The translations under genes were made by a program, and so were the position numbers. The notes under the pieces were generated by a model. That model searched no databases. It was not told the DNA's origin and worked only from the letters and a program-made list of their open reading frames with translations. Shown piece after piece: positions 1 to 64,000 of a stretch of 64,000 bases of DNA. Source of the DNA: Nesterenkonia sp. LB17 (GTDB lineage Bacteria > Actinomycetota > Actinomycetes > Actinomycetales > Micrococcaceae); the NCBI RefSeq assembly GCF_022565915.1, contig NZ_JAJOYX010000006.1:1-64000 (forward strand), read 5' to 3'. Within the stretch, counting starts at the first letter, position 1. The number at the start of each line of letters is the position of its first letter.

Positions 1-1
1 G

Positions 2-139
2 CCTGCGCAGGAATCTGTGCAGCGGGTTCGTGATTCCGCGGCGGAGAGCGCTCAGAACGTGAGGTCTGAGGGTCAGGAGCAGAAGAGCACCGTCACGGAT
101 TCGGCCACGTCCTCGGCAGACGAGGTCCGCGGCAGCTGA
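2..139 (+). CDS. C-terminal end of an unknown protein (partial)
   Basis: An open frame runs from the window edge to the TGA at 137-139 and gives 45 residues rich in Ser, Ala, Glu and Gln, ending EVRGS. The composition is that of a flexible or helical tail, perhaps of an envelope or DUF3618-like protein, but nothing identifies the family. A strong hairpin begins about 60 bases downstream, which supports a real gene end. The 5' part lies outside the window. Confidence 0.5.
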   Translation, partial: PAQESVQRVRDSAAESAQNVRSEGQEQKSTVTDSATSSADEVRGS

Positions 140-197
140 GACCGAGATCCCCGAGGGTCTCCGTATGGTCGAGCTGAAGACCGAATGATCGGACGCT

Positions 198-247
198 CAC
201 ATGCGAAGGCGGGGCTCCACCGATGGTGGGCCCCGCCTTCGCATGTG
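198..247. terminator. Bidirectional intrinsic terminator
   Basis: A perfect 18-bp inverted repeat (198-215 with 230-247) has a 14-base loop that can itself pair (CCAC with GGTG). It lies between the partial + strand gene and the - strand VOC gene ending at 282, so it can end both transcripts. There is no clear T-tract, as is common in high-GC actinobacteria. Confidence 0.8.
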
Positions 248-281
248 GTGAGAGGGAGTATACGGACCCGCCGGAGGCGGC

Positions 282-926
282 TCAGATGGTGACGTCGCCC
301 TTGGGGCTGCGGAAGGTCACCGACATGATGCCCGGCGTTCCGGAGGGTGCGATCCACTCCACGTCCACGTCCTCGAAGGGGTCTACGTTCGGGCAGGCCA
401 GCCACTGGGTGACCCGGTCTGGGGAGCCTGCGATGCTCAGCTTCGTCAGCGCCGCCTCAGGCGGATAGGCCTGGGAGGGGTGCAGTCCGTAGGTGCCTTC
501 GTTCCAGCGCAGCAGGTAGGGCACCTGAGGATCTGCGATGAGTCCCTTGATCCCGATCTGCTGCCACGTCAGCTCCTGACCGTCGGGGAACTTGCGGTTG
601 CCCGGGACGGCCTTGCGTCCCAGCCGCTCCTCGAAGGGGGAGAGGTCATCGACGCTCACGCACCAGCCCATCCAGCCGCCGCCCACCAGGGAACGGTTGC
701 GCACGGCCTGGCCGAAGGGGGCCTTGTCGGCGCTGGGGTGGTCCAGCACCTCGACGATCTCGAGGTACTGCCGGTTCTCCAGCGGAATGATCGCATTGCG
801 AGTGCCGAAACGTGGGTGAATGCCGCCGCGGACGCGTTCCACGCCCAGCGCATCGGTGATTCGTTCCACCGTGGCTTTCATTCCATCGGGACCGACTGCA
901 TACGAGACGTGATCGAGGCGCATCAT
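282..926 (-). CDS. VOC family protein (glyoxalase-like domain)
   Basis: This 214-residue protein opens with MRLDHVSYAVGPDG, the first strand of a vicinal-oxygen-chelate fold, and continues with the RFGTRNAIIPL and YLEIVEV segments typical of the Glyoxalase_3 family. These proteins are small metal-dependent or ligand-binding enzymes and the substrate cannot be read from sequence. The open frame extends 31 codons upstream, but the homologous part starts at the tandem ATGs (926 or 923), so I place the start there. Neither ATG has a strong ribosome binding site. The gene stands alone, convergent with the preceding gene across a terminator and divergent from the SURF1 gene. Confidence 0.8.
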   Translation of the reverse strand: MMRLDHVSYAVGPDGMKATVERITDALGVERVRGGIHPRFGTRNAIIPLENRQYLEIVEVLDHPSADKAPFGQAVRNRSLVGGGWMGWCVSVDDLSPFEERLGRKAVPGNRKFPDGQELTWQQIGIKGLIADPQVPYLLRWNEGTYGLHPSQAYPPEAALTKLSIAGSPDRVTQWLACPNVDPFEDVDVEWIAPSGTPGIMSVTFRSPKGDVTI

Positions 927-1051
927 GTTGCCATCATGACACCACTGGGCGCAGAGATATAAATCGGGTTGAATATTCATACTTATCCGGCGTTTTTCTA
1001 CTGATTGTAGAAACATCACGACGACGGCGCCCCCAGCCCCCGCATGGCGCG

Positions 1052-1057
1052 TATCCT
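1052..1057 (+). promoter_or_regulatory. -10 element (TATCCT) for a leaderless SURF1 mRNA
   Basis: TATCCT is followed by six bases and the GTG at 1064. Transcription starting about seven bases after the hexamer would begin at the start codon, and no ribosome binding site precedes it. This also supports the choice of GTG 1064. Confidence 0.5.
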
Positions 1058-1063
1058 TGATAA

Positions 1064-1909
1064 GTGCTCAAGACCGCTCTGCAGCCCAAATGGATCGGGA
1101 CCCTCGCCCTGGCGCTGGTCCTGGCCACAGTCTTCGTGGTGCTGAGCGCCTGGCAGTTCAGCGAATCGAGCTCTGAACCGCCCCCGACCGAAGAGGTCAC
1201 CGAGACCCCGGTCCCGCTCACCGAGGCCCACCAGCCGCAGCAGTCGATGACGGTGGCCGAAGCCGACCGGATCGTGGACGTCAGCGGTGAGTTCCTCGAA
1301 GACACCCAGGTGATCATCGATGAACGCCTGCAGAACGGAACATCCGGTTATTGGGTGGTCGCGGCCTTCCGACCCGACGATGCGCCGGATGACAACATCA
1401 TCCCGGTGGTGCGCGGCTGGGTCACGGATCCGGCTGACGCCGATGAGCTTCCCTCCGGTGAGCCGCTCGAGATCCAAGGGCGGCTTCTTCCTCCCGAGGC
1501 TCCCGGACCGGGTCAGCGCGGGATGTCCGCCGATGGGACGCAGATCTTCCCCACCCTCTCCCCGGCAGAGCTCATCAACGTGTGGGACGAGCCGGGCTAC
1601 TCCGGCTTCGTCGTAGCCTTCGAGAGCTCAGACGCCAGCGGCGCGGAGGTGGGTGCGGCGTCGTCGTCCTCCGGCATGGAACCGGTGCAGGTCGACCCGC
1701 AGCCCGAGACGTCGGACATCAACTGGCTGAACCTCTTCTACGGGGTGGAATGGACGGTCTTCGCCGGGTTCGCCTTCTATCTCTGGTGGCGGCTGGTCAA
1801 GGACGCCCACGAGAAGCAGCTGGAGGAAGAGCGGCTGGACCGCGAATGGCAGGAGCAGTGGCGCGCCGAGCAGCTCGCCCTGCGGCAGCAGACCCAAGCG
1901 AAAGACTAG
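1064..1909 (+). CDS. SURF1 family protein (cytochrome oxidase assembly)
   Basis: The protein has 281 residues. It begins MLKTALQPKWIGTLALALV, a first membrane helix at about residues 10-30, followed by WQF, the signature near the start of SURF1 proteins. A large extracytoplasmic domain with VVRGWVTDP follows, then a second helix at about 225-245 and a charged cytoplasmic tail. SURF1 proteins assist assembly of heme a3 in aa3-type cytochrome c oxidase. The start is a GTG with a -10 element just upstream, so the mRNA is probably leaderless. The DUF3817 gene follows after six bases in the same operon. Confidence 0.85.
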   Translation: MLKTALQPKWIGTLALALVLATVFVVLSAWQFSESSSEPPPTEEVTETPVPLTEAHQPQQSMTVAEADRIVDVSGEFLEDTQVIIDERLQNGTSGYWVVAAFRPDDAPDDNIIPVVRGWVTDPADADELPSGEPLEIQGRLLPPEAPGPGQRGMSADGTQIFPTLSPAELINVWDEPGYSGFVVAFESSDASGAEVGAASSSSGMEPVQVDPQPETSDINWLNLFYGVEWTVFAGFAFYLWWRLVKDAHEKQLEEERLDREWQEQWRAEQLALRQQTQAKD

Positions 1910-1915
1910 AGACTC

Positions 1916-2437
1916 ATGAGTGATTCCCGTACGGGCGATTCCCCCGTGACCGATCCCCAGATCGCCGATGACATCCCGCCGGCGCCGCCGCGGCCCAAGC
2001 AGCGCCGTTTCGGCGGCACCGCCGCGCAGATCCAGGGTTCGCTGACCTTCTACAAGGTCTTCGCCTTCATCACCGGCATCATGCTGCTGATCCTGGTCGC
2101 CAAGATGATCATGGACTACGGATTCGGCTACGAGCTCTACGCCGGCGGCACCACCGCCGAAGGGGCGGAGAACACGCTGGGCTTCCACCCGAAGGACTCG
2201 GTGATGGACGGCACCGGAATCTCCTACTGGATCGCAGTGATCCACGGTTGGATCTACGTCATCTACATCATCGCCGGATTCCGGCTCTGGTACCTGATGA
2301 ACTGGCAGGTCGGCCGGCTGGTCACCATCGTGCTGGGCGGCGTCGTGCCGTTCCTGAGCTTCGTGGTGGAGCGCAAGATCGCCCGCGAGGTCAGGGTGGA
2401 CATGGAGTCCAACCCGGAGGCCGTGCGCCGCTACTGA
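1916..2437 (+). CDS. DUF3817 domain integral membrane protein
   Basis: The 173-residue protein has a polar proline-rich N terminus (about residues 1-40) and then three hydrophobic segments: YKVFAFITGIMLLILVAKM, WIAVIHGWIYVIYIIAGFRL and LVTIVLGGVVPFLSFVVE. The pattern with the closing VERKIAREVR is typical of DUF3817, a family of unknown function usually found near guaA in actinobacteria, as it is here (guaA starts at 6653). Its position six bases after SURF1 suggests co-transcription. Confidence 0.85.
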   Translation: MSDSRTGDSPVTDPQIADDIPPAPPRPKQRRFGGTAAQIQGSLTFYKVFAFITGIMLLILVAKMIMDYGFGYELYAGGTTAEGAENTLGFHPKDSVMDGTGISYWIAVIHGWIYVIYIIAGFRLWYLMNWQVGRLVTIVLGGVVPFLSFVVERKIAREVRVDMESNPEAVRRY

Positions 2438-2482
2438 GCGCGGTCTCGGGCCGCTGGCACGAGGTGGCTCTCGGCACCGGAT

Positions 2483-3796
2483 CTAGCGGTGAGCTGGTAT
2501 CGGCCGGGCGCGCGTCCGGCGGGCCCAGAAGAGCACCGGGATAAGCAGCAGTGCGAGCAGGCCGCCGCCGAGCGAGAGATGCTCGAAGCTCGTCGCGGAC
2601 ATCACGATCCCCGACATCGCCCCGCCGCCGGCTCCGGCGAGGGCGATCAGCACATCTATGCCGCCCTGGGTGCGCGGGCGATTCTCCGGGATGGTCGCAT
2701 CCACGACCAGCGCCGTGCCCGCGATCAGACCCACGTTCCAGCCCACCCCCAGCAGGATCAGCGCCAGAACCAGCAGCTCCAGCGAATCCCCGGGGGCGAC
2801 CGCCCCCACCAGGCCTGCACTGAGCAGGATCACCGCCGCCACGACGCTCATCGGGATCCGACCGAAACGGTCCACCAGGATCCCGGTGACCAGCGAGGGC
2901 AGCCACATGGCGCCCACATGCAGCCCGATCACCAGCCCCACCGAGCTCAGACCGTGGCCATGGGCGAGCATATGGATCGGGGTCATGGTCATGATCGCGA
3001 CCATCGCGACCTGGGTGAGCACCATCACCGTGGCGCCGATATACGCCCCGGTCTCAGGCTTTGGAGCAGGGGAGGGCCCTGTGGCGGCGGCAGGTTCTGC
3101 GGCGGCCTGCTCCGCGGACTGCTCTGCGGCGGCGTCGGCCGCTTCGATCTCCGCAAGTTCACGCGCCAGCAAGAACGGATCCGGCCGCAGAAAGATGAAC
3201 AGGATCGCTCCGGCGGCGAGGTATGCCGCTGCGGCGAGGAGGAAGGGGCCCGCCAGTGGTGGGATTCCTAGGCTCCTCGCCAGATCCCCGAGTGGTTCCA
3301 CCAGGTTCGGTCCGGCCACCGCACCGAGGGTTGTGGAGACCATCGCGATGCTGATCGCGGTGCCGCGGCGTGATTCAGGTGCGAGGTCTGTCCCGGCGTA
3401 GCGGGCCTGCAGGTTCGTCGCGGTCCCGGCGCCGTAGATGAACAGCGCGAAGAAGAGCAGCGGGACATGATCCTCCACCGCGGCAGCCACCACCCCGATC
3501 GCTCCGAGCCCGCCGGCGGTGAAGCCGATGCCCAGTCCGACCCTGCGGCCCCAGCGCTGACTGACCCGCCCCACGGAGAACGCCGCCAGCGCGGAGCCCA
3601 GCGTGAACAGGGCGATGGGCAGCCCGGCCAGGCTCGCAGAGTCGAGCATCTCCTGGGCCAGCAGGGCGCCCACGGTGACCCCGGCGGCCAGGCCGGCGCC
3701 GCCGAGGATCTGGCTGAAGACGACGACGGTGAGCGTGCGCCGCTGGACGTCGATTCGTCGCACCTCGCCCCGCTGCTGGTCGCCCCCTGAATACAT
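2483..3796 (-). CDS. MFS transporter, 12 membrane helices
   Basis: The 437-residue protein has two sets of six hydrophobic segments joined by an acidic, Ala/Pro-rich cytoplasmic loop (about residues 205-245). The loop-2 motif appears as GRVSQRWGRRVGLG, and a related DRFGRIPMS follows in the second half, as expected for the major facilitator superfamily. This looks like a drug or metabolite exporter, but the substrate is not predictable. The frame runs 48 codons further upstream, but the ATG at 3796 has a -10 element (TAGGTT) seven bases before it, so the shorter start and a leaderless mRNA are preferred. It converges with the DUF3817 gene. Confidence 0.85.
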   Translation of the reverse strand: MYSGGDQQRGEVRRIDVQRRTLTVVVFSQILGGAGLAAGVTVGALLAQEMLDSASLAGLPIALFTLGSALAAFSVGRVSQRWGRRVGLGIGFTAGGLGAIGVVAAAVEDHVPLLFFALFIYGAGTATNLQARYAGTDLAPESRRGTAISIAMVSTTLGAVAGPNLVEPLGDLARSLGIPPLAGPFLLAAAAYLAAGAILFIFLRPDPFLLARELAEIEAADAAAEQSAEQAAAEPAAATGPSPAPKPETGAYIGATVMVLTQVAMVAIMTMTPIHMLAHGHGLSSVGLVIGLHVGAMWLPSLVTGILVDRFGRIPMSVVAAVILLSAGLVGAVAPGDSLELLVLALILLGVGWNVGLIAGTALVVDATIPENRPRTQGGIDVLIALAGAGGGAMSGIVMSATSFEHLSLGGGLLALLLIPVLFWARRTRARPIPAHR

Positions 3797-3803
3797 GGTC
3801 GAT

Positions 3804-3809
3804 AACCTA
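3804..3809 (-). promoter_or_regulatory. -10 element (TAGGTT) for a leaderless MFS mRNA
   Basis: On the minus strand TAGGTT is followed by seven bases and ATG 3796. There is no ribosome binding site at that start, which fits leaderless transcription. Confidence 0.45.
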
Positions 3810-4005
3810 CACCGGGCGCAGGGCAGGCAAGCCCTCGTAGTCGTCCTGGTCCCGTCCAGCCCCCGGACGTTGATCACCGACGCCCGGCAGGGCGGGGTCC
3901 GCTTGGTCCACACCGAGGCACCAGGTCGAGACGGCGGCAATCAGAGCCTGCGTCCGCACATCGCAGACCCTCGATTTCCGTCTGGGCCTGAAAAGTCCTG
4001 GACAT

Positions 4006-4035
4006 TTGCTCGCTCAGGGGAGAGACTGATATTCT
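4006..4035 (+). promoter_or_regulatory. Candidate promoter of the amide operon
   Basis: TTGCTC (4006-4011) and TATTCT (4030-4035) are separated by 18 bases, about 35 bases before the AmiS start. This is the best sigma-70-like pair in the 274-base gap between the divergent MFS gene and the operon. The rest of the gap shows no gene. Confidence 0.4.
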
Positions 4036-4070
4036 TCGCGACCTTTACTCGGCATCGCAAGGAGGCGGTC

Positions 4071-4703
4071 ATGGGTAGTGTGGGTTTGCTCTATGTTGGT
4101 GCGGTTCTGATCATCAATGGCTTGATGTTGTTGGATGTTGTTCCCGGTAAAGCCGCAGCCGCCATGAACTTGTTCGTCGGAGCGATGCAGGTGGTTTTCC
4201 CGACCATTATTCTTGCACAGTCTGAAGGTGATCCCGAGATCATACTCGGTGCGTCAGGACTCTTTCTCTTCGGCTTCACTTACCTGTATGTCGCATGGAA
4301 TGTCCTGACCGATGCGCCAGGTGAGGGTCTGGGCTGGTTTTCTCTCTTTGTCGCGGCCTGCGCCGTTGTCTACGGAACGCTGAATTTCACGCTGGTAGAC
4401 GACCCATTGTTCGGTGTCATCTGGTTCTCCTGGGCAGTGCTCTGGTTCATGTTCTTCGTGCTGCTGGGACTCGGCAAGGTCAGCATCCAGCGGCGTACTG
4501 GCTGGTTCACGCTGTTCCTCGGGATCTTCACCGGAGCCGTCACCTCGTTCCTGCTGCTCACCCAGAACTACCCGACCGGAGATGGAGCAGCGCTGGTCGG
4601 GGCGGCGCTTGCAGTGGTGCTGTTTCTCCTGGCGTGGCTTCTCGGAGCTCCAAACAGGGCGAGCGTCTCTCGCGACAAAGACCCGGTGAATGCGTCGTCC
4701 TGA
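4071..4703 (+). CDS. AmiS/UreI family amide/urea channel
   Basis: The 210-residue protein has about six or seven membrane helices, starting MGSVGLLYVGAVLIINGLML and including the FTYLYVAWNVL and WFSWAVLWFMFFVLLGLGK segments typical of the AmiS/UreI family. Members conduct urea or short-chain amides across the membrane. The frame is open far upstream, but ATG 4071 carries a strong AAGGAGG ribosome binding site and begins the conserved part. It leads an operon with an FmdB regulator and the formamidase FmdA, so its substrate is probably formamide or a similar amide. The first 40 codons use many T-ending codons (GTT, GGT, TTG), unlike the neighbouring genes. Confidence 0.88.
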   Translation: MGSVGLLYVGAVLIINGLMLLDVVPGKAAAAMNLFVGAMQVVFPTIILAQSEGDPEIILGASGLFLFGFTYLYVAWNVLTDAPGEGLGWFSLFVAACAVVYGTLNFTLVDDPLFGVIWFSWAVLWFMFFVLLGLGKVSIQRRTGWFTLFLGIFTGAVTSFLLLTQNYPTGDGAALVGAALAVVLFLLAWLLGAPNRASVSRDKDPVNASS

Positions 4704-4755
4704 GAGTCAAAAGGTTCCGCTTGGGTGTCCGATATCAACAGGATGGTGAGGTCAT

Positions 4756-5040
4756 ATGCCGCTCTACAGCTTCCGGTGCGATCAAGGTTGCAGTTTCGAT
4801 GCCTCCTACACAATGGATGAAGTGCCGCGAAAGCGGGCGTGCCAGCAATGCGATGCATCAGCGGTGCGGATTATCACCTCAGTGAACCTGTCTCGAGCAG
4901 GTACTGCGGCGTTCCGAGCCGTGGAGAGTTCCCTGCGAAGCGCTCACGAGCCCGACGTTGTCTCCAAGTTGCCGCACCAGACAGGGCGGTCGACTCCGAT
5001 CACCACTAATCCTCTTCACGCGACTCTCCCGCGGACCTGA
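4756..5040 (+). CDS. FmdB-type zinc ribbon protein
   Basis: The 94-residue protein starts MPLYSFRCDQGC and carries two cysteine pairs (Cys8/Cys12 and Cys29/Cys32) forming the FmdB zinc ribbon. The tail after residue 45 is polar and not conserved. In Methylophilus, FmdB is a proposed regulator of formamidase expression. The location between the amide channel and the formamidase gene is the classical arrangement. It is 52 bases after the channel gene and 68 bases before fmdA. Confidence 0.8.
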   Translation: MPLYSFRCDQGCSFDASYTMDEVPRKRACQQCDASAVRIITSVNLSRAGTAAFRAVESSLRSAHEPDVVSKLPHQTGRSTPITTNPLHATLPRT

Positions 5041-5108
5041 ACGGAGGTTTTCCTGCCAGATATTTGACATGACCACAGGCGATGTTGAATTCATGAGGAG
5101 AAACCAAA

Positions 5109-6368
5109 ATGCCGAAGACAATATTCAAGTTAGATTCCTCGAAAAAGTTCGGTGACCAGGAAAAGCTGGGACACAATCGCTGGCATCCTGAGATTCCATC
5201 CGTAGCGACCGTGAAGCCGGGAGAAAGTTTCCGCGTCGACTGCCGAGAATGGTTCGACGGGGCCATCGAGAACAATGATTCCGCAGAGGACATCCTCAAC
5301 GCGCCGTTGCTCACGGTCCACGCGTTGAGCGGCCCGTTCCACGTGGAGGGGGTCAAACCCGGAGACCTGCTCATCGTGGACATTCTGGACGTCGGCCCTA
5401 TTCCACAGGAAGACGACGGTCCGCTCGCCGGACAGGGCTGGGGATATACAGGTATCTTCTCGCGGAACAATGGTGGTGGTTTCCTCACCGAGCAGTTCCC
5501 CGACGCCTACAAGGCGGTGTGGGATTTCTCCGGGCAGACTGCCACCTCACGCCATGTACCTGGTGTCTCTTTCACCGGCATAGTCCATCCGGGCCTTATG
5601 GGTACCGCGCCCTCAGCGGAGCTGCTGGCGAAATGGAATGCCCGTGAGGGTGCACTGATCGCGACGGATCCAGACCGTGTGCCTCCGCTCGCGCTCCCTC
5701 CTGAGTCGGAGCATGCCGTGCTCGGGGGGCTTGATCAGGCGGAATGGAACAGAGTCGGATCCGAGGCGGCCCGCACTGCTCCGCCGCGCGAGAACGGGGG
5801 AAACCAGGACATCAAGAACTTCACCAAGGGGAGTCGTGTCTTCTATCCCGTGTTCGTCGACGGCGCCAACCTCTCTCTCGGCGACCTGCACTTCTCACAG
5901 GGAGACGGCGAGATCACGTTCTGCGGTGCCATTGAGATGGGCGGGTTCATCGATCTCCGGGTCGATGTCATCAAGGGTGGCATGGAGACCTACGGCGTCT
6001 CGGAGAACGCGATCTTCATGCCGGGCAACGTCGATCCGCAGTACAGCGAGTGGCTCGCGTTCTCAGGTACCTCGGTGACTCTCGATGGCGAGCAGCGATA
6101 CCTTGACTCCCATCTGTCATATCAGCGGGCATGCCTGCATGCCATCGACTACCTCACGAAGTTCGGCTACAGCCCCGAACAGGCGTATCTGCTGCTCGGC
6201 GCAGCGCCGATCGAAGGGCGGTTGTCGGGCGTCGTAGACATTCCGAACTCGTGTTCCACGGTCTACCTGCCGACCGCGATCTTCGACTTCGACGTTCGCC
6301 CCTCCGCGTCGGGTCCCGTGCAGATCGATCCAGGGATCGGTGCGCCCCGCGCAGCAAATCAGAAATAG
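5109..6368 (+). CDS. fmdA: Formamidase (acetamidase/formamidase family)
   Basis: This 419-residue cytoplasmic hydrolase is the usual length for FmdA and matches the family throughout: GHNRWHPEIPSVATVKPG near the start, GPFHVEGVKPGDLLIVDILD at about 77-96, GFLTEQFPDAYKAVWDF, and TGIVHPGLMGTAPS in the middle. The enzyme hydrolyses formamide (sometimes acetamide) to the acid and ammonia. Start ATG 5109 has a GAGGAG ribosome binding site. With the upstream channel and FmdB protein it forms a nitrogen-scavenging operon. A nearly consensus TTGACA at 5064 is not convincingly a promoter because no good -10 element leaves room before the ribosome binding site. Confidence 0.92.
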   Translation: MPKTIFKLDSSKKFGDQEKLGHNRWHPEIPSVATVKPGESFRVDCREWFDGAIENNDSAEDILNAPLLTVHALSGPFHVEGVKPGDLLIVDILDVGPIPQEDDGPLAGQGWGYTGIFSRNNGGGFLTEQFPDAYKAVWDFSGQTATSRHVPGVSFTGIVHPGLMGTAPSAELLAKWNAREGALIATDPDRVPPLALPPESEHAVLGGLDQAEWNRVGSEAARTAPPRENGGNQDIKNFTKGSRVFYPVFVDGANLSLGDLHFSQGDGEITFCGAIEMGGFIDLRVDVIKGGMETYGVSENAIFMPGNVDPQYSEWLAFSGTSVTLDGEQRYLDSHLSYQRACLHAIDYLTKFGYSPEQAYLLLGAAPIEGRLSGVVDIPNSCSTVYLPTAIFDFDVRPSASGPVQIDPGIGAPRAANQK

Positions 6369-6652
6369 CCCGCGCGCAGCGTGAAGTGGTGAGCGCCCTC
6401 ATCCAGGACAAGGAGCTCTTCGATGAGCAAGTGGGGGCGCTCACCCATTGCAGGCGCGCGGCAGACCTATCTGCTCATTGTCAGCGCAGACCTGGTGCGG
6501 CGCGCCAGAATCTTTGGCGGGGCTCCCATCGCTGGGGCACGAACGGGCGTCATGAGCGCCGGACGACTCGATATCCCGCCCGGCTGCGTCCCAGGGAGGT
6601 GGGTAGAGGGCCCGGGGACAGGCGACAACACCCGGACCGCTAGGATGGAGCG
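6369..6652. other. 284-base gap with fading protein-like signal
   Basis: No conserved gene is recognisable. One frame from about 6389 reads plausibly protein-like for some 18 residues (ending [10 protein letters not shown]) and then degenerates. Another frame holds a 77-codon ORF with a good ribosome binding site (separate entry). No terminator hairpin is obvious after fmdA. The last dozen bases hold the guaA promoter. Confidence 0.4.
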
Positions 6653-6656
6653 GTGA
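6423..6656 (+). CDS. Possible small ORF, 77 codons, unknown
   Basis: ATG 6423 is preceded at seven bases by a perfect AAGGAG (6410-6415), the only reason to list it. The product ([16 protein letters not shown]...) has an internally repeated PIAGAR and no recognisable domain, and its end overlaps the guaA start by four bases. It may be chance in a decayed intergenic region. Confidence 0.2.
6641..6646 (+). promoter_or_regulatory. -10 element (TAGGAT) of guaA
   Basis: TAGGAT ends six bases before the GTG at 6653, the spacing expected of a leaderless transcript. The intervening GGAGCG could alternatively act as a weak ribosome binding site. Confidence 0.45.
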
Positions 6657-8275
6657 CTTCTCAGCCCGATTCCGCAGACTCTGCTGTCCCCGCCGTGGAG
6701 CGTTCCAACTCCGCGGCCCAGACCGTGCTGGTGGTGGACTACGGCGCGCAGTACGCCCAGCTCATCGCCCGCCGCGTCCGCGAGGCCCGGGTCTACTCCG
6801 AGGTCGTCCCGCACACCCTCGCCGCTGCCGAGATCATCTCGCGCAACCCCTCCGCTGTGATCCTCTCGGGCGGACCCTCCTCGGTCTACGCCGAGGGTGC
6901 CCCAGAGGTGGAGACCGAGCTGTTCGAGGCCGGCATCCCGGTGATGGGCATCTGCTACGGCTTCCAGGCCATGGCGCACAGCCTCGGCGGCGAGGTGGCC
7001 CGCACCGGCGACCGCGAATACGGCAAGACCGCGGTGCGCAGCGTCAACGCCCCGCACTCGCTGCTCACCGGCACCGACGCGGTCCAGTCCACCTGGATGT
7101 CGCACAGCGACTCCGTGCAGAAGGCCCCCGAGGGCTTCGAAGTCCTCGCCTCCTCAGAAGGCGCCCCCGTCGCAGCCTTCGCCGATGAGCAGCGCAGGCT
7201 CTACGGCGTGCAGTGGCACCCCGAGGTGCGCCACTCGCCCCAGGGCCAGCAGGTCATCGAGAACTTCCTCTACATCGGGGCCGGCCTGACCCCGGAGTGG
7301 ACCACCGGCAACATCGTCGAAGAACAGGTCACCGCGATCCGCGCCCAGGTCGGAGACTCCCGTGTGATCTGCGGACTCTCCGGCGGTGTGGACTCCGCTG
7401 TGGCCGCCGCCCTCGTGCAGAAGGCCATCGGAGACCAGCTGACCTGCGTGTTCGTCGACCACGGGCTGCTGCGCGAAGGTGAGGCCGAACAGGTGGAGCG
7501 CGATTTCGTCGCGGCCACCGGCGCCAGGCTCTATGTGGCCGACGAGCGCGAACGCTTCCTCGCCGCGCTCGAGGGCATCACCGACCCAGAGACCAAGCGC
7601 AAGATCATCGGCCGCGAGTTCATCCGGGCCTTCGAGGGCGCCGAGAAGGCCGTGCTCGCCGAGGCGGCCGCTGACGGTGCCAAGGTCGAGTTCCTGGTCC
7701 AGGGCACCCTCTACCCCGATGTGGTGGAATCCGGCGGCGGTGAGGGCGCGGCGAACATCAAGTCCCATCACAACGTCGGCGGCCTGCCCGAGGACATGGT
7801 CTTCAAGCTCGTCGAGCCGCTGCGCGCGCTGTTCAAGGACGAGGTCCGCGCCGTCGGGGCCGAGCTCGGCCTGCCCGCCGAGATCGTCCAGCGCCAGCCC
7901 TTCCCGGGCCCCGGCCTGGGCATCCGGATCATCGGCTCGGTCTCCGAGGACCGGCTGCGGATCCTGCGCAAGGCCGACGCCATCGCCCGCGAGGAGCTCA
8001 CCGCCTCGGGGCTGGACCAGGAGGTCTGGCAGATGCCGGTCGTGCTGCTCGCCGACGTCCGCTCGGTCGGCGTTCAGGGCGACGGCCGCACCTACGGTCA
8101 CCCGATCGTGCTGCGCCCGGTCTCCTCCGAGGACGCGATGACCGCCGACTGGTCCCGCCTGCCCTATGAGCTGCTCGCCAAGATCTCCAACCGGATCACC
8201 AACGAGGTCGAAGAGGTCAACCGGGTCACCCTGGACATCACCTCCAAACCGCCAGGCACCATCGAATGGGAGTGA
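6653..8275 (+). CDS. guaA: GMP synthase (glutamine-hydrolysing)
   Basis: GuaA amidates XMP to GMP using glutamine and ATP, the last step of guanine nucleotide synthesis. The 540-residue protein has a class I glutaminase domain with nucleophile Cys101 in GICYGFQ and WHPEV, then the ATP-pyrophosphatase domain with the P-loop SGGVDS, and the C-terminal dimerisation domain ending [19 protein letters not shown] short Ser/Ala-rich N-terminal extension precedes [17 protein letters not shown]. The start is GTG 6653. DUF456 follows after 12 bases. Confidence 0.97.
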
Positions 8276-8287
8276 GTCGGAAGACTC

Positions 8288-8800
8288 ATGCTCGACTCCT
8301 CCGCCGCTGAGGCGATCACCACCGTCATCGCCGGGCTGCTGCTGGTCATCGGCGCGCTCGGCGTCGTGCTCCCGATCCTGCCCGGCTCGCTGCTGATCAT
8401 CATCACCCTGATCGTCTGGGCGCTGCTGCTCGGCGGACCGGTCGTCTGGACCACGGCGATCATCGGCGTCGTTCTGGCCGTGATCGGCTGGGGAAGCTCC
8501 ACGGTGCTCACCGGTCGATCGCTGCACCGGCAACAGATCCCGCGCGGACCGATCATGATCGCCGTCGTCACGGCGCTCGTCGGGCTGATCGTATTCCCGC
8601 CGCTGGGGCTCTTCATCGGTTTCGCCGCGGGGCTCTTCGGCGCGGAGTTCGTCCGTCGAGAGCGCGATTGGCTCGCCGCCGGGACAGCGAGCCTGCACGC
8701 GCTGCGCGCCGTCGGACTTGGGATCCTGCTCGAATTCCTGCTCGCCGGACTGGCGATCTCGGCGTTCCTGATCGGCTCGCTGATCAACTTCGTCTCCTGA
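8288..8800 (+). CDS. DUF456 domain membrane protein
   Basis: The 170-residue protein has about four to five hydrophobic segments. The N-terminal helix and LGVVLPILPGSLLIIITLIVWALLLGG carry the proline-rich LPILPG signature of DUF456. The central G-rich segment (IGFAAGLFGAEFVRR) and C-terminal helix complete the fold. The function is unknown. The 12-base gap after guaA suggests one transcript. Confidence 0.85.
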   Translation: MLDSSAAEAITTVIAGLLLVIGALGVVLPILPGSLLIIITLIVWALLLGGPVVWTTAIIGVVLAVIGWGSSTVLTGRSLHRQQIPRGPIMIAVVTALVGLIVFPPLGLFIGFAAGLFGAEFVRRERDWLAAGTASLHALRAVGLGILLEFLLAGLAISAFLIGSLINFVS

Positions 8801-8973
8801 TCCGGGACGGGCCAGCGGCTTCAAGGTCAGGCTGAGACCGATTGCAGGTTGTGCCGCCGGGATCATTAGACTTCAATGCATGTAATTATCGGCGATCCTC
8901 GTCATTCCTGACGGAGACGGGGGTGCCGGAGTGGGCGTGAGCCCACCCCGGTGGGGATTGTGGAAGGTCGTCT

Positions 8974-11900
8974 GTGAGCAAAGAACCAGCCGCTGAGGAG
9001 TGGGACCTGTCGTCCGAGAATGGGCCGGCAGAACCTGTGACGGAGCATCAGCGCCGTGACACCTCCGACGACGCCGCCCGCGCCACCGCGAGCTCGGCGG
9101 CATCGGCGTCCACCGCGGAGTCTGCAGGTTCGGCAGGCTCCGCTGATTCGGCTGCCTCGGCAGGGTCTCCCGGCTCGCCGAGCTCCCCGAACTCGCCCCA
9201 GTCCCCAGACTCGCCCGCTTCGCCCGGGTCCCCGGCTTCGCCGCAGTCCCCAGCCTCACCCGACTCCCCAGCCTCCGCGGACTCCCCAGCCTCCGTCGGC
9301 TCCCGCCCCGATGGTCGAGACCCGGTGGCCGCCTGGCTGGAATCAATGGGGTCCGGCACCGAGAACGACACGATGCTTCGCTTCTCCCCGAACCAGCACA
9401 ACGCCATCGACCTCACCGACGCCAACTCCTCGGGCATGATGCAGCTCATGGCGGGTCGCAAGACCCGGCTCTCCACGCTGCTCAACGATCAGAACGCGTT
9501 CACCATCGGCAAGCACGCCGCCCAGGGCATCCGGGCCAAGACCCGGGAGATGTCCGAGGAGCGCGGGATCGACGTCGGGTTCCTCGCCGCCGGGGTGGTC
9601 AGCTGGACCGAGGACGCTGGCCAGGCCTCCTCCGGCGAGCAGTTCACCGAAGACTTCACAGCTCCGATCATGCTGGTGCCGATCACCCTGCGCCCGCGTG
9701 AGGACGGCAGCGGTGACTTCGAGATCCAGTTCAGCGCAGCCGCCCGGCTCAACCCCGCGCTGATCCGTCACCTGGCCGCCCGGCACGGCACCCGACTGGA
9801 CCCGGTGGAGTTCCACAACACCGGCTATGTGACAGCCCGCTTCGACCCTAACCGTCCCGCGGACACGCTCGCGCGCATCGCCGCCGGCGTGGACACCCTG
9901 CACTCGGTGCAGGTGTGGCGCCAGCTCCACGTCTCGACCTTTGCGGACCTGACCTTCCTGGGTGATCCCACGGGGCTGGAGCTCGATCACCCCGTCATCC
10001 ACGCCATGGCCACCGGTGAGCCGCTGGGGCAGACCCGGGCCGATCGCACGCTGAAAGACCTGCCCTCGGTGGATGATCGGGAACCCCGCGACGAGCGCCT
10101 GGTCGCCGACGCCGATCCGCACCAGCAGGCCGCCCTGGACGCGGTGCTCGCCGGGCAGTCCGTCGTGGTCTCCGCGCCTGCCGGCACCGGTCAGACCCAG
10201 ACCGCGATCAACGCCGCGGCCGGCCTCGCCTGGCAGGGCAGGCGGGTGCTGGTCCTCGCCGAGCGCACCGCCACCCTGGAACAGTTCAAGGACCGGCTCG
10301 CGCAGGTCCACCTGGGCACGCTGGCGGGCAACATCTCCGCCGCCGCGACCTCCGAAGACATCCGCGACCAGCTCATCCGCGCCATCCGGCGCAATGAGCG
10401 GGCCGAGCCGCCCCGACTGGGAACCGTGCATTCGAGGCTGAAGAAGTCGCGCCACCAGCTGGTGGACCACGTGAAGTCGCTTCACAATGTGCGCCGCCGC
10501 TGGGACTGCTCGCCCTACCAGGCCATGCAGGCCCTGGCCGCGCTGACCAGCCTGACGCCCGCGCCGTCGACCTCTGTCCGGCTCAAACGCTCGGTGCTGG
10601 ACCACACCGTGGACCGAAGCCAGATCACCGTGAAGCTCAAGCGCGCCGCCGAGCTGGGCGCCTTCTCCGCCGAGACCCGCGACAGCCCCTGGTTCAACGC
10701 GCGCCTGTCCAACCGGCAGGAGACCCGGGACGCTATGGCCCTGGTCGTCCAGCTGCGTGAGGAGCTGCCGGAGCTGCAGCAGATGATGGTCTCGGCATGC
10801 CAGGCCGCCGGGATCACCGCGGGTGCGACCTTCAGCCAGTGGAACAGCCAGGTGCTGCTCTTCCAGCGGGTGCAGGAATCGCTGGGCAGGTTCAGCCACG
10901 ACGTCTATGCCCGCGCGGTGGACGACCTCATCGCCGCCACGGCCCCGGGCTGGTGGCGCCGACAGAACAACGTGGAGATGACCTCCGTGACCCGCTCGCG
11001 GCTGCGCCGGGTCGCCAAGGAATACGTGCGCCCCGGCGTCGCCATCGGAGACCTGCACTCCTCGCTGATCGATGTGCAGTCCGAGCGGGAGGAGTGGAAC
11101 CAGTGGTCCATCTCCGACTCCGCGCCGAAGGTCCCACCCCGGCTGGACACGCTCTGTGACAGCTTCGGGAAGGTCCAGGCCCGGCTGCAGCGTCTCGATG
11201 AGGTCCTGGAGACGGGATCACTGACCGAGATGCCCATTGAAGAGCTGCTGCAGACGGTGGAGACCCTGGCCGCGGATGAGAAGCCGCTGGAGACCCTGCC
11301 CGAGCGCACGCTGCTCGGCGAACAGCTGCGCGAGCAGGGCTTCCGGGACCTGATGGAGGACTTCTCCGAGCGTGGGATCAGCGCGAACGTCGTCGGCGAG
11401 GAGCTGGAGCTCGCCTGGTGGCAGTCCGCGCTGGAGGCGATGATCTCCGGTGACGACTACCTGGCGATGACCACCGGCGAGAACCTGCGCAGCATCGAGG
11501 AGACCTTCCGCGAATCCGACGCGGGGCACATCGAGTCCAGCGCCCAGCGACTGGGCCACGCCCTTGCGGTGCGCTGGAAGTCCGCCGTGGAGGCCCACCC
11601 GCAGGCCGCCGCGAACCTGCGCGCCCTGCTGCGCGACTCCACCCCCACCATCGAGGCCCTGGAGGCGATCAACTCCAAGGTGACCCAGCCGCTGGTCCCG
11701 ATCTGGACCACCTCGCCGCTGGGGCTGGGAGAGCAGTTCCCGCCTGAATACCGCGCCGACGTCGTCATCCTGCTCGATGCCGAATCGCTCGCCGTGCCCA
11801 CGGCGCTGAACGCGGTGACCCGTGCCTCCCAGGTGGTGGCCTTCGGTGACCCGGTGGCCGGTTCGCCCACCCCCTTCCACGTCTCCGCCGATCCGGTCGC

Positions 11901-13152
11901 GCGCGAGGCCGAGCAGCCCCGCCCCGCCTCGATCTACACCGAGCTGGCCGCCGTGCTCCCGCACTATGCGCTGCGACAGGTCCACCGCGGGGTCGATCAG
12001 GAGCTCACCGGGCTGCTCTCGTCCGCGCTCTACGACGGCGAGCTCACGCGACTCCCCGACGCCGCCCAGCTGACCGGACAGGATCGTCGCTTCACCGTGG
12101 AGCTGGTCGCGGGCATCCAGGCCGGATACCGCGACGCCGTGGAGTCACCCACCGGGGAGGTCAACCGGGTGGTGGACATGGTCTTCGAGCATGTGCGCTC
12201 ACGACGCGGGCACTCGCTGGCCGTGATCACCGGCTCGGCATGGCACGCCCGCCGGCTGGCCGACGCGATCCGGCTGAACCTCGCCAACCATGGCTGGGCC
12301 AAAGAGTTCTTCACCGATGGCGCCCACGGCGAGGGCTTCGTGGTGACCCCGGTGGAGCGTGCCGCCGGCCTGGTTCGGGACGACGTGATCTTCAGCCTCG
12401 GATTCGGCCGCTCGGTGAAGGGAGATGCCGCGACCCGCTTCGGGGAGCTCTCCGAGGCGCGCGGCCGCGAACACTTCGCGATCGCGCTGACCCGAGCTCG
12501 TGACCACCTGCGCGTGGTCACCTCGCTCTCCAACGCCGACATGAACCCCGCCTCGCTGACCAACGGCGCTCGGGAGATCTACGACCTGATCAGGCTGGGT
12601 CTCGAAGGGTCGGACAACCCCACCGCGTCGGCGCAGCTGACCGATCCGCTGGTGCTGGACCTGGTGGACCGGATCCGGGCCCGCGGCGGGCGGGTGGAGG
12701 ACGGGTTCCGCGGGACCCTGGACCTCGCCGCCTGCTCACGCAGGTTCACCCCGGACCAGCCGATGGTGCCGGTGGCGATGGTCTCCGACGGGACCAGGAG
12801 CTATGGCGCGATGTCTGTGCGCGAACGCTCGAGGCAGCGCCCCGCCGCGTTTGAGGCGCTGGGCTGGACCTACATGGCGCTCTGGACCATCGAGGTCTTC
12901 TCCAACCCGGTGCGCTGCACCGAAGTCGTCGCCGAACAGGTCGGGCTGGCCTCGGGACCGGAGTTCGCCGAGTCAGGCCGGATCACCGTGCACACTGCGG
13001 GGGCGGCCCCCCGCAGTCGCAAGGGCCGGGAGCAGGTTGCCCGCAGCGAGGGCATCCGCTTCGGCGGCGCGGCGGACCTCGAGGACGAGGATTCACACCG
13101 GAAGTCCAAGAAGTGGCTGCCGCCGCGGGAGCGCGGGGCATGGAAGCAGTAG
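8974..13152 (+). CDS. Large SF1-type helicase/ATPase-like protein with altered Walker motifs
   Basis: The 1392-residue protein has three parts. Residues about 30-115 are low-complexity Ser/Ala/Pro with repeated SP dipeptides. Residues about 120-390 are an actinobacterial N-terminal domain (NQHNAIDLTDANSSGMMQLM). From about 395 there is a split SF1 helicase core: Walker A reads APAGTGQTQT at 401-410 with Gln407 in place of the catalytic lysine, motif II reads VVILLDAESL at 930-939 (DAES rather than DEAS), motif III is AFGDP at 956-960 and motif VI is IALTRAR at 1170-1176. The function is unknown; the DNA2/Upf1-like layout suggests nucleic-acid binding. The missing lysine predicts weak or no ATP hydrolysis unless the subfamily compensates. 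The GTG start has GGAAGG upstream, and a hairpin (8926-8951) lies in the leader. Confidence 0.75.
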   Translation: MSKEPAAEEWDLSSENGPAEPVTEHQRRDTSDDAARATASSAASASTAESAGSAGSADSAASAGSPGSPSSPNSPQSPDSPASPGSPASPQSPASPDSPASADSPASVGSRPDGRDPVAAWLESMGSGTENDTMLRFSPNQHNAIDLTDANSSGMMQLMAGRKTRLSTLLNDQNAFTIGKHAAQGIRAKTREMSEERGIDVGFLAAGVVSWTEDAGQASSGEQFTEDFTAPIMLVPITLRPREDGSGDFEIQFSAAARLNPALIRHLAARHGTRLDPVEFHNTGYVTARFDPNRPADTLARIAAGVDTLHSVQVWRQLHVSTFADLTFLGDPTGLELDHPVIHAMATGEPLGQTRADRTLKDLPSVDDREPRDERLVADADPHQQAALDAVLAGQSVVVSAPAGTGQTQTAINAAAGLAWQGRRVLVLAERTATLEQFKDRLAQVHLGTLAGNISAAATSEDIRDQLIRAIRRNERAEPPRLGTVHSRLKKSRHQLVDHVKSLHNVRRRWDCSPYQAMQALAALTSLTPAPSTSVRLKRSVLDHTVDRSQITVKLKRAAELGAFSAETRDSPWFNARLSNRQETRDAMALVVQLREELPELQQMMVSACQAAGITAGATFSQWNSQVLLFQRVQESLGRFSHDVYARAVDDLIAATAPGWWRRQNNVEMTSVTRSRLRRVAKEYVRPGVAIGDLHSSLIDVQSEREEWNQWSISDSAPKVPPRLDTLCDSFGKVQARLQRLDEVLETGSLTEMPIEELLQTVETLAADEKPLETLPERTLLGEQLREQGFRDLMEDFSERGISANVVGEELELAWWQSALEAMISGDDYLAMTTGENLRSIEETFRESDAGHIESSAQRLGHALAVRWKSAVEAHPQAAANLRALLRDSTPTIEALEAINSKVTQPLVPIWTTSPLGLGEQFPPEYRADVVILLDAESLAVPTALNAVTRASQVVAFGDPVAGSPTPFHVSADPVAREAEQPRPASIYTELAAVLPHYALRQVHRGVDQELTGLLSSALYDGELTRLPDAAQLTGQDRRFTVELVAGIQAGYRDAVESPTGEVNRVVDMVFEHVRSRRGHSLAVITGSAWHARRLADAIRLNLANHGWAKEFFTDGAHGEGFVVTPVERAAGLVRDDVIFSLGFGRSVKGDAATRFGELSEARGREHFAIALTRARDHLRVVTSLSNADMNPASLTNGAREIYDLIRLGLEGSDNPTASAQLTDPLVLDLVDRIRARGGRVEDGFRGTLDLAACSRRFTPDQPMVPVAMVSDGTRSYGAMSVRERSRQRPAAFEALGWTYMALWTIEVFSNPVRCTEVVAEQVGLASGPEFAESGRITVHTAGAAPRSRKGREQVARSEGIRFGGAADLEDEDSHRKSKKWLPPRERGAWKQ
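9135..9310 (+). repeat. In-frame S/P-rich coding repeat
   Basis: Within the helicase-like gene, degenerate 6- to 15-base units (TCCCC/TCGCCC with GCC, AGC, CAG or GAC) encode runs such as SPGSPSSPNSPQSPDSP. The tract resembles a coding minisatellite and is likely to vary in length between strains. Confidence 0.7.
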
Positions 13153-13469
13153 GGCCTGGGCCCGGTGGCGCGGGGCCTGGTGGCGCCGGACGCGCCGGGC
13201 GGAGAGGACGACGGCGCGTGGTGGCCCCACCGACCTCGGGCCAGTCCCATGAGGTGGAGTCTGATTTCACCGACCCATTCAGCACCGAGCCCTTCGGCGC
13301 TGCAGACTCCGTCCCCGGCCGCGGGGCGGGGGCTGCCGCACAGAATCCCAGCGCCGCAGAAGAGGAGACCCCCGGCAGGACGCAGAAGACCGAGGGTTCC
13401 GCGCCCAGTGTGCCACTGACCGCCCATGAGCAGTGGATTCTGAGTCAGCGTCCCCCGCACTGGGGTTAG
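13140..13469 (+). CDS. Small conserved-looking protein coupled to the helicase gene
   Basis: The open frame overlaps the end of the helicase gene by 13 bases if ATG 13140 is used; GTG 13218 or 13221 are alternatives. The N-terminal half is Gly/Ala/Arg-rich and may be noncoding. The last 40 residues (LTAHEQWILSQRPPHWG at the end) are unlike random GC-rich translation and resemble C termini I recall for small Arthrobacter hypothetical proteins in this position. Overlap with the upstream stop suggests translational coupling and a shared job. No domain is recognisable. Confidence 0.55.
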   Translation: MEAVGPGPGGAGPGGAGRAGRRGRRRVVAPPTSGQSHEVESDFTDPFSTEPFGAADSVPGRGAGAAAQNPSAAEEETPGRTQKTEGSAPSVPLTAHEQWILSQRPPHWG

Positions 13470-13595
13470 CCCGGGACCCCACGCTGGTCCGGGAGCATCT
13501 TCCCCAGGCCGCGGGGAGAGGGCCGTCAGTCGCCCGACTCCACAGCGCAAGGAGCTGCGGCACCTGCGCCGCGCTCCTCGTGGACGCTGGTGGCC

Positions 13596-14582
13596 ATGCA
13601 GAGTATCAGTTCCGATCGACGCACCCGTCCAGGCACCCGCGGCGCTGACGAGGCCCGCCCCCGCGCCCGCCATGGTGAACCGGCCACCGAATCGACGGGT
13701 CCGTTCATTCCGCAGCGACCGCGTCGGCGCCGCTCTCAGCCGCCGGCGCCGACCCGGGAACGATCTCCGCGGAGACGCGCCCGGCGAATACCGGCTGCTC
13801 ACCCATCGGCGCCGCGGATACCAACCGATCGGAGCAGCGTGGCCCGGGGGCAGAGGGTCAGGCCGCCGCGGATCAGCCGCCGACTGCGCGGTGCCGGGCT
13901 GCCCCGGCTGATCCAGCGGTTCCGCATCCCCCTCGCCCTGTTGCTGGGACTGGGCGCCGCCGGCGCAGCGGTGCTCACCGGAGTTCAAGGGCAGGTGGAG
14001 ACCACGCCGGCGCTGCGGGCAAGCGCCGATATCGGCGCGGGGGAGCGGCTGAGCGCCGCCGTGATGGAAGAGGTCCAGGTGGATGTCGCGGCGGTTCCAC
14101 GGGACTACGCCGTGGAGGCGGAGCAGGTGCTCGGACGACAGGTCGCCGTGCCGCTCCCGGCAGGGGCGCTGATCCACCCGGATCAGCTGGTGGGGCCCGG
14201 GCTGCTCGCCGGACAGGACCCCGGCACGGTGGCTGTGCCGGTGCGCCCGGCCGATCCGGCGATGGTCGCACTGCTCACGCCGGGGCAGCGAGTGGATGTG
14301 CTGGCCTCGAGCGACATCCCCGAGCGTGGCACGTCCGCACAGCTGGTGGCGACCGCCGCGCCGGTGCTGTGGTCCCCGCAGGATGATTCGGAGAACTGGC
14401 TGCCCAGCGGGACTGAGGCGGGCGGCGTCGTGATCCTTGCGGTGGATCCCGCCACTGCGGAGTCCATCGCCCAGGCCACCCAGGAGGGACGGCTGCATCT
14501 GAGTCTGCGCGGTACGGGGCCGCCGCCATCTTCGGACCAGCCGGGAACCTCCTCCGAGGGGTCAGTCGGAGGAGCTCGATGA
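13596..14582 (+). CDS. SAF domain / CpaB-like membrane-anchored protein
   Basis: The 328-residue protein has a long basic, Pro/Arg-rich cytoplasmic N terminus (about 110 residues), one transmembrane helix (IPLALLLGLGAAGAAVLTGV) and an extracytoplasmic SAF-type domain. That domain begins ALRASADIGAGERLSAAVM, passes through VLGRQVAVPLPAGALIHPDQLVG, and is followed by a beta-rich region with LLTPGQRVDVLAS. This layout matches CpaB/RcpC-like proteins of Flp pilus systems, but no pilus genes are nearby, so the role is open. GTG 13590 is an alternative start. The 3' end overlaps the convergent FmdB-like gene by 21 bases. Confidence 0.7.
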   Translation: MQSISSDRRTRPGTRGADEARPRARHGEPATESTGPFIPQRPRRRRSQPPAPTRERSPRRRARRIPAAHPSAPRIPTDRSSVARGQRVRPPRISRRLRGAGLPRLIQRFRIPLALLLGLGAAGAAVLTGVQGQVETTPALRASADIGAGERLSAAVMEEVQVDVAAVPRDYAVEAEQVLGRQVAVPLPAGALIHPDQLVGPGLLAGQDPGTVAVPVRPADPAMVALLTPGQRVDVLASSDIPERGTSAQLVATAAPVLWSPQDDSENWLPSGTEAGGVVILAVDPATAESIAQATQEGRLHLSLRGTGPPPSSDQPGTSSEGSVGGAR

Positions 14583-14912
14583 ACCCGATCCCGCGGACCC
14601 TGCGCTCGAGGACCCCGCGCCGGAGGCAGCCTTGGCCGGGCTCGAGGAGGAGTCGGAGGAGCCGTTCCCGCTGGCGCTCGAAGGTGCCCCGTCGGAACCG
14701 GAGCGCTTTGAGGCGTCGGTGCCTGAGCTGGCCGCAGCGCGGGAGTCCGTCCGGTAGAAGCCGGAGCCCTTGAAAGAGACTCCGACCGAGCCGAACTTCT
14801 TGCGCAGTGTGCCCTGACATTCGGGGCAGACGGTCAGCGAGTCATCGCTGAACTTCTGTGCGATGTCGAAGGCATGGCTGCAATCCTTGCAGGCATAGGC
14901 GTAAGTGGGCAT
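14562..14912 (-). CDS. FmdB family zinc ribbon protein with Ser-rich tail
   Basis: The 116-residue protein starts MPTYAYACKDCSHAFDI. The zinc ribbon uses Cys8/Cys11 and the later VCPECQG pair. After residue 60 the protein is a Ser/Gly/Ala-rich tail ending in five serines and Asp, probably disordered. The frame extends 23 codons upstream, but the family always begins at MPTY. The gene lies 73 bases after the 5-FCL gene on the same strand, a common pairing in actinobacteria. This is the second FmdB paralogue in the window, and it is not linked to an amidase. Confidence 0.85.
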   Translation of the reverse strand: MPTYAYACKDCSHAFDIAQKFSDDSLTVCPECQGTLRKKFGSVGVSFKGSGFYRTDSRAAASSGTDASKRSGSDGAPSSASGNGSSDSSSSPAKAASGAGSSSAGSAGSGSSSSSD

Positions 14913-14985
14913 CGGATTCCTCAGAGGTGAAGGGCGCTGGGAGGTCAGGTGCAACCGGCCAGCCTGCGGCAATACTGCCAATCAA

Positions 14986-15669
14986 TTATACGGGCCTCAG
15001 CGTCGTGGCTTCGCGTTCGGTCACGATGATGTGGACCCGCAGGTCATGGGGCTCCACTGGGAAGGCGCCGGGGCTGAGGACCTCCGCGGCATGGACCACC
15101 GCGATGAAGCGCAGCGGCGCGAGGTCGGTCGGACTGTCGGCGGCGGACTCCACGGGCGTGGAGGCCTGGTGGTCGGCGTCGTTTCCGAAGGCGGTGTCGT
15201 AGAAGCCGCCGCCCTGACCCATGCGCGCTCCGTGCTGGTCCACGGCCAGGCCGGGCACCAGGACGGTGAGCCCCTCCGGGTGGCGTTCACGCAGCGCGAC
15301 GGTGCCGAGGCGGTCTCCCAGCGGCTCGTCGACGGCCGCGAACGCGCTGCGCCGCAGCCCCGCCTCAGGCGCCCAGGACACCCACTCGAGGACCCGGTCC
15401 CGGGTGCTGGCGATCACGGGAACGTACACGGCACCCCCGCCGGCGGCGTGACCGCTGAGGAACGGCCGCACGTCCGGCTCGCCGGGCATCGGCACATACC
15501 CCGCCACCGCTGAGCCTGCGGGCACCACGGACGGCAGGACCCGGGCCAGGGCCTGGCCGCGGATCGCGATCTGGTCACCTGTCAGCTCCCGGCGCGCCGA
15601 CCGGAGCCGGGATCGCGCGGCCGCCTTCGCTGCCGCGGCGGACGCGGGCTCGTCTGCGTGTGTCGGCAT
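14986..15669 (-). CDS. 5-formyltetrahydrofolate cyclo-ligase
   Basis: The 227-residue enzyme converts 5-formyl-THF to 5,10-methenyl-THF with ATP. An N-terminal Lys/Arg-rich segment (AAAKAAARSRLRSARRELT) precedes the core. The C-terminal signature LVPGLAVDQHGARMGQGGGFYD is diagnostic, with the glycine-rich loop binding ATP. The start ATG 15669 is only five bases after the stop of the upstream phosphotransferase-like gene, so the two are probably one operon with the FmdB-like gene. Confidence 0.92.
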   Translation of the reverse strand: MPTHADEPASAAAAKAAARSRLRSARRELTGDQIAIRGQALARVLPSVVPAGSAVAGYVPMPGEPDVRPFLSGHAAGGGAVYVPVIASTRDRVLEWVSWAPEAGLRRSAFAAVDEPLGDRLGTVALRERHPEGLTVLVPGLAVDQHGARMGQGGGFYDTAFGNDADHQASTPVESAADSPTDLAPLRFIAVVHAAEVLSPGAFPVEPHDLRVHIIVTEREATTLRPV

Positions 15670-15674
15670 GCGGC

Positions 15675-16829
15675 TCAGCGCCAGGATTCGGACTGGATGA
15701 GGCTGGCGCGCAGGGCCTCTGCGGCGTCGGCCAGGCCGGGCGAGAAGGTGAACTGAGCGCTCAGGCGCAGCAGCGCGGCCCTCTCATAGGCCTCCAACGC
15801 GTCGCCGGCGACCCCGTTCCGGTAGGCGGCGTCGTTGATCAGTCCGAAGACCACTGCGCGACGCGGCGCGTCCCACAGGCCGCGCAGCTCGTTCCACTTG
15901 GCGCAGGCGAGCAGCCCGCCCAGGTCGAGCGCGGGGTGGGCCCACCCCGCGTTGGAGACCTTCACCAGCGCCGGTCCCAGCTCGGGGGAGTACAGCAGGT
16001 CTTCATCCCGGAGCTGCCGGTGGGCAGGCACCATCCGGCGCTCAGGGATCGAGGCCAACGCGTCACAGGCGGCCATGACGCTCGCGTGGAACAGCTCCGC
16101 CCCGACGAGATAGGGCCTGACCAGCGCTTCCCAGCGCTGCAGGCGCCGGATCTCCGTGGCGGCCCCGTGCACCGGGGCGCTCGCGGGCAGCTCCCCCGGA
16201 TGCTGGATCGCGGTGGACCACGCATCCAGGGACTGGTCCCAGGCGGTCTCCCATGCCTGCGCGCCGATCCGCTGGGGCCTGTGCAGAGAGGCGCCGGTCA
16301 GCGCCTGGAACGTCGCGGTGGAGTCATCATGACTGATCAATCGAGGGAGCCTGAAGGGCCCGGAGAAGGCCTGTGCGCGTCTCATGCCGTCGAGAAGCTC
16401 GGTCGCGCGGCCTGCCGGCAGCACCACGGTGTAGGTCTCGTCCGAACCGTCTCGATGCCGCACCACTGCCCGCAGTCCTGGTTCATGGGCGATCACGAGG
16501 CCGCCCCGGGCGGCCTGCCGCAGGGCGGGCAGCTCGGGATCCGTATCGGGCGGGAACAGGTCGAGGTGCTCGCTGGGTCGGGCGGCACCGCGGTGGTGCT
16601 CGACGCGGAAGCAGCCTGCTCTTCGGGCGCGCCCCGACGCGGCGGCACGGGGCGCAGCGCCAGCGGCAGAGGAGGTCGACGTGCCGGCGTCCTCGGGAGC
16701 CTCGAAGGCGGTGACCTCCACCGCCAGCATCGTCGGCTTCCCCGGCACCGGCCAGGCGCGTTCCACTGACCAGCGGGTCTCTTCGGCGGAGAGGATGCGC
16801 GAAGGCAGCGATGCGGCGGGGTCAAGCAT
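15675..16829 (-). CDS. Phosphotransferase-like protein lacking catalytic residues
   Basis: The 384-residue protein follows the aminoglycoside-phosphotransferase/fructosamine-kinase outline. An N-terminal domain includes YTVVLPAGRATELLDGM. A helical C-terminal lobe has a catalytic-loop position reading VPAHRQLRDEDLLY where active enzymes have HGDLHxxN, and the metal-binding loop reads LVKVSNAGWAHPALDLGGL without the usual Asp. It is therefore probably a pseudokinase or a strongly divergent kinase. ATG 16829 has AAAGGAA upstream. Its stop is five bases before the 5-FCL gene. A second, intact phosphotransferase of similar type is at 61741. Confidence 0.6.
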   Translation of the reverse strand: MLDPAASLPSRILSAEETRWSVERAWPVPGKPTMLAVEVTAFEAPEDAGTSTSSAAGAAPRAAASGRARRAGCFRVEHHRGAARPSEHLDLFPPDTDPELPALRQAARGGLVIAHEPGLRAVVRHRDGSDETYTVVLPAGRATELLDGMRRAQAFSGPFRLPRLISHDDSTATFQALTGASLHRPQRIGAQAWETAWDQSLDAWSTAIQHPGELPASAPVHGAATEIRRLQRWEALVRPYLVGAELFHASVMAACDALASIPERRMVPAHRQLRDEDLLYSPELGPALVKVSNAGWAHPALDLGGLLACAKWNELRGLWDAPRRAVVFGLINDAAYRNGVAGDALEAYERAALLRLSAQFTFSPGLADAAEALRASLIQSESWR

Positions 16830-16922
16830 GTTCGAGACGTTCCTTTCGACCGGTTCGGCTCCCTCCAGCTTAGGCCCGGGACCCTGAGGTGATCGCGGGG
16901 TGCGCAGGGTGCGCGCGCAGTT

Positions 16923-18506
16923 TCAGAGCCAGGAATCGATCCAGATCCTCATCCGCCATTGCTCGTAGGGAATCATCTCCGCAGTCCAGAGCGGGAGGAA
17001 GAACACCGAGACGGCCACGCACAGCAGCACGAAGCACAGCACGATCACGGTGTTTCGCTGGCGCGCCGCCAGGATCGTCCCCTCCCCGCGGGCCGTCCCG
17101 TCGGGGCGGTGACCAGCGGTCCCGATGCGTAGCGCCAGGGCGGCGATCGCGGTGAGCGCCAGAATCAGGAAGGGGTGATAGCTGATCGTGTAGAAGAAGA
17201 AGGTGGTCCGGTCCGGGAAGAGCAGCCAGACCAGATGCCCGGCCACGAAGCCGGAGAGGATCGCGCCGCAGCGCCAGTCCCGGCGACCGGCCCAGAGCAG
17301 CCCCACCAGTACCAGGGCGATCATCCCGCTCCACCAGATCAGCGGATTCGCCAGGTCCAGGACCGCTGAGGAACAGCTCTCCGCGGCGCAGGTCTCACCG
17401 GTCTGTGCATAGATCTCGCCGGCGGAGACCGAGTCGTAGTGCATCGAGACCGGTCGGCCCATGAAAAGCCAGGTCCAGGGCGAGGACGCGTAGTCATGTC
17501 CGCTGCTGAGCCCCTGATGGAAGTCCGCGGCGGAGACATGATAGTTCCACAGCGAGCGGAGCGGATCCGGCACCAGCCGGGACAGCCCCTCGGCAGGATG
17601 CTCGAGGTGCCACTGCCGACCCCAGCCGGCCTGCGTGCTCAGCCAGCCGGTCCAGCTGGCCAGATAGGTGCTGGCGGCAACGGGCAGCACCGAGACCAGC
17701 GCCGGAAGCCCATCCTTCAACAGCCCGGACCGCGCCCATCGCTCGACGCCGGCCAGTCGCCTGGCCTGCAGGTCCCAGAGGATGACCATGATGCCGAAGA
17801 CCGCGAGGAAGGCCAGCGCCGAGAGCTTGACCGCCACCGCCGCTCCGAGCAGCACCCCGGCGAGCAGCCGCCACGGGCGGACCCCCAGCCACGGTCCGCT
17901 GGCCTGCCGGTCACCAGACCTGCGGCGCACCGCCCAGGCGGCCAGCCGCCGTCGTCCGCTGTATCGATCAGCCAGCAGGGCGCCGAAGGCGGCGAGGACG
18001 AAGAACATCATGAAGATGTCCAGCAGGCCCACGCGGCTCATCACCAGGTGGTGGCCTTCGATGGCGGTGAGCATCCCGGCGAACGCCCCGAGGAAGACCG
18101 AGCGGAACATCCGTTGCGCGATGAGCGCGATCAGCAGCACGGCCAGGGTGCCTGCCAGCGCCGCCGAGATCCGCCAGCCGAAGGCGCTGTCCTGGCCGAA
18201 GCCCCGCAGCCCCAGCGCGATCAGCCACTTTCCCAGAGGCGGGTGCACCACGTAGGCGCCGTCGCCGGTGGGCTGTGCCTCACCAGCCAGCCAGGAGTCA
18301 TCGGCATCCTCCGGCCAGACCAGCTCATAGCCGGTGAGCAGCAGCGCGTAGGCGTCCTTGACGTAGTAGGTCTCGTCGAACATCAACAGGTGCGGGGTGC
18401 CGAGATCTCTCACCCGCAGGATTCCGGCTAAGAGCGTGATCAGCCCGGGCAGAATCCATCCCCAGCGACCTGGACGGTACGGTTCTGCGTGGAGCCGGCG
18501 CTCCAT
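16923..18506 (-). CDS. Dolichyl-phosphate-mannose-type protein O-mannosyltransferase
   Basis: This 527-residue polytopic membrane enzyme of the PMT family (GT39) transfers mannose from polyprenyl-phosphate-mannose to Ser/Thr of exported proteins. The catalytic acidic pair Asp44-Glu45 lies in LLMFDETYYVKDAY, and VVHPPLGKWLIALG, MLTAIEGHHLVMSRVGLLDIFMMFF and the later SMHYD segment are characteristic. About ten membrane helices are visible. The open frame continues upstream through the rsmI gene on the other strand; MERRLHAEPYRPGRWGW (ATG 18506) is the likely start, with ATG 18650 as a longer option. The gene is divergent from rsmI. Confidence 0.9.
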   Translation of the reverse strand: MERRLHAEPYRPGRWGWILPGLITLLAGILRVRDLGTPHLLMFDETYYVKDAYALLLTGYELVWPEDADDSWLAGEAQPTGDGAYVVHPPLGKWLIALGLRGFGQDSAFGWRISAALAGTLAVLLIALIAQRMFRSVFLGAFAGMLTAIEGHHLVMSRVGLLDIFMMFFVLAAFGALLADRYSGRRRLAAWAVRRRSGDRQASGPWLGVRPWRLLAGVLLGAAVAVKLSALAFLAVFGIMVILWDLQARRLAGVERWARSGLLKDGLPALVSVLPVAASTYLASWTGWLSTQAGWGRQWHLEHPAEGLSRLVPDPLRSLWNYHVSAADFHQGLSSGHDYASSPWTWLFMGRPVSMHYDSVSAGEIYAQTGETCAAESCSSAVLDLANPLIWWSGMIALVLVGLLWAGRRDWRCGAILSGFVAGHLVWLLFPDRTTFFFYTISYHPFLILALTAIAALALRIGTAGHRPDGTARGEGTILAARQRNTVIVLCFVLLCVAVSVFFLPLWTAEMIPYEQWRMRIWIDSWL

Positions 18507-18648
18507 CCGGGACAGCCTTGCGGCTTCCGGCTCGGCGACGCTCCCGGGCGCCCCGGCAGGGGCCGGAGTGCTGCGGGCGGGCTCGGCAGGGTTCACTATG
18601 GGTATGCTACTTGGCGCAAGCCGGTCACCGATCAGAAGCGGGCGTGTC

Positions 18649-19572
18649 ATGGAGTCAGGCGAGGCAGAACAGGTCGAGAACCCCTTGGAGCCAGCTGATA
18701 CCAGCCTCTGGGACACCCCGATCGTGCTCGCCGCGACCCCCATCGGCAATCTCGGTGACGCGACCGACCGGCTCAAGCGGCTCCTGGCCACCGCCGAGGT
18801 CATCGCCGCCGAGGACACCCGCACCGCGCGACACCTGGCCCGAGCGCTGCAGGTCACCTTCCATGCCCGCCTTCTCAGCCTGCACGAGCACAACGAGGCG
18901 TCCCGCTCCGAGGAGCTCGTGGAACAGGCCCGGAAGGGAACCCGGATCCTGGTGATCTCCGACGCCGGCATGCCCGCGGTCTCCGATCCGGGGTTCCGAC
19001 TCGTCGAGACCGCCATCGCTGCCGGCGTCGGGGTCACCGTGGCGCCGGGCGCCTCGGCGGTCACCACCGCGCTGGCGCTCTCCGGGCTGCCCACCGACCG
19101 ATTCACCTTCGCCGGGTTCGTCCCGCGCAAAGCGGGGGAGCGCAAGAAGCTGCTCGACCGGCTGGCCACCGAGGAGTGGACCACGGTGCTCTTCGAATCC
19201 CCGCACCGGGTCGCCGCCACGCTCCGCGAGTTCGCCGCGGCGCTGGGGGAGGACCGACCTGCGGCGCTGGCCCGGGAGTTGACGAAACGCTACGAAGAGG
19301 TGCTGCGCGGAGGCCTGGGCCAGCTCGCCGCCGTGGCTGCTGAACGTCACCTGCGCGGGGAGATGGTCCTGGTGCTCGGCGGGGGGTCACCCGCCGGAGC
19401 GGGGGGCGAGCCGATGAGCTTGGAGGAGCTGGCCGGCGTCGTGCTGACGCGGGTTGCTGAGGGGACCAAGCTCAAGACGGCGGCCAAGGAGATCGGGGCC
19501 GCACACTCTGTCCCGGCCAGCGAGATCTATGATGCCGCCCTGGCCCTGAGGCGCGCCGAAAAGTCCGGTTGA
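18649..19572 (+). CDS. rsmI: 16S rRNA (cytidine1402-2'-O)-methyltransferase
   Basis: RsmI methylates the ribose of C1402 in 16S rRNA, in the ribosomal P site. The 307-residue protein has the family start VLAATPIGNLGDAT, the SAM-binding SDAGMPAVSDPGFRLV, and the GAPGASAV and FVPRKAGERKKLL regions of the tetrapyrrole-methylase fold. The frame is open upstream, but ATG 18649 puts the family motif at the usual distance from the N terminus. A TATGCT at 18602 could be its -10 element. It is divergent from the mannosyltransferase gene, as in many actinobacteria. Confidence 0.92.
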   Translation: MESGEAEQVENPLEPADTSLWDTPIVLAATPIGNLGDATDRLKRLLATAEVIAAEDTRTARHLARALQVTFHARLLSLHEHNEASRSEELVEQARKGTRILVISDAGMPAVSDPGFRLVETAIAAGVGVTVAPGASAVTTALALSGLPTDRFTFAGFVPRKAGERKKLLDRLATEEWTTVLFESPHRVAATLREFAAALGEDRPAALARELTKRYEEVLRGGLGQLAAVAAERHLRGEMVLVLGGGSPAGAGGEPMSLEELAGVVLTRVAEGTKLKTAAKEIGAAHSVPASEIYDAALALRRAEKSG

Positions 19573-19638
19573 ACAGTAGAATGGCGTCCAGAGCGGAGAG
19601 GCACTCCACCGCAGGGTAATCGATGAGCAGGCGGGGCC

Positions 19639-21513
19639 ATGACCGAGGAGCATACGGGCAGCGAACACGTTGCCCAGACGAGCAGCAATCAGATCCGCGA
19701 AGCCGCCACCGCGCAGGTGGCGTGGCTGGAACCGCACACCAACGCCACTGACGGGGTCCTGGACCTCTGGGCCGCTCGCCCGCATCAGCCGGTCTACGCC
19801 GTGCCCAACGGGACCGGCGGGTGGGTGGACGTCTCCATCACCAGTTTCCTGGACCAGGTTCGTGGCGTCTCCAAGGGGCTGATCGCACTCGGCGTCGAGC
19901 CGGAGGACCGGGTCGCGGTGATGGCACCGACCAGCTACAGCTGGGCCGTGGTGGATCAGGCCATCTGGTTCGCCGGCGCGATCTCGGTGCCGATCTACGA
20001 GACCAGCTCCGTGCACCAGGTCAGCGCCGTGCTCGAGGATTCCGGGGCGACGCTTGCGCTCGCCGGAAGCGTCGAGCTCCAGGACTGCCTGCGCGCCGCC
20101 GTGGTGAAGTTCAACGGGAACCGCCCTGCGGTGCTGCCCATCGAAGAGGTGCGCCAGCTCGATGATCTGGCCGCCTCCGGGGAGCACATCTCGGATGAGC
20201 AGCTCGAGGCGGCCCGCTCACGGGCCGACCTGGACGACGTCGCCACGCTGGTCTACACCTCCGGCACCACCGGCCGCGCCAAGGGGGTGCGCATCACCCA
20301 CCGCAACCTGGCCGAGGGTGCGGCGAACATTCTGCCCTTCGCCGATCAGATCCTCGGCGAGAACGAATCCCGCACGCTGATCTTCCTGCCGCTGGCCCAC
20401 GTCCTGGCCCGCGCGGTGCAGCTGATGTGTCTGTACCGCGGGGTGCAGGTGGCCCATTCAGCCAGCTCCGCGAAGCTGCTCGAGGATCTCGCCAGCTTCC
20501 GTCCCACCTGGCTGCTTGCCGTGCCGCGGGTCTTCGAGAAGGTCTACCACGGTGCTTCCGCCAAGGCCCGCGCCGAGGGCAGGGGAAAGATCTTCGAGAC
20601 CGCCAAAGATACCGCGATCCTGTACTCGAAGGCCCTGCAGGCCGAGGCGACGGGCGAGGGTCCCGGGCCCTCTGTGCGGCTGCGCGCACGCCGAGCGATG
20701 TTCGCCAAGCTGGTCTACTCCAAGCTCCACGCCCGCCTCGGTGGCAGCGTCCGCTACATGATCTCCGGCGCCTCCGCGCTGAACCCCGAGATCGCCCACT
20801 TCTTCACCGGCATCGGACTGCCGGTCCAGGAGGGCTACGGCCTCACCGAGTCCACCGCTCCGATCACGCTGAACATCCCCGGAGCCACCCGCATCGGGAC
20901 GGTGGGCATCCCGGTGCCCGGCAACACCGTGAGGATCGCCGCCGATTCAGAGGTGCTGCTCAAGGGCCCGGTGATCTTCGACGGCTACCACGAGAAGCCC
21001 GAGGCCTCGGCAGAGGCCTTTGACGCGGAGGGCTTCTTCCGCACCGGTGACCTCGGCTCCCTGGACGAGGACGGCTTCCTCACGCTGACGGGGCGCAAGA
21101 AGGACCTCATCGTGACCGCCGGCGGCAAGAACGTCTACCCCATGCCGATGGAAGAGGTCATCCGCGCTCACCCGCTGGTGGCCGAGGTCATCGTGGTCGG
21201 AGACGACAGGCCCTACGTCGCGGCGCTGATCACGCTGGACGCCGACGCCGTGGCGGACTGGTGCCGGGCCAACGGGTACCGGTCGCTGTCGTTGATCGAC
21301 GCCGCAAAGCATCCCAGGGTGCGCCAGGAGATCGGCCTCTCGGTGGAGGCTGCGAACCGAAGGGTCTCGCGCGCGGAGTCCATCCGGAAGTTCGAGCTGC
21401 TCGACGTCGAACTCTCCGAAGAGTCCGGGCACATGACCGCCTCGATGAAGCTGATGCGCCACCGGGTCCTGGTCGACTTCGAGGGCGTCATCGATTCGGT
21501 CTACGCGAACTGA
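19639..21513 (+). CDS. Long-chain acyl-CoA synthetase (FadD15-like AMP-forming ligase)
   Basis: The 624-residue adenylate-forming enzyme activates fatty acids to acyl-CoA. Motifs in order are the P-loop-like TLVYTSGTTGRAKGVRITHRN, the central GYGLTESTAPITLN, the hinge FFRTGDLGSLDEDGFLTLTGRKKDLIVTAGGKNVYP and the C-terminal lid with the catalytic-lysine region. It has the length and order of the FadD15 group. ATG 19639 is preceded by AGGCGGGG. The region between rsmI and this start (66 bases) holds no other feature. It is upstream of tatD on the same strand, but tatD has its own -10 element. Confidence 0.93.
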   Translation: MTEEHTGSEHVAQTSSNQIREAATAQVAWLEPHTNATDGVLDLWAARPHQPVYAVPNGTGGWVDVSITSFLDQVRGVSKGLIALGVEPEDRVAVMAPTSYSWAVVDQAIWFAGAISVPIYETSSVHQVSAVLEDSGATLALAGSVELQDCLRAAVVKFNGNRPAVLPIEEVRQLDDLAASGEHISDEQLEAARSRADLDDVATLVYTSGTTGRAKGVRITHRNLAEGAANILPFADQILGENESRTLIFLPLAHVLARAVQLMCLYRGVQVAHSASSAKLLEDLASFRPTWLLAVPRVFEKVYHGASAKARAEGRGKIFETAKDTAILYSKALQAEATGEGPGPSVRLRARRAMFAKLVYSKLHARLGGSVRYMISGASALNPEIAHFFTGIGLPVQEGYGLTESTAPITLNIPGATRIGTVGIPVPGNTVRIAADSEVLLKGPVIFDGYHEKPEASAEAFDAEGFFRTGDLGSLDEDGFLTLTGRKKDLIVTAGGKNVYPMPMEEVIRAHPLVAEVIVVGDDRPYVAALITLDADAVADWCRANGYRSLSLIDAAKHPRVRQEIGLSVEAANRRVSRAESIRKFELLDVELSEESGHMTASMKLMRHRVLVDFEGVIDSVYAN

Positions 21514-21630
21514 CGCCGCCGCCTTCACGTCCGCCTGCATCGCGGCTCGTCTCTGCAGCACTTCTCACGCCCAGTCTGCGCAGGAGCCGGCGGAGGGCGG
21601 GGTGTGGAAGGCCGCGCGGGGGGTGGGCGA

Positions 21631-21636
21631 TAGAGT
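21631..21636 (+). promoter_or_regulatory. -10 element (TAGAGT) of tatD
   Basis: TAGAGT lies eight bases before GTG 21645, with no ribosome binding site between, which suggests a leaderless transcript and identifies the tatD start. Confidence 0.45.
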
Positions 21637-21644
21637 TGATCACC

Positions 21645-22637
21645 GTGAGCCAACAGCAGCGAATCCTTCCAGACGCCGAGTCGAGCCCCGCCGTGGTGCC
21701 GGGCGAGACCCCTGCCGCCTACCGTCCTGAACAGCCCGACGACGACGGCGCGGCCGCCGGTCCCGTGCGAGATCAGGCGGAGGAGCAGTCCGGGAAGAAG
21801 CGTCGCCTGCGATACCCCCCGGCACCCCAACCGCTGACGGTGCCGGTGATCGACAATCACGCGCACCTGGACTTCCGCGACGGTGCGATCTCCGTCTCGG
21901 TCCAGCAGGCCCTGGAGGTCGCCAAGGCCGTCGGCGTGGTCGGCGCGCTGTGCGTGGGCTATGACGTGGCCTCCTCGGAGTTCTCCGTGAAGGCCGCCGC
22001 AGAGCACCCCCAGCTCAAGGCCGCCGTCGCGCTGCACCCCAACGATGCGCCGGTGCTGGCAGCGAAGGGCGACTACGAGACTGCGTTCGCCAGGATCACC
22101 GAACTTGCCCGCCACGAACAGGTGGTGGCGATCGGGGAGACCGGTCTGGACTTCTACCGCACCGGCGAAGAAGGGGTCGCTGCGCAGAGACGCAGCTTCG
22201 AAGATCACATCGCGCTCGCCGTCGAGCGTGGACTCGCGATGCAGATCCACGACCGGGACGCCCACGTGGAGGTGGTCAGCGTGCTCAACGCCGCGCCCAC
22301 CCTGCCCAGCGCCGTGGTCTTCCACTGCTTCTCCGGCGATGCGGACCTGGCCCGCCTCTGCAACGCCAACGGCTGGTACATGTCCTTCGCCGGCACGGTC
22401 ACCTTCAAGAACGCCCACGCCCTGCGTGAGGCGCTGGCGGTCGCTGATCCGCAGCTGATCCTGGTGGAGACCGACACGCCTTTCCTGACCCCACATCCTT
22501 ACCGGGGGCAGCCCAACGCGCCTTATCTGATCCCGCAGACCATGCGGCTGATGGCCCAGGTGCGCAACACCAACGTGGAAGCGATGTGTCAGCAGGTCAT
22601 GTTCAACACCACCCAGGCCTACGGGAGCTGGACATGA
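21645..22637 (+). CDS. tatD: TatD family metal-dependent hydrolase (DNase)
   Basis: The 330-residue protein has a polar N-terminal extension of about 60 residues, then the TatD TIM barrel: [10 protein letters not shown] (the metal-binding HxH), [28 protein letters not shown] and [12 protein letters not shown], which together make the two-metal site. TatD proteins are 3'-5' exonucleases or DNA-repair hydrolases. The N-terminal extension is longer than in E. coli TatD but common in actinobacteria. The stop overlaps the rsmA start (ATGA at 22634-22637), so the two are translationally coupled. Confidence 0.9.
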
Positions 22638-23590
22638 GTGATGAGCACTCACCGCAGCGACGACCGCAGCAGAGCCCTCCGCAGCTGCTCTCCGCCGCGC
22701 ATGTCAGGGCGCTGGCCGACCAGCTCGGGGTGCGCCCCACTAAACAGTGGGGACAGAACTTCGTCATCGACCCGAATACGATCCGCCGGATCGTCAGCCT
22801 CGCAGATCTCGACGGCAGCGAGCATGTGCTCGAGGTCGGCCCTGGGCTCGGGTCCCTGACCCTGGGCCTGTTAGATGAATCAGCGCTGGTCAGCGCCGTC
22901 GAGATCGATCCCAAGCTGGCCGGTCAGCTGGCCGAGACGGTGCAGAGGTTCCGTCCCGAGCGCGCGGCGAACCTGCGCGTGATGGAGCAGGACGCGCTGA
23001 AGCTCACCCCGGAGTCCTTCGCCGAGTTCGGAGACGGCGCGGGCCCGGAGGTGCTGGTCGCGAACCTGCCCTACAACGTGGCGGTCCCGGTGGTGCTGCA
23101 CCTGCTCCAGATCCTGCCTTCGCTGCGCAAGGGCCTGGTCATGGTCCAGGACGAGGTCGCCGACCGGCTCTGCGCCGGGCCCGGCTCCAAGATCTACGGC
23201 GTCCCCAGTGTGAAGGCGGCCTGGGACACGAACATGCGCAAGGCCGGCGTGGTCGGCAAGCGAGTCTTCTGGCCCGAGCCGCGGATCTCCTCGGGGCTGG
23301 TTCGCTTCGACCGGCGCGCCGAGGCCTCGGCCGAGCTCAGCCGCGAAGAGGTCTTCGCGGTGATCGACGCCGCCTTCGCCACCCGACGCAAGACCCTGCG
23401 CGCCTGCCTGGCCGGGATCGCGGGATCCCCGACCCGTGCCGAGGCGGTGCTGCGGGCCGCCGGGGTGGATCCGTCCGCCCGCGGCGAGACCCTGGGCATC
23501 AGTGGGTTCACCGCGATCGCCGCCGCCCTGCGCGACGCGGCCAGCTCGGGTCCAGCCGGCGCGGTCCCGCATGTCAGTGACGAGAAGTAG
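22634..23590 (+). CDS. rsmA: 16S rRNA dimethyladenosine transferase (KsgA)
   Basis: RsmA dimethylates A1518 and A1519 of 16S rRNA. In the 318-residue protein the SAM-binding Rossmann fold is clear: [33 protein letters not shown], and the catalytic [15 protein letters not shown]. The C-terminal domain has [12 protein letters not shown]. The start overlaps the tatD stop by four bases. ispE follows ten bases later, so tatD-rsmA-ispE form one operon, the usual actinobacterial order. Confidence 0.95.
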
Positions 23591-23599
23591 GGTCGAAGC

Positions 23600-24586
23600 A
23601 TGCGCGATAGTGAATTCTTCGGACATGTCACCGCCGTGGCTCCGGGCAAGATCAATGTGAGCCTGCGCGTCGGTCCGCTGCGCGAGGACGGCTATCACGA
23701 GGTCGCCACGCTCTACCTGGCGGTCTCCCTCTACGAAGAGGTCAGCGCGGCCCGGCGCGAGGACGGGGCGATCACCGTGAGCCTCTCCGAACGTTCTACC
23801 TTCACCGAGGTCCAGACCCGGGATCCGGAGACCCGAGAGATGGTGGCTGCGGCGATCCCGCTCGATGAGCGCAACCTGGTGCATCAGGCCGCCTCGAAGC
23901 TGCGCGACCGACTCGGCATCACCGACGGAGTGGACCTGACCATCACCAAGAACGTCCCGGTGGCCGGCGGGATGGGAGGAGGCTCTGCCGACGCCGCCGC
24001 CACACTGGTGGCCTGTTCGGCCCTCTGGGAAGCGGGGCTCTCCAAGGAACAGCTGGCGGAGATCGGCGCCGAGCTCGGGGCCGACGTGCCGTTCGCGATC
24101 CTCGGCGGAGCAGCCGTGGGTCAGGGTGTGGGCGATGAGCTCTCTCCGCTGCTGACCCGCGGGGAGCTGCATCTGGTCATCGTCCCGGCCAACACGGGCC
24201 TGTCCACGCCCAGCGTCTATGCCAAGCTCGACGAGATGCGCGCCGAAGCCGGAGTGGAGGCGGAGGCGCCGGGCCTGGATCCGGACCTGGTCCGGGCGGT
24301 CTGCACCGCCGACGCCGAGCTCGTGGCCTCGCTGATGGCCAATGACCTGCAGGCCCCCGCCGTGGCCAGCCTGCCCTCCCTGGAGGACATGATGGACATC
24401 GGCATGATCGAAGGAGCGCTGCAGGGAATGGTCTCCGGCTCAGGCCCCACCCTGGTGTTCCTCGCCCGGGATGCTGAGTCAGCCCATCAGCTCTGCACCA
24501 GCCTGGAGGAGCGGACCGAGGTCTGGGCCATCCCGGTCACCGGTCCGGCCGCCGGGGCACGACTGATCAACGGCCGCGAGAGCTGA
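23600..24586 (+). CDS. ispE: 4-diphosphocytidyl-2-C-methyl-D-erythritol kinase
   Basis: IspE phosphorylates CDP-methylerythritol in the MEP pathway for isoprenoid precursors. The 328-residue GHMP kinase begins AVAPGKINVSLRVGPLREDGYHEV, has the ATP-binding PVAGGMGGGSADAAATLVA in the middle and GMVSGSGPTLVFLA near the C terminus. It is the last gene of the tatD-rsmA-ispE operon and is followed by a strong terminator. Confidence 0.95.
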   Translation: MRDSEFFGHVTAVAPGKINVSLRVGPLREDGYHEVATLYLAVSLYEEVSAARREDGAITVSLSERSTFTEVQTRDPETREMVAAAIPLDERNLVHQAASKLRDRLGITDGVDLTITKNVPVAGGMGGGSADAAATLVACSALWEAGLSKEQLAEIGAELGADVPFAILGGAAVGQGVGDELSPLLTRGELHLVIVPANTGLSTPSVYAKLDEMRAEAGVEAEAPGLDPDLVRAVCTADAELVASLMANDLQAPAVASLPSLEDMMDIGMIEGALQGMVSGSGPTLVFLARDAESAHQLCTSLEERTEVWAIPVTGPAAGARLINGRES

Positions 24587-24631
24587 CCCGAGAGTCATCA
24601 GGGGCGCGATTCGCCCCAGCTGACGGGGCGC

Positions 24632-24680
24632 ACCGCAGTCCTGCGCTGCCCGCAGAGCGCGGGCAGCGCAGGACTGCGGT
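24632..24680. terminator. Bidirectional terminator, perfect 22-bp stem
   Basis: Bases 24632-24653 pair perfectly with 24659-24680 around a five-base loop. The hairpin lies between the convergent ispE and ABC-F genes and ends three bases before the ABC-F stop codon, so it should terminate both. A second short inverted repeat (GGGGCG with CGCCCC) lies just upstream at 24601-24616. Confidence 0.9.
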
Positions 24681-24683
24681 ACC

Positions 24684-26564
24684 TCAGCCCACCTTTTCGG
24701 AGAGCTCCAGCCAGCGTTCCTCGAGCTTCTCATTCTCGCCCTGCAGCCGGCTCACATCGGCGGTGAGCTTGCCCAGACCTTCGAAGTCGCTCGGATCGTG
24801 ATCGGCCATCTGGCGCTGCTTCTTCTCCATCTGGGTGATCAACTTCTGCATCTTCCGCTCGAGCGCGCCGACCTCCTTGCGCACTTCGCGCTCCTCTGCG
24901 CTGCTCAGCGCCGGGGCACCTGCCGATGAGGCCGAGGAGGTCTTCATCGCCTCCCGACGGGCCGCAGCCGCGGCCTTCCCGGAACCGACCCCGGCGCCAG
25001 CAGCTCCACCGCCTGAACCAGACGTGCCAGATCCCGCCGACTCCGCAGAGGCGCCATTGGCCCTGGCGGCCTTGAGCCGCAGGTATTCCTCCACGCCTCC
25101 CGGCACGTGGCGCATCCGGCCGTCGAAGATCGCGTACTGCTGATCGGTCACCCGCTCGAGCAGGTACCGGTCGTGGGAGACCACGATCAGCGTGCCGGGC
25201 CAAGAGTCCAGCAGGTCCTCCATGGCGGCGAGCATGTCGATGTCGAGATCGTTGGTGGGCTCGTCGAGGATCATCACGTTGGGCTCAGACAGGAGCACGA
25301 GCAGCAGCTGCAGGCGTCGTCGTTGCCCGCCGGAGAGCTCGCCGACTCGTGCGGAGAGATGTGCGGTGGAGAAGCCGAGGCGTTCCAACAGCTGCGCCGG
25401 GGTGTGTTCCTTGCCGTCGATGACCACCTGGGTCTTCTCGCGGGCCAGCACCTCGCGGACCCGATCGCCCTCGATGTCGGCCAGCTGGGAGAACTGCTGA
25501 TCCAGGGTGGCCAGGCGCACGGTCTTGCCGCGCTTGACCCGGCCCGTGTCGGGCTCGAGCTTGCCGGCGATCAGGTTGAGCAGCGTGGACTTGCCGGCGC
25601 CGTTGGCTCCGAGGATGCCGGTGCGCTCACCCGGACCGATCCGCCACGTGACCTCGTTGAGGATCGGCTTGTCGCCGAAGCCGATGGAGACGTCGAGGAC
25701 GTCGACCACGTCCTTGCCCAGCCGGGCGGTGGCCATCTTCTTCAGCTCCAGCGGGTTGCGCGGGGGAGGCACGTCGGCGATGAGCTCGTTGGCCGCCTCG
25801 ATGCGGAACTTCGGCTTGGTGCTGCGCGCCGGGGCGCCGCGGCGCAGCCAGGCGAGCTCCTTCTTCATCAAGTTCTGCCGCTTGGCCTCCACGGTGGCCG
25901 CCTGCCGGTCACGTTCCACGCGCTGGAGCACATACGCCGCGTAGCCGCCGTCGAACGGCTCGACCATGCCGTCGTGGACCTCCCAGGTGGTGGTGCTGAT
26001 CTCGTCGAGGAACCAGCGATCGTGAGTGACCACCAGCAGCCCGCCCGAGCTGCGCGGCCAGCGCCGGTTCAAGTGGTTCGCCAGCCAGGAGATCCCCTCC
26101 ACGTCGAGGTGGTTCGTGGGCTCATCCAGGGCGATGATGTCCCATTCGCCCACCAGCAGCTTCGCCAGCGCCACGCGGCGGCGCTGCCCGCCGGAGAGCT
26201 CGGAGATCTTCGACTCCCAGGGGATGTCGGTCACCAGCCCGGCGATCACGTCGCGGATCTTCGCATCCGAGGCCCACTCGTGGTCATCGGCGTCCCCGAC
26301 GACCGAATAGCCCACGGTGTGCTCGTCATCGAGGTCGTCCGACTGATCCAGCACGCCGAACTGCACGCCCTTGCGCCGGGTGACCTGCCCCGAGTCGGGT
26401 TCAAGCCGACCGGTGAGCATGGCCAGCAGCGAAGACTTGCCGTCGCCGTTGCGACCGACGACGCCGACGCGGTCGCCCTCGTTGATGCCGATCGTCACCG
26501 AGTCGAACACGGTGCGAGTAGGGAATTCCAGGTGTAGGGCTTCGGCCCCGAGAAGATGTGCCAC
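24684..26564 (-). CDS. ABC-F family ATPase (Uup-like, ribosome-associated)
   Basis: The 626-residue soluble protein has two ATPase domains and no membrane helix. Domain 1 has Walker A GRNGDGKSS (near residue 37), signature LSGGQRRRVALAKLL and IIALDEPTNHLD. Domain 2 has GANGAGKST, LSGGQRRRLQLL and VMILDEPTNDLD. The inter-domain linker and a Gly/Ala/Ser-rich segment followed by a C-terminal coiled coil (about 560-626, ALERKMQKLITQMEKKQRQM) are Uup features. ABC-F proteins act on the ribosome or, for Uup, also in DNA stability. No antibiotic-resistance identity can be assigned. Confidence 0.92.
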   Translation of the reverse strand: MAHLLGAEALHLEFPTRTVFDSVTIGINEGDRVGVVGRNGDGKSSLLAMLTGRLEPDSGQVTRRKGVQFGVLDQSDDLDDEHTVGYSVVGDADDHEWASDAKIRDVIAGLVTDIPWESKISELSGGQRRRVALAKLLVGEWDIIALDEPTNHLDVEGISWLANHLNRRWPRSSGGLLVVTHDRWFLDEISTTTWEVHDGMVEPFDGGYAAYVLQRVERDRQAATVEAKRQNLMKKELAWLRRGAPARSTKPKFRIEAANELIADVPPPRNPLELKKMATARLGKDVVDVLDVSIGFGDKPILNEVTWRIGPGERTGILGANGAGKSTLLNLIAGKLEPDTGRVKRGKTVRLATLDQQFSQLADIEGDRVREVLAREKTQVVIDGKEHTPAQLLERLGFSTAHLSARVGELSGGQRRRLQLLLVLLSEPNVMILDEPTNDLDIDMLAAMEDLLDSWPGTLIVVSHDRYLLERVTDQQYAIFDGRMRHVPGGVEEYLRLKAARANGASAESAGSGTSGSGGGAAGAGVGSGKAAAAARREAMKTSSASSAGAPALSSAEEREVRKEVGALERKMQKLITQMEKKQRQMADHDPSDFEGLGKLTADVSRLQGENEKLEERWLELSEKVG

Positions 26565-26692
26565 CTATCCAGGGTAATGCCACCGTCAGTCCGCGGTTTC
26601 ATCTCGCGAGTCTGCGCATGCGAAGATGGACCAGCGCTTGGCCGGAGATGAGGGTGTTCGCAGCGCCGAGCACCGTCGGACCGCCGTCGCAC

Positions 26693-26764
26693 TCCGCCTT
26701 GGTGTAATGGCAGCACGCCAGCCTTTGGAGCTGTGCAGTCTAGGTTCGAATCCTAGAGGCGGAA
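26693..26764 (+). tRNA. tRNA-Gln (anticodon UUG)
   Basis: The acceptor stem TCCGCCT/AGGCGGA (26693-26699 with 26757-26763) is perfect. The T arm CTAGG-TTCGAAT-CCTAG is perfect. The anticodon loop CTTTGGA places TTG at 26725-26727. The discriminator base is A and no CCA is encoded. The first anticodon-stem pair is a C-T mismatch, which is unusual but tolerated. The gene lies between the ABC-F gene and glmU; it could be read toward glmU, although glmU has its own -10 candidate. Confidence 0.93.
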
Positions 26765-26790
26765 CGGCAATCTAGATCGCCGGACCTCTC

Positions 26791-26796
26791 TACACT
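26791..26796 (+). promoter_or_regulatory. Candidate -10 element (TACACT) of glmU
   Basis: TACACT lies 37 bases before the glmU GTG and just downstream of the tRNA gene. It would give a short leader that contains the GAGGAG ribosome binding site. No good -35 hexamer is visible. Confidence 0.35.
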
Positions 26797-26833
26797 GAGG
26801 AGTCCCATCGAAACGCGCCGAGGAGCAGCCTTC

Positions 26834-28297
26834 GTGACCAACGCCCAGTCCACCCAGCCCACCGCAGTGATCGTGCTCGCGGCAGGAGCCGGGACCCGGA
26901 TGAAGTCCAGCACCCCGAAGATCATGCACCCGATCGGCGGCGTCTCGATGATCGGTCACGCGCTGACCGCGGCGATGGGCCTGGCCCCGCACCAGCTGGT
27001 CGCTGTGGTGCGGCACCAGCGCGAGAAGGTGGCCGAGCACATCGCTCACCTCGAGCCGCGCGCCGTCATCGCCGACCAGGACGAGGTCCCCGGCACCGGA
27101 CGCGCCGTGGCCTGCGGCCTGGACGCGCTCACCGCCGCAGGAGCGCCTGCCGAGACCGGCACCGTGGTGGTCACCTACGGCGATGTGCCGCTGCTGCAGA
27201 CGCAGATGCTCGCCGAGCTCGTCGAGACCCATGAGCGCGACGGCAATGCCGTCACCGTGCTCTCTGCCGTGCTCGACGACGCCGCGGGCTACGGCCGGAT
27301 CCTGCGCAGCCAGGAAGACCCGCAGGACGTGCTCGGGATCGTGGAGCACAAGGAGGCCACCGCAGAGCAGCGCAGCATCACCGAGATCAACTCCGGGATC
27401 TACGCCTTCGACGCCGCCGTGCTGACCCGCGCGCTGGCCCAGGTCACCACCGACAACGCCCAGGGTGAGATGTACCTCACCGACGTGCTCTCCATTGCCC
27501 GCGCCGAGGGCGGCAGAGTCTCCGCCGTGGTCACCCAGGACCGTTGGCAGGTAGAGGGCGCCAATGATCGGGTCCAGCTGCAGGCCCTCGGCGCCGAGAT
27601 GAACCGGCGCATCGTGGAGCGCGCCATGCGCGCCGGGACCACGGTGGTCGACCCGGCCAGCACCTGGATCGACGCCACCGTCACCTTGGAGCAGGACACC
27701 ACGATCCTCCCCGGCACCCAGCTCCACGGCGCCACGCACATCGGCCGCCACGCCGTCGTCGGCCCGGACACCACGCTCACCGATGTGATCGTCGGAGAGG
27801 CCGCGACGCTGACCCGAGTCCACGGCTCCGGAGCCCAGATCGGGGCCGGCGCCAGCGTCGGGCCGTTCACCTATCTGCGGCCGGGCACCGTGCTGGGCCA
27901 GGACGGCAAGATCGGCGCCTTCTACGAGACCAAGAACGTGAGCATCGGGCGCGGCAGCAAGCTGTCCCACCTGGGCTACGCCGGAGACGCCACCATCGGC
28001 GAGTTCACCAACATCGGCTGCGGCAACATCACCGCGAACTACGACGGCGAGAACAAGCACCGCACGCAGATCGGCTCCCACGTGCGCACCAGTTCCAACA
28101 CCGTCTTCGTCGCCCCGGTCTCGGTGGGCGACGGCGCCTACACCGGCGCTGGCGCCGTGGTGCGCAAGGACGTCCCCGCCGGAGCGCTGGCGCTCTCCAT
28201 CGCCCCGCAGCGCAACGCCGAGGGCTGGGTCCAGGCCAAGCGGCCCGGATCCGCGGCGGCCGACGCCGCCCAGGCCGTCCGGCCTGACGCCGTCTGA
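26834..28297 (+). CDS. glmU: Bifunctional UDP-GlcNAc pyrophosphorylase / GlcN-1-P acetyltransferase
   Basis: GlmU makes UDP-N-acetylglucosamine for peptidoglycan. The 487-residue protein has an N-terminal nucleotidyltransferase domain (VLAAGAGTRMKSSTPKIMHPI, GTGRAVACGL, TYGDVPLLQ) and a C-terminal left-handed beta-helix acetyltransferase domain with hexapeptide repeats (YLRPGTVLGQDGKIGAFYETKN, IGCGNITANYDGENKHRT). GTG 26834 has GAGGAGC upstream. prs follows after 54 bases, the conserved glmU-prs pair. Confidence 0.96.
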   Translation: MTNAQSTQPTAVIVLAAGAGTRMKSSTPKIMHPIGGVSMIGHALTAAMGLAPHQLVAVVRHQREKVAEHIAHLEPRAVIADQDEVPGTGRAVACGLDALTAAGAPAETGTVVVTYGDVPLLQTQMLAELVETHERDGNAVTVLSAVLDDAAGYGRILRSQEDPQDVLGIVEHKEATAEQRSITEINSGIYAFDAAVLTRALAQVTTDNAQGEMYLTDVLSIARAEGGRVSAVVTQDRWQVEGANDRVQLQALGAEMNRRIVERAMRAGTTVVDPASTWIDATVTLEQDTTILPGTQLHGATHIGRHAVVGPDTTLTDVIVGEAATLTRVHGSGAQIGAGASVGPFTYLRPGTVLGQDGKIGAFYETKNVSIGRGSKLSHLGYAGDATIGEFTNIGCGNITANYDGENKHRTQIGSHVRTSSNTVFVAPVSVGDGAYTGAGAVVRKDVPAGALALSIAPQRNAEGWVQAKRPGSAAADAAQAVRPDAV

Positions 28298-28351
28298 CGA
28301 CCACCTGAACCAACCACCCACCAGCAACGCCGGCGAGAGGCAACAACACTC

Positions 28352-29332
28352 ATGGACGAAATCAGGCTGAACGGGGAGAAGACCCTTGTGCTGGCTTCCG
28401 GGCGCGCACATCCGGAGCTTGCCGAAGAGATCGCGAAGGAGCTCGGCACCGAGCTGCTGCCGATCAGCGCCTATGACTTCGCCAATGGAGAGATCTATGT
28501 CCGGTCCTCCGAGTCGGTGCGCGGCAAGGACATCTTCCTGCTGCAGTCCCACCCGGCTCCGATGAACAACTGGCTGATGGAACAGCTCATCATGGTCGAC
28601 TCCATGAAGCGGGCTTCGGCCAAGCGGATCACCGTGGTCTCGCCCTTCTACCCCTATGCCCGTCAGGACAAGAAGGGGCGCGGCCGCGAGCCGATCTCGG
28701 CGCGCCTGGTCGCGGACCTCTATAAGGCCGCCGGCGCCGACCGGATCATGAGCGTGGACCTGCACACCGCCCAGATCCAGGGCTTCTTCAACGGCCCGGT
28801 GGACCACCTCTTCGCGGTCCCGCTGCTGGCCGAGCACATCCGTGGCCGGGTCGCCGACGACGACGTCACCGTGGTCTCCCCGGACACCGGCCGGGTCCGC
28901 GTTGCTGAGCAGTGGGCCGAGCGCCTCGGCGGAGCACCGCTGGCCTTCGTGCACAAGACCCGCGACGTCACCCAGCCGAACAAGGCAGTGTCGAAGCAGG
29001 TCGTGGGTCAGGTCGAGGGCCGCACCTGCGTGCTCATCGACGACATGATCGACACCGGCGGCACCATCTCCGGTGCCGTGCAGGTCCTCAAGGACGCCGG
29101 CGCCAAGGATGTCATCATCGCGGCGACCCACGCGGTGTTCTCGGATCCGGCCGCCGAGCGGCTGGCCAACTGCGGGGCCCGTGAGATCGTGGTGACCAAC
29201 ACCCTGCCGATCCCCGAGGACAAGCGCTTCGAGACGCTCACCGTGCTCTCCATCGCGCCGATCCTGGCCCGGGCGATCAAGGAGGTCTTCACCGACGGTT
29301 CGGTGACCTCGCTCTTCGACGGCCACGCATAA
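28352..29332 (+). CDS. prs: Ribose-phosphate pyrophosphokinase (PRPP synthetase)
   Basis: Prs makes PRPP from ribose 5-phosphate and ATP for nucleotide, histidine and tryptophan synthesis. The 326-residue protein shows FANGEIYVRSSESVRGKDIFLLQS, the flexible catalytic loop region YARQDKKGRGREPISARLVAD, VDLHTAQIQGFF, and the PRPP-binding motif VLIDDMIDTGGTISGAV. It is of class I length. It is co-oriented with glmU and followed by a large inverted repeat. Confidence 0.96.
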   Translation: MDEIRLNGEKTLVLASGRAHPELAEEIAKELGTELLPISAYDFANGEIYVRSSESVRGKDIFLLQSHPAPMNNWLMEQLIMVDSMKRASAKRITVVSPFYPYARQDKKGRGREPISARLVADLYKAAGADRIMSVDLHTAQIQGFFNGPVDHLFAVPLLAEHIRGRVADDDVTVVSPDTGRVRVAEQWAERLGGAPLAFVHKTRDVTQPNKAVSKQVVGQVEGRTCVLIDDMIDTGGTISGAVQVLKDAGAKDVIIAATHAVFSDPAAERLANCGAREIVVTNTLPIPEDKRFETLTVLSIAPILARAIKEVFTDGSVTSLFDGHA

Positions 29333-29341
29333 GCACCAGCT

Positions 29342-29441
29342 GCACCCCACCATCCCGTTGAGGGGCGGATTCTCCGACTGTCTGAGGCCCTGGAAGGGGT
29401 CAGATGCCCGGAGAATCCGCCCCTCAACGTGTGTGGGGGTG
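29342..29441. terminator. Large bidirectional terminator / inverted repeat
   Basis: A perfect 21-bp stem (29356-29376 with 29409-29429) has a 32-base loop, and outer arms GCACCCCAC (29342-29350) and GTGGGGGTGC (29432-29441) extend the pairing. It fills the gap between the convergent prs and glutamate symporter genes and should stop both transcripts. Confidence 0.8.
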
Positions 29442-29452
29442 CGGGCGCAGGG

Positions 29453-30934
29453 TCACTCCTGCGCAGCCTTGGCCGCCTCCACGGAGGGGTCGCGCCACCG
29501 TCCGGAGCGCACTCCGCGGAAGTAGATGTGGCCCACCACGAGTGAGGCCACGAACAGCACTGCCATCGGGATCAGGACGATGTAGACGTTGCCGGTGGCG
29601 ACCATGATCGGGATCGCCAATGCGGTGACCAGACCGCCGCCGAAGAAGGGCTCGAAGAACAGCTGCTTATAGCCGAAGGCCTCCAGGGCGGGGGACTCGT
29701 CGTACGGGTCGGCCACCCGCAGCAGCACCAGGCCTGTGGCCGTGACGCCCATCGACTGGCCGAAGTCTGCGATCCCGCGCTCCAGCCAGAACTCCGGGAT
29801 GATCCGCGGGGTGAAGACCAGCAGGACCGTGGTGCAGAACAAGATTCCGGCGATCGAGAGGATCAGGAAGGTCTCCCAGAAGGCGGCGATGGCATCCAGC
29901 GAGATCGTCGCCAGTGCTGCGACGATCAGGATGTCCAGGGCGAGACCCTGGATGCGCTTCATCGTCTCGTGGTCCAGCAGGTTGGTGTTGTCGGTGCGAT
30001 CCAAGATGACCTGGACGATCACTCCGCCGATCATCGCCAGTGGGAACAGCGGCACATACCCCAGCAGCGTGAGGCCCTCCTCGGAGAGCGGCGAACCCGG
30101 CTGACCCCACAGCTGATCCTCGACCCAGACGAGGCCTTCCAGGATGAGCCAGCCGATGATGATGGCGAGTCCGACGACGGCCACATGCAGCGTCAGCGGC
30201 TCGATCGAGCTGGGTCGCGATGTCATCCGCCCGGTGGAGACGTTCTCGTTGTCGCCGTAGAGCCCCCGCAGCTCGGCCTTCGACTGCTTGGAGACGTTCT
30301 TGATCACTCGTGTCCGGCCGGTGCGCACGCCCCAGTTGATGACGGAGATGCCGATGAGGATGCCGAAGACCAGGCCCACGGTGGCGATGGCCAGGGCGAG
30401 GTCGGTGGCCTCGGGAATGCCCATGTCTTCGAAGGCCGGCCGCATTCCGGCCGCCGTTCCGTGGCCTCCCTCGAAGGCGATCTCGAGCAGCGCACCGAAG
30501 ACGGGATCGACCCCGAGCAGCGGAGAGAGCACCAGCAGTCCCAGCACGATGCCTATGACGTATTGGCCGGAGCCGTAGGCGACGCCGATGGAGAGCTGCG
30601 GGCCGACCAGCTTGGCCACTCTGACCGGGGACGGGATCCTTGATCCCAGGAAGAGGGTGGCGAAGACCACCGAGATCAACAGGCCAGGCAGTGTGGCCCA
30701 GACATCGTAGATTCCCGCGGTCAGAAGTCCGCCGTCCTCCAACCACGCCCAGCCGAGGGACTCGCCGAGCCGCCCGATGACCTGTGGGCCGATGATGAGT
30801 CCGATGAACCCGGCGATGATGGCGCTGGGCAGGAGCAGCTTCTGGATGAACGGCACTTTTACCCGGATGTACTTGCCTATCAGCATCACTGATGCCAACA
30901 GCACGATCGCGAACCCCACCACGTCTGGACTCAT
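29453..30934 (-). CDS. Sodium:glutamate symporter family protein (GltS-like)
   Basis: The 493-residue membrane protein has about twelve hydrophobic segments. It begins MSPDVVGFAIVLLASVMLIGKYI and contains the ESS-family loop FEGGHGTAAGMRPAF and a matching C-terminal region (IADFGQSMGVTATGLVLLRVADP). The family takes up glutamate with Na+. It is about 90 residues longer than E. coli GltS, with an inserted hydrophilic segment around 235-265. The start ATG 30934 has a GGAGAGG ribosome binding site; an upstream in-frame start at 30997 lacks one. It is divergent from the IclR regulator. Confidence 0.82.
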   Translation of the reverse strand: MSPDVVGFAIVLLASVMLIGKYIRVKVPFIQKLLLPSAIIAGFIGLIIGPQVIGRLGESLGWAWLEDGGLLTAGIYDVWATLPGLLISVVFATLFLGSRIPSPVRVAKLVGPQLSIGVAYGSGQYVIGIVLGLLVLSPLLGVDPVFGALLEIAFEGGHGTAAGMRPAFEDMGIPEATDLALAIATVGLVFGILIGISVINWGVRTGRTRVIKNVSKQSKAELRGLYGDNENVSTGRMTSRPSSIEPLTLHVAVVGLAIIIGWLILEGLVWVEDQLWGQPGSPLSEEGLTLLGYVPLFPLAMIGGVIVQVILDRTDNTNLLDHETMKRIQGLALDILIVAALATISLDAIAAFWETFLILSIAGILFCTTVLLVFTPRIIPEFWLERGIADFGQSMGVTATGLVLLRVADPYDESPALEAFGYKQLFFEPFFGGGLVTALAIPIMVATGNVYIVLIPMAVLFVASLVVGHIYFRGVRSGRWRDPSVEAAKAAQE

Positions 30935-31063
30935 CGGATGCCCCTCTCCGAAATGGACCGCCGACGGCGGCCGCACATGTGAGGAGAAGCACATCACACT
31001 TCAGGCGCCGTTGCGAGAGCTGAGTGAGACGCGCCTCGACGAAGGCTGGGCTCGGCGGGTGGA

Positions 31064-31069
31064 TAGGAT
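31064..31069 (+). promoter_or_regulatory. -10 element (TAGGAT) of the IclR gene
   Basis: TAGGAT is separated by six bases from ATG 31076 without a ribosome binding site, the leaderless arrangement. Confidence 0.5.
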
Positions 31070-31075
31070 CACTGC

Positions 31076-31906
31076 ATGGATCAGGAGAGCCCATCTCAGC
31101 CCGCCGTCAATCGCAATGAGTTCGTCCGTTCGCTCTCCACCGGCCTGCGGGTCCTCGAGTCCTTCTCCGCCGTGGAGCCGAAGCTGACGCTCTCCGACGT
31201 TGCGCGGCGCGCCGATGTCAGCCGCGCGACCGCCCGCCGGATGCTGCTCACGCTGGTCCATGAGGGTTACGCCTATACCGACGGTCGGTTCTTCGAGCTG
31301 ACCCCGAGGGTGCTCGGCCTTGGACAGGGCTACTGGTCAGGCCGCGGCTGGCATGAGCTGCTGCAGCCATCACTGCGTGAGCTCTCCGGGCAGCTGGCCG
31401 AATCCTGTTCGGCCGCACTGCTGGTCGGAGACGAGGTGATGTACGTCTGCCGTGTGCACACCCGCCGCATCATGCGGATCGACCTCGCGCTGGGCACCAA
31501 GCTGCCCGCCTTCGCCACGTCGATGGGGCGGGTGCTGCTCTCCGGCCTCGACGACGAGACGCTCGAGGAGCGTCTGCGCACCACTGAGCGGCGGGCCTTC
31601 ACCGCACGCACCGTCACCGACCCCCACCGGCTGCGCGAGATCATCACTGCGGTCCGCACGGACGGTTACGCATTGGTGGACGAAGAGCTCGAAGAAGGGC
31701 TGCGCTCGGTGGCCGTCCCGGCCCGGGACGGCAGCGGAAGGATCGTGCTCTCGCTGAACACCTCGATCTCCGCCGGCAAGGAGTCCGCGCAGGAGTCCCT
31801 GGATCGCACACTGCCACATCTGCTGCACAGCGCGGCCGCGGTGGAGGATCTGATCCTCACCCTGGGTGAGGATGTCGGTCGGCTCACCGTGCCCCAGGGC
31901 CTGTAG
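31076..31906 (+). CDS. IclR family regulator, probably PcaR-type
   Basis: The 276-residue protein has an N-terminal winged helix-turn-helix (LSTGLRVLESFSAVEPKLTLSDVARRADVSRATARRMLLTLVHEGYA, about 15-65) and a C-terminal IclR effector domain (DEVMYVCRVHTRRIMRIDLALGTKLPAFATSMGRVLLSGLD, then EELEEGLRSVAVPARD). The overall pattern matches PcaR/PobR regulators of the beta-ketoadipate pathway, which respond to beta-ketoadipate or related acids. It lies directly upstream of pcaF-pcaI-pcaJ and probably controls them through the operator at 31973-31989. Confidence 0.88.
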   Translation: MDQESPSQPAVNRNEFVRSLSTGLRVLESFSAVEPKLTLSDVARRADVSRATARRMLLTLVHEGYAYTDGRFFELTPRVLGLGQGYWSGRGWHELLQPSLRELSGQLAESCSAALLVGDEVMYVCRVHTRRIMRIDLALGTKLPAFATSMGRVLLSGLDDETLEERLRTTERRAFTARTVTDPHRLREIITAVRTDGYALVDEELEEGLRSVAVPARDGSGRIVLSLNTSISAGKESAQESLDRTLPHLLHSAAAVEDLILTLGEDVGRLTVPQGL

Positions 31907-31946
31907 AGAACTCTCGTCACCTCTGGCGAAACCCTGCCGGCCAGAC

Positions 31947-31989
31947 TATGATCGTCACACATAGCGCACACTTGTTTGCATAGCGAACA
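31947..31989 (+). promoter_or_regulatory. pcaF promoter with IclR-type operator
   Basis: A -10-like TATGAT (31947-31952) is followed by a near-perfect palindrome TGTTTGC-ATA-GCGAACA (31973-31989, one mismatch). The right half, CATAGCGAACA (31979-31989), is repeated as CATAGCGCACA 19 bases upstream (31960-31970), giving two helically aligned sites. PcaR-like IclR regulators often bind such multiple repeats. The position just downstream of the -10 suggests repression, or activation of a different start point. Confidence 0.55.
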
Positions 31990-32027
31990 TTTGGTGGTGC
32001 TCACGCGATCACAGGCAGGGAGCTCAT

Positions 32028-33233
32028 ATGCAGGACGTCTTCGTCTACCAGGGTCTGCGCACCCCCTTCGGCAAGATCGGCGGCGCCCTCTCCGGTCAGC
32101 GACCCGATGACCTCGCCGAACTGGTCATCTCAGCCCTCGTGGAGCAGGCCCCCGGGCTGAACCCGGAGAATGCCGGTGAGATCGTCGGAGAGGTGATCTT
32201 CGGCAACGCCAACGGCGCTGGCGAGGAGAACCGCAATGTCGCCCGGATGGCCTGGCTGCTGGCGAAGCTGCCCGTCACCGTTCCCGCCACCACGATCAAC
32301 CGGCTCTGCGGATCCTCGCTGGATGCCGCGATCTCCGGCGCGCGGCAGATCGCGCTGGGGGAGACCGATGTGATCCTCGCCGGCGGCGTGGAATCCATGT
32401 CGCGGGCTCCCTGGGTGCTTCCCAAGACCGAGCGTCCCTTCCCGATGGCCAACCTCGAACTGGCCAACTCCACGCTGGGCTGGCGACTGATCAACGAGCG
32501 CATGCCCGAGGAATGGACCGTCTCGCTCGGTGAGGCCACCGAGCAGCTTCGCGAGAAGCACGGCATCGGCCGCGAACGGCAGGACGAATTCGCCGCCCGC
32601 TCCCATGAGCTCGCCGCCCGCGCCTGGAACGAGGGGCGATTCGCCGACCTCATCGTCAGCGTTCCGGGAGTGGATCTTCAGACCGACGAGACTATCCGCG
32701 CAGGTGTCACCACGGAGAAGCTCGCCGGGCTGCGCACCGTCTTCCGCTCCGAGAACGGCACTGTCACTGCGGGCAACGCCTCTCCGATGAACGACGGCGC
32801 CTCCGCCGTCTGGCTCGGCTCCGCCGCGGGTGGGGAGCAGCTGGGTCTTGCCCCGCAGGTGAGGATCGCTGGCTGGGCCGCTGCGGCGAATGAGCCGCAG
32901 TACTTCGGCTACGCCCCGGTGGAAGCCAGCAACAAGGCGCTCAAGCGCGCCGGAATCGGCTGGGGCGACGTCGGTGCGGTGGAGCTCAATGAGGCCTTCG
33001 CCGCCCAGTCCCTGGCCTGCCTGGACGCCTGGGACATCGACCCGGAGATCCTCAACGCGTGGGGCGGGGCGATTGCGATCGGCCATCCGCTGGGCGCCTC
33101 CGGCACCCGGGTGTTGGCCACGCTGGCCAAGCGCATGGAGCTCAGCGGCGAACGCTGGGGCGTGGCCACGCTGTGCATCGGCGTCGGGCAGGGCATCGCC
33201 GTCGTCCTGGAAAACGCAACCACACAGAACTGA
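32028..33233 (+). CDS. pcaF: 3-oxoadipyl-CoA thiolase
   Basis: PcaF cleaves 3-oxoadipyl-CoA to succinyl-CoA and acetyl-CoA, the last step of aromatic degradation by the beta-ketoadipate pathway. The 401-residue thiolase has the acyl-accepting Cys94 in NRLCGSSLDAA, the catalytic His353 in GGAIAIGHPLGASG and Cys383 in TLCIGVGQG. PcaF and generic acetyl-CoA acetyltransferases are hard to separate by motif, but the downstream pcaIJ genes and upstream regulator settle the role. pcaI follows after 11 bases. Confidence 0.9.
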   Translation: MQDVFVYQGLRTPFGKIGGALSGQRPDDLAELVISALVEQAPGLNPENAGEIVGEVIFGNANGAGEENRNVARMAWLLAKLPVTVPATTINRLCGSSLDAAISGARQIALGETDVILAGGVESMSRAPWVLPKTERPFPMANLELANSTLGWRLINERMPEEWTVSLGEATEQLREKHGIGRERQDEFAARSHELAARAWNEGRFADLIVSVPGVDLQTDETIRAGVTTEKLAGLRTVFRSENGTVTAGNASPMNDGASAVWLGSAAGGEQLGLAPQVRIAGWAAAANEPQYFGYAPVEASNKALKRAGIGWGDVGAVELNEAFAAQSLACLDAWDIDPEILNAWGGAIAIGHPLGASGTRVLATLAKRMELSGERWGVATLCIGVGQGIAVVLENATTQN

Positions 33234-33244
33234 GAGAAGAACCG

Positions 33245-34006
33245 ATGACTGAATTTGTAGACACCGCCGCGGAGGCGGTGGCCAGTGTGAGCAACGGCGC
33301 CACGGTGCTGCTGGGAGGCTTCGGCAATGCCGGCCAGCCCATGGAACTGATCGACGCGCTGATGGAGTCCGGTGCGACCGACCTGACCGTGGTCAACAAC
33401 AACGCCGGACAGGCTGATGCCGGGTTGGCCCTGCTCATCAAGGAACGCCGGGTGGCCAAGATCATCTGCTCGTTCCCGCGCCAGTCCGACTCCTGGCATT
33501 TCGACGAGGCCTATCGCGCCGGGGAGATTGAGCTGGAACTGGTCCCACAGGGCAACCTCGCCGAGCGCCTGCGCGCCGGGGGTGCGGGCATCGGCGGGTT
33601 CTTCACCCCCACCGGCTACGGCACCGAACTGGCCGCAGGCAAGGAGACCCGGGAGATCGAGGGTCGGCACTACGTGCTGGAGGCGCCGATCCGCGGCGAC
33701 TTCGCCCTGATCAAGGCGTACGCCGCCGATCCGTACGGCAACCTGGTGTATCGCAAGACCGCCCGGAACTTCGGCCCGGTCATGGCCACGGCGGCCACGC
33801 ACACCATCGTGCAGGTCGACGAGGTCCTCGAAGAGGCCCTGGATCCGGAGGCGATCATCACTCCGAGCATCTACACGGACACCATCGTCGGGATCCCCAC
33901 CGGCTCCGGCACGAAGCAGCGCGAGGAGCGCGAGGCTCTCGCCGCCGGACGTCGCAAGCCCTGCCTGGCCACCAAGACCGCGGCCGAGCTGGCCGCCGAG
34001 AAGTGA
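33245..34006 (+). CDS. pcaI: 3-oxoadipate CoA-transferase subunit A
   Basis: The 253-residue alpha subunit of a class I CoA-transferase carries the GGFGNAGQP glycine loop at about residue 27, GIGGFFTPTGYGTELAAGKETREIEGRHYVLE and the FALIKAYAADPYGNLVYRKTARNF segment. With PcaJ it moves CoA from succinyl-CoA to 3-oxoadipate in the cytoplasm. The open frame extends back inside pcaF, but ATG 33245 follows an AGAGAAG ribosome binding site. It overlaps or nearly abuts pcaJ. Confidence 0.9.
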   Translation: MTEFVDTAAEAVASVSNGATVLLGGFGNAGQPMELIDALMESGATDLTVVNNNAGQADAGLALLIKERRVAKIICSFPRQSDSWHFDEAYRAGEIELELVPQGNLAERLRAGGAGIGGFFTPTGYGTELAAGKETREIEGRHYVLEAPIRGDFALIKAYAADPYGNLVYRKTARNFGPVMATAATHTIVQVDEVLEEALDPEAIITPSIYTDTIVGIPTGSGTKQREEREALAAGRRKPCLATKTAAELAAEK

Positions 34007-34014
34007 GGACGAGC

Positions 34015-34683
34015 ATGAGCACCGAGACGTTCCGCACCACCGAGACCCCGCTGACCCAGGACGAGCTCGCCCACGCCATCGCCGAGGACATCGCCCCCGG
34101 GTCCTTCGTGAACCTGGGCATCGGCCAGCCGACGACGGTGTCCAACTACCTCTCCCCGGAGAAGCAGGTCACCCTGCACACCGAGAACGGCATGCTGGGC
34201 TTCGGCCCGAAGGCCCTCGGCGAGCAGGTCGATGAGGACCTCATCAACGCCGGCAAGATCCCGGTCACCGAGCTGCCCGGGGCGGCATACTTCCACCACG
34301 CCGATTCCTTCGCCATGATGCGCGGCGGCCACCTGGACGTCTGCGTGCTCGGCGCCTACCAGGTCTCCGCCTCCGGCGACCTGGCGAACTGGTCCACCGG
34401 CAAGCCGGGAGCCATCCCCGCCGTGGGCGGCGCGATGGACCTGGCCATCGGAGCCAAGGACACCTACGTGATGATGGACCTGTTCACCAAGAAGGGTGAT
34501 CGGAAGCTGCTGCCCGAATGCACATTCCCGCTCACCGGGGTCGGCTGCGTCTCCCGCATCTACGCAGACATGGGCGTGTTCCTGCTGGACGGTTCGGGCA
34601 TCGTCAAGGTCCGCGAGCTGCACGGCATCTCCCTCGAGGACGTGCGGGACAGGCACCCGGGCGTGGAGTTCGAGACGCTCTGA
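34015..34683 (+). CDS. pcaJ: 3-oxoadipate CoA-transferase subunit B
   Basis: The 222-residue beta subunit contains the catalytic glutamate Glu57 in HTENGMLGFG, plus NLGIGQPTTVSNYL and HLDVCVLGAYQVSASGDLANW. It forms a heterotetramer with PcaI. ATG 34015 has TGAGGA just upstream (overlapping the pcaI stop); a GTG at 34003 is the alternative start. It is the last gene of the pca operon and a terminator hairpin follows. Confidence 0.92.
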   Translation: MSTETFRTTETPLTQDELAHAIAEDIAPGSFVNLGIGQPTTVSNYLSPEKQVTLHTENGMLGFGPKALGEQVDEDLINAGKIPVTELPGAAYFHHADSFAMMRGGHLDVCVLGAYQVSASGDLANWSTGKPGAIPAVGGAMDLAIGAKDTYVMMDLFTKKGDRKLLPECTFPLTGVGCVSRIYADMGVFLLDGSGIVKVRELHGISLEDVRDRHPGVEFETL

Positions 34684-34702
34684 CCCCGCCCCGTCGCGGA
34701 GA

Positions 34703-34733
34703 GGGCCCCGGAACCGTCAGGTTCCGGGGGCCC
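34703..34733 (+). terminator. Intrinsic terminator of the pca operon
   Basis: GGGCCCCGGAACC and GGTTCCGGGGGCCC pair around a GTCA loop with one bulged G, followed by TTGCGTT. It lies 20 bases after the pcaJ stop. Confidence 0.8.
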
Positions 34734-34749
34734 TTGCGTTCTCGGGTAC

Positions 34750-34771
34750 GACGCCGGCCCGGGCCGGCGTC
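34750..34771. promoter_or_regulatory. Perfect 22-bp palindrome in front of the tmm leader
   Basis: Two 11-base arms (GACGCCGGCCC and its complement) meet with no spacer. It ends five bases before a -10-like TAGACT (34777-34782), so it covers the -35 region. It could be an operator for tmm or a second terminator arm; zero-loop symmetry fits a protein-binding site better than an RNA hairpin. Confidence 0.4.
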
Positions 34772-34782
34772 TGCGCTAGACT

Positions 34783-34975
34783 GAGGGTATATCAGGCGCC
34801 CCGCCGGGGTGCCGCACCCAGGGACACGCGCAGAACGATGGAGCGCGGGTTTTCTATCCCGGGTGGACGTGAACTTCCTGTGTTGAGGCCGTGGCGCTGA
34901 GCGCCTGACAGTCGCGCCTCCACGGAACCCGTCGACGACTGACCATGAGGCCGTAGCGGGCCGGATGAGGTAACT
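34783..34975 (+). ncRNA. Structured 5' leader of tmm (candidate cis-regulatory RNA)
   Basis: About 190 bases separate the -10-like TAGACT from the tmm start. TCAGGCGC (34792-34799) can pair perfectly with GCGCCTGA (34901-34908), enclosing at least two local hairpins: GGGTG-CCG-CACCC and CGCGC (34827-34831) with GCGCG (34843-34847). A direct repeat GAGGCCGT-GCG occurs at 34885 and 34947, the second close to the ribosome binding site. I could not match it to glycine, guanidine, SAM, cobalamin, TPP, FMN or c-di-AMP riboswitch cores. Structure alone in GC-rich DNA is weak evidence. Confidence 0.3.
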
Positions 34976-36400
34976 ATGTCCAAACAGCGAATTGCAATCA
35001 TCGGAGCGGGACCTAGCGGCATGGCCGCCCTTCGGGCCTTCGACACGGCACAGCGGTCCGGTGCCCAGATCCCCGAGGTGATCTGCTACGAGAAGCAGGA
35101 CGACTGGGGCGGGCAGTGGAACTACAACTGGCGCAGCGGGATCGACAAGTACGGGGAGCCGGTCCATTCCTCGATGTATCGCAACCTGTGGTCGAACGCG
35201 CCCAAGGAGGCGCTCGAGTTCGCTGAATACACCTTCGACGAGCACTTCGGCCGACCGGTCTCCTCCTACCCGCCGCGGGCGGCTCTGTGGGACTACATCG
35301 ACGGGCGGGCTCGCATGTCCGACGTCAAGGACAAGGTCCAGCTCTCCACCGCCGTTCGCTGGGTGGAATACCACCGCGAGGAGGACACCTTCACGGTCAC
35401 CGTGGAGAACCTGAAGTCCGGCACCACCTCGTCCTCCGAATTCGACCGGGTCATCGTGTCCACCGGGCACTTCTCCTTCCCCAACGTCCCGGACTTCAAG
35501 GGGATCGAGACCTTCACCGGCACCCTGCACCACGCGCATGACTTCCGCGGGGCAGAGAAGCTGGCCGACAAGCGCGTGCTGCTCATCGGGGCCTCCTACT
35601 CCGCCGAGGACATCGGCGTGCAGGCCTTCAAGATGGGTGCCCGTTCGGTCACCATGAGCTACCGCACCCGGGCCATGGGCCATGACTGGCCCGAAGGCAT
35701 GGAGGAACTTCCGCTCATCGACCGGTTCGAGGGGGAGACTGCCTACTTCTCCAACGGCGAGTCCCGCGAATTTGATGCCGTGATCCTGTGCACCGGCTAC
35801 CTGCACAAGTACCCCTTCCTGTCCACCGAACTGGCCCTGCGGTCCCAGAACAACGTCTACCCGGGCGGGCTGTACCGCGGAGTCGTGTGGCAGCGGAACC
35901 CGAAGATGTACTACCTGGGCGCCCAGGACCAATGGTTCACCTTCAACATGTTCGACGCGCAGGCCTGGTATGTCCGCGACCTCATCATGGGCCGGACGAA
36001 GCTGCCCCCGGCGGAGGAGCGGGCCGCCCACCTGAAGCAGTGGCGCCACCGCTTCCAGTCCCTGGAGGGGGACGCCGACGAGGTGCAGTTCCAGGCCGAC
36101 TACATCCGCGACCTCATCGGGGCCACCGACTACCCGATGTTCGCGCTGGACGAGGTGGTCCAGGTCTTCCTGGACTGGAAGACCGACAAGAAGGCCAACA
36201 TCCTGACCTACCGGGACAAGAACTACCGCTCGGTGATGACCGGAACCAAGGGGTCACAGCACCACACCACATGGTTGCAGGAGCTCGACGACTCCCTGGA
36301 GCGCTACCTGTCCACCCCGGCGCCCACCGAGGTGCCGAGCCTGGTCATCGCGGAACGCGATGCTGACACGGGGGCGGCAGCGGCCGCTCCCGTCGCCTGA
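34976..36400 (+). CDS. tmm: Trimethylamine monooxygenase (Tmm), flavin-dependent
   Basis: The 474-residue protein matches bacterial Tmm along its length, from IAIIGAGPSGMAALRAF (FAD site, Gly10-Gly15) through FEKQ-like YEKQDDWGGQWNYNWR, EPVHSSMYRNLWSNAPKE, the FMO-type STGHFSFPNVPDFKG, the NADPH site LLIGASYSAEDIG (Gly205-Ser209), CTGYLHKYPFL, QDQWFTFNMFDAQAWYVRD to YRSVMTGT and HHTTWL. Tmm oxidises trimethylamine to TMAO with NADPH and O2, yielding an osmolyte or a carbon and nitrogen source. The C terminus has an extra 20-residue tail. The gene stands alone, with no TMAO demethylase or methylamine genes beside it. ATG 34976 has GATGAGG upstream. Confidence 0.9.
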   Translation: MSKQRIAIIGAGPSGMAALRAFDTAQRSGAQIPEVICYEKQDDWGGQWNYNWRSGIDKYGEPVHSSMYRNLWSNAPKEALEFAEYTFDEHFGRPVSSYPPRAALWDYIDGRARMSDVKDKVQLSTAVRWVEYHREEDTFTVTVENLKSGTTSSSEFDRVIVSTGHFSFPNVPDFKGIETFTGTLHHAHDFRGAEKLADKRVLLIGASYSAEDIGVQAFKMGARSVTMSYRTRAMGHDWPEGMEELPLIDRFEGETAYFSNGESREFDAVILCTGYLHKYPFLSTELALRSQNNVYPGGLYRGVVWQRNPKMYYLGAQDQWFTFNMFDAQAWYVRDLIMGRTKLPPAEERAAHLKQWRHRFQSLEGDADEVQFQADYIRDLIGATDYPMFALDEVVQVFLDWKTDKKANILTYRDKNYRSVMTGTKGSQHHTTWLQELDDSLERYLSTPAPTEVPSLVIAERDADTGAAAAAPVA

Positions 36401-36459
36401 GCTCCGTCGGCTTGAGCTCCATGGTCTGAGAGCTGGTCCTGTCCGCTCAAGGCTGGGCT

Positions 36460-36497
36460 GGGTGCGCGGCGGCGGTCGGATGAGTCGCCGCGCGCCC
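36460..36497 (+). terminator. Probable terminator of tmm
   Basis: Twelve bases GGGTGCGCGGCG (36460-36471) pair with CGCCGCGCGCCC (36486-36497), one pair being G-U, around a 14-base loop. It lies 60 bases after the tmm stop. Confidence 0.55.
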
Positions 36498-36503
36498 GGG
36501 ACC

Positions 36504-36542
36504 GTGAGACCGGTGGTGACAGCTGGTATAGTTCTCAGCTGT
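36504..36542 (+). promoter_or_regulatory. rplY promoter with a palindrome around the -10
   Basis: GTGAGA (36504-36509) and TATAGT (36527-36532) are 17 bases apart. ACAGCTG (36519-36525) and CAGCTGT (36536-36542) form an inverted repeat that brackets the -10 element, so a regulator bound there would cover the promoter. Confidence 0.4.
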
Positions 36543-36713
36543 GCCCAGGCGAGGGGGCGACATCTCCGGATCCGATCCGTGAGACGTCAGCCCCGTGATC
36601 GACGAGGCGAACTTGCAGGAGAACATCACCGCCGCTCACAGCGCGGAGAGCCTGGAATTCACTTGTCGTTGGTGCCTGGATCAATTCGAATCCAACCAAC
36701 GAAGGACAACACC

Positions 36714-37352
36714 ATGGCTGACAAGATCGTCATTCCCGCTACCAAGCGCACCGAGTTCGGCAAGGGCGCAGCCCGCAAGGCCCGCCGCGACGACCAGATC
36801 CCGGCAGTGGTCTACGGCCACGGCGAAGACCCCATCCACGTGGTGCTTCCCGGTCACCAGACCCACCTGGCAGTGCGTAACCCCAACGCACTGATCACAC
36901 TGGACATCGAAGGCACCGAGCAGCTGGTGATCCCCAAGGCCATCCAGCGCGACATCATCAAGCGCTCGATCGACCACATGGATCTGCTGACCGTGCGTCG
37001 CGGCGAGAAGGTCGTCGTCGACGTCTACGTCGAGGTCACCGGCGAGCCCGCCGTCGGCTTCGAATGGATCCTGGACCAGGCCACCGTGTCCATCGAGGCC
37101 GAGGCCACCCACCTCCCCGAGCACGTGACCATCGACATCACCGACCGCAACGAGAACGCCCTGCCGGAGCACATCCAGCTGCCCAAGGGCGTGACGCTGG
37201 CGCTCTCCGACATGGAGTCCCCGATCGTCTCCATCCACGAGCCCACCGAGCAGGACCTGGGCGACGAGGCAGAGACCACCGAGGGTGAAGCTGCCGAGGG
37301 CGAGACCGCCGAGGGTGAGTCCGAGGGGAACGCAGAGGGCGAAGAGAGCTGA
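36714..37352 (+). CDS. rplY: 50S ribosomal protein L25/general stress protein Ctc
   Basis: The 212-residue protein has the N-terminal L25 5S-rRNA-binding domain (RTEFGKGAARKARRDDQIPAVVYGHG, about 10-95) and the C-terminal TL5/Ctc beta domain (about 100-185, EHVTIDITDRNENALPEHIQLPKGV). A tail of acidic repeats (GEAAEGETAEGESEGNAEGEES) follows. ATG 36714 has GAAGGA at a suitable distance; the open frame runs upstream without coding character. pth follows after 35 bases with its own -10 element. Confidence 0.93.
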   Translation: MADKIVIPATKRTEFGKGAARKARRDDQIPAVVYGHGEDPIHVVLPGHQTHLAVRNPNALITLDIEGTEQLVIPKAIQRDIIKRSIDHMDLLTVRRGEKVVVDVYVEVTGEPAVGFEWILDQATVSIEAEATHLPEHVTIDITDRNENALPEHIQLPKGVTLALSDMESPIVSIHEPTEQDLGDEAETTEGEAAEGETAEGESEGNAEGEES

Positions 37353-37375
37353 ACGCTCTGACGCTGCGACTCCAC

Positions 37376-37381
37376 TAGGCT
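37376..37381 (+). promoter_or_regulatory. -10 element (TAGGCT) of pth
   Basis: TAGGCT is followed by six bases and ATG 37388, suggesting a leaderless pth transcript in addition to read-through from rplY. Confidence 0.4.
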
Positions 37382-37387
37382 CGAGGC

Positions 37388-37966
37388 ATGGCTTCAGAGA
37401 CGTGGTTGATAGCGGGACTCGGCAACCCCGGGTCCCGCTATCGTCATACCCGGCACAACATCGGGCACATGGTGCTCGACGAGCTCCTCGACCGCATGGA
37501 TGCGAAGTACACGCGCACCAAGGTCGGGGCCAAGGCCGTCGCGGCCCGGCTGGGCCCGGGAGGGCCGAAGGTGGTCTTCGCGATCTCGGAGGGCTACATG
37601 AACCTCTCCGGCAAGCCCGTGCGAGGGCTGATGGACTATTTCTCGGTCCCCGCCGAAAACCTGATCGTGGTCCACGATGAGCTCGACCTGGACTTCGGTC
37701 GTGCCAAGCTCAAGCGCGGGGGGTCCGAAGGCGGGCACAACGGGCTGAAATCCATCACCACCCACCTGGGCGGGAATCGTGACTATCTGCGTGTGCGCGC
37801 CGGCGTGGGCAGGCCCCCCGGCCGCATGGACAGCGCGGACTACGTGTTGCAGAAGTTCAGCGCCGCCGAGCAGAAGGAGCTGGGCATCTTCATCTCCCGG
37901 CTGGCCGATGCAGTGGAGCTGCTGATCTCCGACGGGCTGCCAGCTGCCCAGAATGCTGTGCACTGA
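37388..37966 (+). CDS. pth: Peptidyl-tRNA hydrolase
   Basis: Pth releases peptides from prematurely dissociated peptidyl-tRNA. The 192-residue protein has LIAGLGNPGSRYRHTRHNIGHM with the catalytic His23, then the FGRAKLKRGGSEGGHNGLKSI loop and RVRAGVGRPPGRMDSADYVLQKF. The last codons (GTG CAC TGA) are the first copy of a 14-bp tandem repeat that continues downstream. Confidence 0.95.
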   Translation: MASETWLIAGLGNPGSRYRHTRHNIGHMVLDELLDRMDAKYTRTKVGAKAVAARLGPGGPKVVFAISEGYMNLSGKPVRGLMDYFSVPAENLIVVHDELDLDFGRAKLKRGGSEGGHNGLKSITTHLGGNRDYLRVRAGVGRPPGRMDSADYVLQKFSAAEQKELGIFISRLADAVELLISDGLPAAQNAVH

Positions 37967-38027
37967 ACCCGGTGCACTGAACCCCGTGCACTGAACCCCG
38001 TGCACTGAAGGCTGTGCCCTGAACGCA
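37958..38027. repeat. 14-bp tandem repeat, five units
   Basis: GTGCACTGAACCCS units begin at 37958, 37972, 37986 and 38000. A degenerate fifth unit (GTGCCCTGAACGCA) begins at 38014. The first unit overlaps the end of pth and each unit carries an in-frame or near-frame TGA and the palindrome GTGCAC. It sits between the convergent pth and ppsA genes. Confidence 0.9.
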
Positions 38028-38075
38028 GACACCGTCCGTCGCCGACGACGGCGGCCCGCCCGTGCTCGGGCAGCG

Positions 38076-40457
38076 CTACCGAGACTCTGCCGCACCCGCC
38101 AAGCTGAGCCAGGTCTGCACCACGGTGTCAGGTGTCAGAGAAATCGATTCGATGCCCTGATCAACCAGCCAGCGGGCGAGCTCTGGATGATCTGAGGGTC
38201 CCTGACCGCAGATCCCGATGTACTTGTTCTGCGTCCGGCACCTGTCGATGACCGTGGCCAGCATCGAGAGCACGGCGGGGTCTCGCTCGTCGAAGAGATG
38301 AGCCACCAGGTCCGAGTCCCGATCAACACCGAGCACCAGCTGGGTCAGATCATTGGACCCGATGGAGAACCCGTCGAAATGTTCCAGGAACGCATCGGCG
38401 AGAAGGACATTGCTGGGCAGTTCGCACATCATCATCACCTTCAGGCCTCGTGCCCCGCGGCGGAGCCCATGACTCGCCATGAGGTCGACGACGGTCTGGG
38501 CCTCCTCCACCGTCCTCACGAAGGGCACCATGATCGCCAGGTTCTCCAGACCCATCTCTTCGCGAACGAACCGCAGGGCCTCACACTCCATGGCGAAGCA
38601 CTCCCGGAAGTCCGCGGAGATGTACCGCGAGGCACCTCGATAGCCCAGCATCGGATTCTCCTCCTGCGGCTCGAAGAGCTCCCCGCCCAGGAGGTTGGCG
38701 TATTCATTAGTCTTGAAATCGCTGAACCGCACAATGACCTGCTCCGGGGCGAAGCTGGCCGCGATGGTCGACACTCCCTCCGCCACCCGCCGCACGAAGT
38801 ACTCCCTGGGCGACCCGTAGGCGCTGATCCGCTGGTCCACTGCGCTCCGCACTTCGTGCGGCAGGCTGTCACGCTCCAGGAGCGCACGCGGATGGATGCC
38901 GACCTGGTGGTTGATGATGAACTCCAGGCGGGCGAGCCCCACCCCGTGGTGCGGCAGCTGGGAGAACGAGAATGCCTGATCCGGGGAGGCCACATTCATC
39001 ATGATCTTCACCGGGACGTCCGGCATCTCATCCAGATCGGTCACCTCCTCCTCGAACCTCAGCGTGCCGGCATAGACCATCCCGTTGTCGCCCTCGGCGC
39101 AGGAGATCGTCACCGCCTCGCCGTCGGCCAGGGCCTCTGTGGCGTCCCCCGTTCCCACCACGGCGGGCACACCCAGCTCCCTGGCGAGGATCGCCGCGTG
39201 ACAGGTGCGACCCCCACGTTCGGTGACGATCGCCGAGGCACGCTTCATGATCGGCTCCCAGTCCGGGTCCGTGATCTCAGCCACCAGCACGTCGCCGGGC
39301 TGCAGCCGATCCATGTCCGCCGGCGAGCGAAGGACCCTCACCGGGCCGGTCCCGATCCGCTGCCCGATCGCTCTTCCCACAGTCAGCACGTCACCGCGCT
39401 CGCGGAGCACGAAGCGTCTCACCTGTCGCAGCTCCCGGTGGGACACCACCGTCTCCGGGCGGGCCTGCAGGATGTAGAGCCGTCCGTCGATTCCATCGAG
39501 CGCCCACTCGATGTCCATCGGTCGGCCGTAGTGGTCCTCGATCGCTACAGCACAGCGGCCCAGCTCGGTGACCTGCGCATCGGTGATCGAGAATCGTGCC
39601 CGCTCGGCAGGTGATACGTCCTCGAAGATGGTGCTGCTGTGAAGTCCGCGGCCCGCGGCGTACCGCATCGCGGTGGCCTTCTCGCCGAGCGCCCTGCTCA
39701 AGATGGCTTCATGTCCCTGCTGCAGCGCGGGCTTATGGACGTAGAACTCATCAGGGTTCACCGCCCCCTGGACCACGGCTTCACCCAGACCGTAGGCGCT
39801 CGTGATGAACACCGCCCGATCGAAGCCCGTCTCCGTGTCCACCGTGAACATCACGCCGGATGCTCCGATGTCGGAACGGACCATGCGCTGCACGCCCGCC
39901 GAGAGCGCGACCTTGTGGTGGGCGAAACCATGGTGCACGCGGTAGGCGATCGCCCGGTCGTTGTAGAGCGAGGCAAAGACGCTGTGCACTGCAGCGAGCA
40001 CGTTCTCGACCCCGCCGATGTTCAGGAACGTCTCCTGCTGGCCTGCGAACGAGGCGTCCGGCAGGTCCTCGGCCGTTGCGCTGGAACGGATCGCCCACGA
40101 CACCGCCTCAGGGTCTGGGTCCTCTGCGATCAGCCTCGCGTGCGCTTCGCGCAGGTCTCGTGTGAGCTCCTCGGCCAGGGGCTGATCCTGGATCCATGAA
40201 CGGATCTGCGCGCCGACCCGGGAGAGCTCCACGACATCGTCGATGTCCAGTGGCTCGAGGGCCGCCCGGATCCTGTGGTCGAGTCCGTTCGCAGCGAGGA
40301 ACACGCGGTAGGCATCCGCAGTCGTCGCGAAACCGCCCGGTACACGCACTCCTGCCTCGGAGAGGCGGGCCACCATCTCGCCCAGCGAGGCGTTCTTCCC
40401 GCCCACGGCTGCGATATCGGCAAGCGAGATGTCGTCGAACCACAAGATGTTGCTCAT
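38076..40457 (-). CDS. ppsA: Phosphoenolpyruvate synthase
   Basis: PpsA converts pyruvate and ATP to PEP, AMP and phosphate, the entry to gluconeogenesis. The 793-residue protein has an N-terminal ATP-grasp domain ([40 protein letters not shown]), the phosphohistidine domain with His420 in [23 protein letters not shown], and the PEP-binding barrel ending with [22 protein letters not shown]. The frame is open 24 codons upstream, but ATG 40457 has TGAGGAGA in front. It lies ten bases downstream of ppsR, so enzyme and regulator are co-expressed. Confidence 0.95.
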
Positions 40458-40467
40458 CAGTGTCTCC

Positions 40468-41304
40468 TCAGGGACTGCTTGGCGCTGCGGCGGGACGAAG
40501 ATGCATCGTCTGCAGGATCGCTGCCGCAATCTCTTCCACGCTTCTGGCCGCCGTGTTCAGGCTCGGGATCGAGTGCCGTCGGTACAGGGATTCCGCCCAA
40601 CGCAGCTCTTGGCGGCAGCGGAAGAGGCTTGCATAGGCCCCGCCTGGACGGCGTTCCTGGCGTATCTGGCTCAGCCGCTGCGCAGTGCTGGTCAGCCCGA
40701 AACACCGAACCCGATACGGCTCCACCGCACGGGGCAGCTCCAGTGCCGGGTAGTCCTCCTCCGTCAAGGGGTAGTTGGCGACCCGCAGACCGTGCTGGAG
40801 AGCCAGGTACAGCGCGGTGGGAGTCTTCCCGCAGCGAGATGGAGCGATGATGATGAGATCGGCGCCGACCAGAGAGCTCGCGCCCGCTGCATCGTCGTGC
40901 GTCAATGTGTACTCCACCGCGCGCATGCGGGAGCTGTACTGGTCCAGGTTCCCGATGCTGTGATGCGGGGCCACCTCAGCAGCGCCCTTGACGCCCAGGA
41001 GCTTCTCGAGCGCGGTGAGATGTCCCTTGATGAGATCCACCACGGCGAACGGGCCTGCGCTCAGTTCGGCGCTGACCTCCGCGGCGCGAACGGTCACGAG
41101 CAGCAGGGTGGCAGGTCCCGCGGTGCGCGCCGCACTCAGCACCTGTTGTGCGATCGGCGGGGAATCGACGAAGGGGAAGGTTCTGCGGAGGAATCGGATG
41201 CCGGGGAAGTGCGCCAGGAGCGCGTTGCCGAGGGTCTCGGCGGTGACGCCGGTGTTGTCAGAGATGAAGAACACCGGCACGGGTGCTCCGACGGCGCCGG
41301 TCAT
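40468..41304 (-). CDS. ppsR: PEP synthase regulatory protein (kinase/pyrophosphorylase, DUF299)
   Basis: PpsR-type proteins switch PEP synthase off by ADP-dependent phosphorylation of a threonine near the catalytic histidine and on again by phosphate-dependent removal. The 278-residue protein has the family N terminus [24 protein letters not shown] and the P-loop [27 protein letters not shown] (about 153-180). A second family segment is HDDAAG at about 137. It precedes ppsA in one operon. The genomic link predicts that this PpsA is post-translationally controlled. Confidence 0.93.
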
Positions 41305-41320
41305 GGGTTGGCCGCCCTAC

Positions 41321-41353
41321 CGTGCACCTGAGCGAACCGGTGCCTGGTGCACG
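41321..41353 (-). promoter_or_regulatory. Inverted repeat upstream of ppsR
   Basis: CGTGCACC (41321-41328) and GGTGCACG (41346-41353) are perfect complements separated by 17 bases, in the 67-base gap between the FMN-binding protein gene and ppsR. It could be an operator or an mRNA hairpin that adjusts read-through into ppsR-ppsA. Confidence 0.35.
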
Positions 41354-41371
41354 ATCGTCATAGCCGGTCCT

Positions 41372-41842
41372 TCAGTCGAGGCCTGATCGGGTGGCGTCGT
41401 TCAAGGAGATGTCCCAGGCCTGGGGGTGGGCGACGATGAAGCGTCGACCCGTGACGACCTCCGGCGTGATCCGGACGAAATGGTCTTTCTCGCCCGATTC
41501 CCAGGGGAACAGTCGGCGCGAAGAGCTGCTGAGAGAGTCGTCCGTCTGCTCGACCTCCGCCGCCGTGCCCTTGACGATCACACTCCAGGCGACATTGGTG
41601 CGCGGATCCACACCGTCCGTCTCGAAGGCCACGGGACTGGAGCCCAGCGCGGCCGTCCGTTTCGTGCCGGGCCCGGTGCGGAAGACTATGGTCCGCTGAT
41701 CCACCAGGTAGGTGACCGGGAACAGCTCTGGATGATCACCGGTCCAGACGGCGAGTCTGCCGAGCGAGACGCTGCGCAGCAGCTCCCAGCACTCGCGGCT
41801 CTCGAGGACCTCTGTCCTGGGTGTCGAGGGTGTCTTCTGCAT
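41372..41842 (-). CDS. Pyridoxamine 5'-phosphate oxidase-like FMN-binding protein
   Basis: The 156-residue protein has the split-barrel flavin fold: LESRECWELLRSVSLGRLAVW, HPELFPVTYLVDQRTIVFRTGPGTKR and VAFETDGVDPRTNVAWSVIVKGTA. It belongs to the Pyridox_ox_2 type, of which several members are in the M. tuberculosis DosR regulon. It probably reduces a flavin- or F420-linked substrate rather than acting in vitamin B6 synthesis. It is 67 bases upstream of ppsR on the same strand and divergent from the DevS-like kinase, which supports membership in the same regulon. Confidence 0.82.
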   Translation of the reverse strand: MQKTPSTPRTEVLESRECWELLRSVSLGRLAVWTGDHPELFPVTYLVDQRTIVFRTGPGTKRTAALGSSPVAFETDGVDPRTNVAWSVIVKGTAAEVEQTDDSLSSSSRRLFPWESGEKDHFVRITPEVVTGRRFIVAHPQAWDISLNDATRSGLD

Positions 41843-41995
41843 GGCGGCGAGCTTACTCCGGCTCCACCGCGGAAGCCAGAGTCTGAAGCGAAGGCGATGC
41901 CGCTCACGTCCGCCGCCTCGGCGACTGCTGGCCGCGCCGGTTCACCGTCGCAGCGCTGCGGAGCTGAACGGGGTTCTCTTTCCCGAGGAAAGACA

Positions 41996-42001
41996 TAGAA
42001 T
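41996..42001 (+). promoter_or_regulatory. Candidate -10 element (TAGAAT) of devS
   Basis: TAGAAT lies 30 bases before the kinase start and is followed by a strong AAGGAGG ribosome binding site (about 42020). TTCTCT at 41974 is a weak -35 at 16 bases. The local sequence is AT-richer than its surroundings. Confidence 0.4.
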
Positions 42002-42030
42002 GGAATTTAGTTCTTGATGTAAGGAGGGTT

Positions 42031-43725
42031 ATGGATGCCGATGAACTTCGGGTGACCTACCTTCCGAAGCTTGAAGTCAATGGTGCGGTGGGGGATTCCA
42101 TCGCGCGCACTATCCGGGTCCTCAGCTCCCAGCGCAGGCTGCAGACCCTGCTCGACGCCAGCAACGTCGTGGCCAGCGATCTGGACCTGGAACATGTTCT
42201 GCGGCGCATCGCCGAGGAGGCCAGGACCGTCGCGGACGCCGAGTACGCCGCACTGGGCGTCATCGCCGCTGATGGCTCCCTCGAGCGGTTCATCCACGTC
42301 GGGATGGCGCAGCACGTGGCCGAGAAGATCGGAGACCTGCCCGCCGGGCACGGGGTCCTGGGCGCGGTGAACCAGAGCAGCAACCCGATCCGACTCACCG
42401 ACCTCACCACGGATCCCCGGGCGGTCGGCTTTCCCGCCCACCACCCGCCGATGAACAGCTTCCTCGGGGTCCCAATCAAGATCCGCGGCGAGACCTACGG
42501 CAACCTCTACCTCACCAACCGGGCCGATGGGCCCTTCACCGACGAGGACGAAGAACTCGTCACGGCGCTGGCCGCCACGGCTGCGACCGCGATCAACAAC
42601 GCCCGACTCTACGAAGAGGCCCGCCGAGCGCAGCAGCTCAGCGCCGTCCTGGGCGATGTCACCTCAGCTCTGCTGGCCTCGGAGACCATCGATGTCTTCG
42701 GCGTCCTGGCTCACGGGGTCGCGACCCTCACCGAAGCGGACTTCGCCGCCATCGTGACCTCCGACGCGGTGGGCGAAGAGCTCTTCATCGACACCGCCCG
42801 CGGACAGGGCGCCTCGCTGATCGAGGGCGAGGTGCTGCCCTGGGTCGAAGGCGCGGTATCGCGGGCCATGGAGGGGACGGCGAGCATCTCGCCTCCCGAG
42901 GGAACAGATGTCCCACCGTTCTGTGAGCGGGTCCCGAGCTCCTCGGTGATCGCTGTTCCGCTGATCGTCTCCGGGGACCGCATCGGCGCGGTCTGCGCGA
43001 CCCGGGCCGAGTCCCGGCCGGCCTTTAACCCCGGTGACCTGGAGCTGCTCTCGGACTTCGCGACCCAGGCGGGTCTGGCTGTGGCGTTGTCCTGGGCGCG
43101 AGCGGATCGGCAGCGGCTCGGCGTGATCGAAGACCGGGCGCGCACTGCTCGGGATCTCCATGACCATGTCATCCAGCGGCTCTTCGCCACGGGCCTGGGA
43201 CTGCAGGCCTTCGCCTCGGCCCACCCCCGACATGCCGGGAGGATCGACAGGCATGTGGCGGAGATCGACGCGGCCATTGAAGACATCCGCAACGCGATAT
43301 TCACTCTGCGCACCCGTAAGACCACCAGGACGATGCGTCATCGGCTGCTCGATGTCGTCACCGAGCTCTCGGCCGGGCTGGGCATGGCTCCGAAGGTGAC
43401 CTTCACGGGTCAGATCGATGCGTTCATCAAGGGTGAGCTCGCAGATGATGTCGTCGCGGTCCTGCGTGAGACGGTCACCAACGTGACTCGCCATGCCAGG
43501 GCGACTGCGGTCTCGATCGAGGTCCAGGCAGACTCCGCCGGAGTCACGGTCACGGTCGGTGACGACGGGGTCGGCCTGGCTGCCGGTGACAAGATCGCGA
43601 GCGGCACGGCGAACCTGCGGGCCAGGGCGCGTGCTCGGGGTGGTGCCTTTGGGCTGACCCCGGGGGAGAACGGCGGGGTGCGGGCGCGCTGGCACGTCCC
43701 GGTCCATGGTCAGGACGTCCCATGA
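42031..43725 (+). CDS. devS: DevS/DosT-like GAF sensor histidine kinase, probable heme sensor
   Basis: The 564-residue soluble kinase has two GAF domains (about 45-190 and 210-350), a HisKA_3 dimerisation domain with His377 in ARDLHDHVIQRLF, and a C-terminal HATPase domain with ETVTNVTRHARA and VGDDGVGL. The first GAF domain contains GFPAHHPPMNSFLGVPI (His137/His138). This is the same motif that holds the proximal heme histidine in M. tuberculosis DosS and DosT, which sense O2, NO, CO or redox. The C-terminal ATG overlaps the regulator gene start (ATGA at 43722). ATG 42031 has AAGGAGG upstream. There is no transmembrane segment. Confidence 0.9.
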   Translation: MDADELRVTYLPKLEVNGAVGDSIARTIRVLSSQRRLQTLLDASNVVASDLDLEHVLRRIAEEARTVADAEYAALGVIAADGSLERFIHVGMAQHVAEKIGDLPAGHGVLGAVNQSSNPIRLTDLTTDPRAVGFPAHHPPMNSFLGVPIKIRGETYGNLYLTNRADGPFTDEDEELVTALAATAATAINNARLYEEARRAQQLSAVLGDVTSALLASETIDVFGVLAHGVATLTEADFAAIVTSDAVGEELFIDTARGQGASLIEGEVLPWVEGAVSRAMEGTASISPPEGTDVPPFCERVPSSSVIAVPLIVSGDRIGAVCATRAESRPAFNPGDLELLSDFATQAGLAVALSWARADRQRLGVIEDRARTARDLHDHVIQRLFATGLGLQAFASAHPRHAGRIDRHVAEIDAAIEDIRNAIFTLRTRKTTRTMRHRLLDVVTELSAGLGMAPKVTFTGQIDAFIKGELADDVVAVLRETVTNVTRHARATAVSIEVQADSAGVTVTVGDDGVGLAAGDKIASGTANLRARARARGGAFGLTPGENGGVRARWHVPVHGQDVP

Positions 43726-44369
43726 TCAGGGTCTTCCTCGTCGATGATCATGAGATCGTCCGACGCGGCATTGCGCGGCTCGTCGACGTCGAACCAGAGT
43801 TGGAGGTCGTGGGGGAGTCGGCGACGGTGCGCGGGACGCTCGACCGGGTTCAGGTCACGCATCCTGATGTGGTCGTGCTGGATCTGCACCTGCCTGACGG
43901 GACCGGGATCGATCTGTGTCGCAGCATCCGTTCTGCGCACCCGGCGATCCGCTGCCTGATCCTGACCGCCGATGATGACGAGAGCGCCCGCGTCGCGGCG
44001 GTCATCGCCGGCGCCTCGGGACATGTGCTCAAGAGCATCCGCGGGGGGCGTCTGGTCGAGGCCATCCTGCGGATCGCCCGGGGTGAGAGTCTGATCCCCG
44101 AGAATCTGGCGGAGCGAGTGCACAGAGACCTCTCTGCCCAGGCGCTTCACGCCCGGCGGCCGCGCGTGAGCCTCACGCTGCGCGAGCAGCAGGTGCTGAA
44201 GCTGATCACCGAGGGACTGACGAACAGGCAGATCGGGCAGCGGCTGGGTCTCGCGGAGAAGACCGTGAAGAACTACGTCTCCGGGCTGCTGGCCAAGCTC
44301 GGCATGGAGCGCAGGACTCAGGTAGCCGCCTACGGTGCCGCCACCCAAGACAGTGCTATCCACAGCTGA
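43722..44369 (+). CDS. devR: DevR/DosR-like NarL-family response regulator
   Basis: The 215-residue regulator has a receiver domain with Asp8/Asp9, phospho-acceptor Asp54 in VVVLDLHLPDG, Thr82 and Lys104, the same numbering as M. tuberculosis DosR. A GerE/LuxR helix-turn-helix follows at about 150-205 (LTNRQIGQRLGLAEKTVKNYVSGLLAKLGMERRTQ), nearly identical to DosR in the recognition helix. It overlaps the kinase gene by four bases. The likely target is the palindrome at 44401-44419, just downstream of this gene. Confidence 0.93.
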   Translation: MIRVFLVDDHEIVRRGIARLVDVEPELEVVGESATVRGTLDRVQVTHPDVVVLDLHLPDGTGIDLCRSIRSAHPAIRCLILTADDDESARVAAVIAGASGHVLKSIRGGRLVEAILRIARGESLIPENLAERVHRDLSAQALHARRPRVSLTLREQQVLKLITEGLTNRQIGQRLGLAEKTVKNYVSGLLAKLGMERRTQVAAYGAATQDSAIHS

Positions 44370-44400
44370 CACACCTGTCTGGCGCCCACCGATGCCTCTG

Positions 44401-44419
44401 GTAGGACCTATGGCCCTAC
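44401..44419. promoter_or_regulatory. DosR-box-like palindrome GTAGGACCTATGGCCCTAC
   Basis: GTAGGACC-TAT-GGCCCTAC is an inverted repeat with one mismatched position. It resembles the DosR/DevR box (GGGACT with AGTCCC) in size and G/C-rich ends. It lies 72 bases before the preferred start of the BON gene, which would place a start point at about 44455 in the activator position. Confidence 0.5.
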
Positions 44420-44491
44420 ATGAGCCCGACCCTGATGCGAGAGGCTGGACCCAGCTCGCAGGACTGCGGGCAGGGAGAAGGGAATCCACCT

Positions 44492-45163
44492 GTGATCATC
44501 GCGACAAGAACTCGATCAGACAACAAGATCCACTCTCTGGTTCTCGCCGAACTCGAGTGGACGCCGGAGATCGACGCCTCAGAGGTCGAGGTCGAGGTCG
44601 AAGCCGGAGTCGTCACCTTGTCGGGTGAAGTGGGGGACTACTTCGAATACCTCGCCGCCTCGCGTGCCATGCGACGCGTGCACGGCATCGCTGGGGTTCA
44701 GAATCGGCTGACCGTGCTTCCTCGCTCGGCGAGATGGGTCACCGACACGGACATCGGCCGCGTCGCTGAACGTGTCCTGACCTGGTCCGCGAACATCCCA
44801 GGGACGGTGCGGTCGCGGGTCGAGGGTGGGTGCGTGACGCTCACCGGGCAGGTCGACTGGCACTTTCAGCGGGAAGCGGCCGAGCGGGCGGTGGAGAACA
44901 TCCGGGGAGTGCATACGGTGCGCAACGAGGTCACGCTGATCCCCCGCCCCGTCTCCGAGGAAGCCGCCGAACGGATCAGGAGTGCCCTGTTCCGCGATCC
45001 CCAGGTCGACGCCGGCCGCATCAGCGTCTCAGTCGTGGGCAACACTGCGGTCCTCACCGGATACGTGAAGTCGCTGATGGAGAAGACCCAGGCAGGTGAG
45101 GCTGCCTGGTCCTCACCTGACGTCACCACGATCGACAATCGCCTCGACGTGCGCCCCTACTGA
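44492..45163 (+). CDS. Protein with three BON domains
   Basis: The 223-residue protein consists of three BON repeats (about 12-78, 82-150 and 153-222), each with the alternating pattern around V-TLSGEV, VTLTGQV and AVLTGYV. BON domains bind phospholipids or attach to envelope proteins and are common in DosR-like regulons and osmotic stress proteins. There is no signal peptide, so it is probably cytoplasmic or at the inner face of the membrane. GTG 44492 has GGAGAAGGG upstream. An in-frame ATG at 44420 would start directly after the DosR-like box and is less likely. Confidence 0.8.
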   Translation: MIIATRTRSDNKIHSLVLAELEWTPEIDASEVEVEVEAGVVTLSGEVGDYFEYLAASRAMRRVHGIAGVQNRLTVLPRSARWVTDTDIGRVAERVLTWSANIPGTVRSRVEGGCVTLTGQVDWHFQREAAERAVENIRGVHTVRNEVTLIPRPVSEEAAERIRSALFRDPQVDAGRISVSVVGNTAVLTGYVKSLMEKTQAGEAAWSSPDVTTIDNRLDVRPY

Positions 45164-45275
45164 GGCGCACGCACTGATCGCAGCACACTTCCGGGCCCGT
45201 GAGCGCTGGGCCCAGCTCGACGCCGCTTCGAAGTCCACCCGACCTGAATCACCCGTCCCACGAGAGGAAGGGACC

Positions 45276-45695
45276 ATGACAGATCATCTTTCTCGCTTCG
45301 ATTCGCTGGCAGGGTTGGTGAGTCTTCGCTGCAACTTGTTCGACGACGGGATGCGCGGAACGCCGAGCACCGACGTCTACACCAGGGATGAGAAGGAACT
45401 GGTCGTGGAGGCGCATCTGCCGAATTTCGCGGACACCGACATCACCGTCAGCGTCGACGATCGAACGCTCGTGATCCAGGCGGAGCGGCGCGAACGCGAG
45501 GAGGACAAGGGCAAGCGGTACCTGCTCCGCGAGAGCACCAGCAGCTTTCGCCGCAGCGTCGATCTCCCGGAGCAGGCGAAGGACCGGCAGATCAGGGCGG
45601 TCTTCGACCACGGGGTTCTGACGGTGTCCGTTCCGCTGGAGGAATCGACCACGCTCAAGTGGATACCGATCGACAACGGACACTCGAACAACTGA
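45276..45695 (+). CDS. Hsp20/alpha-crystallin family small heat shock protein
   Basis: The 139-residue chaperone has an N-terminal arm, the alpha-crystallin domain (TDVYTRDEKELVVEAHLPNFADTDITVSVDDRTLVIQAERR, RYLLRESTSSFRRSVDLPEQA) and a C-terminal extension. The A-x-x-x-n-GVL motif appears as DHGVLTVSVPL. It prevents protein aggregation during stress. HspX of the M. tuberculosis DosR regulon is the functional analogue. ATG 45276 has GAGGAAGGGA upstream; the 112-base gap after the BON gene contains two GGGCCC palindromes. Confidence 0.92.
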   Translation: MTDHLSRFDSLAGLVSLRCNLFDDGMRGTPSTDVYTRDEKELVVEAHLPNFADTDITVSVDDRTLVIQAERREREEDKGKRYLLRESTSSFRRSVDLPEQAKDRQIRAVFDHGVLTVSVPLEESTTLKWIPIDNGHSNN

Positions 45696-45735
45696 CTCCG
45701 GCAAGACCGGAGTCTGCAAAGACTAAGGGGGCGTG

Positions 45736-45954
45736 ATGTTCGACTGGCTCTATTTCTGGAACCTCATCTGGTCCTTCTTCACGCTGCTCTCGCTCGTCTT
45801 CGTTCCGGTCTTCATCGTGATGATCTACTTCGTCACGCGGACACCCAGGGCTCGGGCACCTGGAGCTCGTCCTGGGGCCTCGTCGAGGTTTGCCCGCTCG
45901 GACGGCGCGGTGCCCGGGCCCGTGGGTGAGAGTCACACGAAGAAGGCCGCGTGA
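45736..45954 (+). CDS. Small single-span membrane protein
   Basis: The product of about 72 residues begins MFDWLYFWNLIWSFFTLLSLVFVPVFIVMIYFVTR, one long or two short membrane helices, and then an Arg/Ala/Pro-rich cytoplasmic tail. ATG 45736 has AAGGGGG at seven bases; GTG 45733 is the alternative. It is 40 bases after Hsp20 and is likely the last gene of the stress cluster. The function is unknown. Confidence 0.65.
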   Translation: MFDWLYFWNLIWSFFTLLSLVFVPVFIVMIYFVTRTPRARAPGARPGASSRFARSDGAVPGPVGESHTKKAA

Positions 45955-46009
45955 GCTTCGGGTCGTCTCCCAGGGTCACCCGGCCCTCGCCGAATGGTGC
46001 GCACGGGTG

Positions 46010-46513
46010 TCATCCGCGGCTGGAGATCCAGGCGCTGACCTCGCGGGCCTGCAGATCCACAAACTTGCGCATATAGGGCTCGGCGGCCGCCTTGATCTTC
46101 TTGCCGATGATCGGAATGTTGACGTTGACGTCGCCCCGGACCGTGGAGAGCGTCTCGGTGGCCCCGCGCACGTGCAGATTCTGCGCGGACTGCGCCGAGA
46201 CCGGAGCCGAGGCGATCTTCACCGCGGTGTCCGCGCGGCGTGATCCGGCCCCGTCGGGTGCGCCCCAGGAATGGGTGACGTGCACGGTGACCTCACCCTT
46301 GATGACCTTCTTGGCGATCTCCGGGAGCTTGTCCGCGGGCATGGACTGCTCGGTGACGATCTCGAAGGGACCGTCCAGCGGGCCGAGGACCTCGAAGCTC
46401 AGCAGCTTCGCGCCGACCTTCTTGGACAGGTGCTCATTGAAATCTCGGTCCGCGTAGGCCTCGATGATGTCCTGCGCGCTGTGCGGAATCATGAGCTCTG
46501 TTTCAAGTGCCAC
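46010..46513 (-). CDS. DUF2505 domain protein
   Basis: The 167-residue protein belongs to DUF2505, a START-like helix-grip family: it starts MALETELMIPHSAQDIIEAYADRDFNEHL, has VTVHVTHSWGAP in the middle and ends with an amphipathic helix. Members probably bind hydrophobic ligands. GTG 46513 has GAGGAGACC upstream. It converges with the stress cluster and diverges from the antiporter. Confidence 0.85.
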   Translation of the reverse strand: MALETELMIPHSAQDIIEAYADRDFNEHLSKKVGAKLLSFEVLGPLDGPFEIVTEQSMPADKLPEIAKKVIKGEVTVHVTHSWGAPDGAGSRRADTAVKIASAPVSAQSAQNLHVRGATETLSTVRGDVNVNIPIIGKKIKAAAEPYMRKFVDLQAREVSAWISSRG

Positions 46514-46580
46514 TGATGGTCTCCTCGTTGACGTCTTGGTGAAGGCATTCTGCGACGGCGGTCACGGAACCTACCCATTG

Positions 46581-46586
46581 TAAAGT
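46581..46586 (+). promoter_or_regulatory. -10 element (TAAAGT) for the leaderless antiporter mRNA
   Basis: TAAAGT is followed by seven bases and GTG 46594, with no ribosome binding site in between. Confidence 0.5.
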
Positions 46587-46593
46587 TGTCCCA

Positions 46594-47748
46594 GTGACCA
46601 TCATGACTCTTCTCCTGCTCCTCGGCGGTTTCGTCCTGCTCGTCGGCGGCGGCGAGGCCCTGGTCCGAGGCGCCGCCTCCCTGGGTCGCACGGTGGGCCT
46701 GTCCTCGCTGATCATCGGACTCACCGTGGTGTCCTTCGCGACCTCAGCCCCGGAGCTGGCCGTCAGCACCGGAGCCGCGCTGAGCGGCTCACCCGGCCTG
46801 GCGGTGGGCAATGTGGTGGGCAGCAACATCGCCAACATCCTCTTCGTCATGGGCCTCACCGCGATCTTCGGCGCGCTGTTCGTGAAGATCCAGCTGATCA
46901 AGGCGGACATCCCGATCATGATCGGACTCTCGGTGCTCGCCCTGCTGATGGCGCTTGACGGCGGCTACAGCCTCCTCGACGGCATCGTGCTGCTGGGTCT
47001 GCTGCTGGCCTACCTGGTGGTCACCCTCGTGATGGCCCGTCGGCAGACGCGCCGGGAAGCCCGTGAGGAGGCGGAACGGCTCGATGTGGACACGGTTCTC
47101 GCCGGCGGCTCGGTGCGACTGACCAAGGGTCTGCGCACCTCGAAGCTGCGAGCCGTGCTGATCGACGTGCTCCTGGTGCTCGGCGGGGTGGCGCTGCTGG
47201 TCGTCGGTGCTCAGATGCTGGTCACCGCGTCCACCACCATTGCGATGGTGCTCGGGGTCAGTGATCTGATCATCGGTCTGACCATCGTGGCCATCGGCAC
47301 CTCGCTGCCGGAACTCGCCACCAGCATCATCGCCGCGCTGCGCGGCGAGCGGGACATGGCGGTGGGCAACCTGGTGGGCAGCAACATCTTCAACATCGGC
47401 GCGGTCCTCGGGATCACCGCGATCATCGCCCCGGACGGCGTCGAGGTCGCCTCGGCCGCCGTCAACTTCGACCTGCCGGTGATGATCGCGGTCGCCCTGG
47501 TCCTGCTCCCGCTGGCGTTCACCGCCCAAGCAATCGGACGCTGGGAGGGACTGGTGCTGGTGGCGCTCTACAGCGCCTATGTCGTCTATCTGGTGCTCTA
47601 CGCGGCTGGGCATTCAGCGCTGCAGCCCTTCAGCTCGGCGATGCTATGGTTCGTGCTGCCGATCACCGCGCTCTGGATCGCGGCTCTGGTCGGATACGAG
47701 GTCGGGGTGCTGCGCACCCGCCGGGCGGCCCGGGCCGGGGCGTCATAG
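46594..47748 (+). CDS. Calcium/sodium antiporter (CaCA family, YrbG-like)
   Basis: The 384-residue membrane protein has two five-helix repeats. The alpha-repeat motifs are LTVVSFATSAPELAVS with GNVVGSNIANILF, and LTIVAIGTSLPELATS with GNLVGSNIFNIGAV. The glutamates in both motifs bind the cations. Such proteins exchange Na+ or H+ for Ca2+. The cytoplasmic loop (RRQTRREAREEAERLDVD) separates the halves. The start is GTG 46594. Confidence 0.93.
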   Translation: MTIMTLLLLLGGFVLLVGGGEALVRGAASLGRTVGLSSLIIGLTVVSFATSAPELAVSTGAALSGSPGLAVGNVVGSNIANILFVMGLTAIFGALFVKIQLIKADIPIMIGLSVLALLMALDGGYSLLDGIVLLGLLLAYLVVTLVMARRQTRREAREEAERLDVDTVLAGGSVRLTKGLRTSKLRAVLIDVLLVLGGVALLVVGAQMLVTASTTIAMVLGVSDLIIGLTIVAIGTSLPELATSIIAALRGERDMAVGNLVGSNIFNIGAVLGITAIIAPDGVEVASAAVNFDLPVMIAVALVLLPLAFTAQAIGRWEGLVLVALYSAYVVYLVLYAAGHSALQPFSSAMLWFVLPITALWIAALVGYEVGVLRTRRAARAGAS

Positions 47749-47761
47749 CCGGATCAGCGAG

Positions 47762-47767
47762 TATCCT
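47762..47767 (+). promoter_or_regulatory. Candidate -10 element (TATCCT) of mfd
   Basis: TATCCT just after the antiporter gene would give a leader of about 90 bases before ATG 47863. It is too close to GTG 47770 for a leaderless start there. Confidence 0.35.
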
Positions 47768-47862
47768 GTGTGAGGCCCGAACTCCCGATTCTCCCACCGC
47801 GCCGAAACACCACCGCGGATCTCCGGCATCGATCTGTATGCGAAACGAGGCGTCACTCTCCC

Positions 47863-50800
47863 ATGGCTCTGTCAGGTCTGCGCACAGCGCTCACGGCGAA
47901 CCCCTCCTATCGGCGCGTCGCCTCGGCCGCCGCCCATCCCGCGGGGGAACGCACCGACGAGCTGCAGATCTCCTCGACCACCGGACTTCGACCTGCGCTG
48001 ATCGCCGAGATCGCGACCCAGCTGCGCGGCACGAGCCCCACCGGCACGCTGCTGGCGGTGACCGCCACCGACCGCGAGGCCGACGAGCTGGCCACCTCGC
48101 TCGCCGCATACGCCCCGGAGGCCGCGGTGGCGCACTTCCCCTCCTGGGAGACCCTGCCGCATGAGCGGCTCTCTCCACGCTCGGACACTGTGGGACGTCG
48201 GCTCGGGGTGCTGCGCCGACTCGCCCACCCGGACGAGGCCGGAGGCGTGCTCGACGTCGTCGTCGCTCCGGTCCGGGCCGTGGTGCAGCCGCTGGTCGCC
48301 GGGCTGGGGGATCTCGCACCGGTGCGGCTGAAGGTCGGCGAGTTCGCCGACTTCGACCAGACCGTCGCACAGCTCGCCGATGCCGCCTATTCCCGGGTCG
48401 ACATGGTCACTCGGCGCGGCGAGTTCGCCGTGCGCGGCGGCATCCTCGACATCTTCCCGCCCACCGAGCCGCACCCGGTGCGCATCGAGTTCTTCGGCGA
48501 CGAGGTCGAGCAGATGCGCTGGTTCGCCGTGTCCGATCAGCGTTCGCTCGACACCGAGTCCACCGAACACCCGGAGGTGCTCGACGCCGCGCCCTGCCGC
48601 GAGCTGCTGATCACCGACGCCGTGATGGCCCGCGCCAAGGAGCTGATCATTCAGATGCCGCACGCGGTGGATCTGCTCACCAAGCTCGCCGAAGGCATCG
48701 CCGCCGAGGGCATGGAGTCCCTGGCCCCGGTCCTGGTGCCCGAGATGGTGCCCTTCGTGGACCAGCTGCCCGCCGGCTCGCTCACCGTGGTGATCGAGCC
48801 GGAGAAGACCCGTGGGCGCGCCCACGACCTGGCCGCCACCAACGAGGAGTTCCTCGCCGCCGCCTGGTCCGCCGCCCCAGACGGCGCGGCCGCACCGCTG
48901 GACATCAGCGGAGCGCAGATCGGCAGCGAACAGCAGGGCCTGTCCGCCGGCGGCTTCGCCAGCCTCGCCGAGACCCGCGAAGCCTCCATCGCCCACGGCG
49001 CCGGCTGGTGGTCGATGACCTCCCTGGGCCTCGATGAGGAGCTGGAGCAGGACGCCGACATCGTCTCGATCGCCTCCCGTGAGCCGATCGGCTACCGCGG
49101 CAGCGTCGAAGACGTGATGACCTTCCTCGCCGAGCGCGCCAAGGCGAACTGGTCCGTGGTGGTCACCACCGCCGCCTCCGGCTCCGCCCAGCGGGTCCAT
49201 GAGCTGCTCACCGAACACGACGTTCCCTGCGTCCGGGTGGACACCCTCGAGGAGACCCCTGCCCCGGGCACGATCACGATCTCCACCGCCAACGTCTCTG
49301 AGGGCTTCGCAGTGGACCCGCTGCAGCTGGCGCTGCTGACCGAGTCCGAGATGCTCGGCCGCGCCATCCGGCAGGACTCCGGCTCCGCACGGAAGGTGCC
49401 GGCCCGGCGTCGTCGCCATGTGGTGGACCCGCTGGCGCTGAAGCCGGGGGACTATGTGGTCCACGAGCAGCACGGCATCGGCCAGTTCGTGGAGCTGATC
49501 CAGCGCAAGGTCGGCTCCCCGCAGGCCATCAAGGCCGGCACCGCGGGCATCCGGGAGTACCTGGTCCTGGAGTACGCCGCCTCCAAGCGCGGCGGCGCGA
49601 AGGACCGGCTGATGGTCCCCACCGACCAGCTGGATCAGGTCTCCCAGTACGTGGGCGGCGAGGCGCCGTCGCTGTCGAAGATGGGCGGCAGTGACTGGTC
49701 CCAGACCAAGCGCAAGGCCAAGAAGGCGGTCAAGGAGATCGCCGGGGAGCTGATCAGGCTCTATGCGGCACGCATGGCTTCGCGCGGGTTCTCCTTCGGC
49801 CCCGACACTCCGTGGCAGGGGGAGCTCGAGGACGCCTTCCCCTACGCCGAGACCCCGGACCAGCTCACCGCCACCGATGAGGTCAAGGCGGACATGCAGC
49901 GCGAGATTCCGATGGACCGGCTGATCTCCGGAGATGTCGGCTACGGCAAGACCGAGATCGCCATCCGCGCCGCCTTCAAGGCCGTGCAGGACGGCAAACA
50001 GGTCGCCGTGCTGGTGCCCACCACGCTGCTGGTCTCCCAGCACTATGAGACCTTCACCGAGCGCTACGCCGGGTTCCCGGTGCGGGTGGCGCCGCTCTCA
50101 CGGTTCCAGACCGCCAAGGAGTCCAAGGAGACGATGGCCGGTCTGCGCGAGGGCAGTGTGGACATCGTCATCGGGACCCACCGGCTGCTGTCCAAGGAGG
50201 TCGACTTCCACGACCTGGGCCTGGTGATCATCGATGAGGAGCAGCGCTTCGGCGTCGAGCACAAGGAACAGCTCAAGAAGATGCGCACCAATGTGGACGT
50301 GCTCGCCATGTCCGCCACCCCTATCCCGCGCACCCTGGAGATGTCCATGGCCGGGATCCGGGAGACCTCCACGCTGGCCACACCGCCGGAGGAGCGGCAC
50401 CCGGTGCTCACCTACGTGGGCCCCTACACCGATAAGCAGGTCTCCGCCGCGATCCGCCGCGAGCTGATGCGCGAGGGACAGGTGTTCTTCGTGCACAACC
50501 GGGTCTCCTCGATCGACGCGACCGCCGCCCGGATCCGGGAGCTGGTCCCTGAGGCGCGGGTGGAGGTCGCCCACGGGCAGATGAGCGAGACCCGGCTCGA
50601 GCAGATCATCCAGGACTTCTGGGAGAAGCGCTTCGACGTGCTGGTCTCCACCACGATCATCGAGACGGGGCTGGACATCTCCAACGCCAACACCCTGATC
50701 GTGGATCGGGCCTCGACCTACGGGCTCTCCCAGCTGCACCAGCTGCGCGGACGCGTGGGACGTTCCCGGGAGCGCGCCTACGCCTACTTCCTCTACCCGG

Positions 50801-51492
50801 CCGAGAAGCCGCTGGGCGAGGTCGCCCTGGAGCGGCTGCGCGCGGTGGCGGCGAACAACGAGCTCGGCGCCGGCCTGCAGCTGGCCATGAAGGATCTGGA
50901 GATCCGCGGCGCCGGCAACATGCTCGGCGGGGAGCAGTCCGGGCACATCGCAGGGGTCGGCTTCGACCTGTACCTGCGCCTGGTCGGCGAGGCTGTGGCC
51001 GATTACCGCGGGGACACCGAGGAGACCTTCACCGAGGTCAAGATCGAGCTGCCGATCAACGCCCACCTCCCGCATGACTACGTCCCGGGGGAGCGGCTGC
51101 GCCTGGAGGGCTACCGCAAGCTCGCCGCCGCGGACACCGAGGAGAAGATCGCCGAGGTCATCACCGAATGGCAGGACCGCTACGGGGACCTGCCCGACCC
51201 GGTGACCAACATCGTGGAGGTGGCCCGGTTCCGCAACCGCGCCCGGGCAGCGGGGATCCACGACGTCGGCACCCAGGGTCAGTTCATCAGGTTCGGCCCG
51301 GTGACCGAGCTGGCGGAGTCCAAGGCGATGCGCCTGGAACGGATGTACCCGGGCAGCCAGCACAAGGTCACCATGAAGCAGGTGCTGATCCCGAAGCCGA
51401 AGACCCGCGGCGTCACCGGGGTGGAGCTCACCGATTCAGAGCTGCTGGCCTGGCTCAATCAGGTGTTCGAGGCGATCTTCCCGCCGGTCTGA
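47863..51492 (+). CDS. mfd: Transcription-repair coupling factor
   Basis: Mfd removes RNA polymerase stalled at DNA lesions and recruits UvrA. The 1209-residue protein has the N-terminal UvrB-homology module (FPSWETLPHERLSPRSDTVGRRL, RGGILDIFPPTEPHPVRIEFFGDEVE), the RNA polymerase-interacting CarD-like domain (GDYVVHEQHGIGQFVELIQR), the RecG-like translocase (MDRLISGDVGYGKTEIAIRAAF, VIIDEEQRFGVEHKE, ATPIPRTLEMSM, GLDISNANTLIVDRA, HQLRGRVGRSRERAYAY) and the C-terminal TRCF domain. The frame opens at GTG 47770, but MALSGLRTAL (ATG 47863) is the usual family start. The 3' end overlaps the convergent acyltransferase gene by 34 bases. Confidence 0.96.
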   Translation: MALSGLRTALTANPSYRRVASAAAHPAGERTDELQISSTTGLRPALIAEIATQLRGTSPTGTLLAVTATDREADELATSLAAYAPEAAVAHFPSWETLPHERLSPRSDTVGRRLGVLRRLAHPDEAGGVLDVVVAPVRAVVQPLVAGLGDLAPVRLKVGEFADFDQTVAQLADAAYSRVDMVTRRGEFAVRGGILDIFPPTEPHPVRIEFFGDEVEQMRWFAVSDQRSLDTESTEHPEVLDAAPCRELLITDAVMARAKELIIQMPHAVDLLTKLAEGIAAEGMESLAPVLVPEMVPFVDQLPAGSLTVVIEPEKTRGRAHDLAATNEEFLAAAWSAAPDGAAAPLDISGAQIGSEQQGLSAGGFASLAETREASIAHGAGWWSMTSLGLDEELEQDADIVSIASREPIGYRGSVEDVMTFLAERAKANWSVVVTTAASGSAQRVHELLTEHDVPCVRVDTLEETPAPGTITISTANVSEGFAVDPLQLALLTESEMLGRAIRQDSGSARKVPARRRRHVVDPLALKPGDYVVHEQHGIGQFVELIQRKVGSPQAIKAGTAGIREYLVLEYAASKRGGAKDRLMVPTDQLDQVSQYVGGEAPSLSKMGGSDWSQTKRKAKKAVKEIAGELIRLYAARMASRGFSFGPDTPWQGELEDAFPYAETPDQLTATDEVKADMQREIPMDRLISGDVGYGKTEIAIRAAFKAVQDGKQVAVLVPTTLLVSQHYETFTERYAGFPVRVAPLSRFQTAKESKETMAGLREGSVDIVIGTHRLLSKEVDFHDLGLVIIDEEQRFGVEHKEQLKKMRTNVDVLAMSATPIPRTLEMSMAGIRETSTLATPPEERHPVLTYVGPYTDKQVSAAIRRELMREGQVFFVHNRVSSIDATAARIRELVPEARVEVAHGQMSETRLEQIIQDFWEKRFDVLVSTTIIETGLDISNANTLIVDRASTYGLSQLHQLRGRVGRSRERAYAYFLYPAEKPLGEVALERLRAVAANNELGAGLQLAMKDLEIRGAGNMLGGEQSGHIAGVGFDLYLRLVGEAVADYRGDTEETFTEVKIELPINAHLPHDYVPGERLRLEGYRKLAAADTEEKIAEVITEWQDRYGDLPDPVTNIVEVARFRNRARAAGIHDVGTQGQFIRFGPVTELAESKAMRLERMYPGSQHKVTMKQVLIPKPKTRGVTGVELTDSELLAWLNQVFEAIFPPV

Positions 51493-52586
51493 TCCGCCGC
51501 CGGTCGGCGCAGCGCGGAACGGGGCAGCCCGTTCAGCGGCAGCGACAGCGGGCTGCGGTTCACGAGCATGCCCAGGCCCCAGCACAGCAGCAGGGCCGCC
51601 AGGGTGCGCAGCGGCGGGTTCTCCAGCGCGAAGAGGCGCAGCAACAGGTACAGGATGATCGCGTGGGCGAAGACCACGAAGGTCGCGGTCTGCACCAGTT
51701 CCGAGATGACGACGCCGAGGATCCGCCCGCGCCGCGGCTGGGTCAGCACGGTCGAATCGTCACCGTCCGCAGAGCTCGTGCTGGTCCGTTGCGGGCGCGG
51801 CCCGCCGAGCAGCGCGTTGACGGCGCTGGAGAAGACCAGCACCAGGCCGATGCTGATCAGCACCGAGACGGCCGGCGAGAGCAGGAACGTCCCGAAGCCT
51901 GAGTACTTGATGTTCATCGTCCGGACGCCAGCGGCCACGGCGCCGAAGCCGACACTCAAGCAGAGCAGCCCGAGCCACGGCCTGGCCGGCAGGCTCAGTC
52001 CGCGCGGGGAGCGCATGAAGCGGCCGAACCAGTGCCCGGCCAGCATGAACGCCATGCAGGCCGGTGCCAAACCGATCCCCAAGGGGGTATAGCCCATGAC
52101 AGATCCTGGGATCTGCGCCACCGCGAGGCCGCCGACCGCCACCGCGACGCCGACCCACCAGGGCTGGCTGAGCACCGCGCGCAGCAGCAGCGCGGCGAAG
52201 AAGAGCACGGAGATGAACCAGAAGACCAGGAAGGGCATGTTCGTCATGGCGCCGCCGAAGAGCGCCTGGGGAACGGTCATCGGGTCGAACGGCCACGGGG
52301 TGGGGACCATCGCCAGCACCGCGACGCTGAGCAGCACGAACCAGACCAGATAGGGCAGGGCCAGGCTGCGGCTGCGGGCGAGGAACTCCTCACGCACGGT
52401 CCGCGAGGTGGAGAAGAAGAACCCGGCCAGGAAGAAGAACAGCGGCATCCGCCAGATCTGCAGGTACTCCGCCCCCGGCATCCCGGCCCAGGCGTGGCCG
52501 AGGACCACGGCGGCCACCGAGATGACCCGCAGCAGGTCGATGCCGAGATTCCGGGCGCGCACAGGTCGTGGCGCCGGAGCGGTCAT
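51459..52586 (-). CDS. Acyltransferase family 3 membrane protein
   Basis: The 375-residue protein has ten hydrophobic segments and begins RARNLGIDLLRVISVAAVVLGHAW, where the Arg and His are the family catalytic positions. MPLFFFLAGFFFSTS follows. Members O-acetylate sugars or other envelope molecules. A polar loop (TSTSSADGDDSTVLTQPRRGR) interrupts helices 8 and 9. The 3' end overlaps mfd on the other strand. Confidence 0.85.
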   Translation of the reverse strand: MTAPAPRPVRARNLGIDLLRVISVAAVVLGHAWAGMPGAEYLQIWRMPLFFFLAGFFFSTSRTVREEFLARSRSLALPYLVWFVLLSVAVLAMVPTPWPFDPMTVPQALFGGAMTNMPFLVFWFISVLFFAALLLRAVLSQPWWVGVAVAVGGLAVAQIPGSVMGYTPLGIGLAPACMAFMLAGHWFGRFMRSPRGLSLPARPWLGLLCLSVGFGAVAAGVRTMNIKYSGFGTFLLSPAVSVLISIGLVLVFSSAVNALLGGPRPQRTSTSSADGDDSTVLTQPRRGRILGVVISELVQTATFVVFAHAIILYLLLRLFALENPPLRTLAALLLCWGLGMLVNRSPLSLPLNGLPRSALRRPAADQTGGKIASNT

Positions 52587-52609
52587 GTCAGCTGAAGGTC
52601 GAAGCGAGG

Positions 52610-52930
52610 TCAGCGGACGTGTGGCTCCGCCGCCGACTCTCGCGAAGAGCTGGCGCGGGAGGCCATGGCGTCGAGCGGCTCACCGTGCTCACCGTGGAGG
52701 TCCTGCTGCTCCAGGGAGTCCGAGCGGCCGATGACCTCCTTGGCGACGAGGAACGAGCCGCAGTACAGGACGATGAAGATCATCCCGGGCAGCCAGACCT
52801 GATCCAGATCCCAGAAGTACAATGCGACGATCGAGCCGACGAGCATGAAGAAGACGAAGAGGAACGCGACGAAGTTCCCTACAAAATTGCCCTGGCCCGA
52901 ATAGGCCTTGACCTTACCGTTGCTGATCAT
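52610..52930 (-). CDS. Small two-span membrane protein
   Basis: The 106-residue protein has two membrane helices (VGNFVAFLFVFFMLVGSIVALYFW and VWLPGMIFIVLYCGSFLVAKEVIG) and a polar C-terminal tail of about 35 residues. The family is not recognised. ATG 52930 has AAGGGGA upstream. It lies between deoC and the acyltransferase gene on the same strand. Confidence 0.7.
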   Translation of the reverse strand: MISNGKVKAYSGQGNFVGNFVAFLFVFFMLVGSIVALYFWDLDQVWLPGMIFIVLYCGSFLVAKEVIGRSDSLEQQDLHGEHGEPLDAMASRASSSRESAAEPHVR

Positions 52931-52972
52931 GTGCTCCCCTTAGGATGCGGTGCGGTCTGCTGGACGCCCATC

Positions 52973-53677
52973 TCAGTAGCTCCCGGCAGCACCCGATGTG
53001 CTGGAATCTCTAGGCTCCACGATATCAAGAGAGGAGCTCGCTCCGATGCGTGTGGCGCCGGCGGACACCATCGCGACGGCGTCGTCATAGCTGCGCACTC
53101 CGCCGGAGGCCTTGATGCCCAGCCGGCCACCGACCAGGGAGTGCATCAGGGTGATGTCAGCGAGGGTGGCTCCGCCGCCGGCGAACCCGGTGGAGGTCTT
53201 CACGAAGTCAGCCCCGGCCGCTTCCGCGGCCCGGCATACCAGCTCCTTCGCTGACTCGCCGAGCAGCACCGTCTCCAGGATCACCTTGAGGATCGCGCCG
53301 CCTGCGTGGGCGGCGTCGGCCAGCGCACGGATCTGCGCCTCGACGTAGCTGTGGTCACCGGCATTCGCGGCGGCGATGTCCACCACCATGTCCACCTCCT
53401 GGGCGCCGAGCTGAACCGCCTCCACGGTCTCCGCCAGCTTCGACGCGGTGGTCGAGGCTCCCAGCGGGAAGCCGACCACGGTGCAGGTCTTGACCTCGGT
53501 GCCGGTGAGCTCCGCGGCGACCAGCGGCACCCAGCGCGGGTTGATGCAGACCGCGGCGAAGGAATGGGTGCGCGCCTCGGTGACGATCCGCCGGATGGTG
53601 GCCTCATCGGTGTCAGGCTTCAGGGCGGTGTGATCGATCAGCGGTGCCATCTCGGCGGGGGTGGGGGTATGTGACAT
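52973..53677 (-). CDS. deoC: Deoxyribose-phosphate aldolase
   Basis: DeoC splits deoxyribose 5-phosphate into acetaldehyde and glyceraldehyde 3-phosphate. The 234-residue TIM barrel has LIDHTALKPDTDEATI, VCINPRWVPL, the VDMVVDIAAANAG region, the Schiff-base lysine in DFVKTSTGFAGGGAT and the second lysine in GIKASGGVRSYDDA. The start has CCAGGAGCAC upstream. It is 56 bases downstream of the phospho-sugar mutase in a nucleoside catabolism operon. Confidence 0.95.
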   Translation of the reverse strand: MSHTPTPAEMAPLIDHTALKPDTDEATIRRIVTEARTHSFAAVCINPRWVPLVAAELTGTEVKTCTVVGFPLGASTTASKLAETVEAVQLGAQEVDMVVDIAAANAGDHSYVEAQIRALADAAHAGGAILKVILETVLLGESAKELVCRAAEAAGADFVKTSTGFAGGGATLADITLMHSLVGGRLGIKASGGVRSYDDAVAMVSAGATRIGASSSLDIVEPRDSSTSGAAGSY

Positions 53678-53733
53678 GGGCGTGCTCCTGGAGGGTCAGT
53701 GGGAGGGGCAGGTGGGGCTGGACGGCGGGCTGG

Positions 53734-55572
53734 TCAGCCCAGCAGGGACTCCATCGAGGTGCGCAGCTGTTCCAGGCGCTTGGCCGCCTGGGCGCGGGCC
53801 GCGCCGATGGCCTCGGGGTCGGCGTTGATTCCGGGGGTGTCCGCCACGGCTTCGAGGTAGCACTTGACCTTCGGCTCGGTGCCGGAGGGCCGGACGATCA
53901 CCCGGTCCCCAGCCTCGGTGAGGTAGATCAGAGCATCGGTCTTGGTCGCCTCGCTCAGCTCCGTGCCGGGCAGCGGATCCCGGGTCAGGTCCAGGGACTC
54001 GACCACGGGGGAGCCGGCGATCTCCACTGGAGCCTGTGCGCGCAGCGCCGCGGTGACCTTGCCCAGCTCGGAGAGGTCGTTGACCCGGATGGTGACCTGG
54101 CCGGTGACGAAGACTCCGGCCTCGGCGGCGATCTCGTCCAGGGCGGCGATCAGGCTGGTGCCGCGGGCCTTCAGCGAAGCGGTCATCTCCGCGAAGATCA
54201 GCGCGGCAGAGACGCCGTCCTTGTCCTTGACGTGTTCGGGGTCCACGTTGAAGCCGATGGCCTCCTCGTAGCCGAAGCTCATGTGCTGGACCCGGGCCAG
54301 CCATTTGAACCCGGTCAGCGTCGCGGCATGTTCGACGCCGCGGACCTCGCACAGCCGCGCGAGCAGCCGGGAGGAGACGATCGAGTTCGCCAGCACCGGG
54401 GCGCTGCCGTCGGCCTGGGGGCGCAGCGGTCCGCGTTCGAGCAGGTGGCGGCCCAGCAGGGCCCCGATCTCATCACCGGAGAGCTGGCGCCAGGCGCCGG
54501 CCGACTCGTCATAGACCGCCGCGGAGAGCCGATCAGCGTCGGGGTCATTGGCCAGCACCAGGTCTGCCTGCTCGGCCTCGGCGGCCTTCAGTGCGAGGTC
54601 CAGGGCGCCGGGCTCCTCAGGATTGGGGAAGTCGGCCGTGGGGAAGTCGGGATCCGGTTCGAACTGCTCGGCCACCGGGGTCACGGTGAACCCGCCGGCA
54701 CGCAGCAGCGAGGTGACCATCTCCCCGCCGACGCCGTGCATCGCGGTGTAGACCACGTGCAGGTCGCGCTGCGGGTAGGTCTCCGGATCCAGCAGCTCCA
54801 GGGCCTCGCGCTCGTAGCTGCCGCGGGCCTCATCGGTGACGGGGTGCGGCTCAGCGTCGCCGGCGGAGGCGCCGGCGCCGTCAGCGGCCCCAGCGCCGAC
54901 CTCCGCGGCGGGTGCGGGTGTGTCCGCCAGTTCGGCGATCCTTGCCGCGATGTCCTGATCCACCGGTGGCACGATCTGCGCACCGACCCCATGGCCGTGG
55001 GGTTCCAGGAAGCGGGAGAGCTCCCCGCCGAGGTAGACCTTGTACCCGTTGTCTTGGGGCGGATTGTGGCTCGCGGTGACCATCACACCGATCTCGGCGT
55101 CGAGCACCAGCACCTGGCGGGCCAGCAGCGGGGTGGGTCCCGGGCGGGTGAAGAGGTGGACCTCCCAGCCGGCGGCGGAGAAGATCTCGGCGGTGTCGGC
55201 GGCGAACTCGTCGGACTGGTGGCGGGCGTCGTAGCCGATCACGATCTTGCGCGCCCCGCTGCGCATCAGGTCCTGCGGGTTGTCCGCCTGCTGCTGGGCC
55301 TTGGCCAGCTGCTCCTCGGCGTAGCTGAGCATCCCCGCCGCCGTCTGGCGGACCACCAGGCGGTTCATCCGCAGCGGTCCCGGACCCAGCTCCGCGCGCA
55401 GCCCGGCGGTGCCGAAGGCGAGCCGCCCGGCGAAGAGCCGTTGAAGCTCTGCGGTCGCCGAGGCGTCCGAGTCCTCGGCGCGCTGCAGCAGCTGCTGCAG
55501 CTTGGACCGGGTGTCGGCGTCCGGGTCCTGGTCGATCCAGCGGCGAACGGCAAAGATCAGCTTCTCGGTCAT
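53734..55572 (-). CDS. Phospho-sugar mutase (PmmB-like; probable phosphopentomutase)
   Basis: The 612-residue alpha-D-phosphohexomutase-family enzyme has the FGTAGLRAELGPG N-terminal motif, the phosphoserine loop VMVTASHNPPQDNG, the metal loop LANDPDADRLS, the sugar loop GDEIGALLG and the phosphate-binding RPSGTEPKVKCY. An unusual Ala/Asp/Gly-rich insert lies near residues 215-255. Placement between purine nucleoside phosphorylase and DeoC implies that it interconverts (deoxy)ribose 1- and 5-phosphates. Start ATG 55572 has GAGGGAGC upstream; ATG 55626 is a longer alternative without one. M. tuberculosis has the same deoD-pmmB neighbourhood. Confidence 0.92.
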   Translation of the reverse strand: MTEKLIFAVRRWIDQDPDADTRSKLQQLLQRAEDSDASATAELQRLFAGRLAFGTAGLRAELGPGPLRMNRLVVRQTAAGMLSYAEEQLAKAQQQADNPQDLMRSGARKIVIGYDARHQSDEFAADTAEIFSAAGWEVHLFTRPGPTPLLARQVLVLDAEIGVMVTASHNPPQDNGYKVYLGGELSRFLEPHGHGVGAQIVPPVDQDIAARIAELADTPAPAAEVGAGAADGAGASAGDAEPHPVTDEARGSYEREALELLDPETYPQRDLHVVYTAMHGVGGEMVTSLLRAGGFTVTPVAEQFEPDPDFPTADFPNPEEPGALDLALKAAEAEQADLVLANDPDADRLSAAVYDESAGAWRQLSGDEIGALLGRHLLERGPLRPQADGSAPVLANSIVSSRLLARLCEVRGVEHAATLTGFKWLARVQHMSFGYEEAIGFNVDPEHVKDKDGVSAALIFAEMTASLKARGTSLIAALDEIAAEAGVFVTGQVTIRVNDLSELGKVTAALRAQAPVEIAGSPVVESLDLTRDPLPGTELSEATKTDALIYLTEAGDRVIVRPSGTEPKVKCYLEAVADTPGINADPEAIGAARAQAAKRLEQLRTSMESLLG

Positions 55573-55690
55573 GGCGGTCTGCTCCCTCATCTCGGTCGGG
55601 GTATCGGGTCTGGGTCGGTCGGTCATCGGTGCAGGACAGAAGTGGAGAGCGACGGGCTCGGCGCGTGAGGCTCGTCAGAGCTCACGCTGA

Positions 55691-56611
55691 TCAGGGCGCC
55701 AGGATGCGCCCGATGACCTCTGCCAGCAGGGCGGATATCCGCGGGGCGGCCTGGCGTCCGGCGTCGAGGACCTCGCTGTGGCTCAGCGGCTCCGGGGAGA
55801 TGCCGGCGGCCTGGTTGGTGACCAGGGAGATGCCGAAGACCTCCATGCCGGCGGCGCGGGCGGCGATCGCCTCCAGCGCGGTGGACATCCCCACCAGATC
55901 GGCGCCCAGCGTTCCGGCCATCCTGACCTCGGCGGGAGTCTCGTAGTGCGGGCCGGGGAACTGCGCGTAGACACCCTCGGGCAGATCGGGATCGACTTCC
56001 CGAGCCGCTGCACGCAGCCGGCTGGAATAGAGGTCGGTCATGTCCACGAAGTGCGCGCCGCGCAGGGAGGAGATGCCGGTGAGGTTGAGGTGATCGGAGA
56101 TCAGCACCGGGGTGCCGGGCTTCCACTGCGGGTTCAGCCCGCCGCACCCGTTGGTCAGCACCATGGTCGCCGCACCCGCAGCGGCGGCGGTGCGCACCCC
56201 ATGGGCGACGGCGTCGACTCCGCGGCCCTCGTAGTAATGGGTGCGCGCGCCGATCACGAGCACATGCGCGCCCGAGGGGGTGCGCAGGACCTTCAGCGTG
56301 CCGCTGTGGCCGGAGACGCCCGAGGCATGGAAGCCGGGAACCTGTTCGGCGTCGACCTCCGCGATGAGCTCACCAAGCCTGGCGGCGGCCTCACCCCATC
56401 CGGAGCCCAGGGTGCAGGCCAGGTCGATCGAGTCGACGCCGGCCTGGTGCAGCAGCTCTCGCGCGGCCTCTTCGGCGCGCAGGTTCGCCGGGGCGGTCGG
56501 GTCATCGGTGGAGGTCAGCTCCGGAGGCGCGCCGAGTGGGTCGCCGAGTGGGTCGCCGAGCGGGGCGCTGGTGGGGGCACTGTGCTGGGTCTGGACTCTG
56601 TCGTGGCTCAC
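55691..56611 (-). CDS. Purine nucleoside phosphorylase
   Basis: The 306-residue trimeric-type (PNP/MTAP family) enzyme splits purine nucleosides to base and (deoxy)ribose 1-phosphate. Motifs include ACTLGSGWGEAA for phosphate binding, RTHYYEGRGVDAVAHGVRT, LTNGCGGLNPQWKPGTPVLISDHLNLTG and MVGMST-like LVGMSTALEAIAARAAG. A roughly 50-residue polar N-terminal extension contains a three-copy GDPLGDPLGAP repeat. GTG 56611 is chosen because a TAGATT -10 element sits seven bases upstream. It heads the punA-mutase-deoC operon, divergent from lpdA. Confidence 0.93.
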   Translation of the reverse strand: MSHDRVQTQHSAPTSAPLGDPLGDPLGAPPELTSTDDPTAPANLRAEEAARELLHQAGVDSIDLACTLGSGWGEAAARLGELIAEVDAEQVPGFHASGVSGHSGTLKVLRTPSGAHVLVIGARTHYYEGRGVDAVAHGVRTAAAAGAATMVLTNGCGGLNPQWKPGTPVLISDHLNLTGISSLRGAHFVDMTDLYSSRLRAAAREVDPDLPEGVYAQFPGPHYETPAEVRMAGTLGADLVGMSTALEAIAARAAGMEVFGISLVTNQAAGISPEPLSHSEVLDAGRQAAPRISALLAEVIGRILAP

Positions 56612-56618
56612 ATGGGTC

Positions 56619-56624
56619 AATCTA
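56619..56624 (-). promoter_or_regulatory. -10 element (TAGATT) for a leaderless nucleoside operon mRNA
   Basis: On the minus strand TAGATT is followed by seven bases and GTG 56611. The remaining 176 bases up to the lpdA start contain no further recognisable gene. Confidence 0.45.
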
Positions 56625-56800
56625 CAGTCTGGGTGGGACACAGCGGCAGGCTGACGCGATGGATCTGGCTCCACGGCGCGCCGCAGCGGCTCTCGAATCG
56701 CCGCGAGCTGACGGACCGGTCAGGTCGAGTCTTCGAGCTTGCGATGTCACATCCCTGTGTGGCGTATGACATTGCTGTCTCAACTGGGCAGAATGGGGCG

Positions 56801-58270
56801 GTGACTCCAACTAATATGCAACGACGCTTCGCCCCTGACCGCATCGCCATCCTCGGTGGAGGCCCGGGAGGCTATGAAGCCGCTATGGTCGCCGCCGACG
56901 CCGGCGCGGAGGTCACCATCATCGAGGAGAAGGGCCTCGGCGGCTCCGCGGTGCTCACCGACGTGGTTCCGTCCAAGACGCTGATCGCCACCGCCGACGC
57001 GATGCGCCGGGTCAACATCTCCACCGCCTTCGGCGTGCGCTTCGGTGAACATGCCAGCGGCACCGAGGGTGCGGCCGGCGACGAGGCCAAAGAGGCAGAG
57101 GCCTGGGCCGACTTCTCCAAGGTCAACGAGCGCCTGCTCAAGCTCGCGCACAGCCAGTCCCGCGACATCCACGCCACTCTGGAGTCCTATGGGGTGAGGG
57201 TGATCATCGGGCGCGGCAAGCTCGTGCCGCCGCACAGCATCGAGGTCACCTCTGGGGAACATGCCGGTGACGTGGTCGTCGCCGACGCGATCATCGTGGC
57301 GACCGGCGCTCACCCGCGCGAACTCGGCTCCGCAAAGCCGGACGGCGAACGGATCCTCAACTGGACCCAGGCCTACAACCTCACCGAGGTCCCGGAACAC
57401 ATGATCGTCGTCGGCTCCGGCGTCACCGGCGCCGAGTTCGCCTCGGCCTACCGTCGGCTCGGCGCCGAGGTCACGCTGGTCTCCTCCCGCGACCAGGTCC
57501 TGCCCGGGGAGGACGCCGACGCCGCCACGGTGCTGGAGAACTCCTTCAAACGCGTCGGAGTCCACGTCGCGTCACGGACCCGCGCCGAGTCCGTGGAGCG
57601 CACGGAGGACGGGGTCGATGTCCGGCTCACCAACGGTGAGGTGCTGCACGGCTCGCACTGCCTGATGGCGGTGGGCGGGATCCCGAACACCGCCGACCTC
57701 GGGCTCGAGGAGGCCGGGGTCGAGATCTCCGAATCCGGCCACGTCCAGGTGGACACCGTCTCGCGCACCACGGCCAACAACATCTACGCCGCAGGGGACT
57801 GCACCGGGGTGATGCCGCTGGCCTCCGTCGCGGCGATGCAGGGCCGTGTGGCCGTGGCCCATATGCAGGGCGAGAGCGTGAAGCCGCTGAAGCTCCACCA
57901 GGTCGCCTCAAACGTGTTCACCTCCCCGGAGATCGCCACGGTCGGGGTCACCCAGGAACAGGTCGACTCCGGAAAGTACCAGGCCGACGTGATCAAGCTC
58001 GACCTGGCCACCAACGCCCGGGCCAAGATGATGAACATCCGTGAAGGCTTCGTGAAGATCTTCTCGCGCAAGGGCTCCGGCACCGTGATCGGTGCCGTCG
58101 TCGTCGCCCCGCGCGCCTCCGAGCTGATCTTCCCGCTCGCGCTGGCCGTGACGCACAAGCTGCACGTCGACGACGTCGCCACCACCTTCACCGTCTACCC
58201 CTCGCTGACCGGCTCGATCTCCGAAGCCGCCCGCCGACTCCACCTTCACGTCACCGACCCGGAGGACTGA
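56801..58270 (+). CDS. lpdA: NAD(P)H-quinone dehydrogenase, LpdA type
   Basis: The 489-residue FAD protein follows the dihydrolipoamide dehydrogenase fold: RIAILGGGPGGYEAAMVA, the active-site region GLGGSAVLTDVVPSKTLIA, the NAD site MIVVGSGVTGAEFASAY, IYAAGDCTGVMPLASVAAMQGRVA and the C-terminal VYPSLTGSISEAARRL. The redox CxxxxC of lipoamide dehydrogenases is absent. This matches M. tuberculosis LpdA (Rv3303c), a quinone reductase that contributes to oxidative stress resistance. GTG 56801 is preferred, ATG 56816 is the alternative. DUF885 follows after five bases. Confidence 0.93.
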   Translation: MTPTNMQRRFAPDRIAILGGGPGGYEAAMVAADAGAEVTIIEEKGLGGSAVLTDVVPSKTLIATADAMRRVNISTAFGVRFGEHASGTEGAAGDEAKEAEAWADFSKVNERLLKLAHSQSRDIHATLESYGVRVIIGRGKLVPPHSIEVTSGEHAGDVVVADAIIVATGAHPRELGSAKPDGERILNWTQAYNLTEVPEHMIVVGSGVTGAEFASAYRRLGAEVTLVSSRDQVLPGEDADAATVLENSFKRVGVHVASRTRAESVERTEDGVDVRLTNGEVLHGSHCLMAVGGIPNTADLGLEEAGVEISESGHVQVDTVSRTTANNIYAAGDCTGVMPLASVAAMQGRVAVAHMQGESVKPLKLHQVASNVFTSPEIATVGVTQEQVDSGKYQADVIKLDLATNARAKMMNIREGFVKIFSRKGSGTVIGAVVVAPRASELIFPLALAVTHKLHVDDVATTFTVYPSLTGSISEAARRLHLHVTDPED

Positions 58271-58275
58271 CCCGC

Positions 58276-59988
58276 ATGAGCAGCCCCACGCCCCCCGAAC
58301 CGGTGAAGCCGGGAAGCGCGACGCCGCGCACCCCGACCGCGGTGGATGCCTTCGCCGAGGACTACTTCGAGCGGCTGCTCGCCCTGGACCCGGAGGAGGC
58401 GACGGTGCTTGGCCGCCCCGGCGTGGAGACCGAGTACGCCGACTACTCCCCGGCCGGACGCGAAGAAGTCGCGCAGCTGCAGCGCGAGACGCTGACCCGG
58501 CTGGCCGGGCTGACGCCAGCGGACCGCATCGACGAGGTGACCCTGCATGCGATGGCCGAGCGGATCGGGCTTGACGTCGCGCTGCACGATTCCGGGCGGA
58601 CCGAGCTGAACAACCTGGCATCGGCACCGCAGGGAGTGCGGATGGTCCTTGAGCTGATGCCCGCGCAGACCGAGCAGGACTTCCTCCACATCGCCGGGCG
58701 GCTGCACAACCTGCCTGCCGCGCTCGAAGGCTACTGGGCCTCGCTCCAAGCCTCCGCCGAGCGAGGCCAGGTCCCCGCCGTACGCCAGGTCCAGGCGGTG
58801 GCGCAGCAGTGCCGCAGCTACGCCCGCGACGACGGCGCGCTCGCCGGCTACCTGCACAGCGGCCAGCAGGCCCAGGTCAGCGGGACCACGCAGGACGCCC
58901 TGGCCGCCGGCACCGCCGCCGCGCAGCAGGCCTACCGGCTGCTGGCGCGGCGCCTCGAGGAAAAGCTGCTGCCCCAGGCTCCGGCGGCCGACGCGGTGGG
59001 GATCGAGACGTACCGGCTGGCCAGCCGGTACTTCACCGGCACCGCGCTGGACCTCCAGGAGACCTACCGGTGGGGCCTGGAGGAGCTCGCCCGGCTCGTC
59101 GCCGCTCAGGAGGAGGTCGCCCAGCAGATCAGCCCCGGCGCCTCCGTGGAGGACGCCAAGGCGATCCTTGACGCGGATCCCACCCGGCAGCTCTCCGGGA
59201 CGGCTGCGCTGCAGGAATGGATGCAGCGGCTCTCGGACGAGGCGATGGCGGCCCTGAAGGACGTGCACTTCGACATTCCGTCCCCCATGGACGCCCTGGA
59301 ATGCATGATCGCGCCGACCCAGGACGGCGGGGTCTACTACACCGGACCCAGTGACGACTTCTCCCGGCCGGGCCGGATGTGGTGGTCGGTGCCTGAAGCG
59401 GACGAGCGCTTCACCACCTGGGCGGAGACCACCACCGTCTACCACGAGGGGGTCCCGGGGCATCATCTGCAGATCGCCACCGCCACCCTGGTGAAGGACC
59501 GGCTGAACTCGTGGCGGCGCCACGGCAGCTTCGTCTCCGGCTTCGCCGAGGGGTGGGCGCTCTACGCAGAGCAGCTCATGGCCGAACTGGGATTCCTCGC
59601 AGACCCCGGAGACCTGATGGGGATGTATGACATGCAGCGGATGCGCGCGGCCCGCGTGGTCTTCGACATCGGGGTTCACTGCGGCTTCGACGCCCCAGCA
59701 GAATGGGGCGGGAAGCCCTGGACCCCTGAGCAGGGCAAGGAGTTTCTGCGCGCCCACCTTCCGATCTCGCCGGCGCAGCTGGACTTCGAGTTCACCCGCT
59801 ATCTCGGCTGGCCCGGTCAGGCGCCGTCGTACAAGGTCGGACAGCGTGTCTTCGAGCAGATCCGCGCCGAGCGTGAGGCGGTCGCCCGGGCAGCCGAGGA
59901 GCCATTCGACCTGCGTGCCTTCCACACCGAGCTGCTGGGACTCGGCATGATCGGGCTGGACACGATGCGATTCGCGATGCGGCCATGA
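58276..59988 (+). CDS. DUF885 family putative metallopeptidase
   Basis: The 570-residue protein has the DUF885 order: N-terminal helices with FAEDYFERLLALDPEEAT, a central domain, and the zinc-like motif VYHEGVPGHHLQ near residue 393, then FVSGFAEGWALYAEQLM and MYDMQRMRAARVVFDIGVH. Such proteins are thought to be cytoplasmic carboxypeptidase-like zinc enzymes (GHH plus Glu). ATG 58276 follows lpdA by five bases. The stop overlaps the GNAT gene (ATGA at 59985), so the genes are coupled. Confidence 0.88.
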   Translation: MSSPTPPEPVKPGSATPRTPTAVDAFAEDYFERLLALDPEEATVLGRPGVETEYADYSPAGREEVAQLQRETLTRLAGLTPADRIDEVTLHAMAERIGLDVALHDSGRTELNNLASAPQGVRMVLELMPAQTEQDFLHIAGRLHNLPAALEGYWASLQASAERGQVPAVRQVQAVAQQCRSYARDDGALAGYLHSGQQAQVSGTTQDALAAGTAAAQQAYRLLARRLEEKLLPQAPAADAVGIETYRLASRYFTGTALDLQETYRWGLEELARLVAAQEEVAQQISPGASVEDAKAILDADPTRQLSGTAALQEWMQRLSDEAMAALKDVHFDIPSPMDALECMIAPTQDGGVYYTGPSDDFSRPGRMWWSVPEADERFTTWAETTTVYHEGVPGHHLQIATATLVKDRLNSWRRHGSFVSGFAEGWALYAEQLMAELGFLADPGDLMGMYDMQRMRAARVVFDIGVHCGFDAPAEWGGKPWTPEQGKEFLRAHLPISPAQLDFEFTRYLGWPGQAPSYKVGQRVFEQIRAEREAVARAAEEPFDLRAFHTELLGLGMIGLDTMRFAMRP

Positions 59989-60641
59989 GACTGCGCCCCG
60001 GCCGGAACCGTGACTGGCCGGTGAGCCCTGCGGTGCAGACCTCCGCCGGGCGGGTGGAGCTGCGCCCCCTGCGGCCCGAGGACGAGCATCGCTTCATGGC
60101 GCTGCGCGTGCTCAACAGCGAGTGGCTGCAGCCCTGGGACGCCACCACCCCCGAGAATCCCGATCCCCGCGATTCCGCCGCCAGCTTCCGGCAGATGGCT
60201 CGCCACCTGACCCGCAGCGCCCGGACCGGCACGCACCTGCCCTGGCTGATCTGGTTCACCGCCGACGGCGGAGCGCCCCGGCTGGTCGGTCAGCTGACGG
60301 TGGGCCCGATCATCGCCGGCTCCGCGCAGACCACCTCCCTGGGCTACTGGCTCGACGAGGGACATGCCGGGCGGGGGATCACCCCGATGGCCGTGGCGCT
60401 CGCGGTCGACCACCTCTTCTTCGAACGCGGACTGCACCGGGTGGAGATCGCCGTTCGTCCGGAGAACGCAGCGAGTCTGCGGGTGGTGGAGAAGCTGGGA
60501 TTCCGGGAGGAAGGAATGCGCCTGCGGTTCCTGCACATCCACGGGGCCTGGCGCGACCACAGGTGCTTCGCGCTGACCCGGGAAGAGATCGGCGACGGTC
60601 TTGTGGCGCGTTGCCGCGGATCACAATCCGGTGTCGGATAG
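59985..60641 (+). CDS. GNAT acetyltransferase, RimJ/RimL type
   Basis: The 218-residue protein has the GNAT fold with VELRPLRPEDEHRFMALR, LVGQLTVGPIIAGSAQTTSLGYWLDEGHAGRGITPMAVALAVDH (the acetyl-CoA pyrophosphate loop) and RVEIAVRPENAASLRVVEKLGFREEGMRLRFLHI. This is the pattern of RimJ/RimL-like protein N-terminal or antibiotic acetyltransferases; the substrate is unknown. It overlaps the DUF885 gene by four bases. Confidence 0.9.
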   Translation: MRLRPGRNRDWPVSPAVQTSAGRVELRPLRPEDEHRFMALRVLNSEWLQPWDATTPENPDPRDSAASFRQMARHLTRSARTGTHLPWLIWFTADGGAPRLVGQLTVGPIIAGSAQTTSLGYWLDEGHAGRGITPMAVALAVDHLFFERGLHRVEIAVRPENAASLRVVEKLGFREEGMRLRFLHIHGAWRDHRCFALTREEIGDGLVARCRGSQSGVG

Positions 60642-60644
60642 GCT
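60639..60644 (+). promoter_or_regulatory. Candidate -10 element (TAGGCT) of the membrane protein gene
   Basis: TAGGCT is 35 bases before the start at 60680, giving a short leader that holds AAGGGGG as ribosome binding site. Confidence 0.35.
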
Positions 60645-60679
60645 CACCCTGTACTTCATGAAGGGCAAGGGGGCCAGAG

Positions 60680-61741
60680 ATGCTGGGCATGGAACACACC
60701 GAGAGCGGTTTCCTCTCCGCTGTGCAGGGCCTGCCCATCCCCTCCTCCGCGCTCATCGCCCTGATCGCCGTGCTCTTCCTGGGCGCCCTGGTCCTGCGCG
60801 GACGGCGCCAGGCCAGCAGCTTCACCGAGGCCGCGCCCACGGTTCAGGACGGCCCGACGATCACTCGGGAAACCTCCCTGCGGTCGCTGCCGGCCTCCAC
60901 CGAGCCGATGACCAGCACCACCGCCCACCCCGACACCCACCGAGGGGCGACAATGTCTTCCACCACTGAGTCCTCAGCCACCGCGTCTTCCACCACCGAG
61001 TCTTCCACCACCGAGTCTTCACGCTCGGCCTCCGGGTTCCAGCTGCACTGGGGTCGCACCCTGGTGGCGCTCCTCGGAGTGCTCGCTCTGCTCACCGCCG
61101 TCGTCACCGGGATCCTCGCGCCGCTCACCGCGGTGCCCGCAGCGCTGCCGCTCAGCGCCGCTGGCGTGTTCCTGCTCGCACTGGTGGCCATGAGGACCAT
61201 GGCGGTGCTGCGCCGACGCAGCCGGCGTCGAGCGCGCGTGCAGTCCGCCATCGAAGAAGCGATGAATCCGCTGCAGTCCAGCCCCTGGGTGAATCCGGCC
61301 GACGCCGGGCTCTTCGACGCGCTGAGCGCCGACGACCGTGGCGCCGGGGGCCCGAACTCCTTGCAGCAGATCGACGAGGACGGACTTCCCGTGGGACTGG
61401 AACGCACCTTCGGGGCTGAGGTGCAGACCGCGGGCCCGGTCCTGGGCGATGCCGCTGAGCCGGTCGGCCCCTGGCAGCCGCGTTCCGTGCCGCGACCGAA
61501 ATACCTGGACCTGGACAAGGCCGAGCGGATCGAGCCGGAGGCGCTCGCGGTGCAGACCCCCGTGCCGCGCAGCGACGTCAAGCTCACCCAGCGCCGCTTC
61601 CTGGACACGTCGGCCCCCGCTGAGCAGACCCCGGCGGCCCAGCAGAGCTCCACAGAGCAGAACCCCCCGGTGGACCAGATCAAGGCCCCGAAGCATGATT
61701 CGATGAACCTCGACGAAGTACTCAAGCGCCGGCGCGCCTGA
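60680..61741 (+). CDS. Micrococcaceae-type membrane protein, unknown
   Basis: The 353-residue protein has an N-terminal helix (SSALIALIAVLFLGALVLRG), a Ser/Thr-rich low-complexity linker (about 75-118, repeated SSTTES), two further helices (TLVALLGVLALLTAVVTGIL and LPLSAAGVFLLALVAMRTM) and a basic, then Pro/Gln-rich cytoplasmic tail ending NLDEVLKRRRA. The VPRPKYLDLDKAERIEPEAL segment resembles tails I recall from conserved hypothetical proteins of Arthrobacter relatives. The function is unknown. The stop overlaps the next ATG by one base. Confidence 0.75.
   Translation: MLGMEHTESGFLSAVQGLPIPSSALIALIAVLFLGALVLRGRRQASSFTEAAPTVQDGPTITRETSLRSLPASTEPMTSTTAHPDTHRGATMSSTTESSATASSTTESSTTESSRSASGFQLHWGRTLVALLGVLALLTAVVTGILAPLTAVPAALPLSAAGVFLLALVAMRTMAVLRRRSRRRARVQSAIEEAMNPLQSSPWVNPADAGLFDALSADDRGAGGPNSLQQIDEDGLPVGLERTFGAEVQTAGPVLGDAAEPVGPWQPRSVPRPKYLDLDKAERIEPEALAVQTPVPRSDVKLTQRRFLDTSAPAEQTPAAQQSSTEQNPPVDQIKAPKHDSMNLDEVLKRRRA
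60956..61021 (+). repeat. Short coding repeat (SSTTES units)
   Basis: TCTTCCACCACYGAG-type units recur four times in frame within the membrane protein gene, encoding the Ser/Thr linker. The near-identical units suggest recent expansion. Confidence 0.7.
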
Positions 61742-63027
61742 TGTCGCGAGGCATGACCCCAGCAGAGCTGGAGGCCAGGCAGCTGGCATTCATGGAGTCC
61801 TTCGACGCGCACCCGCCGATCGCGGAGGCGATTCAGCACACCGGCGTCTACGCCACCAGCGTGCACCTGGAATCGTTGCAGCACCGCCCGGGAGCGGGGG
61901 TGACCGGGGTCTACCGGGTGGCGACCGGACGCCCCGTGATGCCGCGCGGCGGACCTGCGGGGGCCTATACCGAGACCTCTGACCACGTGGACGAGCTCTA
62001 TGTGGGCATGACCACCGAGCCGGTGCCCGCTGACGCTGACGGTGTCGTCCAGTCACACAGCCCCTATGGCCGGCTCTCGATCTGGCAGCACCCGCTGGAC
62101 CCCTCGCTGCCAGGGCTGCGCATCGCGACCGACCCAGACTCGGTCCGCAATGTCTGGGGGGCAGGCCGGGACCTGGTCAGCCTGGAGACCATCAGCTATC
62201 GGCCGTTGCGTCGGGCCGTGATCGCCGCGGAGTTCGACGACGGCACCCGGCTGTTCCTGAAGGTCCTGCGTGAGCGTCGCGCCCATCATCTGCACACCCG
62301 GCACCAGCTGCTGCTCGACGCCGGGATCCCCGCCGCCGTGCCGGTGCGTGAGCCGGTGCTCGACGTCGTCGCCCTGCAGGAAGGCTCGGGGGAGTCCCTG
62401 GCAGAGTATTTCCTCGCCGACGGCGCCGCCGCCGCCGCGCCGGAGCAGTTCATCGATCTGCTCGAGAAGCTGCCCGCGGAGGTCATGACGCTTCCGGCAC
62501 GAGAGGCCTGGACCGATCGGCTCTCGGCATACGCCTCGGCGGCCTCCTCGGCTCTGCCCGAGGCGGAGGACCGGATCCGCGCACTGGTGGAACACATCAG
62601 CGCTGCGCTCCCGCTGACCGATCGTGGCCCGGTGGTGCCCACCCACGGTGACTTCTATGAGGCCAATCTGCTGATGCGCGGCGGAGAGGTCTCGGCGCTG
62701 TTGGACGTGGATTCTCTGGGGCCGGGTCACCGGGTGGATGATCTCGCCTGTTTCCTGGGCCACCTTGCGGTGCTGCCCGCCGTGGACCCGCGCTATGTCC
62801 ACGTCCCTGCCGCGTTCGAGCGCTTCGCTTCCGGATTCGCCGCCACCGTCGATGCGCAGGGGCTTCGGGTGCGCACCGCCTCCGTGGCGCTGTCCCTGGT
62901 GGCCGGTGCGCGCGACACCCGTCGGCGGCAGTGGCAGGCGCAGGCCGAGCATCGGCTCAGCTGTGCGGAGGCCGTGGTCGGTCTGCGCCCCGCGGGCCCG
63001 GCGCTGCCGGAGTGGCCGAGGCTCTAG
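61741..63027 (+). CDS. Phosphotransferase (aminoglycoside phosphotransferase fold)
   Basis: The 428-residue protein has an N-terminal lobe (RRAVIAAEFDDGTRLFLKVLRE, with the nucleotide-binding lysine) and a C-terminal lobe with the complete catalytic loop PTHGDFYEANLLMRGGE and the metal-binding VSALLDVDSLGPGHRVDDLACFLGHL. These residues make it an active small-molecule kinase of the APH/choline-kinase type; the substrate is unknown. It is larger than typical APH because of about 120 extra N-terminal residues. It is translationally coupled to the preceding membrane protein (TGATG). Confidence 0.82.
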   Translation: MSRGMTPAELEARQLAFMESFDAHPPIAEAIQHTGVYATSVHLESLQHRPGAGVTGVYRVATGRPVMPRGGPAGAYTETSDHVDELYVGMTTEPVPADADGVVQSHSPYGRLSIWQHPLDPSLPGLRIATDPDSVRNVWGAGRDLVSLETISYRPLRRAVIAAEFDDGTRLFLKVLRERRAHHLHTRHQLLLDAGIPAAVPVREPVLDVVALQEGSGESLAEYFLADGAAAAAPEQFIDLLEKLPAEVMTLPAREAWTDRLSAYASAASSALPEAEDRIRALVEHISAALPLTDRGPVVPTHGDFYEANLLMRGGEVSALLDVDSLGPGHRVDDLACFLGHLAVLPAVDPRYVHVPAAFERFASGFAATVDAQGLRVRTASVALSLVAGARDTRRRQWQAQAEHRLSCAEAVVGLRPAGPALPEWPRL

Positions 63028-63037
63028 AACTGAACGA

Positions 63038-63496
63038 TCACGCCGTCGGCCAGCAGATCTGGGTGTGCCACTTCTCAGGATCAGGCTCGGCCCCTGGATC
63101 CGTGAGGTAGCTCTCCCACATCATGTCGCCGGGCGTGACGTCGGCGTCGACGAAGTAGCGTTCCAGCTCGGAGTACGTGCGCTCCAACGTGTCGTATGAC
63201 CCGATGTGGATCGCTTCGACCACACGGCCACCGGGGAGACTGCCCGGAGCGACGGGTCCGTCCGGTGTGATGGGCGAGTCGACGGGAAATCCTGCCTCGA
63301 CATCCACCGTGTCTCCCGGGCGACCGTGATATCTGCCGAACGGGGCACCCGTGGGGCTGACGCCCTGGGCTTGCAGCACTCGCATCGTCTCTTCAAACGC
63401 CCGAGAGAAGAAGTCGGTCAGTCCCGTCATCGGCACCCGCTCCCTGATGCCGGCGGTGTGCTTCTCGGAGAGCTGGGTGAGTCTGATGTCTGTCAT
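63038..63496 (-). CDS. GyrI-like / effector-binding domain protein
   Basis: The 152-residue protein matches the GyrI-like SOUL/effector-binding fold: IRLTQLSEKHTAGIRERVPMTGL, FGRYHGRPGDTVDVEAGFPV, and GGRVVEAIHIGSYDTLERTYSELERYF. These bind small hydrophobic ligands, and this one has no DNA-binding domain. The frame is open to 63526, but MTDIRLTQL (ATG 63496) is the family start. It converges with the phosphotransferase gene. Confidence 0.85.
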   Translation of the reverse strand: MTDIRLTQLSEKHTAGIRERVPMTGLTDFFSRAFEETMRVLQAQGVSPTGAPFGRYHGRPGDTVDVEAGFPVDSPITPDGPVAPGSLPGGRVVEAIHIGSYDTLERTYSELERYFVDADVTPGDMMWESYLTDPGAEPDPEKWHTQICWPTA

Positions 63497-63571
63497 AGGG
63501 TGATGCTCGTCGGGGAGACGCGCCACGGGTAGAGCCGAAAGTCCCTGCCGAGGATCCGACGGCCGAGCAGA

Positions 63572-64000
63572 TCAGCTGCGCATCCTGCGCTTCAACCGGG
63601 TGAGCTTGCGGCGCAGGTCCGCCGCGGCCTCGGCCTTGCCCTGCCGCATCAGCGCCTCGATCTGACCCTCCAGGGCATCGGCCATCAGTGCAGGGCTGGC
63701 CTCGCGCTCGTCGGTGGACATCCGGAAGATCGTCTCGGCCTCATCGGCCCGCCCCATCTCCAGCAGCACCTTGGCCGCGAAGACCTCTGCGTCCCCGGCC
63801 GCATCCTCGTCTCCGGCCTCGGCGAACAGGTCAGCGGCTTCCAAGCCGGCGGCCACCGCCTTGGTTCCTTCACCCAGCGCCGTCCATCCGCGTGCCAGTG
63901 AATCGGTGATGTCCGCGCGCTGCCAGGTGGTCCCGTGTTCTCTCGCCAGAGCCAGCGCGCGATCCAGATGATCGATTCCGGTCTGGTCCTCGGCGCGGGT
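63572..64000 (-). CDS. TPR-like protein, C-terminal part (partial)
   Basis: The frame stays open from the stop at 63572 to the window edge, giving 142 residues. Helical pairs such as DHLDRALALAREHGTTWQRADITDSLARGW, AVAAGLEAADLFAEAGDEDAAGD and GRADEAETIFRMS have tetratricopeptide spacing. The C terminus is basic (KLTRLKRRMRS). It resembles actinobacterial TPR proteins of unknown function. The start lies outside the window. Confidence 0.7.
   Translation of the reverse strand, partial: TRAEDQTGIDHLDRALALAREHGTTWQRADITDSLARGWTALGEGTKAVAAGLEAADLFAEAGDEDAAGDAEVFAAKVLLEMGRADEAETIFRMSTDEREASPALMADALEGQIEALMRQGKAEAAADLRRKLTRLKRRMRS

Follow-up and report, generated by a model that had tools for sequence, protein, structure and literature searches.

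A DosT/DosR-type two-component locus beside a PEP synthase unit in Nesterenkonia sp. LB17: probably two neighbouring blocks and not one circuit

Does a DosR-type gas- or redox-sensing system, the type behind dormancy in tuberculosis, control phosphoenolpyruvate (PEP) synthase in Nesterenkonia sp. LB17, or do the two lie side by side as separate units? The question is raised by the locus 38076..45954 of the 64,000-nt stretch of DNA that was analysed (NZ_JAJOYX010000006.1, positions 1 to 64,000; the window). An earlier note on this DNA described a sensor kinase and a DosR-like regulator which, together with an FMN-binding protein, BON, Hsp20 and a small membrane protein, adjoin ppsR-ppsA, and proposed PEP synthase as the built-in metabolic output of the module. 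All the genes it named were found at approximately the places claimed (Table 1). We consider it likely that they form two separate blocks, of which the pps block was gained later and is without visible DevR control.

Table 1 Features of the locus (positions in the window)
Feature	Position	Strand	Evidence
ppsA-ppsR-PNPOx segment, probable insertion	37970..41959	.	blastn: no counterpart in the pth-devS interval of G042 and G089
ppsA, phosphoenolpyruvate synthase, 793 aa	38076..40457	-	Pfam PPDK_N / PEP-utilizers / PEP-utilizers_C; TIGR01418 and NF005057 above cut-off
ppsR, PEP synthase regulatory kinase/pyrophosphorylase (DUF299), 278 aa	40468..41304	-	PF03618, 218 bits; NF003742 above cut-off
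PNPOx-type FMN-binding protein, 156 aa	41372..41842	-	PF12900, 98 bits; PDB 6eci, E 2e-27
devS, sensor kinase, 564 aa (GAF-A, GAF-B, HisKA_3, HATPase)	42031..43725	+	Pfam; PDB DosT/DosS; alignment
devR, NarL/DosR-type response regulator, 215 aa	43722..44369	+	PDB 3c3w (DevR), E 9e-59; key residues
DevR/DosR-type box TAGGACCTATGGCCCTACA, before BON	44402..44420	+	Conserved in relatives; 28.9 bits
Protein with three BON domains, 223 aa	44492..45163	+	PF04972, three stretches
Hsp20 small heat-shock protein, 139 aa	45276..45695	+	PF00011, 68 bits
Small protein, 72 aa, one hydrophobic segment	45736..45954	+	Same site in G042, G089, G178 and G213

The start of devR overlaps the stop of devS, and the PNPOx and devS genes are divergent, with a gap of 188 bp between them. 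The most likely start of ppsA is ATG 40457 (MSNILWFDD...) and not TTG 40529, and that of the BON protein is GTG 44492. The scans for sigma-70 promoters and terminators gave 0 matches each, with shuffle means of 0.7 and 2.6, respectively.

The GAF-A domain of DevS matches DosT well past chance (E 1.3e-43), and with two GAF domains, HisKA_3, HATPase, the proximal His and the distal Tyr the protein is predicted to be a DosS/DosT-type kinase. The heme-histidine motif GFPAHHPPM, which the earlier note had pointed out, begins at residue 133, and its second His, H138, aligns with the proximal heme ligand His149 of DosS, while Y160 corresponds to the distal Tyr171; the roles of these two DosS residues have been described (PMC4082495). 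Assignment to MadS/MadR fails the NCBIfam cut-offs (NF047786, 78.3 vs 500; NF047785, 155.6 vs 300). Two of the devS genes in this genome, the window copy and the C8 copy, are 98.8% alike at the DNA level and encode nearly identical sensors. DevS could also be a GAF kinase for some other signal, in which the heme motif is retained by descent. DosS Glu87 and His89 are both replaced in the alignment, and heme binding by DevS is a prediction from sequence. However, the residue at the Glu87 position, G76, is Gly in DosT as well, where it has been proposed to permit stable O2 binding, on data reported as disputed (PMC4082495), and the proximal His and distal Tyr are conserved in all six DevS proteins aligned. 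We thus regard a sensor for another signal as unlikely, and DevS as a predicted heme protein.

DevR is similarly close to M. tuberculosis DosR, well past chance. Asp54, Thr82 and Lys104 are at exactly the positions the earlier note gave, D8 and D9 are also in place, the DosR recognition helix is conserved, and a DosR-type box precedes a predicted target gene, BON, all as in a DosR/DevR regulator.

The box is centred 81 nt upstream of BON and is conserved in G042, G089, G178 and G213, the four relatives whose BON gene occupies the corresponding position; an altered form also precedes the C4 BON paralogue. No other distinct position in the window scores above 13.1 bits. The high score of the BON box is partly by construction, as three orthologues of this BON site were among the sequences from which the matrix was built. 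Binding of DevR to the box is suggested by these sequence features. The eight-site matrix of Streptomyces OsdR sites (PMC5069765) was also tried, and it gave no useful ranking in the genus: with it the BON box reached no more than 4.1 bits (0.14 matches expected by chance in the region), whereas the top match in the window, at 42520 with 16.3 bits, fell within the coding region of devS. The best box in the gap between BON and hsp20 scored -0.55 bits (0.8 expected by chance). Hsp20 is intact at the site in this genome only, among the five with BON there.

Outside the window there are 21 box places, 12 of which were examined with their neighbours, and box-like sites precede genes for universal stress proteins (USP), BON proteins, a D-2-hydroxyacid dehydrogenase, PfkB and a P-type ATPase. 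Genome-wide, the box pattern with one mismatch was not commoner than its reversed control (22 vs 125 matches). In the genus, the nine genomes with DevS had 50 real and 72 control matches, compared to 18 and 76 in nine genomes without DevS (Fisher p 0.0007). A wider DevR regulon, including metabolic genes elsewhere in the genome, is likely, and the box list suggests that its real metabolic output is probably the D-2-hydroxyacid dehydrogenase with a lactate permease, PfkB and an alcohol dehydrogenase. C1 encodes a second PPDK_N protein, which belongs to a split PEP-synthase-like pair, of which it forms one half, beside a P450-like gene; it was left aside as a candidate DevR target. A one-mismatch box near it, C1:371630, falls within a coding frame.

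The neighbouring block encodes an ordinary PEP synthase with its regulator. PpsA scores 1130.7 bits against TIGR01418 (cut-off 739.75) and carries the GGRTxH motif as GGRTCH at residue 415, which we take to hold the phospho-His and the neighbouring Thr, with roles as in E. coli PpsA. PpsR matches PF03618, passes NF003742 (232.2, cut-off 225) and has a P-loop-like SRCGKT at residue 156, while it remains below the narrow PpsR equivalog NF049928 (281.3 bits, cut-off 350). The PNPOx gene belongs with this block, since the ppsA-ppsR neighbourhood of the relative G201 has a PNPOx that is 69% identical.

No box above chance was found before the PNPOx, ppsR and ppsA genes. The best scores were -0.09 bits in the PNPOx/devS gap (1.4 expected by chance in the region), -1.8 bits in the ppsR/PNPOx gap (1.3 expected) and 3.8 bits in the region before ppsA (0.23 expected), the last lying inside ppsR. 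Among the ppsRA promoters of the family, box scores were like those of random slices, one of the 39 reaching the 0.02 level. These scores bear on the idea that DevR drives PNPOx-ppsR-ppsA from a shared divergent promoter, such that low oxygen sends pyruvate to PEP. The adjacency and divergent orientation of the two blocks speak for it, as do the reported binding of OsdR in the SCO0207/SCO0208 intergenic region, SCO0208 being a pyruvate phosphate dikinase (PMC5069765), and a PNPOx paralogue on C3 that directly follows a USP gene whose start carries a DevR-type box. PpsR and DevS also tend to occur together in the family, DevS being present in 29 of 38 genomes with PpsR and in 32 of 159 others, counts which are uncorrected for kinship. 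Against it, besides the missing boxes, stand the relatives in which pps and devSR are found apart and the predicted regulon, which with PfkB and the D-2-hydroxyacid dehydrogenase would be glycolytic or fermentative, a direction that PEP synthase would oppose. We consider control from a shared promoter very unlikely.

For the comparison, genes in the relatives were called by a simple rule based on ORFs and GC3. At the corresponding site G042 has devS-devR-BON and no pps genes, and blastn homology of the window to this genome covers 37001-37969 and resumes from 41960; for G089 the corresponding limits are 37001-37968 and 41970. Among the 29 genus genomes with pth, DUF2505 lies within 208 bp of pth in 23, about 1.2 kb of other sequence follows in one, and BON is at the site in five, of which three have devS and one has pps. 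PpsR occurs in 3 of 30 genus genomes, and the two others, G201 and G206, have ppsRA and no DevS at E 1e-60. A later insertion of the pps block into the pth-devS interval is the best reading of these patterns. The opposite direction, by which ppsA-ppsR-PNPOx was ancestral at the site and lost many times, so that the linkage is old, could be argued from the presence of ppsRA in these two distant members of the genus. However, both carry ppsRA on another contig than pth, with DUF2505 directly after pth, and PpsR is absent from all eight genomes whose Pth is closest to that of the window (91-97%). Repeated loss is thus highly improbable, and insertion the direction we infer.

Linkage of ppsR-ppsA with devSR is not conserved more widely either. 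In the family and phylum comparisons of PpsR and DevS, the best 7 and best 3 candidates per genome were scored, and loci L026, L027, L222 and L223 were screened with the module proteins. In the family, ppsA lies beside ppsR at all 39 loci retrieved, whereas devS is adjacent at none and about 7 kb away at one. Of 29 family genomes with both proteins, the present one is the only one in which PpsR and DevS are less than 2 kb apart, and the phylum sample has five genomes with both, with linkage again only here and separate contigs in three of the four others. In G063, PpsR and a shortened DevS-like kinase are about 7 kb apart, in a neighbourhood that also has PNPOx and flavodoxin genes. This genome was rejected as a second linked case, as an ABC-transporter gene and two frames read as its permeases intervene and the ppsA promoter has no box. 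A PpsR scan of named genomes was uninformative on actinobacteria, because the 80 loci listed out of 538 confirmed were by title nearly all Gammaproteobacteria, mostly Pseudomonas (41-46% identity).

The two blocks would then act separately. Loss of O2 from the DevS heme, or binding of NO or CO, may lead DevS to phosphorylate DevR, which would activate BON from the box, with probable read-through into hsp20 and the gene of the small membrane protein. Its scattered regulon would further comprise genes for universal stress proteins and BON proteins and genes of fermentation or glycolysis. The pps unit would keep its own switch, PpsR, responsive to ADP and phosphate. Of the earlier reading, the DosS/DosT-type kinase, the DosR-type regulator, the BON box and a likely regulon stand; the built-in PEP synthase output is not supported, given the missing boxes and the separate occurrence of the blocks in G042, G201 and G206. 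Some observations count against the two-block explanation: the blocks are divergent with only a short gap between them, so DevR could act via a degenerate site, PpsR and DevS are often found together across the family, the BON box scores weakly with the OsdR matrix, and the box pattern does not exceed its reversed control genome-wide. It is conceivable, but most improbable, that the landed unit was captured by DevR through such a site, giving one species an oxygen-controlled, PpsR-buffered entry to gluconeogenesis, read by the window and C8 DevS proteins feeding the window DevR.

This actinobacterial family thus probably includes, in a genus with small genomes, a working DosR-like hypoxia regulon whose box can be recognised. 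The locus is also a worked case of a metabolic circuit suggested by gene adjacency and not borne out by presence and absence in relatives. A literature search combining DosR, phosphoenolpyruvate synthase and Arthrobacter found nothing, and among the matches listed for DevR together with related genera, BON or USP no title dealt with the locus. In a word search of the main text of the M. abscessus DosRS paper (PMC10034137), dikinase, phosphoenolpyruvate, PEP synthase, lactate dehydrogenase, phosphofructokinase and pyridoxamine were all absent.

The pps block shares with E. coli PpsA-PpsR (DUF299) a PEP synthase and a bifunctional kinase/pyrophosphorylase, as reported for that system (PMC2817694), and differs in the PNPOx-type gene upstream in the same direction and in a PpsR below the narrow NCBI equivalog cut-off. 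Like the reported OsdK-OsdR of Streptomyces coelicolor, the sensory block is a DosR-type system with USP targets, which are predicted here; the OsdR-bound targets described there include the PEP-forming dikinase PPDK (SCO0208; PMC5069765), whereas here the enzyme is a PEP synthase, with no site found. With DosS/DosT-DosR of M. tuberculosis it has in common the GAF-GAF-HisKA_3-HATPase architecture of the kinase, its proximal His and its distal Tyr, and the NarL-type regulator with Asp54, Thr82, Lys104 and nearly the same recognition helix, while the sensor has Gly at position 87, as in DosT, and the genome encodes two DevR and three DevS proteins.

The coordinates and motifs of the earlier note were correct, its start codons were slightly amended, and its underlying observation is sound. 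The type of sensor system that it had named, a DevS/DevR hypoxia-type module, also stood, as DevS is DosT/DosS-like and DevR is DosR-like, but the proposal that PEP synthase is a built-in output of this system was unsupported.

Gene order at the pps-devS locus, with the second devS copy of the genome
Feature	Position	Strand	Remark
rplY, pth			left end of locus, ahead of ppsA
ppsA, ppsR, PNPOx-type gene	38076..41842	minus	right of pth
devS, devR, BON, hsp20, 72-aa gene	42031..45954	plus	right of PNPOx-type gene
DevR-type box	44402..44420		before BON
DUF2505		minus	right of 72-aa gene
calcium/sodium antiporter, then mfd			right of DUF2505
second devS, intact	contig C8, 481-2172 (G000:C8, L025)		21 nt differences in 1692 and 7 aa differences vs window copy

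DevS contains two GAF domains, HisKA_3 and HATPase. GAF-A matched M. tuberculosis DosT (E 1.3e-43) and DosS (E about 1e-38), and DevR matched DosR (E 9e-59). The proximal His and distal Tyr named in PMC4082495 were conserved in all six aligned DevS proteins (the window, C8 and C4 copies of this genome and those of the relatives G042, G089 and G178). We infer the heme binding and the signal of DevS, and its phosphotransfer to DevR. The C8 devS (98.8% identical over 1708 bp to the window copy) is followed by only a short devR fragment and then the contig end; a third devS on contig C4 (55% identical) has its own devR alongside (71%). At the 21 sites differing between the first two copies, G042 was matched by the window copy at 8 and by the C8 copy at 7.

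The 19-bp box, TAGGACCTATGGCCCTACA, is centred 81 nt upstream of the BON start. Four relatives (G042, G089, G178 and G213) retain it ahead of BON, and a changed form lies upstream of the C4 BON paralogue. A matrix was built from 11 sites beyond the window, of which three are BON orthologues of the window site; it gave the box 28.9 bits, the runner-up distinct place within the 64 kb having 13.1. With the same matrix the best scores were -0.09 between PNPOx and devS (1.4 expected by chance), -1.8 between ppsR and PNPOx (1.3 expected), -0.55 between BON and hsp20 (0.8 expected) and 3.8 before ppsA (0.23 expected), the last position lying inside ppsR. A matrix of Streptomyces sites scored the BON box at only 4.1 bits, against 0.14 hits expected by chance for that region, and favoured 42520, inside devS, with 16.3 bits.

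GGACC-N3-GGCCCTA with at most one mismatch occurred at 22 places genome-wide vs 125 for the reversed control, so that the count by itself shows nothing; the places do show clustering. Twelve of the 21 places outside the window, picked partly for proximity to USP clusters or to one another, were inspected with their neighbours. Eight were before or between BON, USP, zinc alcohol dehydrogenase, D-2-hydroxyacid dehydrogenase (lactate permease next), PfkB and P-type ATPase genes, one of these just within a USP frame when that frame is read at its longest; three were inside other coding frames and one preceded a short unassigned frame. Exact GGACC-N3-GGCCCTR gave 50 matches vs 72 for the control in DevS-bearing genus genomes (9 of 10 scanned), and 18 vs 76 in those without DevS (9 of 20). 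This difference (Fisher p 0.0007, and Mann-Whitney p 0.012 when the counts are taken genome by genome) comes from hand-picked genomes, uncorrected for kinship and with some sites orthologous. A/T-only spacers were found in 21/50 matches with DevS vs 0/18 without, a split chosen post hoc.

Three DevR-type boxes occur within 7 kb at C1:355997-362923 (L276, L277), by the genes for a D-2-hydroxyacid dehydrogenase and the accompanying lactate permease, for PfkB and for a P-type cation ATPase; this is likely a hypoxia metabolic cluster. Three more surround BON, PNPOx, USP and alcohol dehydrogenase genes at C3:311048-315091 (L023). On contig C1 a split PEP-synthase-like pair (623 + 362 aa) was also seen at 372990-377265 (L277:12991-17266), beside a cytochrome P450-like gene and near ferredoxin-, FAD reductase- and aldehyde dehydrogenase-like frames, the names being read from the sequence by the analyst, PPDK_N excepted.

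PpsR was present in 3 of 30 genus genomes: this one, G201 and G206. In the latter two, no DevS was found at E 1e-60, ppsA-ppsR and pth are on different contigs, and DUF2505 is at most 208 bp from pth. A phosphofructokinase gene separates ppsR from PNPOx in G201 (that PNPOx being 69% identical to the window's), and a pyruvate kinase gene adjoins ppsR in G206. The pth-DUF2505 site is insert-free (gap 15-208 bp) in 23 of the 29 genus genomes with pth, and pps stands there in this genome only. The site holds about 1.2 kb of other sequence in G205, BON and the small gene in G178 and G213, devS, BON and the small gene in G089, and, in G042, devS, devR and BON together with an apparently damaged hsp20 and the small gene. 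Homology to G042 stops at 37969 and restarts at 41960, immediately upstream of devS. Units resembling GTGCACTGAACCCC are repeated in tandem over a short stretch (37955-38010) directly after pth, beside the border of the probable insertion. The G042 hsp20 (L210, 11538-11830) appears damaged by a frame change and a missing stretch vs the window copy. G089 retained devS, box and BON (L211, 8928-10619); no devR was found at its pth site.

In the family sample PpsR occurred in 38 of 197 genomes. Among 39 loci fetched with about 9.5 kb per side (five shortened by contig ends), ppsA adjoined ppsR in all, DevS was found in one (G063, about 7 kb off), and the module's DevR, BON and Hsp20 in none at E 1e-10. 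Box scores in their promoters were like those of random slices, 1/39 reaching the 0.02 level. DevS (E 1e-60) was present in 29/38 PpsR genomes vs 32/159 others (Fisher p 1e-10, uncorrected for kinship and genome size), and this co-occurrence speaks for a tie. The corresponding counts for the phylum sample were 5/46 PpsR genomes vs 60/350 others (p 0.40), and in the genus PpsR was found in 1/10 DevS genomes vs 2/20 others. In the G063 locus (L061, 7077-18930) about 4-9 kb separates ppsA-ppsR from a GAF/HisKA_3 DevS-like kinase, a flavodoxin and a PNPOx, and an ABC-transporter gene intervenes.

On the favoured reading, a DosT-like sensor with DevR would activate BON, and this drive would probably reach hsp20 and the small gene too, as well as a scattered regulon. 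PpsR would set PpsA activity in response to ADP and phosphate, a control described for E. coli (PMC2817694; PMC8100219). As the likely regulon holds glycolytic and fermentative genes, induction of PEP synthase under the same condition would presumably oppose them. Also in favour of a tie, DosR-type regulation has a known connection with PEP formation elsewhere: S. coelicolor OsdR binds the promoter region of a pyruvate phosphate dikinase gene (PMC5069765). In all six aligned DevS proteins, just as in M. tuberculosis DosT, Gly stands where DosS has Glu87, and DosR shares its phosphorylation-site residues with DevR and has a nearly identical recognition helix.
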